Shown here one piece after another: positions 1-33,795 of a stretch of DNA of 33,795 nucleotides (position 1 is the first letter of the stretch; each line of letters begins with the position of its first letter). The notes under the pieces are model-generated. The model ran no database searches. It was not told where the DNA came from and worked only from the letters and a program-made list of their open reading frames with translations. This DNA is from Candidatus Paralachnospira caecorum. Its GTDB lineage: Bacteria; Bacillota; Clostridia; Lachnospirales; Lachnospiraceae. The DNA lies in assembly GCA_904379015.1 (NCBI GenBank), contig CAJFHG010000032.1, positions 1-33,795 on the forward strand. Reading direction: 5' to 3'. The translations under genes and the position numbers were made by a program.

Positions 1-264
1 TTCACACCCCTGGGCGCGGGAAGCAATATCATGGATCTGGAAGACTTCATCGTGAGCAACAATCTGCTGCCTCTGGGAAGCCTGGTCTACCTGCTGTTCT
101 GCGTGACCAGATACGGGTGGGGCTGGGACAATTTTATTTCCGAGGCCAACACGGGAAAGGGACTGAAATTCCCTCTGTGGATGCGCAGGTACGTGACCTT
201 TGTTCTTCCGGTCATTGTCCTGTTCATCTTTGTGTGGGGATATCTTTCCAAGTTTGTGTTCTAG
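1..264 (+). CDS. Sodium:neurotransmitter symporter (NSS/SNF) family transporter, C-terminal end (5' truncated)
   Basis: The frame is open from base 1 to a TAG at 262-264, giving about 87 residues. An internal ATG at 31 lies inside conserved family sequence, so the gene starts outside the window. The visible part has two hydrophobic segments, around LGSLVYLLFCVTRYGWGW and YVTFVLPVIVLFIFVWGYL, separated by a short polar loop. This matches the last two membrane helices of bacterial NSS transporters, which import amino acids or related solutes with sodium. The substrate cannot be judged from the tail. About 54 bases separate it from argB and no convincing terminator is seen there, so read-through into argB is possible. 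Confidence 0.75.
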   Translation, partial: FTPLGAGSNIMDLEDFIVSNNLLPLGSLVYLLFCVTRYGWGWDNFISEANTGKGLKFPLWMRRYVTFVLPVIVLFIFVWGYLSKFVF

Positions 265-318
265 CTGAGCAGCAGGGACGGCGCCGAAGGGATCCGTACC
301 GGAAAGGAATGACAGATT

Positions 319-1215
319 ATGGAGATGGATTCACAGATCATGCATAAGGCCGAGGTGCTCATCGAAGCCCTCCCTTATATCCAGCGGTTCAACCGCAAGA
401 TCATTGTTGTAAAATACGGCGGCAGCGCCATGGCCGACGATACCCTGAAGATGAACGTGGTCAAGGATGTGGTGCTTCTGAAGCTGGTAGGCTTTAAGCC
501 GATCATCGTTCACGGCGGAGGAAAGGACATCAGCCGCTGGGTCAAGAAGGCCGGGATGGAGCCCCGGTTTGTAAACGGACTGCGGGTAACGGACGGGGAG
601 ACCATGGAGATCGCGGAGATGGTCCTCAACCGGGTCAACAAGAGCCTGGTCCAGATGGTGCAGAAGCTGGGCGTCAAGGCAGTCGGGATCAGCGGCAAGG
701 ACGGCGGGCTCCTGAATGTGGACAAACGCATGCCGGACGGACAGGATATCGGCTATGTGGGAACCATCAAGGAAGTGAATCCGAAGGTGCTTTATGATCT
801 TCTGGAAAAGGATTTTCTTCCGATCGTGTGCCCCATCGGCTTTGATGACCAGTTCGACACCTACAATATCAATGCCGACGACGCGGCCTGCGCCATTGCC
901 AAGGCGGTCAAGGCGGAAAAACTGGCCTTCCTGACAGATGTGGAAGGCGTGTACCGGGATTTCGAGGACAAGAGCAGCCTGATCTCCGAGCTGACCCTGC
1001 TGGAGGCGGAGCAGTTCATTTCCCAGGGCATGGTCGGCGGAGGCATGATCCCCAAGCTGGCGAACTGTGTGGATGCCCTGAAGGAGGGTGTATCCAGGGT
1101 CCATATCCTGGATGGCCGGATCCCCCACTGCCTGCTTCTGGAAATCTTTACCAACAAAGGAATCGGAACCGCGATCTTAAACAGTGAGGAAGAGAGGTAT
1201 TATTATGAAGGCTGA
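319..1215 (+). CDS. argB: Acetylglutamate kinase
   Basis: ArgB phosphorylates N-acetyl-L-glutamate with ATP, the second step of the cyclic ornithine/arginine pathway in the cytoplasm. The 298-residue product has the amino-acid-kinase features KYGGSAM (phosphate/ATP loop), HGGGKDIS, the central [12 protein letters not shown] segment and the FLTDVEGVY motif. More than 30 residues precede KYGG. In this family an N-terminal helix of that kind goes with the arginine-inhibited hexameric form, so feedback inhibition by arginine is likely (inference). The ATG at 319 follows a GGAAAGGAA ribosome binding site. The gene overlaps argD by 11 bases, which indicates translational coupling. Confidence 0.96.
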
Positions 1216-2398
1216 AGCATATATGGAACGTGGAGAAAAAGTCCTTCTCCATACCTACAACAGAACTCCCGTGGTCTTTGACCGGGGAGAAGGCGTTTAC
1301 CTGTATGATGTAGAAGGGAAACAGTATCTGGATTTCGCGGCGGGCATCGCCGTGTTCGGGCTGGGCTATCATAACCAGACCTTCGACAATGCCGTCAAGG
1401 CTCAGGTGGACAAGCTGATCCATACCTCCAACCTGTACTATAATGTGCCGGCCATCGAGGCGGCGGAAAAGCTGGTGAAGGTCACCGGAATGGACCGGGT
1501 ATTCTTTACCAACAGCGGTACGGAGGCCATTGAAGGAGCCATCAAGACTGCGAGAAAATACGGGATCAACAAGGACGGCAGGACGGATCATGAGATCATT
1601 GCCATGAAGCATTCCTTCCACGGAAGGAGCATGGGCGCTTTGTCTGTTACGGGAAATCCTCATTATCAGGAGGACTTCCGTCCTCTGATCGGCGGGATCC
1701 GGTTTGCCGAGTACAATGATCTGGACAGTGTGCGCGCTCTGGTCAATGACCGTACCTGTGCCGTGATCCTGGAGCCGATCCAGGGCGAGGGCGGAATCTA
1801 TCCGGCAGATCCGGAGTTCCTTCAGGGGCTCAGAGCGCTCTGTGACGAGAAGGACATGCTTCTGATCTTTGACGAGATACAGTGCGGAATGGGAAGAAGC
1901 GGAAAGATGTTCGCCTTTGAATACGCCGGAGTGAAGCCGGATGTGCTGGCGGTGGCGAAGGCCCTTGGAAACGGGCTTCCTATTGGCGCGTTCCTGACCA
2001 ATGAGAAGGCGGCGGTGCTGGTGCCCGGCGACCACGGCAGCACCTACGGCGGCAATCCTCTGGTGTGCGCGGGGGCCAGCGCGGTGCTCGATATTTTCCA
2101 GAACGAAGGAATCCTGGAGAATGTCAATGAGGTCGGCGCCTATCTGTGGAAAAAGCTGGAAGAGATCAGAGCGAAATATCCGGTTATCAGGGACCACAGA
2201 GGAAAAGGGCTGATCCAGGGACTGGAATTTGAAGAGAATCCGGCTCCGATCGCCCAGGAGGCCATCAGAAACGGTGTGATCCTCATCACGGCGGAAAACA
2301 ATGTGATCCGTTTCGTTCCGCCGCTGGTCATCAGGAAAGAGCATGTGGATGAAATGGCGGCAGTCCTGGAACGCTGCATTGAAGCAAAGACAAAATAA
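1205..2398 (+). CDS. argD: Acetylornithine aminotransferase
   Basis: A PLP-dependent class III aminotransferase that converts N-acetylglutamate 5-semialdehyde to N-acetylornithine in arginine synthesis; related enzymes also serve lysine synthesis. Class III marks include [20 protein letters not shown], the [15 protein letters not shown] segment, the [17 protein letters not shown] region and the lysine-containing [15 protein letters not shown] segment that should hold the Schiff-base lysine. I chose the ATG at 1205 because GAGGAAGAGAGG lies about 7 bases upstream. An upstream in-frame ATG at 1184 would include that site and add seven residues unlike the family. Position directly after argB supports the arginine role. 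Confidence 0.95.
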
Positions 2399-2414
2399 GC
2401 GTCAGGGCATAAAG

Positions 2415-2469
2415 AACCTCCATCTGGACAAACTAACAGAAACGTGAGTTTGTCCAGAATGGAGGTTTT
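2415..2469 (+). promoter_or_regulatory. Long hairpin covering the ribosome binding site of the next gene, with a short T run
   Basis: The arm at 2415-2434 is complementary to 2447-2467 apart from a single one-base bulge, with a 12-base loop. The 3' arm contains GGAGG (2461-2465), the only good ribosome binding site for the ATG at 2473, and is followed by TTTT (2466-2469). It could be a weak terminator for argBD, a translational shutter for the downstream gene, or both. The pairing is seen directly; the role is inferred. Confidence 0.65.
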
Positions 2470-2472
2470 GAT

Positions 2473-2901
2473 ATGTTTGGAGTTTTGATCGCGCTTCTGT
2501 CAGGCGCATTGATGAGTATCCAGGGAGTGTTCAATACAGCGGTGACGAAGGCCAGCAGCGTCTGGGTGGCGGCCGGTTTTGTTCAGCTGACCGCCTTTGC
2601 CACCTGCGTGCTGGCCTGGCTGTTTACCGGCAGGCAGCCGGTGGGCGCCCTGTTTCAGGCAGAGCCGAAATATGCCCTTCTCGGCGGAGTGATCGGGGCG
2701 TTTATTACTTATACGGTGATCGTAGCTATGGATCAGCTGGGACCGGCCCGGGCGGCCATGCTGATCGTGGTGTCCCAGGTGGTGATCGCCTATGTGATCG
2801 AGCTGCTGGGGCTTTTCGGCGTGGAGAAGGCAGCCTTTGAATGGCACAGGCTCGTCGGCGTGGTTCTGGCGGCGGCCGGAATCGTGATTTTTAAATGGTA
2901 G
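2473..2901 (+). CDS. YdcZ/DUF606-type small membrane protein of the drug/metabolite transporter group
   Basis: A 142-residue, almost wholly hydrophobic protein with about five membrane helices. It begins with GVLIALLSGALMSIQGVFNT, a glycine-rich helix typical of the YdcZ (DUF606) family, and ends with a GVVLAAAGIVIFKW helix. Members are small half-transporter-like proteins that probably act as dimers in the membrane; substrates are mostly unknown. Only family level can be given here. The ATG at 2473 lies 7 bases after a GGAGG that is part of a long hairpin, so translation may be conditional. The gene is separated from comEA by a new promoter. Confidence 0.8.
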   Translation: MFGVLIALLSGALMSIQGVFNTAVTKASSVWVAAGFVQLTAFATCVLAWLFTGRQPVGALFQAEPKYALLGGVIGAFITYTVIVAMDQLGPARAAMLIVVSQVVIAYVIELLGLFGVEKAAFEWHRLVGVVLAAAGIVIFKW

Positions 2902-2905
2902 GCTC

Positions 2906-2934
2906 TTGTAATAGAGGACGCTTTCGGTTAGAAT
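2906..2934 (+). promoter_or_regulatory. Sigma-A type promoter for comEA
   Basis: TTGTAA at 2906-2911 and TAGAAT at 2929-2934 are separated by exactly 17 bases. The promoter lies just after the YdcZ-family gene and about 45 bases before the comEA start, so it probably drives comEA and the genes behind it. Confidence 0.6.
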
Positions 2935-2977
2935 AAGGTATGTGAGAAATGACGGCATCTGCCGGAAGGGGGATGCC

Positions 2978-3691
2978 ATGCAGAAGAAAACAAAAAACGG
3001 CGCGGCACGGACAGCCGCGGTTCTGGCGGCGGCCGGGATCCTGCTGCTGTCCGCCGGATGCGGGGATCAGAATACGGTCCGGCTGGAAACGGCCGCTGCG
3101 GCGGAGGAGACAGAAGAGGAAACGGGCGCACCGGGAAGTGCCGGCAGTACGGAAGAAGGAGCGGAGACGGCCGCGGAATCCGGCGGGGATGCCGGGGAAG
3201 GCAGCGCAGCGCCGGAGAAAGACACGGAGGCGGAACGGATCTGGGTCCATGTCTGCGGCGCGGTGAACCGTCCGGGCGTTTATGCCCTCGCGCCGGGAAG
3301 CAGAGTATACGAGGCTGTGGAAGCGGCTGGGGGTATGGCATCTGACGCGGCCGGCGACTACCTGAATCTGGTCCAGCCCCTCGCGGACGGCAGCAAGGTG
3401 ACAGTGCCTTTTCTGGCTGATCTGGAGGAGGGCCAGCAGTACGGCCTGCAGGATGCGGGCAGTCCGCAGAACGGGACTGCCGGGTCAGAGGAAGACGCTC
3501 TGGTCGATATCAACCGCGCGGACAGGGAGGAACTGATGACGCTGCCGGGCATCGGAGAAGTCAGGGCGGACGCGGTGATTTCTTACCGGGAGGAACATGG
3601 AGCTTTTGAAAGGCCGGAGGACATCATGCTGGTGCCCGGCATCAAAGAGGCGGCCTATGAAAAGCTGAAAGATAAAATAACAGTCAGGTGA
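2978..3691 (+). CDS. comEA: ComEA-type DNA-binding competence lipoprotein (SLBB plus helix-hairpin-helix)
   Basis: ComEA binds double-stranded DNA outside the membrane and passes it to the ComEC channel. The 237-residue product has a basic start, a hydrophobic stretch and a lipobox ending LLLSAGC (Cys28). An acidic, Ala/Glu/Gly-rich linker follows (about 30-86), then an SLBB domain (about 87-145, HVCGAVNRPGVYAL) and a C-terminal ComEA helix-hairpin-helix domain (about 174-237, VDINRADREELMTLPGIGE). The ATG at 2978 follows GGAAGGGGG; an upstream in-frame ATG at 2942 lacks a good site and would bury the signal peptide. Lipid anchoring is unusual, since many ComEA proteins use a membrane helix. 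comEC lies 3 kb downstream. Confidence 0.9.
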   Translation: MQKKTKNGAARTAAVLAAAGILLLSAGCGDQNTVRLETAAAAEETEEETGAPGSAGSTEEGAETAAESGGDAGEGSAAPEKDTEAERIWVHVCGAVNRPGVYALAPGSRVYEAVEAAGGMASDAAGDYLNLVQPLADGSKVTVPFLADLEEGQQYGLQDAGSPQNGTAGSEEDALVDINRADREELMTLPGIGEVRADAVISYREEHGAFERPEDIMLVPGIKEAAYEKLKDKITVR

Positions 3692-3716
3692 CAGCCTGAG
3701 AGCGGGGAGAAGTAAG

Positions 3717-4406
3717 ATGGCAAACAGAATTTTGGTTGTTGATGATGAAAAACTGATTGTAAAAGGGATCCGATTCAGTCTGGAGCAGGACGGCATGGAG
3801 GTCGACTGCGCCTATGACGGCGGAGAAGCCCTGGAGCTGGCCAAAAAGAACCATTATGATCTGGTGCTCCTGGATGTGATGCTTCCGGTTTATGACGGAT
3901 TTGAGGTTTGTCAGCAGCTGCGGGAGTTTTCAGATGTTCCGATCATCATGCTGACAGCCAAGGGCGACGATATGGATAAGATCCTGGGGCTTGACATGGG
4001 AGCCGATGATTATATTACGAAGCCCTTCAATATTCTGGAAGTGAAGGCCCGGATCAAAGCCATACTGAGGCGGAATTCCAAACGGGCTAAGCCGGAAGAT
4101 CAGTCCCATATTCTGGAAGTGAAGGGGCTGAAAATGGACAAGGAAAGCAGGAGAGTGTTCATTGGCGACCGGGAGATCAATCTGACTGCGAAGGAGTTCG
4201 ATCTGCTTGAGCTTCTGCTTACGAACCCCGGGAAGGTGTACAGCAGAGAGAAGCTTCTGAATATTGTCTGGGGCTATGAGTATCCGGGAGATGTCCGGAC
4301 TGTGGATGTCCATGTGAGAAGACTGCGCGAGAAGGTGGAGGCAAATCCCAGTGACCCGCAGTATGTATATACGAAATGGGGCGTTGGTTATTTTTTCAAG
4401 GGATAA
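3717..4406 (+). CDS. OmpR/PhoB-family response regulator
   Basis: A two-domain transcription factor of 229 residues. The receiver domain (1-120) has the acidic pair D9-D10, phosphorylation site D53 (LLDVMLP), T80 and K102. The C-terminal winged helix (about 130-229) shows the OmpR/PhoB signature REINLTAKEFDLLELLL and the recognition-helix region RTVDVHVRRLREKVE. It should be phosphorylated by the kinase encoded immediately downstream, whose start overlaps it. Sequence style is close to WalR, PhoP and MtrA regulators. The target genes are unknown; comEA and comEC on either side are candidates only by position. Confidence 0.93.
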   Translation: MANRILVVDDEKLIVKGIRFSLEQDGMEVDCAYDGGEALELAKKNHYDLVLLDVMLPVYDGFEVCQQLREFSDVPIIMLTAKGDDMDKILGLDMGADDYITKPFNILEVKARIKAILRRNSKRAKPEDQSHILEVKGLKMDKESRRVFIGDREINLTAKEFDLLELLLTNPGKVYSREKLLNIVWGYEYPGDVRTVDVHVRRLREKVEANPSDPQYVYTKWGVGYFFKG

Positions 4407-5832
4407 GACAAAGAAAACAAAAAAAAGAAGATTCAAGAGTCTCAGGCTCTGGTGGTTTTTGATCCTGGTCCTGATCGGAACGGTTCCGGTCATTGTCATC
4501 AACAGGATTGTTCTGTCTGCTTCCTCCTCCAACCAGCTGCAGTCTCAGGTGTCCAGGATCCAGAGCCAGTGGCTCGTCCTGGCGGGACAGGTGTCCAAGA
4601 GCGGCTATGTGGACAATCCTCAGAACGAGGTGATCGATTCGGCTCTGGAGCAGATGGCCGGGATGCAGGATGGCCGGGTGATCGTGGTGAACAAAAGCTA
4701 CCGCATTATCAAAGATACATATGAGATCGATACAGGAAAATACAATATTTCAGAATCGGTCATGGAATGCTTTTCCGGATCGGCCGGAGTCAAATACGGG
4801 AGCGGATCGAAATATATTGAATTTACCCAGCCGATTTACAGCTCGGACGATACGCAGGTGACGGGCGTCATGCTGCTTCTGTCTTCGACGCGTTCGCTTA
4901 CGGAGACTTCGGAGCTTCTGAGGAATCAGATGCATATGATCGAAGTGATCGAGTTTGTGCTGGTGATCATTGTGGCGGCGCTGCTGTCCTGGTGGATGGT
5001 GAGGCCGTTCCACAAAATCGCCTCCTCTCTCACCCATGCGGCGGACAATCCGCTGGGAGAGGACATTGCCATCAATGATTACGCGGAGACGGAGGACGTA
5101 TCGGAGGCATACAACAAGACGCTGCGCAGGCTGAGGGTGCTGGATGAATCCAGGCAGCAGTTTGTTTCCAATGTGTCCCATGAGCTGAAGACGCCGATCA
5201 CTTCCATCCGGGTGCTGGCAGATTCCCTTCTGGCACAGGAGAACGTGCCGGTGGAGCTGTATCAGGAATTCATGACCGATATCTCGGAGGAGATCGACAG
5301 AGAAAGCCAGATCATTGACGACCTGCTGACTCTGGTGCGGATGGACAAATCCACCACGGAGCTGAATGTGACCCAGATCAATGTCAATGAGCTTCTGGAG
5401 GCGATTCTGAAGCGGCTGAAGCCCATTGCCCAGCAGAAAAACGTGGAGCTGGTGCTGGAGAGCTTCCGTCCGGTGCTGGCGGAGCTTGACAAGACCAAGT
5501 TTACGCTGGCGGTCAGCAATCTGGTGGAAAATGCCATTAAGTACAATGTACAGGACGGATGGGTGAAGGTGAGCCTGAACGCGGATCACAAGTTCTTTTA
5601 CGTAAAGGTGTCCGATTCGGGCATCGGGATTCCCCAGGAGGATCAGGAGCATGTGTTTGAGCGGTTTTACCGGGTAGACAAGGCGCGGTCCAGGGAAGCG
5701 GGCGGCACCGGACTCGGTCTCGCCATTACGAAGAGCATCGTTTATTCCCATCATGGGGCCATTAAACTGTACAGCAAGGAAAATGAAGGAACCACATTCA
5801 CTGTCCGGATTCCGCTGATCTATATTGCATAG
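4351..5832 (+). CDS. Membrane sensor histidine kinase, partner of the preceding regulator
   Basis: A 493-residue kinase: a basic N-terminus, TM1 at about 33-55, an extracytoplasmic sensor region of about 140 residues, TM2 at about 198-217, a HAMP-like linker, and a HisKA domain with phospho-acceptor H277 in SHELKTP. The ATPase domain has N394 (NAIKYN), DSGIGIP (422-428), FERFYR (436-441) and GGTGLGLA (451-458). I chose the GTG at 4351 because GGTGGAGG ends about 9 bases upstream. It overlaps the regulator by 56 bases; an ATG at 4363 is the alternative. The sensor region is large enough to contact another extracellular protein, and a GerMN lipoprotein gene follows 11 bases later. Confidence 0.93.
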   Translation: MTRSMYIRNGALVIFSRDKTKKTKKRRFKSLRLWWFLILVLIGTVPVIVINRIVLSASSSNQLQSQVSRIQSQWLVLAGQVSKSGYVDNPQNEVIDSALEQMAGMQDGRVIVVNKSYRIIKDTYEIDTGKYNISESVMECFSGSAGVKYGSGSKYIEFTQPIYSSDDTQVTGVMLLLSSTRSLTETSELLRNQMHMIEVIEFVLVIIVAALLSWWMVRPFHKIASSLTHAADNPLGEDIAINDYAETEDVSEAYNKTLRRLRVLDESRQQFVSNVSHELKTPITSIRVLADSLLAQENVPVELYQEFMTDISEEIDRESQIIDDLLTLVRMDKSTTELNVTQINVNELLEAILKRLKPIAQQKNVELVLESFRPVLAELDKTKFTLAVSNLVENAIKYNVQDGWVKVSLNADHKFFYVKVSDSGIGIPQEDQEHVFERFYRVDKARSREAGGTGLGLAITKSIVYSHHGAIKLYSKENEGTTFTVRIPLIYIA

Positions 5833-5843
5833 GAGGACAGAGC

Positions 5844-6806
5844 ATGAGACGTTGTCTGGCATGTCTGCTGATTGTCCTGCTGACTGTCTGCGGGGTCTGC
5901 GCCTGCGGGGATACAGCAGAAAATCAGGAGAAATTGGAGGACGGAGAATATTATCTGTATTATACAAATCAGGCCTGCACCAAGCTGCAGACAGAGGTAT
6001 GCACTGCGGACGCCCAGGGCGTGACGGAGCTTGCGGATTTTCTTCTCGGAAAGATGCAGGAGGTATCTCAGAATATGGAGTATGTGCCGGCGATCCCGGA
6101 AGACGTAAAGGTGACCCGGACGGAGGAGGGGAGCGACGGGCAGCTGTTTGTTTATTTCAATGCGGCCTACAACAATATGAAGCCGGAACGGGAGATCATG
6201 TGCCGGGCGGCCGTAGTCAAAACGCTGACGCAGATCGAAGGAGTGGAGTTTGTTGGTTTTTATATCAATGACCAGCCGCTGATGGACGCGTCCAGAAACA
6301 CCATCAATCTGATGTCTTCCTCCTCCTTTGTGGACAGCGCGGGAGACACGAAGGATCTGCAGCAGCAGTTCCTGACGCTGTATTTCACCGATGAGAGCGG
6401 CTCCAGCCTGATCGAGACAGAAAAGACAGTGGTATGCAGCACCGGGATCGCCATGGAACAGCTGGTGGTGGATCAGCTGCTGGCGGGAGTGGATGCGGAC
6501 GGGGTCTATGACACGCTGCCGAGGAATGCCAAAGCCCTCAGCGTGACCGTAAAAAACGGAATCTGCTATGTAAATTTCGACTCGGCCTTTGCCGATGACG
6601 CGCTCAACGTCAGCGAGTATATTCCAATCTATTCGGTGGTAAATTCTCTGACGGAGCTTCCCAATATCAGCCGGGTGCAGATTTCGATCAACGGAGTGAG
6701 CAACATTAAATTCCGGGACAGCATTTCTCTGGAACAGCCGCTGGAACGGAATATGGATTATGTGAAAAATCAGGGAAATGCGGAAAGCATAGAGGAAACA
6801 GAATGA
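5844..6806 (+). CDS. GerMN-domain lipoprotein
   Basis: A 320-residue exported protein. The N-terminus is basic and hydrophobic, ending in a cysteine-rich VCAC lipobox (Cys21 probably lipidated). Two regions of the same style follow (about 36-145 and 175-290), each with a YYTNQAC or LYFTDES opening strand and a 'VYFNAAYNN / VNFDSAFAD' strand pair. This is the GerMN fold, first known from spore germination protein GerM. The function of GerMN lipoproteins beside two-component systems is not settled; actinobacterial LpqB, which has a GerMN domain, associates with the sensor kinase MtrB. AGGAGG precedes the ATG, and the gene overlaps comEC by four bases. Confidence 0.83.
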   Translation: MRRCLACLLIVLLTVCGVCACGDTAENQEKLEDGEYYLYYTNQACTKLQTEVCTADAQGVTELADFLLGKMQEVSQNMEYVPAIPEDVKVTRTEEGSDGQLFVYFNAAYNNMKPEREIMCRAAVVKTLTQIEGVEFVGFYINDQPLMDASRNTINLMSSSSFVDSAGDTKDLQQQFLTLYFTDESGSSLIETEKTVVCSTGIAMEQLVVDQLLAGVDADGVYDTLPRNAKALSVTVKNGICYVNFDSAFADDALNVSEYIPIYSVVNSLTELPNISRVQISINGVSNIKFRDSISLEQPLERNMDYVKNQGNAESIEETE

Positions 6807-9172
6807 TCAGAAGACCGCTGCTGTGGTATGCAGGGGCTTACATACTTGGAGAGGTATTTGGGCACTGCGGTTTTTGGGAAGCGGCAGGAACGGCCATTGT
6901 GATGCTGGCGTTTGTGAGAGTGAGATCAGGGCAGAAGAAGCGAGGGATGCTGATTCTGCCTTTTTTCTTTCTGGCCGGCGCAGTCCTGGCCTGGAACGCG
7001 GGGCAGGCGCTTCCCATGGACGCTGTATTCCGGGAGGAAGACGAGAGCAGCCTCTCCGGAACCGTATCGGGAACGGTGGTCTCTCTTGAAAAAAGGGAGG
7101 AGAAATACCGGCTGCGTCTGAAATCCTGCAGCGCGTCGCTGAAAGGGAGAGAAGAGGAATTCGGAAAGATCGGCGGAATCCTGGTATTTGCGGAATCTTC
7201 GGAAACGGAAGCGGAATGGGAAACCGTGCAGGAGGGAAATACAGTCCGCGTTTCCGGGGATCTGTACGGACCGGAAAAGACGGGAAATCCCGGTCAGTTC
7301 GACATGAGCGCTTATTACCGGTCCATCGGGATCCGTTATACCATGAACGGAGAATCTGTGGAAATTGTCAGCGGGAGCCGCAGTCTGCCGCGCCTGTATC
7401 TGAGAAAGGTAAAGGAATGGATGGCGGAGGGAATCATGCGGTCGGCCGGGGAGCGGTACGGAGGAATGCTGCGGGCGATGGTGCTCGGGGAAAAATGGGC
7501 GGCGGATGAGAGCGAGGCCGATCTTTATACGGAAGCGGGCATCGGGCATCTTCTGGCGATCAGCGGACTGCATATTTCTCTGTCCGGAATGGGAATTTAC
7601 AGATTTCTGAGGAAACGGGCCAAATGCTCGTATCCGCTGGCGGCCGCGGCCTGCACAGCCGCTTCCTTCTGCTATTTCGTGATCACGGGAGAGGCGACCA
7701 GCGCGAAGCGGGCCTGGCTGATGCTGACTGTTTACGGGATCGGACAGATCTTCGGACGGAGATATGACCTTGTTTCTTCCGCGGCGCTGGCGGCCATGGT
7801 CATGCTGGTACAGTCGCCCCTTCTTCTGTTTCAGAGCGGGTTTCAGCTTTCCTTCGGCTGTATTCTGGCTCTGGGACTGGCGGCGCCGGAAATCGGACGC
7901 TTGAAAGAAGGAAAAATCTGGGCGGCTGTTTCTCCGGGCCTTGCCATCCAGCTCGTGACGCTCCCGGCACAGGCCTATTCCTTCTGTCAGATTCCCGTCT
8001 ACGGCCTGTTCATCAATCTGATCGTGATCCCCCTGTTTTCTGTGGCGGCAGTATCCGGACTCGCCGGAGCCTTTCTGGGAGGAATTGTTCCGGAGATCAT
8101 GAGGATTGTCCTGATTCCCGCGAAGCTGGTGCTGGAGCTGTATGAGCAGGTATCCGGATTCAGTCTGCGCCTGCCGGGAGCCGTCTGGAGAATGGGCAGG
8201 CCCGGACTGTGGCAGCTGTTTCTGTATGGAATCTGTCTGGCCCTTCTGTACCGGATGATGACAGAGAAAGAAAAGCGGCGCGGACAGCTCGCGGCATGCC
8301 TGATCGCGCTTCCGCTCTGCCTGAGTCCTGTACGGTATAAAGGACTGGAAGCGGTATTTCTGGATGTGGGACAGGGAGACTGCTGCTTTGTGCGGACGCC
8401 GGAAGGCACAACCTTTCTGATCGACGGCGGAAGCTCCAGTGAAAATGAACCGGGCAAGTACAGGATCGGCCCGTTTCTGGACAGCGAAGCGGTGGGAAAA
8501 GTGGATTATGCCCTGGTCAGCCATGGAGACGAGGACCATATCAACGGGATCCGGGAGCTTCTGGAGGCGGGCCGCGTCGGCTGTCTGCTTCTTCCCGGGG
8601 ATCAGAGAGCATCTCAGAAATCTCTTGAGGAACTGGGACAGCTGGCGGAAAGAGCAGGGATTCCGGTAATGGAAATTGGACAGGGAGACATTTTGAGGAC
8701 AGAAGAAACATCTTTTTACTGCCTGTGGCCGGAAAAAGGGACAAAGGACAGCGCCAGTCAGAACGAGGCGTCGATGGTTCTGTGGCTCTCCTTCGGAAGC
8801 TTCGATCTTCTGCTTACGGGCGACCTGGAAGGAGCGGCCGAGGAACAGGTGGCAGAGTATCTCAGCGGTTCCCGGGCAGGCTGGAACCGGGGGAAGCTGG
8901 AAATCCTGAAGGCGGGTCATCACGGCTCCGGCAGCGGCAGCGGAGAGCGGTTTCTGGAAACGGTGCGGCCCCGCTGGACGGTGATATCCTGCGGAAAGCA
9001 TAACCGGTACGGACATCCGGATCAGGCAGTCCTGGAACGGCTCGCCCGGGCAGGGAGCGTCATTTTCAGGACTGACGAAAAAGGCGCGGTTCTTATCCGG
9101 ACCGACGGAGAGACGGTCCGGATTTCCCAGTGGGGAGAAACGGGGGCGGATGCCCCCACAAGAAAAAAGTGA
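6803..9172 (+). CDS. comEC: ComEC/Rec2 competence DNA channel with C-terminal metallo-beta-lactamase-like domain
   Basis: ComEC forms the membrane channel that brings single-stranded DNA into the cell during transformation. The 789-residue product has short N-terminal helices, an extracellular OB-like region (about 70-195), the competence domain with GIGHLLAISGLHISLSG and several more helices (about 225-500), and a C-terminal metallo-beta-lactamase-like domain from about 511 (AVFLDVGQGD, then SHGDEDHINGI). The HxDxDH-type motif in that domain is the proposed strand-degrading nuclease site. Full length for the family. The ATG overlaps the preceding stop as ATGA. A GC-rich hairpin lies in its last codons. 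Confidence 0.95.
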   Translation: MIRRPLLWYAGAYILGEVFGHCGFWEAAGTAIVMLAFVRVRSGQKKRGMLILPFFFLAGAVLAWNAGQALPMDAVFREEDESSLSGTVSGTVVSLEKREEKYRLRLKSCSASLKGREEEFGKIGGILVFAESSETEAEWETVQEGNTVRVSGDLYGPEKTGNPGQFDMSAYYRSIGIRYTMNGESVEIVSGSRSLPRLYLRKVKEWMAEGIMRSAGERYGGMLRAMVLGEKWAADESEADLYTEAGIGHLLAISGLHISLSGMGIYRFLRKRAKCSYPLAAAACTAASFCYFVITGEATSAKRAWLMLTVYGIGQIFGRRYDLVSSAALAAMVMLVQSPLLLFQSGFQLSFGCILALGLAAPEIGRLKEGKIWAAVSPGLAIQLVTLPAQAYSFCQIPVYGLFINLIVIPLFSVAAVSGLAGAFLGGIVPEIMRIVLIPAKLVLELYEQVSGFSLRLPGAVWRMGRPGLWQLFLYGICLALLYRMMTEKEKRRGQLAACLIALPLCLSPVRYKGLEAVFLDVGQGDCCFVRTPEGTTFLIDGGSSSENEPGKYRIGPFLDSEAVGKVDYALVSHGDEDHINGIRELLEAGRVGCLLLPGDQRASQKSLEELGQLAERAGIPVMEIGQGDILRTEETSFYCLWPEKGTKDSASQNEASMVLWLSFGSFDLLLTGDLEGAAEEQVAEYLSGSRAGWNRGKLEILKAGHHGSGSGSGERFLETVRPRWTVISCGKHNRYGHPDQAVLERLARAGSVIFRTDEKGAVLIRTDGETVRISQWGETGADAPTRKK
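9142..9157 (+). other. GC-only hairpin in the last codons of comEC
   Basis: GGGGGC (9142-9147) pairs perfectly with GCCCCC (9152-9157) around a GGAT loop. No T tract follows, so it is not a standard intrinsic terminator. It sits just upstream of the promoter of the next gene and may mark a transcript end or protect an RNA end. Confidence 0.4.
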
Positions 9173-9197
9173 CAGGAGACCGGATGCGTGGTATAAT
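9169..9197 (+). promoter_or_regulatory. Sigma-A type promoter for the PfkB sugar kinase
   Basis: GTGACA (9169-9174, five of six consensus bases) and a perfect TATAAT (9192-9197) are 17 bases apart. The -35 overlaps the comEC stop region, and the downstream ATG is at 9230 behind AGGAGG. Confidence 0.75.
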
Positions 9198-9229
9198 TAC
9201 CATAAAAATGAAACTATCAGGAGGTATTT

Positions 9230-10198
9230 ATGAAGAGACTGATTTCCATCGGAGAAGCATTGATCGATTTTGTACCCCATCAGGTGGGCTGTGAGCTTAA
9301 AGAAGTAAAAGATTTCAAAGGAGTCGTGGGCGGTGCGCCGGCCAACGTAAGCGGCGCTTACATCAAGCTGGGCGGACCGGCTGCCATGATCACCCAGCTG
9401 GGACAGGATGCCTTCGGCGACAGGATCGTGGATGAATTTATCGGACACGGCATTGACGTGAGCCATATCCTGAGAACGGATGAGGCCAATACCTGTCTCG
9501 CTTTCGTATCTCTGAAGGAGGACGGCAACCGTGATTTTTCCTTTTACAGAAAGCCCAGCGCGGACATGCTCATGAGCCCGGATGTGGTTCAGAAGGAATG
9601 GTTTGAGGACGCGTACGCGCTTCATTTCTGTTCGCTCTGTCTGGGAAATTTCCCCATGAAGGAAGCTCACAGGAAAGCGATCAGCTACGCGCTGGAATGC
9701 GGAGATATGATCAGTTTCGACCCCAATATCCGCCTGCCGCTCTGGAAGGATTACAATGAGCTGCGGAAGGCGATCCTGGAATTTATCCCCTATGCCCATG
9801 TGCTGAAGATTTCTGATGAGGAGCTCGAATTTATCACAGGCTGCACGAAGGTGGAGGACGCGAAGGATATTCTGTTCCAGGGAAATGTACAGCTGGTGGT
9901 GTATACAAAGGGGTCTGACGGCGCGGAGGCCTATACCATGACCGCTTCAGCGGAGGCACCCTCCAGAAAGGTGAAGGCCATCGATACCACAGGAGCCGGA
10001 GATGCGTTTATTGGTTCTTTCCTGTATCAGCTTTCCAGGGACGGCGTGACCATCGACGGACTGAAGGATCTGACAAAGGAACGGCTGGAACAGTACCTTC
10101 TGTTTTCCAACCGCTACTGTGAGTACAGCGTGCTGGGCAACGGCGCGATTGCCTCCTACGCGACCGCGGAGCAGTTCAAAGACTATCTGAATAAATAA
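9230..10198 (+). CDS. PfkB-family carbohydrate kinase, probably fructokinase
   Basis: A 322-residue ribokinase/PfkB-family kinase that phosphorylates a sugar with ATP. It opens with the SIGEALIDF strand, then carries the first PfkB signature around GGAPANVSGAYIKLGG and the second signature DTTGAGDAFIGSFL, with D258 as the expected catalytic base. Length and the GEALIDF/GGAPANV pattern fit bacterial fructokinases (ScrK-like), but related kinases act on other sugars. No sugar transporter or hydrolase gene is adjacent. It has its own promoter and an AGGAGG site, and ends directly against the holA ATG. Confidence 0.88.
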   Translation: MKRLISIGEALIDFVPHQVGCELKEVKDFKGVVGGAPANVSGAYIKLGGPAAMITQLGQDAFGDRIVDEFIGHGIDVSHILRTDEANTCLAFVSLKEDGNRDFSFYRKPSADMLMSPDVVQKEWFEDAYALHFCSLCLGNFPMKEAHRKAISYALECGDMISFDPNIRLPLWKDYNELRKAILEFIPYAHVLKISDEELEFITGCTKVEDAKDILFQGNVQLVVYTKGSDGAEAYTMTASAEAPSRKVKAIDTTGAGDAFIGSFLYQLSRDGVTIDGLKDLTKERLEQYLLFSNRYCEYSVLGNGAIASYATAEQFKDYLNK

Positions 10199-11182
10199 AT
10201 GAAGGTTTTAAATCAGGATATTAAAAATCATACGTTCAAGCCTGTATACTGCCTGTACGGAGAAGAGGCGTTTTTGAAACAGAGTTACAAAAATCAGCTC
10301 AAGGCGGCCATACTGGGCGAGGACACCATGAATTTTCAGAGCTTTTACGGAAAAGACGTGGATGTGGGCGAAGTGATCAGTCTGGCCGATACCATGCCGT
10401 TTTTCGCGGAAAAGCGCCTGATCCTCATTGAGAACAGCGGTCTGTTCAAGAAGGACGCGGAGCCGCTGGCCTCGTACCTGTCCAGGATGCCGGAAAGCAC
10501 AGTGCTTCTTTTTGTGGAAGAGCAAGTGGACAAACGGAATAAGCTGTACAAAAAGGTCCGGGATATTGGATATGCGGCGGAGCTGGGCAGGCAGCCGGAA
10601 GGACAGCTGAAAAGATGGATCACCGGGATCCTGCGCCAGGAGGGGCGGCAGATTTCCCCAGGCGCTCTGGAGCTGTTTCTGAGCTCGGTAGGGGATGATA
10701 TGGAACACATCCGCACAGAACTGGACAAGCTGATCGCTTATACGGAAGGGCGGGAGGAAATCCGGTCTTCTGATGTGGAGGCGATCTGTTCTGTACAGGT
10801 TACGGGACAGATTTTTGAAATGATCGCGGATATCGCGGCCAGGAGACAGAAAAAGGCACTGGAAAAATATTATGACCTGCTGGCTCTGAAGGAGCCTCCT
10901 ATGCGGATTCTGTTTCTGATCGCCAGACAGTTCAATCAGCTTTTGGTGGTGAAGGAGCTGGCCGGATCCGGAAACGGAAAGAATGAGATTGCCAGGAAGG
11001 CGGGGATCCAGCCCTTTGTGGCCGGAAAAGTCATGGCGCAGGCAAAGAACTTCCGAAAAGAAGAATTGAGGGCCTGCGTGGAAAAATGCGTGGGAGCGGA
11101 GGAAGCGGTGAAAACGGGAAGACTGGCCGACAATCTGGCCGTGGAGCTTCTGATCACAGAATTCTCTTCGGAACGCTCCTGA
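10199..11182 (+). CDS. holA: DNA polymerase III delta subunit
   Basis: HolA is the clamp-loader subunit that opens the sliding clamp during replication. The 327-residue product shows the family pattern: the N-terminal YCLYGEEAFLKQSYKNQL segment, an AAA+-like fold lacking a working ATP site, the central ELDKLIAYTEGREEI region and the C-terminal helical collar (EPPMRILFLIARQFNQLL). The ATG at 10199 directly follows the preceding TAA with no strong ribosome binding site, so translation probably depends on coupling to the kinase gene. In related Firmicutes holA usually lies close to rpsT; here a minus-strand operon separates them. Confidence 0.93.
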   Translation: MKVLNQDIKNHTFKPVYCLYGEEAFLKQSYKNQLKAAILGEDTMNFQSFYGKDVDVGEVISLADTMPFFAEKRLILIENSGLFKKDAEPLASYLSRMPESTVLLFVEEQVDKRNKLYKKVRDIGYAAELGRQPEGQLKRWITGILRQEGRQISPGALELFLSSVGDDMEHIRTELDKLIAYTEGREEIRSSDVEAICSVQVTGQIFEMIADIAARRQKKALEKYYDLLALKEPPMRILFLIARQFNQLLVVKELAGSGNGKNEIARKAGIQPFVAGKVMAQAKNFRKEELRACVEKCVGAEEAVKTGRLADNLAVELLITEFSSERS

Positions 11183-11225
11183 CGGGCGGGAACCAACCCG
11201 GCCGGCGCGCGGCAGATACAGTCAG

Positions 11226-11262
11226 ACAGCCGCATCGGTTGAAGTTCAACCGATGCGGCTGT
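11226..11262. terminator. Perfect 18-bp inverted repeat between convergent genes
   Basis: Bases 11226-11243 and 11245-11262 are exact reverse complements around a single base. The repeat lies between the ends of holA (plus) and nhaC (minus). Neither side has a convincing T tract, so it is a probable two-way transcription barrier or RNA 3'-end structure rather than a textbook intrinsic terminator. Confidence 0.6.
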
Positions 11263-11281
11263 CCGCAGTTTCTGATAGGAT

Positions 11282-12742
11282 TTATTTGCTCTTTTCCTGA
11301 GCGGCCAGTCTGGCCTTTCTGCTGAACCAGACTCCTTTGCCGGTGACGGGGGAACCGTCTGTCTTAAATACCGCAAAGCCGGTGATGGCATAGATGATCG
11401 CGAATACCGGGCAGAGAATGGGCAGGAAGGAATAGGGAAGCGACTGGAGGGTGGGCACGCCCAGCACGCCGGATGTATAGATGGCGGCCATGGACCAGGG
11501 CACCAGGAATGAGAAAATGGTGCCGCCGTCCTCCAGTGTTCTGGAGAGCACGTAGGGAGCCACATCTGCTTTTTTGTAGGATTCCTTGAAGATCTCACCG
11601 GGAAGCAGGATCGCCACATACTGGCTGGCAGTCAGGATGACGGTCAGCAGGCAGGTAAACAGGGTTGTGAGCACCAGCGGACCGGGCTTTCTGACCAGCG
11701 CTTCCAGTCTGTCGAGGATGGCTGTCAGTACGCCCATTCTCTGCAGCAGCTCTCCGAAGGCAAGGCAGAGCAGAGAGAGGGATACGGTCGTCATCATGCT
11801 GGAAATACCGCCGCGGTTGAACAGGGTGTTCAGCATGTCGTTGGAGAATTCCCCGCTGAATCCGGTTGCCATGGAATTCAGGATTGTTGCGATACTGAAC
11901 TGAGGCTGAGCGAAAAATGCCACAACGATGCCTGCGATGGTTCCGGCCAGCAGAGCCAGGAAGGAGGGAACCTTCTTGACGGCCAGCAGGATCGTCAGGA
12001 CCGGGATCAGCAGCAGGAAGGGAGAAACGTTGAAGGTTTCCGTGATGCCTGCCGAGATAGCCGCAACATTTCCCATATCGGTGCTGGCAGAGCTGTGCTG
12101 GAAGCCCAGGATAAAGTACAGGACTGCCGCAATCAGTGTAGCGGGAACCGTGGTCCACAGCATGGATTTGATATGAAGGAAAATGTCGGTTTCAGCCGCT
12201 GCGGGCGCCATGTTGGTGGTGTCCGAGAACGGGGACATCTTGTCGCCGAAGATGGCGCCGGAGATGACCATGCCGGCGGTCAGGGCAGGATTGATCCCCA
12301 GTCCGCTGCCGATTCCCATAAAGGCCACGCCGAGGGTACCGGCTGCCGTGTAGGAGCTGCCGGTGAAAAAGGATACGATACAGCAGATAATGAAGCCAAC
12401 CAGCAGGAAGTAGGATGGAGACAGGATCTGAAGACCGTAGTAAATAATGGAAGGGACAACGCCGGATACGATCCAGGAGCCCACGACCATGCCGACGCTC
12501 ATCAGGATCAGGATGACCAGGATGGCTTTTCGGCAGCCGGCCAAAATGATCTCCTGAACCTCTTCCATAGAAAAACCGATACACAGGGCGATAATGGCCA
12601 TAGCCACCAGTACCAGGGCGAATACGGTGACGGTGGAGAGTCCCAGCACAGCCAGGCCCACTGCCATGATGGCCACCATGACGAGCAGGGTGAAGAGCGC
12701 CATGGGAAGCCCCATCTTGCCTTTTACTTTTTCTTTACTCAT
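11282..12742 (-). CDS. NhaC-family antiporter-type carrier, probable lysine or related amino-acid transporter
   Basis: A 486-residue membrane protein with about 11-12 hydrophobic helices. Family marks of NhaC-type sodium/proton antiporters are present: GSSYTAAGTLGVAFMGIG, the acidic GAIFGDKMSPFSDTTNMAPA stretch and the late TASQYVAILLPGEIF helix. The ATG follows AAGGAGG and overlaps the hyuB stop as ATGA, so it is the last gene of a three-gene operon. NhaC-family carriers under lysine riboswitches have been predicted to be lysine transporters (LysW). The leader upstream of hyuA reads as such a riboswitch, so lysine or a lysine derivative is a likelier substrate than plain sodium/proton exchange (inference). 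Confidence 0.85.
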   Translation of the reverse strand: MSKEKVKGKMGLPMALFTLLVMVAIMAVGLAVLGLSTVTVFALVLVAMAIIALCIGFSMEEVQEIILAGCRKAILVILILMSVGMVVGSWIVSGVVPSIIYYGLQILSPSYFLLVGFIICCIVSFFTGSSYTAAGTLGVAFMGIGSGLGINPALTAGMVISGAIFGDKMSPFSDTTNMAPAAAETDIFLHIKSMLWTTVPATLIAAVLYFILGFQHSSASTDMGNVAAISAGITETFNVSPFLLLIPVLTILLAVKKVPSFLALLAGTIAGIVVAFFAQPQFSIATILNSMATGFSGEFSNDMLNTLFNRGGISSMMTTVSLSLLCLAFGELLQRMGVLTAILDRLEALVRKPGPLVLTTLFTCLLTVILTASQYVAILLPGEIFKESYKKADVAPYVLSRTLEDGGTIFSFLVPWSMAAIYTSGVLGVPTLQSLPYSFLPILCPVFAIIYAITGFAVFKTDGSPVTGKGVWFSRKARLAAQEKSK

Positions 12743-14409
12743 GCGTTTTCCTCCTTTATTGCAGCCGGATAACAGGTTTTCATGGTTTCCAGGCTGATTT
12801 TCCCTTCTTCATAATCCCGGCGGACCTTTTCAGGATCCTGTTCGGCCGGATCGCCGTAGCCGCCGCCGCCGGCAGAGACAAGTGTCACAGTGTCTCCCGT
12901 CTGGAGCGGAACATTGCGGACCTTGTTCTGTTCATTGATCTTCACGCCGTCGTGGCGGATGTCCAGATAAGAGGTAGCGCCGCCGAGACCGCCCATGAGG
13001 CCCCAGGGCTTCGTGCGGCTCCGCTCCGTGGAAGCGGCGGCCAGCATGGTATCATGGCTCTCATCCAGAATACAGATGGTCCTGCGGATCCCCAGGCCGC
13101 CGCGGTATTTGCCGGGGCCGCCGCTGTCCTCCTCCAGGGCATATTCCTTCACCAGGAGCGGATATTCCATCTCCAGGGATTCAATAGGCAGATTGGATGA
13201 GTTGGTCATATGGACCTGGACCGCATCCAGTCCGTCCTTGTTGTAGCGGGCGCCGTTTCCGCCGCCGATGGTTTCCACATATACGTAAGGCTTGCCGGAG
13301 CGCGCATCCTGTCCGGCAATGCTGAAAAAGGTGACAGCGCCGCATCCGGCCGCGATCACGTTTTCCGGATTGATTTTCGCGAACGCGCCGAAGATCACAT
13401 CAGCCAGACGCTGGGTGGTCGTTTCTCTGTCGAAGGTGGGCGCGGGTTCGCTGGCGCATACGATGGTGCCGGGATCGGCCTTGACTTCGATGCTGTCAAA
13501 AAATCCGGAGTTGGCCGGAATGGTTTTGTCAAGCAGGCATTTCACGGAATAGTAGACGGTGGCCAGAAGAGCGCTGCGGACACAGTTGTAAGGCCCCGTC
13601 ACCTGGGGATGGCTTCCGGAAAAATCAAACAGGATGTGATCGCCGGAAATACATACCTTCACCCGAATCTGGATGTTTTCATTTCCGTTCCCGTCGTCGT
13701 CCAGGATATCCTCGAATGCATATTCTCCGTCGGGCAGGGCCTGAATGGCGGTCCGGGCTTTTTTCTCTCCGTATTTGAGCCATTCCCGGCAGAACTCGAA
13801 ATAAGTGTCCAGTCCGATTTTCCGGCAGAGCTCGATGACCTTGTCGGCGCCGAACTGGTTGGTGATGAGCTGCGCCTGGATGTCGCCCCGGCGTTCTTCC
13901 TTGAGCTGATAATTCAGAAGGATCAGATCATAGATATCCTGATTGAGCTTTCCTTTTTCGTAAAGCTTGACTACGGGAATGCGCAGTCCCTCATCGTAAA
14001 TGGTCGGCCCTCTTCTGGACCGGTCCGCGTGGTGCCCGTTGTTGACTACGAAGGCAATCAGCTTTCCTTCATAGAAAACAGGCTTTACCAGAGCAATGTC
14101 AGGAAGATGGGACCCGCCGCCGCTGTAGGGGTCATTGGCGATGAATACATCCCCGTCATAGATTTCCGATTTGTCCCAGCGCTTCAGCGCTTCCTCCACA
14201 GCTCCGAAGAGGGAACTGAAGTGGATCGGAATATGCTGGGCCAGGGAAAGGACTTTCCCGTCGGCGTCAAAGATGGCCACGGACAGATCCTTCCGTTCTT
14301 TGATGTTGGTGCTGTAGGCTGTTTTGGTCAGGATCACGCCCATCTGCTCCGCGATGGAAAGAAGGCCGTTGCTGATGACCTCAAGGGTGATGGAATTAAT
14401 GCTGCTCAT
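12739..14409 (-). CDS. hyuB: Hydantoinase/oxoprolinase family protein, B subunit
   Basis: A 556-residue HyuB-type subunit. It works with HyuA in ATP-dependent opening of cyclic amides such as 5-oxoproline or N-methylhydantoin; acetone carboxylase subunits are relatives. Seen in sequence: the start SITLEVISNGLLSIAEQMG, the FIANDPYSGGGSHLPDIALVKPVF segment, NNGHHADRSRRGPTIYDEG with clustered His/Asp, and the C-terminal EEDSGGPGKYRGGLGIRR block. All are family hallmarks, with no break. AGGAGG precedes the ATG. It overlaps hyuA by 14 bases and nhaC by 4, so the three proteins are made together. The substrate is not readable from sequence. Confidence 0.93.
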   Translation of the reverse strand: MSSINSITLEVISNGLLSIAEQMGVILTKTAYSTNIKERKDLSVAIFDADGKVLSLAQHIPIHFSSLFGAVEEALKRWDKSEIYDGDVFIANDPYSGGGSHLPDIALVKPVFYEGKLIAFVVNNGHHADRSRRGPTIYDEGLRIPVVKLYEKGKLNQDIYDLILLNYQLKEERRGDIQAQLITNQFGADKVIELCRKIGLDTYFEFCREWLKYGEKKARTAIQALPDGEYAFEDILDDDGNGNENIQIRVKVCISGDHILFDFSGSHPQVTGPYNCVRSALLATVYYSVKCLLDKTIPANSGFFDSIEVKADPGTIVCASEPAPTFDRETTTQRLADVIFGAFAKINPENVIAAGCGAVTFFSIAGQDARSGKPYVYVETIGGGNGARYNKDGLDAVQVHMTNSSNLPIESLEMEYPLLVKEYALEEDSGGPGKYRGGLGIRRTICILDESHDTMLAAASTERSRTKPWGLMGGLGGATSYLDIRHDGVKINEQNKVRNVPLQTGDTVTLVSAGGGGYGDPAEQDPEKVRRDYEEGKISLETMKTCYPAAIKEENA

Positions 14410-16456
14410 CTGCCGTTCCTCCTGTTCTGGTAATGATCATGTTGAAATATTCATCCACTACGGCCTTCTGGTTTTTCAGAACGATGGTGGTGGAATCCAT
14501 CTGCTCGATGATGGCAGGGCCGGTGATCACATTGCCGCAGTGAAGCTTTTCCCTGTCGTAGAGAAGATATTTTTCGCGGCTTCCGTCCTCCATGAGCACC
14601 ATACGGCTTCCGATCAGAGCGCCGTCCGCGCTCTCGCCCACATAGTCCTCCCGTTCAATCTGAGGCTTGCTGATCTGACCGATGGCGGAAAGACCGAAGT
14701 TGACAATCTGAATCTCATCCGCGGAAGAGTAGGAATAAAGCCGCAGGTAGGTCTCCGTGAACCGGTCCATGAGCTTCTCGATGGAATCAATGGTCTTGTC
14801 GAAGGAAACAACGATCTCGTAGTTCTGTCCCTTATAGCGCATGTCAAGATAATATTCAAGCTGCCGGTTTTCCGTCGGGATCTGTTCCTTGTCGAACCAA
14901 AGAGCAGCCTCTTTTTCCAGCCGCCGGTACATATCGGTGATGGCGGAAAAGGGTGTGTGGTTCAGATCCATCACAGTGGTTTGCACAAAGTCGCGGCGCA
15001 TATCTTCTGTGAGCAGGCCGTAGGCGGCCAGGAGGCCGGGGGCCTTGGGGATAATGGCCGTGGACATATTGAGTTCCTCGATGAGCTCAGCCGCGTGAAG
15101 CGGTCCGGCGCCTCCGAAGGCAACCAGGGCAAAATCGGAGGGATTATAGCCCTTTTCCACGGTCACGTTCTTGATTTCCTTGACAATGTTGGAGTTGCCG
15201 ACGGTGATGATGCCCCGGGCAGTCTCCTCCACGTTCATGCCGATCTTTCCGGCCAGCTTTTCCACTGCCTGGAAGGAAAGACTGGAATCGATGGGAAGCT
15301 GTCCGCTCAGCAGCTCTTTGTTGTTCAGATGGCCGAGTACCACCCGCGCGTCAGTGATGGCAGCCTCTGTGCCGCCCCGGGCGTAGCAGGCGGGACCAGG
15401 CTCCGCGCCGGCACTCTGGGGTCCGACCTTCAGGATGCCGCCGGAATCGATCCAGGCGATGCTTCCGCCGCCGGCTCCGATGGTAGAAATATCGATGGAA
15501 GGAATCCGGACCGGGTATCCGCTGATGTTCTTGTCTTTGGAGCTTTCGATGTTCCCGTCCACGATCATGCTGATGTCGGTGCTGGTGCCGCCTACATCAA
15601 TGGTGATCACATTTTTGACGCCGATGAGATTCATCAGGTACTGAACGCCGATGACACCAGCGGCAGGTCCGGAAAGTCCGGTTTTGATGGGATAGGCCGC
15701 CGCCTCGCGGATGGACATGAGACCGCCGTTGGAATGGTTGATATAAACCTTCTTGATGCCGATCTGTTCCAGCGTGTTTCTTAAATTGTCCAGATATTTC
15801 TTGACCTCCGGTCCTACGAAGGAATTCAGCACGGTGCCGCAGAGACGCTCAAATTCGCGGAACTGATTGGAAATCTCGCTGGAGGTGGAAATATAGATCC
15901 CGGGAAGATGCTGTTCGATCAGCGCCTTGACCCGGCTTTCATTTTCCGGATTCAGGTAGGCGTTAAGGAACAGGACGGCCACAGCCTCGGCCTTTTTTTC
16001 CTTCAGCTTTTCAATCAGAGCAAGAATCTCCTCGTCGCTTAAAGCTTCCAGGATCTCTCCTTTGTAATTCATGCGTTCCGTCAGCTCAAAACGCAGATCT
16101 CTGGGGATCAGGACCGGAGCCTTGTCCATCTGCAGATCATAGAGGTCCGGACGTTTCTGACGGCCGATCTCCAGAAGATCCCGGAACCCTTTTGTAGTGA
16201 TCAGCGCGGTGCGGGCGCCCCTTGATTCCAGAATGGCGTTGGTGGCCACGGTGGTTCCATGGATAAAACGGTCCACATCCTCATAATCCAGTCCGTATTT
16301 TTCCACAATTTTCCGGACGCCGCCCACCACGGCCTGGGACTGGTCCTTCAGAGAAGACGGAAGCTTGTAGACCATCAGTTCGCCGGTCGCTTCGTCTATG
16401 GCGCAGATGTCGGTATTGGTGCCGCCCACGTCAACACCGATTCGTATTTTTTTCAC
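14396..16456 (-). CDS. hyuA: Hydantoinase/oxoprolinase family protein, A subunit
   Basis: A 686-residue HyuA-type ATP-binding subunit of the ASKHA fold. Two phosphate loops are visible, RIGVDVGGTNTDICAID at the N-terminus and ITIDVGGTSTDISMI near residue 295. HGTTVATNAILESRGARTALITT and the FGGAGPLHAAELIEEL block are also present. It activates the cyclic substrate with ATP for ring opening with HyuB. The start is a GTG at 16456 behind GAGAGGAGA. It is the first gene of the operon and sits behind a leader of about 380 nt carrying a lysine-type aptamer and a terminator, so expression is probably switched off by lysine. Known relatives act on oxoproline, hydantoins or acetone. Confidence 0.94.
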   Translation of the reverse strand: MKKIRIGVDVGGTNTDICAIDEATGELMVYKLPSSLKDQSQAVVGGVRKIVEKYGLDYEDVDRFIHGTTVATNAILESRGARTALITTKGFRDLLEIGRQKRPDLYDLQMDKAPVLIPRDLRFELTERMNYKGEILEALSDEEILALIEKLKEKKAEAVAVLFLNAYLNPENESRVKALIEQHLPGIYISTSSEISNQFREFERLCGTVLNSFVGPEVKKYLDNLRNTLEQIGIKKVYINHSNGGLMSIREAAAYPIKTGLSGPAAGVIGVQYLMNLIGVKNVITIDVGGTSTDISMIVDGNIESSKDKNISGYPVRIPSIDISTIGAGGGSIAWIDSGGILKVGPQSAGAEPGPACYARGGTEAAITDARVVLGHLNNKELLSGQLPIDSSLSFQAVEKLAGKIGMNVEETARGIITVGNSNIVKEIKNVTVEKGYNPSDFALVAFGGAGPLHAAELIEELNMSTAIIPKAPGLLAAYGLLTEDMRRDFVQTTVMDLNHTPFSAITDMYRRLEKEAALWFDKEQIPTENRQLEYYLDMRYKGQNYEIVVSFDKTIDSIEKLMDRFTETYLRLYSYSSADEIQIVNFGLSAIGQISKPQIEREDYVGESADGALIGSRMVLMEDGSREKYLLYDREKLHCGNVITGPAIIEQMDSTTIVLKNQKAVVDEYFNMIITRTGGTADEQH

Positions 16457-16540
16457 GGTAGCATTCTCCTCTCATGTTGTATCGTTTTTCCGTCATGACA
16501 GACCGGAAATGTGCAGATAAAAGTGCGGATGACTGTGAAT

Positions 16541-16575
16541 AAAAAAACCATGTGCGGTGGTATATGCGCACATGG
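16541..16575 (-). terminator. Intrinsic terminator in the hyuA leader (riboswitch expression platform)
   Basis: Read on the minus strand, CCATGTGCG (16575-16567) pairs perfectly with CGCACATGG (16556-16548) and is followed by seven T (16547-16541). It lies after the aptamer and 85 bases before the hyuA GTG, where a transcriptional riboswitch would place its off-switch. Confidence 0.88.
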
Positions 16576-16686
16576 CTGTCGATCCGTTTTATTCTGATTA
16601 CGTTCCGGCTGCGTTACCCGGAAGCTGATTTCCTTGTCCTTTTGTATGATGTTGTTTTTCTGTCGTCCAATTCAATCCTGCCTCCA

Positions 16687-16836
16687 GGTATAGATAGTGC
16701 TCTTCTGGAATTTGGCGGATCCCAGAAACAGTCTTACACCTGTTCGATGTAAGCCCAAGCAGATATGCTTTCGGCGGATTTCCCTTTCCCGGCTGTGATA
16801 ACCGGTACTGATGATTTCCGCGCCCCTATATATACC
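16687..16836 (-). ncRNA. Lysine riboswitch (L box) aptamer upstream of hyuA-hyuB-nhaC
   Basis: On the minus strand the outer helix P1 is GGTATATATAG (16836-16826) with CTATCTATACC (16697-16687), one mismatch. Between them, in order, lie L-box landmarks: GGGGCGCGG, ATCATCAGTA, GGGAAAGGGA, CCGCCGAAAGC, TGCTTGGG, AGACTGT and AGAGCACTATC. These follow the order and spacing of lysC-type leaders. A helix CTTACATC/GGTGTAAG and a helix TTCTGG/CCAGAA fit P4 and P5. The third arm is very short. With the promoter just upstream and an intrinsic terminator downstream, lysine binding should stop transcription before hyuA. The 529-base gap between hyuA and rpsT is filled by this leader, its promoter and two terminators; short open frames there look accidental. 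Confidence 0.87.
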
Positions 16837-16842
16837 ATGGTT

Positions 16843-16871
16843 ATTATAGCCAATGGAGAAATCAAAGTCAA
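16843..16871 (-). promoter_or_regulatory. Sigma-A promoter of the riboswitch-hyuA-hyuB-nhaC transcript
   Basis: On the minus strand TTGACT (16871-16866) and a perfect TATAAT (16848-16843) are 17 bases apart. The predicted start, about 16836, falls at the first bases of the aptamer's outer helix. Confidence 0.85.
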
Positions 16872-16901
16872 GAACAAAGCGCCCGCTTCCGGAAAGTGTC
16901 C

Positions 16902-16938
16902 AAATGAAAAATCCTGTCAGCACACCATTCTGACAGGA
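16902..16938 (-). terminator. Intrinsic terminator of rpsT
   Basis: On the minus strand TCCTGTCAG (16938-16930) pairs with CTGACAGGA (16920-16912) around a 9-base loop, followed by TTTTT and a T-rich stretch. It lies about 50 bases after the rpsT stop and separates rpsT from the hyu promoter. Confidence 0.88.
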
Positions 16939-16985
16939 CTTCCTACATGTTTGGGTTAATATTAAAATCGTATCGAGCCAAAAAT

Positions 16986-17249
16986 TTATGCAATGCCGTT
17001 TACAGCTTTTGTGAGACGGGCAACTTTTCTGGAAGCATTATTTTTGTGGAATACGCCCTTGGAAGCAGCCCTGTCGATCTCGCTGATCGCTGTTAATAAG
17101 CTCGCCTGTGCAGCAGCCTTGTCACCGGCGGCGATAGCAGCTTCGACTTTCTTTGTCATGGTCTTTACTCTGGAACGGATCGCTTTGTTCCTCGCGGTCT
17201 TGGTCTGAGCTACCAGAACACGTTTCTTTGCGGATTTGATATTTGCCAA
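16986..17249 (-). CDS. rpsT: 30S ribosomal protein S20
   Basis: S20 binds 16S rRNA in the body of the small subunit. The 87-residue product begins (M)ANIKSAKKRVLVAQTKTARNKAIRSRVKT and is rich in Lys, Arg and Ala throughout, as expected for the S20 helical bundle. The start is the TTG at 17249: the conserved MANIKSAKKR begins there and GGAGGTG lies 8 bases upstream. A longer frame from a TTG at 17264 would start inside that ribosome binding site. It is a single-gene unit with its own promoter and terminator. A TTG start is also known for E. coli rpsT, where it matters for autoregulation. Confidence 0.95.
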   Translation of the reverse strand: MANIKSAKKRVLVAQTKTARNKAIRSRVKTMTKKVEAAIAAGDKAAAQASLLTAISEIDRAASKGVFHKNNASRKVARLTKAVNGIA

Positions 17250-17336
17250 TTTGTACACCTCCAAATCAAATAAAATAGTTTTATCTGGTTTGCATTAAAG
17301 CCGGACACGGACAGTCTAATGTAAACATACTGTTAT

Positions 17337-17365
17337 ATTCTAAAGGAAAAAGCGGGGGCTGTCAA
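17337..17365 (-). promoter_or_regulatory. Strong sigma-A promoter of rpsT
   Basis: On the minus strand a perfect TTGACA (17365-17360) and TAGAAT (17342-17337) are 17 bases apart, giving a leader of about 80 nt before the TTG start. Confidence 0.85.
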
Positions 17366-17445
17366 TACATATTTCGGGGAAAAAGGGAAAAAAATAATTA
17401 CGAAACGGGGAAAAAGACAGCAGAGGCAGAGAGGGAGAACCATAC

Positions 17446-18456
17446 ATGGCAGATGGATCAGAAAGAACGGAAAGAGCCGCGGAGGACAGCGCGGGGGCAG
17501 AGAATGGGAACAGACCGGAAGAAGAGCTGCAGGTGCATACGGATCTGGCGCTGGAGGCCAGGGAGTCTGTACTGGGCGAGGCGGAGGGAATTCCGGGAAT
17601 CCGCATCGAGGAAGCGTTTCATCAGAAATCAGGCGTAAAGGTGACGAAGGTGGAGATCACAGATGAGAGGGGAGAAGAGGCGATCGGAAAGCCCATGGGA
17701 ATCTATATTACCCTGGAGGCAGAGCAGATGGCCGCTCCAGATGAAGGAAGCCACCGGGAAATATCGGAGGAGCTTTCTTTCTATATAAAAGAGCTGCTGG
17801 AGAGCTTTGGAGATCCGAGGGCCATTCTGGCCGTAGGACTCGGAAATCATGAGGTGACTTCTGATTCTCTGGGCCCGCGCGTTCTGGACAATCTGAAAAT
17901 AACGAGGCATTTATACGAAAGCAGAAGGGAAAAGGGCATCTTGATCAGCGGTATCATTCCCGGCGTCATGGCGCAGACGGGGATGGAGACGGCAGAGATC
18001 GTCAGAGGAATCGTGCGGGAAACAAAGCCGGACGCGGTGGTGGTGATCGACGCGCTGGCTGCCAGGAGCGTGAGCCGCCTGGCGGCCACGATCCAGCTGA
18101 GCAATACAGGCATTCAGCCAGGATCGGGGGTGGGAAACCACAGGAACAGCCTGACGCTGGAAAGCCTCGGAGTTCCGGTGATCGCCATCGGCGTGCCGAC
18201 AGTGGTGGCGGCGGCTGCCATTGTCTATGATACGGTGGACGCCCTGGCGGAGCTTCTGGAGGCAGCGGGGGCTTCTTTTGCCGCGGACGCGGTGGAGGGA
18301 ATGCGGATGGAGGAACGGTATCAGATGGTCAGGGAACTGATCGAGCCCAGATTCGGCCCTATGTTTGTGACTCCGGGCAATATTGATGAAAAGATCAAGC
18401 TGCTGAGCTATACCATATCGGAAGGAATCAATCTGGCTTTCTGCCCGCGGGAATAA
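17446..18456 (+). CDS. gpr: Germination protease GPR (spore endopeptidase)
   Basis: GPR cuts the small acid-soluble proteins that coat spore DNA when a spore germinates. The 336-residue product has a variable acidic N-terminus of about 30 residues, then VHTDLALEARE, which matches the region where the zymogen is normally clipped. The conserved blocks VGLGNHEVTSDSLGPRVL, GIIPGVMAQTGMETAEIV and VVVIDALAARSVSRLAATIQL follow. The two Asp-containing blocks fit the aspartate-based active site of this family. The ATG at 17446 follows GAGAGGGAGA. spoIIP follows 99 bases later, the common Firmicute arrangement. It should be made in the forespore; I could not define a sporulation promoter with confidence. 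Confidence 0.95.
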   Translation: MADGSERTERAAEDSAGAENGNRPEEELQVHTDLALEARESVLGEAEGIPGIRIEEAFHQKSGVKVTKVEITDERGEEAIGKPMGIYITLEAEQMAAPDEGSHREISEELSFYIKELLESFGDPRAILAVGLGNHEVTSDSLGPRVLDNLKITRHLYESRREKGILISGIIPGVMAQTGMETAEIVRGIVRETKPDAVVVIDALAARSVSRLAATIQLSNTGIQPGSGVGNHRNSLTLESLGVPVIAIGVPTVVAAAAIVYDTVDALAELLEAAGASFAADAVEGMRMEERYQMVRELIEPRFGPMFVTPGNIDEKIKLLSYTISEGINLAFCPRE

Positions 18457-18555
18457 AACGGGAGAGGGAGGCATAAGATGGGTTATGGCGCTGTCTGAGG
18501 CATGCGCGGACAGAGCATGTTTCCGGACAGGTTTGAAAGAAGGTGAGGGAGACAT

Positions 18556-19827
18556 TTGAGTCGGAGAGGACAGGATCATTTAGGGGGATATGGACTGGTG
18601 CTGGTTTTGATGTTCGCGGCGGGATATTTTCTCGTGAAGGACGGAAGGATCAGACTGACGGCCTGGGCAGCCAGGGTTCCGGTGGTCTCTTTTTATGAGG
18701 AAAGCGCCGCCAGGGAGGCGGCCGCCGGCGGGACGGCAGAGGAGGATGGCGGAATCCTGCAGGAAGTGTTTGAACGGGCGTCCGGCGTTCACACGATTTC
18801 CCGTTTTATAGAGAAGCAGGAGGAGAACGCGGTTCTGGCGCAGGCTCAGCCGGATCCTGCCTATGCGGATTATCAGAAACAGAAGGAGGAGGAGGAGCAG
18901 GATGCCGCGAAGGCGGCACAGACGGAAGGGACAGACGCGCAGGAAGCGAATGGAGAAAGCGCTGTTCAGGATGCCGGAGACGGAACTCAGCCTTCCCAGG
19001 AGACGGCGGCAGAGTCATCTTCAGAGGCGGCCGGCCAGACCGAAACGGCAGCTGCCGAGCCGGCCATGGCAGCCACGGAGGTGACCGGGACGGTCTATAC
19101 GCTGGAACAGCTGTCCGACTTTGAATTTTTAAAGAGTAAGTTTTTTTATGTACATAAATCTACAACGGTATATCCGGAGCAGCTGGACGCCGGTACGCTC
19201 CTCAGCAGGGATCTGAGCCTGCCGGAGAGCAGCGAGCCGCAGATCCTGCTGTTCCATACCCACGGCAGCGAGGCCTTTGCCGATTCCGAGGAGGGAGATC
19301 CTTCCATGTCCATTACGGCGGTGGGAGATTATCTGGCCCAGCTCCTTTCAGAACAGTACGGCATCCAGGTGATCCACAATACAGAGGTGTTCCCTTATTC
19401 AGAATCCTATTCTCTGGCGCTTGATATGATCAATGAGACGCTGGCCCAGCATCCCAGCATCCAGGTGACCATTGATCTTCACAGGGACGCGGGAGCCCGG
19501 GAGACGGTCGAGATCAACGGGAAGGCAATGGCGCCGATCATGTTTTTCAACGGCATGTGCCAGACCCCGGAGGGGCCTCTGGAAGGTGTGGAAAACCCGT
19601 ATCTTCTGGATAATCTTGCCTTTAATTTTCAGATGAAGCTGAAAGCGGAGGCTTATTATCCGGGACTGACCCTGCGCACGTTTCTGAAGGCATACCGGTA
19701 CAATCAGCATGTCCTGCCGAGAGCCACTCTGGTGGAGGTGGGGACAGAGCAGAACACCTTTGAGGAGGCGAGGAATTCCATGGAGCCTCTGGCCGATATT
19801 TTATACAAGGTTCTGCGGGGAAAATAA
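18556..19827 (+). CDS. spoIIP: Stage II sporulation protein P (peptidoglycan hydrolase of the DMP engulfment machine)
   Basis: SpoIIP is an amidase and endopeptidase that, with SpoIID and SpoIIM, thins septal peptidoglycan so the mother cell can engulf the forespore. The 423-residue product has one N-terminal membrane helix (about 12-28), a long low-complexity Ala/Glu/Gln-rich linker (about 95-175) and a C-terminal amidase-like domain from about 220. That domain contains LLFHTHGSEAF, IDLHRDAG and the late LVEVGTEQNTFEEA, which supply the expected His/Glu metal ligands. The start is the TTG at 18556, directly behind GAAGGTGAGGGA. Pairing with gpr supports the assignment. Confidence 0.94.
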   Translation: MSRRGQDHLGGYGLVLVLMFAAGYFLVKDGRIRLTAWAARVPVVSFYEESAAREAAAGGTAEEDGGILQEVFERASGVHTISRFIEKQEENAVLAQAQPDPAYADYQKQKEEEEQDAAKAAQTEGTDAQEANGESAVQDAGDGTQPSQETAAESSSEAAGQTETAAAEPAMAATEVTGTVYTLEQLSDFEFLKSKFFYVHKSTTVYPEQLDAGTLLSRDLSLPESSEPQILLFHTHGSEAFADSEEGDPSMSITAVGDYLAQLLSEQYGIQVIHNTEVFPYSESYSLALDMINETLAQHPSIQVTIDLHRDAGARETVEINGKAMAPIMFFNGMCQTPEGPLEGVENPYLLDNLAFNFQMKLKAEAYYPGLTLRTFLKAYRYNQHVLPRATLVEVGTEQNTFEEARNSMEPLADILYKVLRGK

Positions 19828-19853
19828 CCGGGAACGGTCAGAACTGTTCCCGG
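19828..19853 (+). terminator. Hairpin directly after spoIIP
   Basis: CCGGGAACGGT (19828-19838) pairs with ACTGTTCCCGG (19843-19853) with one G-T pair and a CAGA loop. It begins on the base after the spoIIP stop. There is no T tract, so it may be a weak or factor-assisted terminator. Confidence 0.5.
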
Positions 19854-19877
19854 AAGAAAGATTCCCTGTATTTGATA

Positions 19878-19906
19878 TTGATTTCTCCAGAAAAAACGGT
19901 TATAAT
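19878..19906 (+). promoter_or_regulatory. Sigma-A promoter of the cobalamin riboswitch-cbiMNQO transcript
   Basis: TTGATT (19878-19883) and a perfect TATAAT (19901-19906) are 17 bases apart, about 24 bases before the first helix of the riboswitch. Confidence 0.8.
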
Positions 19907-19929
19907 CGGGAACAACAGCAGTGATAATA

Positions 19930-20079
19930 CATTCAGAGACGAGGAAGCAGGTGAGAATCCTGCGCAATGCCCGTTGCTGTATGAGTCGAGCGGCGGCCCG
20001 GTATGCCACTGTGCACGGATGCATGGGAAGGCGGCGCTGCGGCGTATGAGACTTGAGCCAGAATATTCAGCTCTGAATG
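19930..20079 (+). ncRNA. Cobalamin (B12) riboswitch aptamer upstream of cbiMNQO
   Basis: The closing helix is CATTCAGAG (19930-19938) with CTCTGAATG (20071-20079), a perfect 9 bp. Between them, in order, are the cobalamin-riboswitch landmarks GGTGAGAATCCTGCGCAA, TGCCCG, CTGTATGAGTCG, TATGCCACTG, GGGAAGGCGGCGCT and the B12-box-like GAGCCAGAATATTCAGC. Bound cobalamin should lower expression of the cobalt transporter behind it. The 382-base stretch between spoIIP and cbiM holds a hairpin, the promoter, this aptamer and a translation-control helix; short open frames there look accidental. Confidence 0.88.
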
Positions 20080-20129
20080 GATTTGAAAGGTTACGGGGAC
20101 ATGACCGGAAGAATGAGAAGAAGCAGATA

Positions 20130-20198
20130 CTTTCTTTTTCTGCTGGACTCCTGTATTCCACCTGTATGCTGCAGGCATGTACCGAAAGAAAAAGAAAG
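20130..20198 (+). promoter_or_regulatory. Ribosome-binding-site-sequestering helix of the cobalamin riboswitch
   Basis: CTTTCTTTTTCT (20130-20141) is perfectly complementary to AGAAAAAGAAAG (20187-20198). The 3' arm overlaps the AAAGGA that serves the cbiM ATG at 20210. This suggests control at translation initiation, since no terminator with a T tract is seen between aptamer and gene. Confidence 0.65.
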
Positions 20199-20209
20199 GA
20201 AAATGGAAT

Positions 20210-20968
20210 ATGTCTAAAAAAGAAATCAGATTTCTGAAAACAGTCACTGCGGCCGCGGTTCTGCTGGCGGCTGCGCCTGTTTCCAACGCGATGCACATCA
20301 TGGAGGGCTATCTTCCGGGAGGTTATTGTATTGCCTGGGGAGTGGTCTGTCTGCCGTTTTTGATCACGGGTTTTCTGTCGCTGAAAAAGAGAATACAGTC
20401 CAACAGGAAGAGCCTGACGCTGATCGCCATGTCCGGAGCTTTTATTTTCGTGATTTCCTCGCTGAAGATCCCTTCTCTGTCGGGCAGCTGTTCCCATATG
20501 ACGGGAACCGGACTGGGAGCCATTCTGTTCGGACCGGCTGCAGTCAGCGTGCTGGGGATCATTGTGCTGATCTTTCAGGCTCTTTTGCTGGCTCATGGCG
20601 GCGTGACCACACTGGGAGCCAATACCTTTTCCATGGCCATCGCGGGACCGCTTGTGTCCTTCGGCGTTTACCGTCTCTGCAGGAGGGCGAAGGTGAATCA
20701 GAAGGTTGGCGTGTTTCTGGCGGCTTTTCTGGGCGATATTTTTACCTACTGCGTGACGAGCGTTCAGCTTGCCCTTGCCCATCCCTCAGAAAACGGAGGA
20801 ATCGCGGCTTCGGCAGTCAAATTCCTCGGCGTTTTCGCGCCGACCCAGCTGCCCCTTGCCGTCATTGAAGGACTTCTGACCGTTATCATTGTCATCGGCC
20901 TGTCTTCCTACGCGGGACCGGAACTGAAAGCAGTCGGATTTGATAAAGGAGGAAAGGCTCATGAGTAA
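20210..20968 (+). CDS. cbiM: Cobalt ECF transporter, substrate-capture component CbiM
   Basis: CbiM is the membrane S-component that captures Co2+ for cobalamin synthesis. The product begins with a cleavable signal sequence ending VSNA, followed by MHIMEGYLP. In this family the N-terminus freed by cleavage, with its His, forms the metal site. About six further helices follow, with SGSCSHMTGTGLGAILFGP (His in the second site), LLLAHGGVTTLGAN and FAPTQLPLAVIEGLLTVI. I chose the ATG at 20210, behind AAAGGA; an upstream in-frame ATG at 20177 would lie in the riboswitch control helix. It overlaps cbiN by 8 bases. Regulation by the cobalamin riboswitch fits a cobalt importer rather than a nickel one. 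Confidence 0.94.
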   Translation: MSKKEIRFLKTVTAAAVLLAAAPVSNAMHIMEGYLPGGYCIAWGVVCLPFLITGFLSLKKRIQSNRKSLTLIAMSGAFIFVISSLKIPSLSGSCSHMTGTGLGAILFGPAAVSVLGIIVLIFQALLLAHGGVTTLGANTFSMAIAGPLVSFGVYRLCRRAKVNQKVGVFLAAFLGDIFTYCVTSVQLALAHPSENGGIAASAVKFLGVFAPTQLPLAVIEGLLTVIIVIGLSSYAGPELKAVGFDKGGKAHE

Positions 20969-21278
20969 AAATACAAAGATTGTGATCGTTCTTCTGGTGA
21001 TCTGCATTCTGCTGGCAGCCATTCCGGTGCTTGTCCTGCGTGACGCGCAGTTCGGAGGCTCGGATGACGCGGGCAGCCAGATGATAGAGGAAATCGATGA
21101 GGATTACGTACCCTGGTTTACGCCGGTACTGGAAAATCTTATTGGAGGGGAGCTCCCCGGAGAAGTGGAAAGTCTGTTTTTCTGCATCCAGACCGGAATC
21201 GGTGTCGGAATCATCGCATTTTTCATGGGCCGTTTTGTGGAACGGAAAAAATGGATGAAAAAGACAGGAGCTGAATGA
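20961..21278 (+). CDS. cbiN: Cobalt ECF transporter, accessory component CbiN
   Basis: CbiN is the small partner that makes CbiM competent for cobalt uptake. The 105-residue product has two membrane helices (about 6-24 and 74-94) flanking an extracellular loop with the family-typical pattern FGGSDDAGSQMIEEIDEDYVPW and 'ESLFFCIQTGIG'. I chose the ATG at 20961 because GGAGGAAAGG lies just upstream; the frame also has an earlier start at 20940 inside cbiM that lacks a site. It overlaps both neighbours, consistent with one CbiMNQO complex. Confidence 0.92.
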   Translation: MSKNTKIVIVLLVICILLAAIPVLVLRDAQFGGSDDAGSQMIEEIDEDYVPWFTPVLENLIGGELPGEVESLFFCIQTGIGVGIIAFFMGRFVERKKWMKKTGAE

Positions 21279-22060
21279 TGGGTACGATAGACAGATACGC
21301 CTACCGTTCCGCGCTTCGGAACGTGAACGCGCAGGAGAAGTTCTGGTTTGCCATCCTGACCATGATCATTTGTGTGGCAGGCAGATCTGTCCTGGTCAGC
21401 GGAGCCGTCTTTTTGCTCAATGGATATCTGACAGTGGCAAAAGGGGGCCTGTCTCTGAAAAAATACGGAAAGCTCCTGACCATCCCGCTGGTATTTCTGG
21501 TACTCGGGACCCTGACTGTATGGGTGAATCTGGGGGACACGCCCATGGATGCCTTCGCGCTGCCGCTGGGAAACCTTTATCTGACCGGAAGCGTGGACGG
21601 GATCCGGCAGATGGCGAAGCTGTTCTGCATCGTGATGGCGTCGGTCTCCTGCCTTTATTTTCTGTCTTTGAATACGCCCATGACGGATATTATCTTTGTG
21701 CTGGAAAAGATCCATATTCCGCGGCTGGTGATCGAGCTGATGATGCTCATTTACCGGTTTGCGTTTATCCTGTTTTCCACAGCCTCCTCGATCATGACAG
21801 CCCAGCAGGCGCGGCTGGGAAACAGAAATCTGGCCGTGTCGGTCCGGTCTTTCGGAAAAATGGGGGCGGGGCTTTTTGTGAAAGCCCTGAAAAAATCAGA
21901 CGCGCTTTATATTTCCATGGAATCCAGACTTTATGAGGGGAGACTGCGGGTGCTTCATAAGGTCTGTCCGGCAAAAAAAGGCCGGATCGCGGCCGTCGGA
22001 GTCCTGGAACTGGCCCTGATTCTGTGCACGGCGCTGGAAAAAGGCTATTTGAAATTGTAA
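21275..22060 (+). CDS. cbiQ: Cobalt ECF transporter, transmembrane coupling protein CbiQ (T component)
   Basis: CbiQ links the CbiM/N capture unit to the CbiO ATPase. The 261-residue product starts with IDRYAYRSALRNVNAQEKF, typical for CbiQ. It has about five helices, including ELMMLIYRFAFILFSTASSIMTAQQ, followed by the Ala-Arg-type coupling helices (AQQARLG... and ESRLYEGR). ATGs at 21275 and 21278 are both possible. The first gives an ATGA overlap with cbiN; the second has better spacing (7 bases) from CAGGAG. Confidence 0.93.
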   Translation: MMGTIDRYAYRSALRNVNAQEKFWFAILTMIICVAGRSVLVSGAVFLLNGYLTVAKGGLSLKKYGKLLTIPLVFLVLGTLTVWVNLGDTPMDAFALPLGNLYLTGSVDGIRQMAKLFCIVMASVSCLYFLSLNTPMTDIIFVLEKIHIPRLVIELMMLIYRFAFILFSTASSIMTAQQARLGNRNLAVSVRSFGKMGAGLFVKALKKSDALYISMESRLYEGRLRVLHKVCPAKKGRIAAVGVLELALILCTALEKGYLKL

Positions 22061-22095
22061 GAAGAAACGCGGCTGTGAAGGTACTGAACAGTTAC

Positions 22096-23019
22096 ATGAA
22101 ATCAGAAACAAGAGAGAAAGGCGGGCTTTCTTATATGCGGAGACATGAGCGGGCAGAGGGGACGGAGAGCTCACAGAAAAAAAAGGGCGCTGTCATATCG
22201 GCAGAAGGGCTTTCGTTTACTTACGAAGGCGGTGAGCGGAAGGCGCTGGACGGCGTGACCTTTTCCATAGAGAGAGGCCAGAGGATCGCCTTCATCGGAG
22301 CCAACGGATCGGGAAAATCCACGCTGTTTCTTTGTATGAACGGGATTCTCAGGCCGGATGAAGGAGAGATCATGCTTTCGGGAGAACCGGTCTCTTATAC
22401 CAGAAAAGGGCTGAAGCAGCTGAGGAGCAGCGTCGGCATCGTATTTCAGGATCCGGATACGCAGCTGTTTCTGGCAGATGTGAGGGAGGAGATTTCCTTT
22501 GGCATTCTGAATCAGGAGGTCCCGGAGAAGGAGGCGGCCAGGGCTGTGGATCAGATGATCGAGCGGCTGGATATAGGATCTTTTGTTTCTCAGCCGACCC
22601 ATGCTCTCAGCGGCGGCCAGAAAAAGCTGGTGTCCATTGCGGATATCCTGGTGATGGATCCGGAGCTGGTGATCCTGGATGAGCCGGCCGCGGCGCTGGA
22701 TCCGCTTCACAGCCGGCGGGTAAGGGAAATCGTCGAAGAAATGTCCGGCCGGGGAATCACCGTTGTGATATCCACCCATGATATGGATTTTGCCTATGAA
22801 TGGGCCGACCAGGTATTTCTTATGGGAGAAGGAAAGATCAGGAAAACAGGCACGCCGCAGGAGGTGTTCTCGGACCGGAGGAGTCTGGAGCAGTCCTGTC
22901 TGAAAACACCGACGGTTCTGGAAATCTACAGAACCCTGACAGAAAAATTTCCCGCCCTGGGGGACGCGGAGGCGCCGAGGAGCCTGGCAGAGCTTGAAGC
23001 GCTGATCCGCAGTCTTTGA
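22096..23019 (+). CDS. cbiO: Cobalt ECF transporter ATPase CbiO
   Basis: CbiO hydrolyses ATP to power cobalt import. The ABC domain begins at VISAEGLSFTYEGG and has Walker A GANGSGKST (about 68-76), a Q-loop in VFQDPDTQLF, the signature LSGGQ (about 171) and Walker B LVILDEP, with H in STHDMDF as the switch. A C-terminal extension of roughly 40 residues resembles ECF-type ATPases. The start is uncertain: ATGs at 22096 and 22135 and a GTG at 22024 (inside cbiQ) are in frame and none has a well-spaced site; all lie before the conserved domain. A single ATPase gene suggests a homodimer. A strong terminator follows about 50 bases later. Confidence 0.92.
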   Translation: MKSETREKGGLSYMRRHERAEGTESSQKKKGAVISAEGLSFTYEGGERKALDGVTFSIERGQRIAFIGANGSGKSTLFLCMNGILRPDEGEIMLSGEPVSYTRKGLKQLRSSVGIVFQDPDTQLFLADVREEISFGILNQEVPEKEAARAVDQMIERLDIGSFVSQPTHALSGGQKKLVSIADILVMDPELVILDEPAAALDPLHSRRVREIVEEMSGRGITVVISTHDMDFAYEWADQVFLMGEGKIRKTGTPQEVFSDRRSLEQSCLKTPTVLEIYRTLTEKFPALGDAEAPRSLAELEALIRSL

Positions 23020-23072
23020 TCCGGCAGATGATCCTGAGGATCTGCCGAAAACCGATCTTATCCTGTGAAGAA

Positions 23073-23124
23073 CATGCCTGTCGCTTACCGGTAAAGGGAG
23101 AAGCGGCAGGCATGCTGCTTTTTT
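23073..23124 (+). terminator. Strong intrinsic terminator after cbiO
   Basis: CATGCCTGTCGCTT (23073-23086) pairs with AAGCGGCAGGCATG (23101-23114), 14 bp with one G-T pair, followed by CTGC and six T (23119-23124). It closes the cbiMNQO operon. Confidence 0.9.
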
Positions 23125-23200
23125 GTGGGCGGAGGATGCCGCGCCGGTGGAAGGACGGCAGGGGATATTCTTGTAGAAAAAGGACAAAACTTCCGGTATA

Positions 23201-24259
23201 ATGAAAAAAGGATCAAGAAAGAAGAAAAAGAAAGGTTTGGAATCGGACAGTATGGCGGAACATAACAGTGTAGCGGAGGGGAACAGCACGGCAGAACAGG
23301 GCTGCCGGCTGTGTCCCAGGAACTGCGGAGCGGACCGGAAAAACGGACAGGCCGGTGTATGCGGCGTATCCGGACCGGGGATCCTGTGCGCGAGAGCGGC
23401 GCTCCATATGTGGGAGGAACCCTGTATTTCCGGAAGCAGCGGATCCGGCACGGTGTTCTTCAGCGGCTGTCCGCTGCGGTGCGTATACTGCCAGAACCGC
23501 TCCATTGCCCGGGCGGAAAGGGGGACGGTGATCTCGGTAAGCCGCCTGGTGGAAATTTTTCTGGAGCTTCAGGAACAGGGCGCGGCCAATATCAATCTTG
23601 TAACGCCTACTCACTATACTCCGGAAATCATCGAGGCGGTGAAGGATGCCAGGGAAAACGGACTTTCTGTTCCGGTCGTCTATAACTGCGGCGGCTATGA
23701 GAAGGTAGAGACGCTGAAAATGCTGGAAGGGACCGTAGATGTCTATCTGACCGATTTTAAGTACATGGAGCCGGAGACGGCCGCCCGTTATTCGGGAGCG
23801 GCCGATTATCCGGAGACAGCGAAGGCAGCCCTGGCGGAAATGGTGCGGCAGACCGGCAGGGCTGTTTTTGACGCCTCCGGCATGATGAAGCGGGGCGTGA
23901 TCGTCCGGCATCTGCTGCTGCCGGGACATGTGGGAAACGCGAAAGCCGTTGTCCGGTACATTTATGAAACATATGGAGATCTGGTCTGGCTCAGTCTGAT
24001 GAACCAGTACACACCCCTGCCCTGGGTCAGGGACGTTCCGGAACTGAACCGGACCGTGACGAAAAGGGAGTATGAGAGGCTGGTGGATTACGCGGTTTCT
24101 CTGGGGATTGAAAAGGGATTTATCCAGGAGGGAGAAACGGCGGCCGAGAGCTTTATTCCCCCCTTTGACTGTGAAGGGCTGCGGCCCCGGACAGAAACGG
24201 CGGGACAGAATCCCGGCGCACGAAAAGAGAATGTTGGCGACAGGAGGAAGGATCAATGA
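23201..24259 (+). CDS. PflX-type radical SAM iron-sulfur protein (COG1313 group)
   Basis: A 352-residue protein related to pyruvate formate-lyase activating enzymes. The radical-SAM cluster motif is CPLRCVYC (C90, C94, C97). An extra N-terminal cysteine set, CRLCPRNC...C (C35, C38, C42, C54), probably binds a second metal or cluster. The TPTHYTPEIIEAV and YNCGGYEKVETL blocks fit the PflX group, whose substrates are unknown. The start is doubtful. A TATAAT at 23197-23202 overlaps the ATG at 23201; if it is a real -10 box, translation must begin later, for example at the ATG at 23252. Residues 17-34 are three six-residue repeats. It overlaps the methyltransferase gene by four bases (ATGA). Confidence 0.87.
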   Translation: MKKGSRKKKKKGLESDSMAEHNSVAEGNSTAEQGCRLCPRNCGADRKNGQAGVCGVSGPGILCARAALHMWEEPCISGSSGSGTVFFSGCPLRCVYCQNRSIARAERGTVISVSRLVEIFLELQEQGAANINLVTPTHYTPEIIEAVKDARENGLSVPVVYNCGGYEKVETLKMLEGTVDVYLTDFKYMEPETAARYSGAADYPETAKAALAEMVRQTGRAVFDASGMMKRGVIVRHLLLPGHVGNAKAVVRYIYETYGDLVWLSLMNQYTPLPWVRDVPELNRTVTKREYERLVDYAVSLGIEKGFIQEGETAAESFIPPFDCEGLRPRTETAGQNPGARKENVGDRRKDQ

Positions 24260-25458
24260 GCAGTGCAGTTGTAATATTGAAAAAGGGCGCGGGACGGTCC
24301 CTGAAAGCGGGCGGTCCGTGGATTTATGACAATGAGGTAGAAAGCGTCATGGGCAGCTTTTCCGACGGGGACGTGGTGCTGGTTCATGATTTTGACGGTT
24401 ATCCCCTCGGAAAAGGCTTTATCAACCGCAGATCCAGGCTGGTGGTCCGTATGCTGACCAGGCGTGAGGATACGGAGATTGATGAGGTTTTTATCCGCAT
24501 GCGCGTCAGAAACGCCTGGGAATACAGAAAAAATGTGATCGATACGGCGAGCTGCCGGATTCTGTTCGGGGAGGCGGATTTCCTTCCCGGCATTGTGGTC
24601 GACAAGTTTTCGGATATTCTGGTGGTCCAGTCTCTGGCGCTTGGTATTGACCGGTTTAAGGGACTGATCATAAAATGCCTCCGGGAGATCCTGGAGGAGG
24701 ACGGGATCCGGATCCGGGGCGTTTATGAACGGAGCGACGCGAAGGTCCGGGAGCAGGAAGGAATGGAGCGGTTCAAGGGATTCATCGGAGATCCCTTTGA
24801 TACCAAGGTGGAAATCGTGGAAAATGATGTCCGTTATCTGGTAGATGTGAAGGATGGACAGAAAACGGGATTTTTCCTGGATCAGAAAGAGAACCGGAAG
24901 GCAATCTGGAAGCTTTGTCCGGGCGCCCGGGTGCTGGACTGCTTTACCCATACAGGCTCTTTCGCGCTGAATGCCGCCATGGCGGGGGCCAGGCAGGTTA
25001 TCGGCGTGGACGCTTCCCAGCTGGGGATCGATCAGGCAAGAGAGAACGCCGCGCTCAACGGACTGGAAGACAGGGTGGAGTTCCGGTGCGCCGATGTATT
25101 TGAACTGCTGCCCGAGCTAGAAGCGCAGGGAGAGCAGTTCGATGTGGTCATTCTGGATCCGCCCGCTTTTACCAAGTCGAGAAATTCTGTGAAGAATGCG
25201 GTCCGGGGATACCGGGAGATCAATCTGAGGGCCATGAAGCTGGTCCGGGACGGAGGCTTTCTGGCCACCTGCTCCTGTTCCCATTTTATGGACTATGAGC
25301 TGTTTACTCAGACCATCGGACAGGCGGCCAGAAATGTGCATAGGCGGCTCCGTCAGGTGGAGTACCGGACCCAGGCTCCGGATCATCCGATTTTGTGGGG
25401 CGCGGAGGATTCCTCTTATCTGAAGTTTTATATTTTCCAGGTTTGTGAGGAAAAGTAG
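24256..25458 (+). CDS. rlmI: RlmI-type class I SAM-dependent rRNA methyltransferase with PUA domain
   Basis: A 400-residue enzyme predicted to methylate a cytosine of 23S rRNA to 5-methylcytosine. The N-terminal PUA domain (about 1-75) begins VILKKGAGRSLKAGGPWIYDNEV. A linker and a Rossmann methyltransferase domain follow, with VLDCFTHTGSFALNAA and VIGVDASQ for SAM, the DPPAFTKS motif and the CSCSHFM cysteine motif. Length and order match RlmI/YwbD proteins; the exact target base is inferred from the family. It overlaps the radical SAM gene as ATGA after GGAGGAAGGA, and is the last GC-rich gene before the CRISPR-Cas region. Confidence 0.9.
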   Translation: MSSAVVILKKGAGRSLKAGGPWIYDNEVESVMGSFSDGDVVLVHDFDGYPLGKGFINRRSRLVVRMLTRREDTEIDEVFIRMRVRNAWEYRKNVIDTASCRILFGEADFLPGIVVDKFSDILVVQSLALGIDRFKGLIIKCLREILEEDGIRIRGVYERSDAKVREQEGMERFKGFIGDPFDTKVEIVENDVRYLVDVKDGQKTGFFLDQKENRKAIWKLCPGARVLDCFTHTGSFALNAAMAGARQVIGVDASQLGIDQARENAALNGLEDRVEFRCADVFELLPELEAQGEQFDVVILDPPAFTKSRNSVKNAVRGYREINLRAMKLVRDGGFLATCSCSHFMDYELFTQTIGQAARNVHRRLRQVEYRTQAPDHPILWGAEDSSYLKFYIFQVCEEK

Positions 25459-25561
25459 GAACGGAGGTGTCCGGAACGCATTGAACTGCGGGAATTTGAA
25501 GTGATGCGGAGAGAAGGCATCTCAGAAAGATAAGATTGTGAAGAAAAAAGGTTTGTAATTT

Positions 25562-27763
25562 ATGAAAAAATATGTTGCACACAAAAATGAATCAACGGGG
25601 CTCATTCAGACAGTAAAAGAACATAGCGAAAATACTGCCAGTTTATGCCGAGAATTTGCGATTCCGGAATTGAAAGATTTTTTGTATGTGATCGGACTGC
25701 TTCATGATGTCGGAAAGTTCCAGGAATCTTTCGGCAAAAGGATTAACGGAGCAAATATTAAAGTAGAGCATTCTACTTGCGGCGCGCTTGCAGCGAAAGA
25801 AAAATATGCAATACCGGATCCTATGGCACTTATGATGGAATACTGCATTGCCGGACATCATTCGGGAATCCCGGATGGCGGATTTCCAAATGATGACAGC
25901 AGTCAGTCAACACTGTGCGGCAGATTGAAAAGAGATTTTGAAGATTTCAGTGAATATAAAAATGAGCTTGCTTTACCGGAGCTGAACGGCTTAGAGTGGA
26001 TGAAGTATCTGTTTAAAGACTGTGATAATTCGATGGGGAACGTGATCGATAAGTTTGCGTTCCTTACCCGATATGCATTTTCCTGTTTAGTAGATGCGGA
26101 TTCTATTGATACAGCAGATTTTTGTAAAGAAAGAGAATTGCCCAGAAAATTATGCGCGGATTTTTCTGCCTGTCTTCAGATCGTCGATCATAAGCTGAAT
26201 TCATTTGTCTGCAAAACAGAACTCCAAAAAGCAAGAGCGGCTCTTCAAAATCAGGCGTTTCAGAATATTAAACAAGAAGCGGAAATTTATCTCCTTAATA
26301 TGCCCACAGGGAGCGGAAAAACACTTGCGAGTGTGAAAATCGCATTGGAAAGAGCTCTGGCAAAAGGGAAAAAGAGGATTATCTATATCATTCCTTACAA
26401 TAGCATTATAGAGCAGACTGCAGATGTGTTTGAGGAAATGTTTGGTGATAACTTAGAAATTCTGCGTCATCAGTCTACGTTTTCCTACGAAGATGAAGAA
26501 AATGGAAGTGAAGATTACCGGGAAGCCGCAAAGACTGCGGCAGAAAACTGGGATGCGCCCTTTATTATCACGACAGCAGTTCAGTTTTTTGAGTCCGTTT
26601 ATGCAAATAAACGGGGAAAGCTTCGCAAGATGCACAATATGTCGGACAGTATTTTGATTTTTGACGAAGCACATCTGATGCCCCAGGATTATCTGCAGCC
26701 ATGTCTTCAGGCTGTCGCATATATTACCCGATATCTGCACAGCGAAGCGATATTCTTGACAGCTACTATGCCAGATTATGAAAAATTGATGAATGAATAT
26801 GCACTTCCGGACAGCAAGATTGTGAAATTGATCAAAGATACTTTTATGTTTACAAAATTCCAGAAGTGCAGATACAGTTATATTGACGAAATATCTTCTT
26901 CTGAATTGCTTTCCAAATGCCGTGAATTTCCATCATCTTTGATTATTGTCAATAGGAAAGCAACTGCCAGAGAATTGTATCAGGAATGCGGAGGTAAAAA
27001 ATATCATTTATCTACATATATGACATCTTATGATAGAAAACGGATACTGAAAGAGATCAGACAGGAATTAAAGCGGCTTGAGGGAGATTATCCGGAATAT
27101 AAGGATGTTCCTGAGGACAGAAGGATTACAATTATTGCGACCTCTCTGATTGAAGCAGGCGTGGATCTGGATGTTTATACGGTTTTCAGGGAAAGAGCCG
27201 GACTGGACAGCATTCTTCAGGCAGGAGGACGCTGCAACCGGGAAGGAAAAAGAAAAATGGCGGATGTTTTTGTTTTTGATTTGGCAGTGGAAACGAGACA
27301 GGCGTCACTAGATGAAAAAGCGAACCTTACAAAGGGATTACTGAAGAAATATGATGATGTTTCAGATGTGAAATGTATTGAAGAATATTATTCCAGACTG
27401 TATTTTATGAAAGCAGATGATATTCAGAAAAATACTATGCATCAGGTATGTTCTGATCTGGTCTCAATTCCATTTAAAGAATATGCAGAAAAATTTGAAT
27501 TAATTGATTCCAGGCAGGTATCACTGGTGGTTCCGCGTGATGTTCAGAGTGAAAAATTAGTGGAGGTGATAAAATATACAAAGGCAGTGAATGCCAGAAA
27601 GCTGCAGAATTATACCTGTTCTGTGAGACAGAAGGAATTAGAGGATCTGATCCGACAGCACGCAGCCGATGATTATGGGACAGGTATTTACTGTTTGACT
27701 AATAAGGATTATTATGATGAATATAAGGGCGTATTATTTGAGGCATCAGATTATTTTTTATAG
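25562..27763 (+). CDS. cas3: Type I-C CRISPR helicase-nuclease Cas3
   Basis: Cas3 is recruited by the DNA-bound Cascade and degrades the target. The 733-residue protein has an N-terminal HD nuclease with H21, H48-D49 (LLHDVGK), H70 and H99-H100 (AGHHSG). An SF2 helicase follows with Walker A MPTGSGKT (247-254), DEAH at 368-371, the TATMP motif and the C-terminal QAGGRCNREG arginine motif. All expected catalytic residues appear intact. It is the first gene of a co-directional cas operon; cas5c begins 20 bases after its stop. The ribosome binding site is weak (AAAAAAGG, about 11 bases). Codon and base composition are clearly more AT-rich than the genes to the left. Confidence 0.95.
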   Translation: MKKYVAHKNESTGLIQTVKEHSENTASLCREFAIPELKDFLYVIGLLHDVGKFQESFGKRINGANIKVEHSTCGALAAKEKYAIPDPMALMMEYCIAGHHSGIPDGGFPNDDSSQSTLCGRLKRDFEDFSEYKNELALPELNGLEWMKYLFKDCDNSMGNVIDKFAFLTRYAFSCLVDADSIDTADFCKERELPRKLCADFSACLQIVDHKLNSFVCKTELQKARAALQNQAFQNIKQEAEIYLLNMPTGSGKTLASVKIALERALAKGKKRIIYIIPYNSIIEQTADVFEEMFGDNLEILRHQSTFSYEDEENGSEDYREAAKTAAENWDAPFIITTAVQFFESVYANKRGKLRKMHNMSDSILIFDEAHLMPQDYLQPCLQAVAYITRYLHSEAIFLTATMPDYEKLMNEYALPDSKIVKLIKDTFMFTKFQKCRYSYIDEISSSELLSKCREFPSSLIIVNRKATARELYQECGGKKYHLSTYMTSYDRKRILKEIRQELKRLEGDYPEYKDVPEDRRITIIATSLIEAGVDLDVYTVFRERAGLDSILQAGGRCNREGKRKMADVFVFDLAVETRQASLDEKANLTKGLLKKYDDVSDVKCIEEYYSRLYFMKADDIQKNTMHQVCSDLVSIPFKEYAEKFELIDSRQVSLVVPRDVQSEKLVEVIKYTKAVNARKLQNYTCSVRQKELEDLIRQHAADDYGTGIYCLTNKDYYDEYKGVLFEASDYFL

Positions 27764-27783
27764 AAGGAAGGGGTGAGAAAACG

Positions 27784-28512
27784 ATGAGTTATGGTTTTAA
27801 GATTATTGTGGAAGGCGATTATGCCTGTTTTACAAGACCGGAGCTTAAAGTTGAACGGGTAAGTTACGATGTACCGACGCCCGGAGCGCTTGAGGGTCTT
27901 CTGAAGAGCGTGTACTGGAAGCCTGCCATCCGTTACGTGATTGATAAGATTATTGTTTTTCAGGATATTGATTTTGTCAACATCAGAAGAAATGAAGTAA
28001 AAAATAAAGTGCTTCTTAGCGCTGTGAAGAGCCAGATGAACGGCAAAGGGGGAGACCCCTGTATCTATACTTCGGAAAGCAGAAGCCAGCGGGCTGCAAT
28101 GGTGCTGAAGAATGTAAAATATGGAGTGGAGTTTCATTTTGAATTGACCGGACTGAAAAATGACACAGAGACGGATGGAGAAAACAAACACTACAATATC
28201 ATGAAAAGAAGGCTTGAGAAGGGGCAGTGGTTCCGGACTCCATGTCTTGGATGCAGTGAATTCCCGGTGAAAAGAATCGAATTGGTAGAAGCGTTTGATG
28301 AGAGTCTCATCAGCAGTAATATTCTGAGTATGGGAGATGTGGATCTTGGATATATGAGCTATAAGGTTCAATTTGAAGACGGCGGAGAACCCATCAATCA
28401 TGACTGGGATAATCCGAAGTTCTCAGATAAGGCATTTACTCTCTATTATCGTCCGCATATGATCAATGGAGTAATTGATGTGAAAAAATACAGGGAGGAA
28501 TTGCGATGTTGA
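27784..28512 (+). CDS. cas5c: Type I-C Cascade subunit and crRNA endonuclease Cas5c (Cas5d)
   Basis: In type I-C systems, which lack Cas6, Cas5c cuts the repeat RNA and stays on the crRNA 5' handle. The 242-residue product has the RAMP start FKIIVEGDYACFTRPELKVE and the glycine-rich VPTPGALEGLLKSVYWKP segment. Y44 and the K135-H136 pair match in position the Tyr and Lys-His residues implicated in cleavage by characterised Cas5d. The ATG follows GAAGGAAGGGG. It overlaps cas8c by 7 bases. Confidence 0.93.
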   Translation: MSYGFKIIVEGDYACFTRPELKVERVSYDVPTPGALEGLLKSVYWKPAIRYVIDKIIVFQDIDFVNIRRNEVKNKVLLSAVKSQMNGKGGDPCIYTSESRSQRAAMVLKNVKYGVEFHFELTGLKNDTETDGENKHYNIMKRRLEKGQWFRTPCLGCSEFPVKRIELVEAFDESLISSNILSMGDVDLGYMSYKVQFEDGGEPINHDWDNPKFSDKAFTLYYRPHMINGVIDVKKYREELRC

Positions 28513-30308
28513 TAAAAGCCTTATGTGATTATTATGATATTTTGGCTGTTAAAGGCAGCGTTCTTCCGGCGGGATATTCTAAAGTGAATGTTCATTACAA
28601 AATTTCTCTGACTGAGGAGGGGCAGATAGACGAAATTATTGATTGCCAAAAAGTAGAGCTGGTGCCGTCAGGGAAGAAAATGAAGGAGAAAAAAGGTCCA
28701 GTAGAGATGGTGATGCCGGAGCGTACGGAAAAACCGGGAATAGACGCCAATATCGCGGAGCACCGGCCGCTGTATATTTTTGGATTAAACCTGGATAAGG
28801 ATCATCTGACGCCGGATGACAGGACAGATAAGGCAAAAAAATCACACATGGCATTTGTAAAAGCAAATCTGGATTTTACAGAAAATCTTCAGTCGCCAAT
28901 TATTTCAGCATTCAGGAACTTTCTTCTCTCCTGGAAGCCTGAAGGGCAGACGGAAAACGAATGGCTTCTGGGACTCGGAAAAGATTATCAGAAAGCAGGC
29001 TTCGCATTTTGCTTGTCCGGAGAGCCGGATCGTCTTTTGCATGAGGATCCGGAATTGAAGAAAAAGTGGGAAGAAGAATATGCAGTACAGTTGGTGAAAG
29101 ATGACAATGCCAGAACAGTACAGTGTGCTGTTACGGGAGAAACTGAGCCGATAGCAAGAATCCACAGTAAGATAAAAGGCGTATATGGCGGCCTGGCTAC
29201 GGGGAGTGTACTGATCGGGTTTAACAATGATTCAGAAAACTCCTATGGAAATGAACAGTCTTATAACAGTAACATTTCTGAGACTGCCATGAAAAAATAT
29301 ACAGAAGCTTTGAATTTTCTTCTCAGCAGTAACCGACATAAAGCGATGCTGGATGAAATGACGATTGTATTCTGGGCCATGAGCAGCAAGGATACATATG
29401 AAGACTTGTTTATGAAATTGTTTCTGGGGCAGCAGGACCAGATGGATGCTGAAAAAACAGATGCTATGCTGAAAGAGTTATTGAAGGATGCCCGTGACGC
29501 AAACGTGACGGAGGAAAGACTCCAATCGTTAAACATGATCGATTCGGATGTGGATTTTTATATGTTGGGATTGAAACCTAATTCTTCCAGGCTGTCGGTC
29601 AAATTTATCATACGAAGAAAATACGCAGATGTACTTTGGAATATTGCAAAATTTCAGAAAGATCTGCAGGTGACAGAAGAGTTTCATTCCGTGGCGCTCT
29701 GGCAGATCAAACGCGAGATGATTTCCCCCAAGAGCAAGAATGATAAGGTAAATCCGGCAGTGATGTCGAGATTGTTCGAATCGGTCTTAAATGGCGCAGC
29801 GTATCCGGTTTCGCTTTTGGAAACAATTGTCAGAAGGGTAAAAACGGATGAAGGAAACGGAAAGATCAATTCAGTACGGGCTGGTATTATAAAAGCCTGT
29901 ATCAATAACAAAAAATCAAAGGAGGAACTAAAAGTGTCACTGGATAAAACGAATCAAACACCGGCATATCTGTGCGGCAGACTGTTTGCTGTGCTTGAGA
30001 AACTGCAGCAGGATGCATCGAATAATTCGCTGAACCGGACAATCAAAGATGCATATTTTGCTTCCGCATCGGCCAAGCCGGCGCTGGTATTTCCGAAGCT
30101 GATCCGGCTTGCTCAGAATCATTTAAATAAGGTGAAATATCCGGTTTACTATAACAAACTGATTGGAGAAATTATAGATGGCCTGAACGGAGGATTTCCG
30201 GAAACACTTCGTCTGACAGATCAGGGAAGATTTGATGTCGGATATTATCAGCAGAATCAGGATTTATGGAGAAAATTAACCAAATCAGAAGAAACGGAGG
30301 AAGATTAG
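28506..30308 (+). CDS. cas8c: Type I-C Cascade large subunit Cas8c (Csd1)
   Basis: Cas8c recognises the PAM and stabilises target DNA in the I-C Cascade. The 600-residue protein begins MLIKALCDYYDILA and has the Csd1 block QCAVTGETEPIARIHSKIKGVYGG (about 200-225) and an FWAMSSKD segment typical of the family. The C-terminal helical part doubles as a separate small subunit through an internal start at 29934. It overlaps cas5c and ends one base before the cas7c ATG. Type I-C is assigned mainly from this gene, the absence of cas6 and the repeat type. Confidence 0.94.
   Translation: MLIKALCDYYDILAVKGSVLPAGYSKVNVHYKISLTEEGQIDEIIDCQKVELVPSGKKMKEKKGPVEMVMPERTEKPGIDANIAEHRPLYIFGLNLDKDHLTPDDRTDKAKKSHMAFVKANLDFTENLQSPIISAFRNFLLSWKPEGQTENEWLLGLGKDYQKAGFAFCLSGEPDRLLHEDPELKKKWEEEYAVQLVKDDNARTVQCAVTGETEPIARIHSKIKGVYGGLATGSVLIGFNNDSENSYGNEQSYNSNISETAMKKYTEALNFLLSSNRHKAMLDEMTIVFWAMSSKDTYEDLFMKLFLGQQDQMDAEKTDAMLKELLKDARDANVTEERLQSLNMIDSDVDFYMLGLKPNSSRLSVKFIIRRKYADVLWNIAKFQKDLQVTEEFHSVALWQIKREMISPKSKNDKVNPAVMSRLFESVLNGAAYPVSLLETIVRRVKTDEGNGKINSVRAGIIKACINNKKSKEELKVSLDKTNQTPAYLCGRLFAVLEKLQQDASNNSLNRTIKDAYFASASAKPALVFPKLIRLAQNHLNKVKYPVYYNKLIGEIIDGLNGGFPETLRLTDQGRFDVGYYQQNQDLWRKLTKSEETEED
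29934..30308 (+). CDS. cas11c: Internal-start small Cascade subunit Cas11c (within cas8c)
   Basis: A GTG at 29934, in frame with cas8c (codon 477), is preceded by a near-perfect ribosome binding site, AAAGGAGG at 29918-29925, with 8 bases of spacing. No such site is needed for Cas8c itself. Initiation here gives 124 residues beginning (M)SLDKTNQTPAYLCGRLFAVL and rich in helices. Type I-C systems are known to make Cas11 from an internal start in cas8c, and the size and the PAYLCGRLFAVLEKLQ opening fit that protein. Several copies line the belly of the Cascade complex. Confidence 0.85.
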   Translation: MSLDKTNQTPAYLCGRLFAVLEKLQQDASNNSLNRTIKDAYFASASAKPALVFPKLIRLAQNHLNKVKYPVYYNKLIGEIIDGLNGGFPETLRLTDQGRFDVGYYQQNQDLWRKLTKSEETEED

Positions 30309-30309
30309 T

Positions 30310-31167
30310 ATGGCACTTACGAACAGATATGACTTTGTAATGCTTTTTGATGTGGAAAATGGGAATCCAAATGGTGATCCAGATGCAGGAAACGCGCCGA
30401 GAGTCGATGCCGAATCTGGATATGGATATATTACAGATGTCTGCCTGAAACGTAAGATCAGAAATTATGTTGAGCTTGTGAAAGAGGGGGAGCCCGGATA
30501 TAATATTCTGATCAAACCGGACCGTTCGTTGAATGCTAAATTTACAGCTGCTTATGAAACAGAAGGGTTAAAGACAAAAAATAAAGGGAAAGACCCGGAT
30601 GAAGTGAAGAAGGCAAGAGATTACATGTGCCGTACCTATTATGATGTCAGAACATTTGGGGCGGTCATGTCGACCGGGGATGATCCCTGCGGAATTGTAA
30701 GAGGACCGGTGCAAATTAACTTTGCAAGAAGTATTTCACCCGTCAATATTCAGGATGTTACGATTACCCGTCAGGCACGGACCACAGAGGACAGAAAAGA
30801 GACTGGTGATACTGAAATGGGAAGAAAGAGCGTGATTCCCTATGCTCTTTACCGGGCAGAGGGGTACGTTTCCGCAACGCTGGCAAACAAATCTACCGGT
30901 CTGTCAGAAGACGATGTGGAACTTCTCTGGTCCGCAATCATAAATATGTTTGAAAATGATCATAGTGCGGCAAGGGGTAAAATGTGCATGAGAAAGCTGT
31001 ATATATTTAAGCATGAAAATGTGCTCGGCAATTGTCCGTCTCATATTCTTTTCGATAAGATAAAAGTCGAGGAAAAGAATGATGCTGTTCCAAGAGGATT
31101 TGGTGATTATGAAATCTGTGTGGACAGGGACATGCCGGCTGGTGTTGAATTGATCGAAAAAATATGA
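30310..31167 (+). CDS. cas7c: Type I-C Cascade backbone Cas7c (Csd2)
   Basis: Cas7 subunits polymerise along the crRNA spacer to form the Cascade backbone. The 285-residue product begins with the RAMP strand YDFVMLFDVENGNPNGDPDAGNAPR, the standard Csd2/Csh2 opening, and carries RTFGAVMSTG and IVRGPVQINFARSISPV downstream. Its ATG is one base after the cas8c stop, behind an ACGGAGGA site. Its end overlaps cas4 by four bases. Confidence 0.95.
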   Translation: MALTNRYDFVMLFDVENGNPNGDPDAGNAPRVDAESGYGYITDVCLKRKIRNYVELVKEGEPGYNILIKPDRSLNAKFTAAYETEGLKTKNKGKDPDEVKKARDYMCRTYYDVRTFGAVMSTGDDPCGIVRGPVQINFARSISPVNIQDVTITRQARTTEDRKETGDTEMGRKSVIPYALYRAEGYVSATLANKSTGLSEDDVELLWSAIINMFENDHSAARGKMCMRKLYIFKHENVLGNCPSHILFDKIKVEEKNDAVPRGFGDYEICVDRDMPAGVELIEKI

Positions 31168-31838
31168 AGTCAATAGAAATCACGATCCGTTCCATTCAGC
31201 ATTATTTGTATTGCCCGCATCGTTGGGGCTTGATGGAGATTGATAAAGCGTGGGCAGAAAATATCTATGTGACAAAGGCAAATTTGATGCACGAGCGCGT
31301 ACATGATCCGGAAAAAAACTATACGATGCGGGGGAAAAAGGTATTTACTTCCGTCCCTGTATATCATGATCTTGAACCATATAATTTGTATGGAGTAACG
31401 GACTGCCTGGAACTCACCAGGGATGATGCAGGAATTTCTGTTGATGGAAGTGAAAAAAAGTATCATATTTCCATTGTGGAGTACAAGCCAACTATGCCCA
31501 AAAATCTGGAATACAGAGATGATGATCTGATGCAGGTATTTGCCCAGAAAGTCTGTGTAGATTATGTATTTGGCGGAGATTGCGACGGTTTGATTTATTA
31601 TGCGGATGTAAAAAAGAGGATCGTCCTGCCTCTCAGAGAAAATTTTAGAGAATACGATGCACAGCTTAAGGCAACGCTGAAAGAAATGAGAAAGTATTTA
31701 AGTGAAGGAAGGATTCCTGCGATCAGAAAAGGACAGAAATGCAGCGGATGCTCTATGAAAGATCTGTGTATGCCTTCCATAAAGCCGATAAAAAGTTTTC
31801 GGGCTGAAATAGAAAAGATAGAGGGAACGGAGTTATGA
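31164..31838 (+). CDS. cas4: CRISPR adaptation exonuclease Cas4
   Basis: Cas4 trims new spacers and checks their PAM together with Cas1-Cas2. The 224-residue product has four cysteines placed for a 4Fe-4S cluster: C17 in YCPHRWGL and C193, C196 and C202 in the C-terminal CSGCSMKDLC. A RecB-type nuclease core with VEYKPTMPKN lies between them. It overlaps both cas7c and cas1 by four bases, indicating tight co-expression with the integrase. Confidence 0.94.
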   Translation: MKSIEITIRSIQHYLYCPHRWGLMEIDKAWAENIYVTKANLMHERVHDPEKNYTMRGKKVFTSVPVYHDLEPYNLYGVTDCLELTRDDAGISVDGSEKKYHISIVEYKPTMPKNLEYRDDDLMQVFAQKVCVDYVFGGDCDGLIYYADVKKRIVLPLRENFREYDAQLKATLKEMRKYLSEGRIPAIRKGQKCSGCSMKDLCMPSIKPIKSFRAEIEKIEGTEL

Positions 31839-32857
31839 GAAAACTATTAAATACGGTTTATGTTACAAATGAATCTGCCTATCTGACATTGGACGGAGAA
31901 AATCTTGTATGTAAAATAGATGGTGAGATTAAGCTTCGGATTCCCTTTGAGAACATTGAAAATATTGTCTGCTTTAATTATGTTGGCTGTTCTCCTGCAC
32001 TGATGGGAAAATGTGTGGGCAAAACCATTCCTATAAATTTTATATCACCTCAGGGACGATTTTTGGCCAAAGTCTGCGGCGAGACAAAAGGAAATGTTTT
32101 TTTGAGGGTGGCACAGATTGATAAATTCAGAGAATCTGGGCTTGAACTTGCTCAGAATACGATGGCTGCGAAATTCAGCAACACCCGGCAGGTAATACGG
32201 CGCACGTTGCATGATAATCCGGAATTGCGTGAAGACACAGAAATACGAAAGGTGATTGAAATACTGACAACAGGAATCAATCAGTTATATCAGGCACAGA
32301 GCATAGAGGAGATTGTTGGTATAGAAGGATATTGTGCACAAAGTTACTTTTCCGTATTTAATAAACTGATCACAAATAAGAAGGTGCCATTTACATTTGA
32401 ACTTCGTACAAAGAGGCCGCCTCTGGATCCGATCAATGCAGTACTGTCTTTTGTGTATACATTGGCCACCAGCGAGTTTGCAGCGGCATTAGAAACAGTT
32501 GGGCTGGACAGCTATATTGGATTTTGCCATACACTGAGGAGCGGAAGGGTTTCGCTGGCATGCGATTTGGTAGAGGAAGCAAGATGTCTCGTTGAACGAT
32601 TTGTAATTACGCTGTTAAATCTTCAGATCATTGGCGAAAAAGACTTTGAACATCAGGTGTCAGGGGCGGTCTGGCTAAATGATGAAGGACGCAAAAAGGT
32701 ATTGACCCGATGGCAGGAAAAGAAGCGTTCGGATATGATGCATCCGTATCTCAAACAGAAAATCCCGATGGGGCTTCTGCCATATGTTCAGAGTAATCTT
32801 CTGGCAAAATATGTACGGGGCGATATTGAAACTTATCCAGCTTTTCTTATGAAGTAG
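31835..32857 (+). CDS. cas1: CRISPR integrase Cas1
   Basis: Cas1 inserts new spacers at the leader end of the array. The 340-residue protein has the N-terminal beta domain and a helical domain with metal ligands E164 (GIEGYCAQSYF), H232 (FCHTLRSGR) and D244 (LACDLVEEAR). All three expected positions are present. Its ATG lies within the last codons of cas4, and cas2 follows after 19 bases. The subtype I-C pattern RPPLDPINAVLSFVYTL is clear. Confidence 0.96.
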   Translation: MRKLLNTVYVTNESAYLTLDGENLVCKIDGEIKLRIPFENIENIVCFNYVGCSPALMGKCVGKTIPINFISPQGRFLAKVCGETKGNVFLRVAQIDKFRESGLELAQNTMAAKFSNTRQVIRRTLHDNPELREDTEIRKVIEILTTGINQLYQAQSIEEIVGIEGYCAQSYFSVFNKLITNKKVPFTFELRTKRPPLDPINAVLSFVYTLATSEFAAALETVGLDSYIGFCHTLRSGRVSLACDLVEEARCLVERFVITLLNLQIIGEKDFEHQVSGAVWLNDEGRKKVLTRWQEKKRSDMMHPYLKQKIPMGLLPYVQSNLLAKYVRGDIETYPAFLMK

Positions 32858-32876
32858 ACAGAGGGTGATTAATATT

Positions 32877-33167
32877 ATGATGGTTTTGATCAGTTATGAT
32901 GTGAGTACTGTAAGTCCAGCAGGAAAAACCAGATTAAGGAAGGTTGCAAAAGAGTGCCAGAATCATGCTCAAAGAGTACAGAACTCAGTGTTTGAGGCTG
33001 ACCTTGATTATTCTGCATTTTTGAGGCTGAAAGACAGATTAGTGAAATTGATCGACCCTGAGCAGGATAGCCTGAGATTTTATTATTTGGGGAATAACTG
33101 GGAGAAAAGAGTTGAGCATGTAGGGGCCAAGAAAACCTATAATCCGGAAGGTGTTATCATTGTATAA
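32877..33167 (+). CDS. cas2: CRISPR adaptation protein Cas2
   Basis: Cas2 bridges the two Cas1 dimers in the integration complex. The 96-residue product begins MMVLISYDVSTVSPAGKTRLRKVAK, with the conserved Asp at position 8, and ends with the type I-C EHVGAKKTYNPEGVIIV tail. I chose the ATG at 32877 because AGAGGGTGAT lies about 9 bases upstream. An in-frame GTG at 32865 is part of that site and would add four residues not seen in the family. It is the last cas gene before the leader. Confidence 0.95.
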   Translation: MMVLISYDVSTVSPAGKTRLRKVAKECQNHAQRVQNSVFEADLDYSAFLRLKDRLVKLIDPEQDSLRFYYLGNNWEKRVEHVGAKKTYNPEGVIIV

Positions 33168-33320
33168 TGATGATGGCGAAGCTGGGATGATTGTTAAAAA
33201 GCAGCAGGTTCGCCTAAATGATGGGTGAAATAGTTGTCTTAAATTGATATAATATGTGTGTTAAATTGGTCCGTCCCTAGATGTGTGGCGTGTGGTTGCT
33301 TATCTGCACAAGATGTAGCG
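33168..33320 (+). promoter_or_regulatory. CRISPR leader with extended -10 promoter
   Basis: This 153-base non-coding stretch lies between cas2 and the first repeat and is AT-rich in its first half. TATAAT at 33248-33253 is preceded by TG at 33245-33246, an extended -10 element, with no clear -35. Transcription from here would run into the array. The last 50 bases before repeat 1 are GT-rich and probably hold the sequence recognised during spacer integration. Confidence 0.65.
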
Positions 33321-33795
33321 GTCACGTCCCGCGAGGGACGTGTGAGTAGAAATCCGCATCACTGCCAATTCCTGGTAGGTGTAGTACGTCACGTCCCGCG
33401 AGGGACGTGTGAGTAGAAATCATTCTGACCGTACAGGCAATCAATTTCTATCCCGTCACGTCCCGCGAGGGACGTGTGAGTAGAAATCGTCTGATTAGGC
33501 TCATGTCGTCACCTCCCAGTCGTCACGTCCCGCGAGGGACGTGTGAGTAGAAATTTGCTGCGTCAGCCATGATGGAGGGCGCGGTGAACCGTCACGTCCC
33601 GCGAGGGACGTGTGAGTAGAAATTGTCGTCTACGTAGTACATCTCGTACCCTTTCCGTCACGTCCCGCGAGGGACGTGTGAGTAGAAATTATCCCTCCCG
33701 GACAGCGTGATAACAGACATTGGTCACGTCCCGCGAGGGACGTGTGAGTAGAAATAATCCCTGTAGAGTTGTAAATTGCACCTGTTACATGTCAC
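33321..33795 (+). CRISPR. Type I-C CRISPR array, seven full repeats plus the first 5 bases of an eighth; continues past the window
   Basis: Seven identical 33-base repeats start at 33321, 33388, 33455, 33522, 33591, 33657 and 33723, and GTCAC at 33791-33795 begins an eighth. Each repeat starts GTCACGTCCC, contains the palindrome CACGTCCC-GCGA-GGGACGTG (8-bp stem) and ends GTGTGAGTAGAAAT. The seven spacers are 34, 34, 34, 36, 33, 33 and 35 bases long. The ATAGAAAT/GTAGAAAT-like end and 33-base length fit type I-C. The leader is on the left, so spacers nearest 33354 are the newest. No repeat variant is seen, so this is the fresh end of an active-looking array. Confidence 0.99.

Follow-up and report, generated by a model that had tools for sequence, protein, structure and literature searches.

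Lysine riboswitches (L-box, Rfam family RF00168) consist of a five-helix aptamer that regulates the genes behind it. In Bacillus subtilis and Escherichia coli the riboswitch is described as an OFF switch (PMC11477304). The same source places a C. difficile lysine riboswitch ahead of yfcC and an M20D amidohydrolase gene (CD3100-3099), and LysW, a lysine carrier of the NhaC superfamily (COG1757, matching PF03553), is likewise described downstream of lysine riboswitches (PMC5584792). Highly conserved aptamer positions, A10 among them, are listed in PMC3764141, where a kissing loop between L2 and L3 is described as essential. Among the closest described enzymes is the caprolactamase CapAB of Pseudomonas jessenii (PMC8453981, PMC6061476), a two-subunit enzyme that opens its ring with ATP. 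Caprolactam hydrolysis is reported to need D11 and D295 of CapA, and D41, H99, D102 and H124 of CapB (PMC8453981). No description of a lysine riboswitch paired with hyuAB was found in literature text searches.

Such a pair is present in the window, by which we mean the whole stretch of DNA analysed: 33,795 nt of Candidatus Paralachnospira caecorum (GCA_904379015.1, contig CAJFHG010000032.1, positions 1-33,795, forward strand). All features lie on the minus strand. The genes are hyuA (14396..16456, GTG start), for the ATP-binding subunit of an ATP-dependent cyclic-amide hydrolase, hyuB (12739..14409), for its metal-binding ring-opening subunit, and nhaC (11282..12742), for a carrier of the Na+/H+-antiporter family. 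Neighbouring genes overlap, by 14 bp at the hyuA-hyuB junction and by 4 bp between hyuB and nhaC, so the three probably share the riboswitch transcript. The initial annotation was placed at 14396-16871, which covers the leader and hyuA; the rest of the operon, down to 11282, lies outside it.

The aptamer (16687..16836) is a compact subtype of the P1-P5 five-way junction. The initial annotation had proposed an L-box from its landmarks, and the covariance model bears this out: in cmscan, window positions 16836-16687 match the whole RF00168 model (1-182 of 182) with 77.1 bits (gathering score 30) and E 1.1e-18. A genome-wide search recovered the same aptamer again. Six further aptamers upstream of hyuA in the genus score 65.8-74.1 bits. 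Over these seven, pairing is kept in 97.6% of 210 cells and the covariation score is 0.260, values that none of 500 shuffles reached. Two-sided changes occur at 7 of 30 pairs, as high as in 3 of 500 shuffles, with none in P2; further pair types show no excess, 495 of 500 shuffles having as many.

All seven hyuA-linked aptamers have the pocket motifs GCCGAA, ACUGU and J5/1 AG, as well as the L4 pentaloop GAA(C/U)A. They differ from the usual L-box in having G at A10 (7/7, versus 0/30 comparison aptamers) and in a J5/1 that reads AGCA instead of AGNG. The numbering was mapped through a T. maritima sequence. They also lack the size for L2-L3 kissing pairs. By a rough parser, which overran P3 in several rows, returned rows that are too short for G009 and G005 and failed on the boundaries of L138, L141 and L148, the P2b region is 5-22 nt long, versus 38 nt in 12 other aptamers of the genus. 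The longest complementary run between P2b and P3, from the same parser, is 2-4 nt versus 5, and is also just 4 in four class aptamers of normal size. Neither the kissing loop nor the P2 turn was found by this parser in the hyuA-linked aptamers, the loops being too small. L144, whose locus is cut and whose coordinates are wrong, was left out of the class-locus, conserved-position and loop comparisons. A match to the Rfam model does not require the kissing loop. With A10 changed to G and no room for this loop, affinity for lysine could be lower or altered. Compactness was considered as a mark specific to hyu operons and rejected, because compact aptamers precede lysC and lysA as well (L135, L140, L149).

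The aptamer follows a sigma-70-type promoter, TTGACT-17-TATAAT (16843..16871), with 11/12 consensus matches. The promoter scan overall gave 9 promoter-like sites against 6.3 (sd 2.3) in shuffles, so the call is based on score and place and not on count. Downstream come a linker (16576..16686), which pairs with the P1 3' strand in the predicted ligand-free fold, and an intrinsic terminator (16541..16575), CCAUGUGCG/CGCACAUGG with a U7 tail, read directly from the sequence. The terminator loop is 10 nt long and therefore absent from a scan restricted to loops of 3-8. The P1 helix, GGUAUAUAUAG/CUAUCUAUACC, has one mismatch. The promoter and the T7-tailed terminator of the initial annotation thus both stand, and with the aptamer between them the leader has the parts of an attenuator, as in the known L-box.

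What differs is the candidate antiterminator, in which the P1 5' strand would pair with the complementary terminator loop, CAUAUACCAC. In folding of the unfinished leader, where the terminator has not yet closed, the P1 5' strand is predicted to pair with the terminator (7.7-10.7 expected base pairs over the seven leaders) and the P1 3' strand with the linker (6.9-14.8), while P1 itself is near 0. The duplex of P1 5' strand and terminator loop outscores all other leader windows tested in 6/7; the G002 leader has no loop complementarity to this strand. For the finished, ligand-free leader the prediction is a folded terminator in 7/7 and a mostly open P1 in 6/7. Once finished, the leader is predicted to fold its terminator with or without P1. 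The OFF logic would consequently hinge on timing during transcription. The folds predicted for the unfinished RNA suggest that the leader is an OFF switch.

The genus sample has 11 genomes, the window's own included. hyuA is found in seven, with the riboswitch 99-290 nt upstream in 7/7, hyuA and hyuB as the first genes in 7/7 (the order initially annotated for the window, where Pfam and NCBIfam agree on both) and an nhaC ortholog in all seven. The remaining four genomes lack both hyuA and a close nhaC, and each contains a single lysine riboswitch, of canonical size. This supports a link between riboswitch and hyuA that is conserved within the genus and not accidental. In the window's genome other lysine riboswitches precede dapA and the gene of an amino-acid ABC binding protein. 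A lysA-like gene is present in 11/11 genus genomes, with every score short of the 297.9 bits that TIGR01048 requires. Lysine therefore probably has a source besides the operon, and the idea that hyuAB fills a lysine auxotrophy was rejected on these grounds.

A survey for riboswitches upstream of hyuAB, proposed with the initial annotation, thus succeeds within the genus; among the loci scanned outside it, no further pair was found. This covers 16 family loci (L021 extends just 6 nt beyond the match on its upstream side and so tests nothing), 6 class loci and the G774 region. It also covers a search of genome contigs, where model R1 found no pair in 80/80 loci, the best 80 of 574; the controls, the genome's two other lysine riboswitches, were both recovered, the weaker at E 0.0035. 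An Rfam scan was additionally run on 12 of those 80. In the order sample 3/392 genomes match at E 1e-150, with no new ortholog above 44%; the family of G774 (4 genomes) gave no further ortholog, and a plasmid search no match to the operon. The four nearest relatives outside the genus, among the matches listed, are 63-67% identical and have a divergent LysR-type gene, with no lysine riboswitch seen at these loci. Since the same enzyme occurs beside a LysR-type gene without the riboswitch, HyuAB may have a role other than supplying lysine. The operon runs on into an alanine-dehydrogenase-like gene in two relatives, one of which also has a racemase-like gene there. A literature search for an ornithine racemase with nhaC in Clostridium found nothing.

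By its sequence HyuAB is a member of the ATP-dependent hydantoinase/oxoprolinase/lactamase family of cyclic-amide hydrolases. HyuA matches PF01968, PF05378 and PF19278 and HyuB matches PF02538 (580.5 bits), all over the Pfam cut-offs, and the ATP and metal residues align by eye. The nearest NCBIfam models are those of CapAB, and in an alignment read by eye all six residues listed above for CapA and CapB are identical in HyuAB. The equivalog cut-offs (NF050156/NF050157, 1000 each) are well above the scores found: 543.5 bits for HyuA against CapA, about half, and 296.5 for HyuB against CapB, about a third. HyuAB further differs from CapAB in host, in regulation and in the pocket, where Leu38 corresponds to Glu in HyuB. 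The strongest solved-structure match, within the Pfam families shared with 5-oxoprolinase, is N-methylhydantoinase 7hk5 (499 bits with HyuA, 297 with HyuB), with HyuA also matching 6yra (377 bits); 7hk5 is a single fused chain of 1288 residues, unlike the pair seen here. The Pseudomonas hydantoinase set, as described in PMC8453981, includes hyuC, which the window operon lacks.

The third gene is an NhaC carrier, as first annotated, according to both Pfam and NCBIfam. Its placement in a family predicted to move lysine is weakened, because it is not the LysW type linked to riboswitches. Both types match PF03553 and both lie downstream of lysine riboswitches. The window NhaC is from another branch: it passes TIGR00931 (428.8 bits, cut-off 370), which had no match in three scanned LysW-type ORFs (cut at locus ends), and BLAST against six LysW-type ORFs from lysine-riboswitch loci of the class sample, these three included and likewise cut at locus ends, gives at best 30.4 bits (E 6.5e-4, 92 residues). 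The identification with LysW was rejected for these reasons. The second NCBIfam match is ArcD (NF052307), at 322.2 bits, below its cut-off of 650. The carrier is 55-59% identical to its counterparts in the hyuAB operons of two relatives, neither of which shows a lysine riboswitch, and so looks like the partner of the enzyme. nhaC follows hyuAB in 9/11 clade members. In G005 it is split into two ORFs, which may mean that the carrier is dispensable.

Our preferred reading, held tentatively and at somewhat less than even confidence, is that hyuA-hyuB-nhaC is a lysine-repressed operon for cyclic-amide salvage under a compact, terminating OFF switch. Without lysine, the linker would hold the P1 3' strand during transcription and the P1 5' strand would pair with the loop or arm of the terminator, letting RNA polymerase continue into the operon. 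Lysine would close P1, whereupon the terminator would fold and the operon would fall silent, as predicted from folding of unfinished RNA. Under lysine shortage, NhaC would import a basic amino acid in cyclic amide form, and HyuAB would open the ring with ATP to yield lysine or a diamino acid related to it. The C. difficile locus (PMC11477304) has the same plan of riboswitch, putative basic amino acid carrier and amide hydrolase; there the enzyme is an M20D amidohydrolase, here an ATP-dependent cyclic-amide hydrolase, and the carriers differ. A more specific proposal, which we regard as speculative and unlikely, is that HyuAB acts as an ATP-dependent lactamase on a ring derived from lysine or ornithine, such as alpha-amino-epsilon-caprolactam, in a lysine salvage route not yet described, and that the new A10G aptamer subtype without kissing loop may discriminate lysine from the lactam.

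Other readings have to be weighed. HyuAB could serve to scavenge nitrogen or amino acids in general, as an ordinary hydantoinase, a 5-oxoprolinase or some other lactamase, with lysine signalling no more than amino-acid plenty in this genus. The LysR-type regulator of the relatives and the N-methylhydantoinase structure match fit this, and the alanine-dehydrogenase-like and racemase-like genes look like amino-acid breakdown. An N-carbamoyl amidase is however absent from the operon, and 17 of 18 readable class loci, labelled by eye, have the riboswitch on genes that make lysine or are thought to import it; we consider scavenging rather unlikely, if a serious contender. The initial annotation offered another alternative, that the riboswitch serves the carrier: NhaC would move a basic amino acid, whether lysine or another, and hyuAB would be a passenger on the transcript with a role of its own. 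Carriers are commonly under lysine riboswitches, a LysW-type NhaC being next in 6 of those 18 loci by eye (three confirmed with PF03553), and ArcD is the second match of this one. Against this, hyuA and hyuB precede nhaC in 7/7 genomes, the carrier is far from LysW, its type also comes after hyuAB at L055 and L056, two loci without a lysine riboswitch match, and G005 keeps riboswitch and hyuAB whole beside its divided nhaC. We consider this alternative distinctly unlikely.

It is very unlikely, in our estimate, that the aptamer has drifted to another ligand, for example to the substrate of the operon itself, be it a lactam or another diamino acid. The uniform G at A10, the AGCA in J5/1 and the missing room for a kissing loop could point that way. 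The other checked pocket marks are nevertheless intact, compact aptamers also serve lysC and lysA, L140 and L141 have the same J5/1 A, and the A-to-G and G-to-A changes, occurring as a pair, might leave the structure unaffected.

These aptamers suggest that the kissing loop and a highly conserved A on the pocket side may both be missing from natural aptamers, a point open to testing in RNAs of some 145 nt. Lysine riboswitches help to name genes of unknown function, as the genes they control are usually lysine-related. The HyuAB family is large and, to our knowledge, few of its substrates are established; for this member, the lysine switch points to a concrete and testable class of substrates.

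The leader of hyuA, on the minus strand, contains a lysine riboswitch at 16836-16687. A covariance-model search matches RF00168 there over model positions 1-182 of 182, with 77.1 bits (E 1.1e-18; the gathering score is 30). This bears out the initial annotation, which had read such a riboswitch into the leader, flanked by a promoter and a T7-tailed terminator. Both flanks are also present on that strand: a promoter scan gives TTGACT-17-TATAAT 5' of the riboswitch, and a terminator hairpin with seven T's can be read from the sequence 3' of it. Then follow, on the minus strand, hyuA (16456-14396), hyuB (14409-12739) and nhaC (12742-11282). Because hyuA and hyuB overlap by 14 bp and hyuB and nhaC by 4 bp, the three probably share a single transcript. 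The first gene past nhaC, holA, is convergent.

A genome-wide search found two further lysine riboswitches in this genome, at dapA and at an amino-acid ABC binding protein gene. The latter (locus L002, G000:C1) makes three, where the other ten genus genomes have at most two. The window also holds a cobalamin riboswitch (RF00174, 19900-20088, plus strand, 68.2 bits) 5' of cbiM (20177-20968), which is probably a B12-controlled cobalt carrier locus.

The genus sample comprises 11 genomes, this one included, and hyuA is present in seven. A survey of other genomes for this pairing had been proposed, and it recurs: all seven have the riboswitch 5' of hyuA, at a distance of 99-290 nt. All seven also have an nhaC ortholog, 73-91% identical in the six besides the window. 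In G005, a genus genome, an in-frame stop divides nhaC into two ORFs (L157, 12568-14022); riboswitch, hyuA and hyuB are intact. No hyuA was found in the remaining four genomes, two of which are only 80-84% complete; three of the four have only 36-38% relatives of NhaC, and one has none. A canonical lysine riboswitch, of at least 100 bits, is found in all 11.

Of the 299 genomes in the family sample, 15 match HyuA with an E value of 1e-40 or lower, 13 of them outside the genus. These 13 hold 16 loci of 34-45% identity, and no riboswitch match turned up at any of the 16; at one, L021, there is hardly any sequence upstream. Lysine riboswitches of any kind occur in 232 of the 299. As for neighbours, G001, G002 and G007 (L154, L155, L158) each have an aldo/keto-reductase-like gene directly 5' of the riboswitch cassette, confirmed by Pfam with a 4Fe-4S domain for L154 and seen by eye at the others; in the window, rpsT adjoins the cassette instead.

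The seven hyu aptamers, 142-159 nt long, keep all of P1-P5. In their alignment 97.6% of 210 cells are paired, with two-sided changes in 7 of 30 pairs; sliding the partners by 1-3 columns lowers pairing to 31-48%. The alignment does not exceed shuffles in its count of further pair types (495 of 500 were as high). By eye, P2b has 2-6 pairs with small caps like UUCG, GGAA or GGGA, and P3 has 4-6 pairs. A six-pair kissing loop is termed essential for the lysine riboswitch in the available part of PMC3764141; these aptamers, with P2b and P3 shortened and loops small, have no space for one.

All seven retain the pocket marks GCCGAA and ACUGU; six have GAACA as the L4 loop, and the seventh has GAAUA. 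J1/2 reads GGGG, against GAGG in all 30 comparison aptamers (12 genus, 18 class). We take the changed position to be A10, going by our mapping to a T. maritima sequence. A10 is among the highly conserved positions, according to the same part of PMC3764141. J5/1 is AGCA in place of AGNG; L140, a locus from another of the Clostridia, also has AGCA, and L141 shares the final A.

Other Clostridia have compact aptamers too small for the kissing loop, 5' of lysC (L135) and lysA (L140, L149), so compactness alone is no argument for another ligand. A wider compact lysine-aptamer subtype may exist. The search model R1 has matches in 50 of 391 class genomes. Class loci were drawn from the best matches only, and of the 18 readable ones, 17 precede genes that by eye resemble lysine synthesis or amino-acid import, with one ambiguous.

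Folding thermodynamics predict, with fair assurance, that lysine turns the operon OFF. The seven leaders were folded ligand-free, each cut off directly after the terminator loop. In every one, the terminator captures the 5' strand of P1 with its loop or its 5' arm (7.7-10.7 expected pairs), the linker captures the 3' strand of P1 (6.9-14.8), and P1 itself is close to nil (0.00-0.24). The duplex of P1-5' with the terminator loop outdoes every other leader window tested in six of seven. Shuffled terminator loops were equally strong in 10-63 of 2000 for six leaders; the exception is G002 (1397 of 2000), where P1-5' pairs with the terminator arm. Lysine would close P1, and the freed terminator would stop the operon. 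What speaks against so simple a scheme is that the finished ligand-free leader folds the terminator anyway (7/7, 6.8-11.0 expected pairs), with P1 mostly open in six, so the choice would have to be made during RNA synthesis.

Among the matches listed, four HyuA orthologs outside the genus reach 63-67% identity. They are L056 (Clostridiales RUG141, presumably from the rumen given its prefix), L055 (Oscillospiraceae, goat cecum), L057 (Clostridia, goat rumen) and genome G774. Covariance-model searches found no lysine riboswitch at these hyuA loci, and in all four a divergent LysR-type ORF lies directly 5' of hyuA (L055 by Pfam, the rest by eye). In a tree of 34 HyuA proteins, the seven riboswitch members and four LysR members are sister groups, each supported at 100/99, with 100/100 at the node joining them. 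Of these four, L055 and L056 have nhaC after hyuAB; L057 and G774 do not. The cassette of enzyme and carrier genes thus exists outside lysine control too.

The gene 3' of nhaC is alanine-dehydrogenase-like in both L055 and L056; in RUG141 (L056 8278-11662; L181 7223-9534) an ornithine-racemase-like gene comes next, scoring 284.6 bits in L056, below the cut-off of 480. A 66% relative of this dehydrogenase-like gene lies apart from hyuAB in the window's genome (L180 8399-9601; G000:C2:50422-51582), and it occurs in all nine genus genomes searched. In the genome G1016 the dehydrogenase-like gene adjoins an alanine racemase gene scoring over the cut-off, so these neighbours hint at amino-acid metabolism, and at no specific substrate.

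HyuA and HyuB are full-length hydantoinase/oxoprolinase family members by Pfam. Their top NCBIfam models are caprolactamase CapA/CapB, far under cut-off; the best solved relative is N-methylhydantoinase (499 and 297 bits), versus 377 and 222 bits for caprolactamase 6yra. The caprolactamase residues termed essential in the available part of PMC8453981 align by eye. CapB's pocket Leu38 aligns with Glu in HyuB, as in N-methylhydantoinase, so judging by the alignment HyuB does not simply have the caprolactamase pocket. That part of PMC8453981 also cites a Cryptococcus L-alpha-amino-epsilon-caprolactam hydrolase with no mention of ATP; lysine lactam hydrolysis is therefore known chemistry, reported without ATP. 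NhaC scores over the TIGR00931 cut-off, with ArcD as second NCBIfam match. Assignment to the LysW type was rejected, as it is remote from LysW-type ORFs adjoining lysine riboswitches.

The pairing of a lysine riboswitch with a hydantoinase was not found in full-text open-licence literature. Oxoprolinase, riboswitch and lysine together gave only work that is, by title, on B. subtilis serine resistance. In the portion available, PMC11938683 names hyuA only among listed E. coli genes, and the lysine riboswitch only in a reference title; hydantoin and oxoprolin are absent from the available main text of the surveys PMC5584792 and PMC3766115. The nearest analogue, in the available part of PMC11477304, is a C. 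difficile lysine riboswitch over a carrier and an M20D amidohydrolase. For the organism, our tentative reading, which we hold somewhat short of even confidence, is that the operon may recover lysine, or a compound closely related to it, from a ring form.

Follow-up and report, generated by a model that had tools for sequence, protein, structure and literature searches.

A variant lysine riboswitch in Lachnospiraceae that may address its terminator loop through the 5' strand of P1

How might a lysine aptamer pass its signal to a terminator lying well downstream of it? The question arises in a 33,795-nt stretch of DNA from Candidatus Paralachnospira caecorum (contig CAJFHG010000032.1, positions 1 to 33,795; hereafter the window), where a 298-nt leader with a riboswitch and a terminator precedes the genes hyuA-hyuB-nhaC. 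The features that bear on it are the following.

16843..16871, minus strand: sigma-70-type promoter, TTGACT (16871-16866), 17-nt spacer, TATAAT (16848-16843), 11 of 12 consensus matches
16687..16836, minus strand: lysine riboswitch aptamer (RF00168), compact variant, 77.1 bits against a gathering score of 30
16826..16836, minus strand: P1 5' strand, the proposed antiterminating strand
16687..16697, minus strand: P1 3' strand
16680..16690, minus strand: 5' arm of an anti-P1 hairpin, overlapping the P1 3' strand; 11 pairs including G-U, with a counterpart in all six relatives
16615..16625, minus strand: 3' arm of the anti-P1 hairpin
16567..16575, minus strand: 5' arm of the terminator stem, CCATGTGCG; a similar stem in all six relatives
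16557..16566, minus strand: 10-nt terminator loop, CATATACCAC, of which 16565-16558 is complementary to 16837-16830
16548..16556, minus strand: 3' arm of the terminator stem, CGCACATGG
16541..16547, minus strand: U run of the terminator, seven U
14396..16456, minus strand: hyuA-like gene (hydantoinase/oxoprolinase A), best NCBIfam match caprolactamase alpha, under its curated cut-off
12739..14409, minus strand: hyuB-like gene, best NCBIfam match caprolactamase beta, under its curated cut-off
11282..12742, minus strand: NhaC-family antiporter gene, TIGR00931 above cut-off

The promoter scan returned a single site at 11 of 12 matches, and shuffled sequences averaged 1.1 sites at the looser threshold of 9 of 12. 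A simple terminator scan, in which loops of at most 8 nt are allowed, misses the window's hairpin. Since the -10 box ends at 16843, the transcript would start at ~16838-16835, probably at G16836 or 1 to 2 nt upstream, which makes the P1 5' strand the first bases transcribed. The original prediction had proposed that this strand is complementary over 8 bases to the terminator, and its letters and coordinates proved exact: TGGTATAT (16837-16830) forms 8 pairs with its exact complement ATATACCA (16565-16558). The target had been described as the loop plus the inner part of the terminator, and this needs correcting, as ATATACCA lies entirely in the loop (16566-16557). T16837 may be untranscribed; with a start at G16836, the match therefore has 7 pairs rather than 8. 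Among the Watson-Crick helices of the 298-nt leader, the match ranks second, the longest being the 9-bp terminator stem. At least 8 contiguous pairs were reached with a shuffled loop at p=0.001 (at least 7 pairs, 0.009), and at least 8 pairs anywhere in the dinucleotide-shuffled 139-nt post-aptamer stretch at p=0.007 (at least 7 pairs, 0.0415). An unspecified 8-bp match anywhere in the leader is not rare, with one or more found in 30% of shuffled leaders.

The idea that lysine controls such a pairing came with no means of releasing the 5' strand from P1. In our models the predicted relay depends for this on the anti-P1 hairpin, which had gone unnoticed and which claims the 3' strand of P1, leaving its 5' partner free. 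The hairpin competes with P1 and never touches the terminator, with no overlap between the two in any of seven leaders (the window's and those of six relatives), and we found no recurring link between aptamer and terminator other than the 5' strand. Because the freed 5' strand is also the only recurring path that we found from hairpin to terminator, we read the leader as a two-step relay, that is, a transcriptional lysine OFF switch acting via the P1 5' strand on the terminator loop, and we hold this reading to be somewhat more probable than an even chance. With lysine bound, P1 would retain both of its strands and the terminator would fold. Without lysine, the anti-P1 hairpin just downstream would capture the 3' strand of P1, and its 5' strand, set free, would pair with the terminator loop and part of the 5' arm as these leave RNA polymerase. 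This pairing would hold back the terminator hairpin until the polymerase has read on into hyuA-hyuB-nhaC. The OFF sign, lysine as the ligand, and a delay of termination in the cell are the elements of the relay that we infer.

We looked for the same arrangement in relatives. This HyuA is encoded in 7 of the 11 genomes of the genus, the window's included, and the six others share 87-91% identity with it; all near-complete HyuA relatives (87-91%) fall within the genus. In these six relatives (L004-L009), a lysine riboswitch scoring 65.8-74.1 bits against RF00168 stands before HyuA, and hyuB and nhaC follow it. In all seven leaders the promoter hexamers are kept, the 5' strand of P1 is of type GGTATAYATRGGGG, its 3' strand can form the anti-P1 hairpin, and the terminator loop measures 9-10 nt. 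The linker from the anti-P1 hairpin to the terminator is poorly conserved across the leaders in both sequence and length, and for that reason we did not adopt it as the antiterminator. The parts of the relay and their recurrence in relatives, like the predicted order of folding given below, follow from sequence and computation.

Pairing of the first 12 nt of each leader with its terminator loop was assessed with RNAduplex, with p values taken from shuffles. Strong in-loop pairing was found in six of the seven leaders (-7.9 to -9.9 kcal/mol, p 0.0016-0.011), namely the window (-8.2 kcal/mol, p 0.0022), L004 (-7.9, 0.011), L005 (-9.4, 0.0046), L006 (-9.9, 0.0016), L007 (-9.9, 0.0058), and L009 (-9.9, 0.006). 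L008 is the exception, with a loop duplex of -3.6 kcal/mol (p 0.51); in this leader the strand meets the 5' arm of the terminator instead, ACAUGG pairing with CCAUGU (-12.6 kcal/mol, p 0.013). The original interpretation is partly supported: the proposal that the P1 5' strand is an antiterminator withstands a conservation check within one genus, the strand being predicted to pair with the terminator half in all seven leaders and strongly within the loop in six, but it has to be widened for L008, where the predicted pairing lies in the 5' arm. In the window, L005, L006, L007, and L009, no post-aptamer site suits the 5' strand better than the region of the terminator loop; sites that score better than the loop occur in the terminator 5' arm in L004 and in other places in L008. 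In L008 (5706-5955), a better match to the 5' strand (-17.3) was also seen beyond the terminator, ~50 nt past the point where the 5' arm of the terminator begins.

When strands were swapped between leaders, the 5' strands of L004-L007 and L009 did as well on the window loop as the strand native to it. The L008 strand reached -5.1 to -5.6 kcal/mol on the loops of L005, L006, L007, and L009, versus -9.4 to -9.9 for their own strands, and on the L004 loop it reached -9.7, which beats L004's own -7.9. These swaps revealed no general species-specific match of strand to loop among the seven leaders, nor was a compensatory double change of 5' strand and loop demonstrated among them. As members of a single genus, the seven leaders are not independent cases; the pairing has been retained in them through moderate divergence, which falls short of independent proof. 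A covariance search with the orthologous aptamer as model (R1) was run on 397 genomes of the family, 315 of which had no match. Two genus members, G008 and the window's genome, scored 173.2 and 147 bits, no other match exceeded 56.5 bits, and a third genus member (G003) was without a match. In the DNA scanned, three further HyuA-relative loci (L037, with 70% identity over 203 residues, L010, and L011) showed no lysine riboswitch above the gathering score; this RNA-family scan covered 9 of the 37 HyuA-relative loci.

An ordinary strand exchange, in which the P1 3' strand or the linker serves as antiterminator against the terminator stem while the match of the 5' strand merely reflects an AU-rich P1 and loop, would be the conventional explanation of such a leader. 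To place the seven orthologs among other lysine riboswitches, we surveyed 85 of them: 61 of 64 places from 61 genomes (the seven orthologs included; omitted were G052:C11, G016:C132, which scores 46 bits at a contig end, and one of two places in G049:C4) and 24 loci from the R1 search. The latter had yielded 30 loci, of which two are orthologs; from the other 28, 24 were added and three duplicates and one partial match (L137) were dropped. A terminator was found in 73 of the 85 (the 7 orthologs and 66 others) and none in 12, by a finder that is rough; the ends of the 24 aptamers added from the R1 search, which were set from R1 and trimmed by 9 nt, are rough too. Strand exchange is the commonest layout in this set, as at least four pairs between the P1 3' region and the terminator half are predicted in 43 of the 66 others. 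B. subtilis lysC itself uses the P1 3' strand. However, this usual OFF platform is found in none of the seven orthologs. Conversely, the 5' strand has at least six expected pairs on the terminator half in 7/7 orthologs versus 8/66 others, the loop duplex is -7.5 kcal/mol or lower in 6/7 versus 1/66, and loops of 9-10 nt occur in 7/7 versus 4/66, with 55 of the 66 having loops of 3-5 nt. The one locus outside the group with such a loop duplex, L056 (G039:C25), pairs its terminator loop with the P1 5' strand at -9.6 kcal/mol (shuffle p 0.005), either by chance or as a second case.

In favor of a by-product, AU repeats pair easily, and shuffling the loop within the whole leader reached the observed gain in 6-35 of 60 shuffles for five of the seven leaders (6 in L004, 12 in L005, 11 in L007, 35 in L008, and 13 in L009). 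Only the window (0 of 60) and L006 (3 of 60) stand out in this comparison, which is weak for most leaders taken singly. Since the 3'-region pairing is absent from every ortholog and the linker varies, we consider strand exchange unlikely, and keep to the relay through the 5' strand.

A second question is which part of the terminator the 5' strand meets, and whether that contact excludes the terminator at all. The original prediction took the two pairings to be mutually exclusive. With P1 this stands, by shared bases; with the terminator stem no bases are shared, and exclusion would come from topology and from 1-9 extra pairs with the 5' arm of the terminator in the antiterminator models. We accordingly rejected exclusion of the stem by the loop match alone, and the window's 7-8 pairs, all within a 10-nt loop, might leave the stem intact in a kissing-like complex. 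Alternatively, the P1 5' strand could make its true antiterminating contact with the 5' arm of the terminator (AUAUGG/CCAUGU type), as in L008, the loop match being secondary. Besides these modeled arm pairs and the L008 duplex, arm pairing in L006 (-9.0 kcal/mol, p 0.028) and in L004 and L005 (-7.3) speaks for it. Arm-only pairing does not rise above shuffles in five of the seven leaders, however (p 0.126 in the window, 0.31 in L004, 0.43 in L005, 0.30 in L007, and 0.67 in L009), and we judge a primary role of the arm to be improbable, more so than strand exchange.

For the relay to the loop, folding models gave a consistent order of events. When the transcript stops at the loop, every one of the seven leaders is predicted to form the anti-P1 hairpin and to place its 5' strand on the terminator half (8.7-11.6 expected pairs for the latter), and forbidding the contact between 5' strand and terminator half costs 3.2-6.4 kcal/mol. 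With no ligand bonus, P1 forms first (0.76-0.98 just after the aptamer) and is displaced before the terminator in six leaders; in L004 it stays at 0.73 until the loop is made, and the anti-P1 hairpin alone does not displace P1 in this model. At loop end the antiterminator is in place in all seven leaders, before the terminator 3' arm appears. The ligand bonus on P1 is an assumed number: at -12 kcal/mol, P1 wins at loop end and the antiterminator is gone in 7/7, and at -9 kcal/mol, P1 reaches 0.93, 0.98, 0.62, 0.28, 0.97, 0.79, and 0.96, exceeding 0.5 in six of the seven.

Full-length folds complicate the picture. Without ligand they favor the terminator in all seven leaders, together with the anti-P1 pairing (and in L004 with P1 too). 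Since the ligand-free full-length RNA prefers the terminator, any block would have to be kinetic. The path barrier from antiterminator to terminator was 14.8, 17.1, 12.5, 17.3, 14.9, 6.7 (L008), and 15.1 kcal/mol, versus 3.8-4.1 kcal/mol with the antiterminator helix absent; the barrier model uses nested folds and forbids pseudoknots, so these values overstate the block.

Such full-length folds would also suit a leader with ON logic or without switching, in which the loop contact is harmless and termination constant, or in which ligand binding frees the 3' arm of the anti-P1 hairpin to act, with the linker, on the terminator; PMC2258182 mentions ON lysine riboswitches, and forbidding both the anti-P1 hairpin and the 5'-strand contact yields 1.7-13.2 predicted pairs between linker and terminator half. 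We regard this as very unlikely, because those linker pairs vary widely between leaders and showed by eye no element common to them, L005 and L008 make hardly any P1 when so constrained (0.4 and 1.3 pairs), and P1 and the terminator have no base in common. The freed anti-P1 3' arm was not adopted as an element acting on the terminator, as inspection by eye found nothing common to the leaders.

Returning to the relay, we asked what its aptamer would sense. Pocket residues conserved in T. maritima (G9, G11, G12, G14, C15, G77-A81, U140, G141, G163, and C166, according to PMC3764141) were placed by the spacing of that residue list, with G114 left unplaced, and all those placed are unchanged in the seven orthologs. 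As the placed pocket residues are unchanged, lysine stays the likeliest ligand, judging from the sequence. The surrounding core deviates, as an alignment of the seven orthologs with 78 other lysine riboswitches revealed. At alignment position 12, A (in 78/78 others) is G in all seven, and at position 139, G (in 77/78 others) is A in all seven. The P5 base CA/UG is replaced by UU/AA (C 77, A 74, U 72, and G 76 of 78 in the others), and a P2 column with G in 70/78 others is deleted in 7/7; the ortholog aptamers are 142-159 nt long. In addition, alignment A10 is G in six of the seven orthologs, the window keeping A. The deviating core (16825, 16698, 16727-16726, and 16704-16703 in the window) occupies positions that are 92-100% constant in the 78 others.

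By the PMC3764141 spacing, alignment A12 and G139 correspond to T. maritima A10 and position 165. The former, at the top of P1, is among the residues that PMC3764141 lists as highly conserved, and 165 is absent from that list. None of the seven orthologs has the typical A at T. maritima 10 and G at 165, the latter being typical by the present alignment alone, and we have filed the aptamer as a variant on account of these two deviations. The two positions presumably face each other, so that an A.G pair would have turned into G.A. The changed core and the unusual genes could together point to an altered ligand and possibly a variant aptamer class. A specific version, in which a variant aptamer (A10 to G, 165 G to A, rebuilt P5 base, and shortened peripheral arms) senses a lysine-related lactam or cyclic derivative handled by HyuA/HyuB and uses the same relay from P1 5' strand to terminator loop, strikes us as a long shot. 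With such a core ahead of a hyuA-hyuB-nhaC operon, ligand identity becomes a testable question.

As for the genes, a lysine riboswitch stands ahead of the caprolactamase-like pair and the NhaC antiporter (window 11282-16456) in all seven genomes that have this HyuA. An NhaC-type lysW is named among lysine-riboswitch genes in PMC5584792, in which the terms terminator and hydant are absent. A search of the open-licence literature for "lysine riboswitch" together with "hydantoinase" gave no match.

The platform appears to be a new variant of the lysine OFF platform. It resembles B. subtilis lysC, as described in PMC6614840, in its lysine aptamer family, downstream terminator, and proposed antiterminator in the absence of ligand. 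Unlike most of the lysine riboswitches surveyed, it places the 5' strand on the terminator half, and its core and peripheral loops differ from those of the 78 others. The nearest described case that we found is the yxjA purine riboswitch of B. subtilis (PMC9756952), in which a transient "central helix" competes with P1 and the terminator and is prevented by ligand-held P1. The helix proposed here would likewise be transient, rival both, and be prevented by ligand; shared bases make it exclusive with P1, whereas its exclusion of the terminator appears in models only, through topology and a few pairs in the arm. In contrast, the yxjA central helix uses the P1 3' strand, whereas here the 3' strand would go to a separate hairpin and the 5' strand would be the signal. 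The env8 cobalamin riboswitch (PMC10907184, a review) similarly reads the loop of an expression-platform hairpin by pairing with the aptamer domain, there through ligand-promoted loop-loop docking (a kissing loop) over the ribosome-binding site; the pairing proposed here is a ligand-prevented one of strand and loop, on a terminator. The accessible part of PMC11087558 offered no closer parallel, and no P1 5'-strand antiterminator was described in the titles and abstract openings among the matches listed from the open-licence literature.

If the relay is true, a riboswitch would signal through its P1 5' strand, the first bases made, with a helper hairpin as relay and the terminator loop as target, and platform searches keyed to P1 3'-strand overlap or to a capped terminator distance would miss such switches. 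A covariation model that takes aptamer and terminator together for RF00168 limits the post-aptamer length to 25-50 nt (PMC13273304); the leaders described here, with 45-109 nt before the terminator begins, would probably fall outside it.

The window holds two further features. A cobalamin riboswitch (RF00174, 68.2 bits) at 19900-20088 lies ahead of genes with CbiM, CbiQ, and ABC transporter domains. CRISPR-associated genes occupy 25562-31167 and encode a helicase with Cas3-like C-terminal and HD domains, Csd1, and Cas7, a make-up that we take to be that of a type I-C system.
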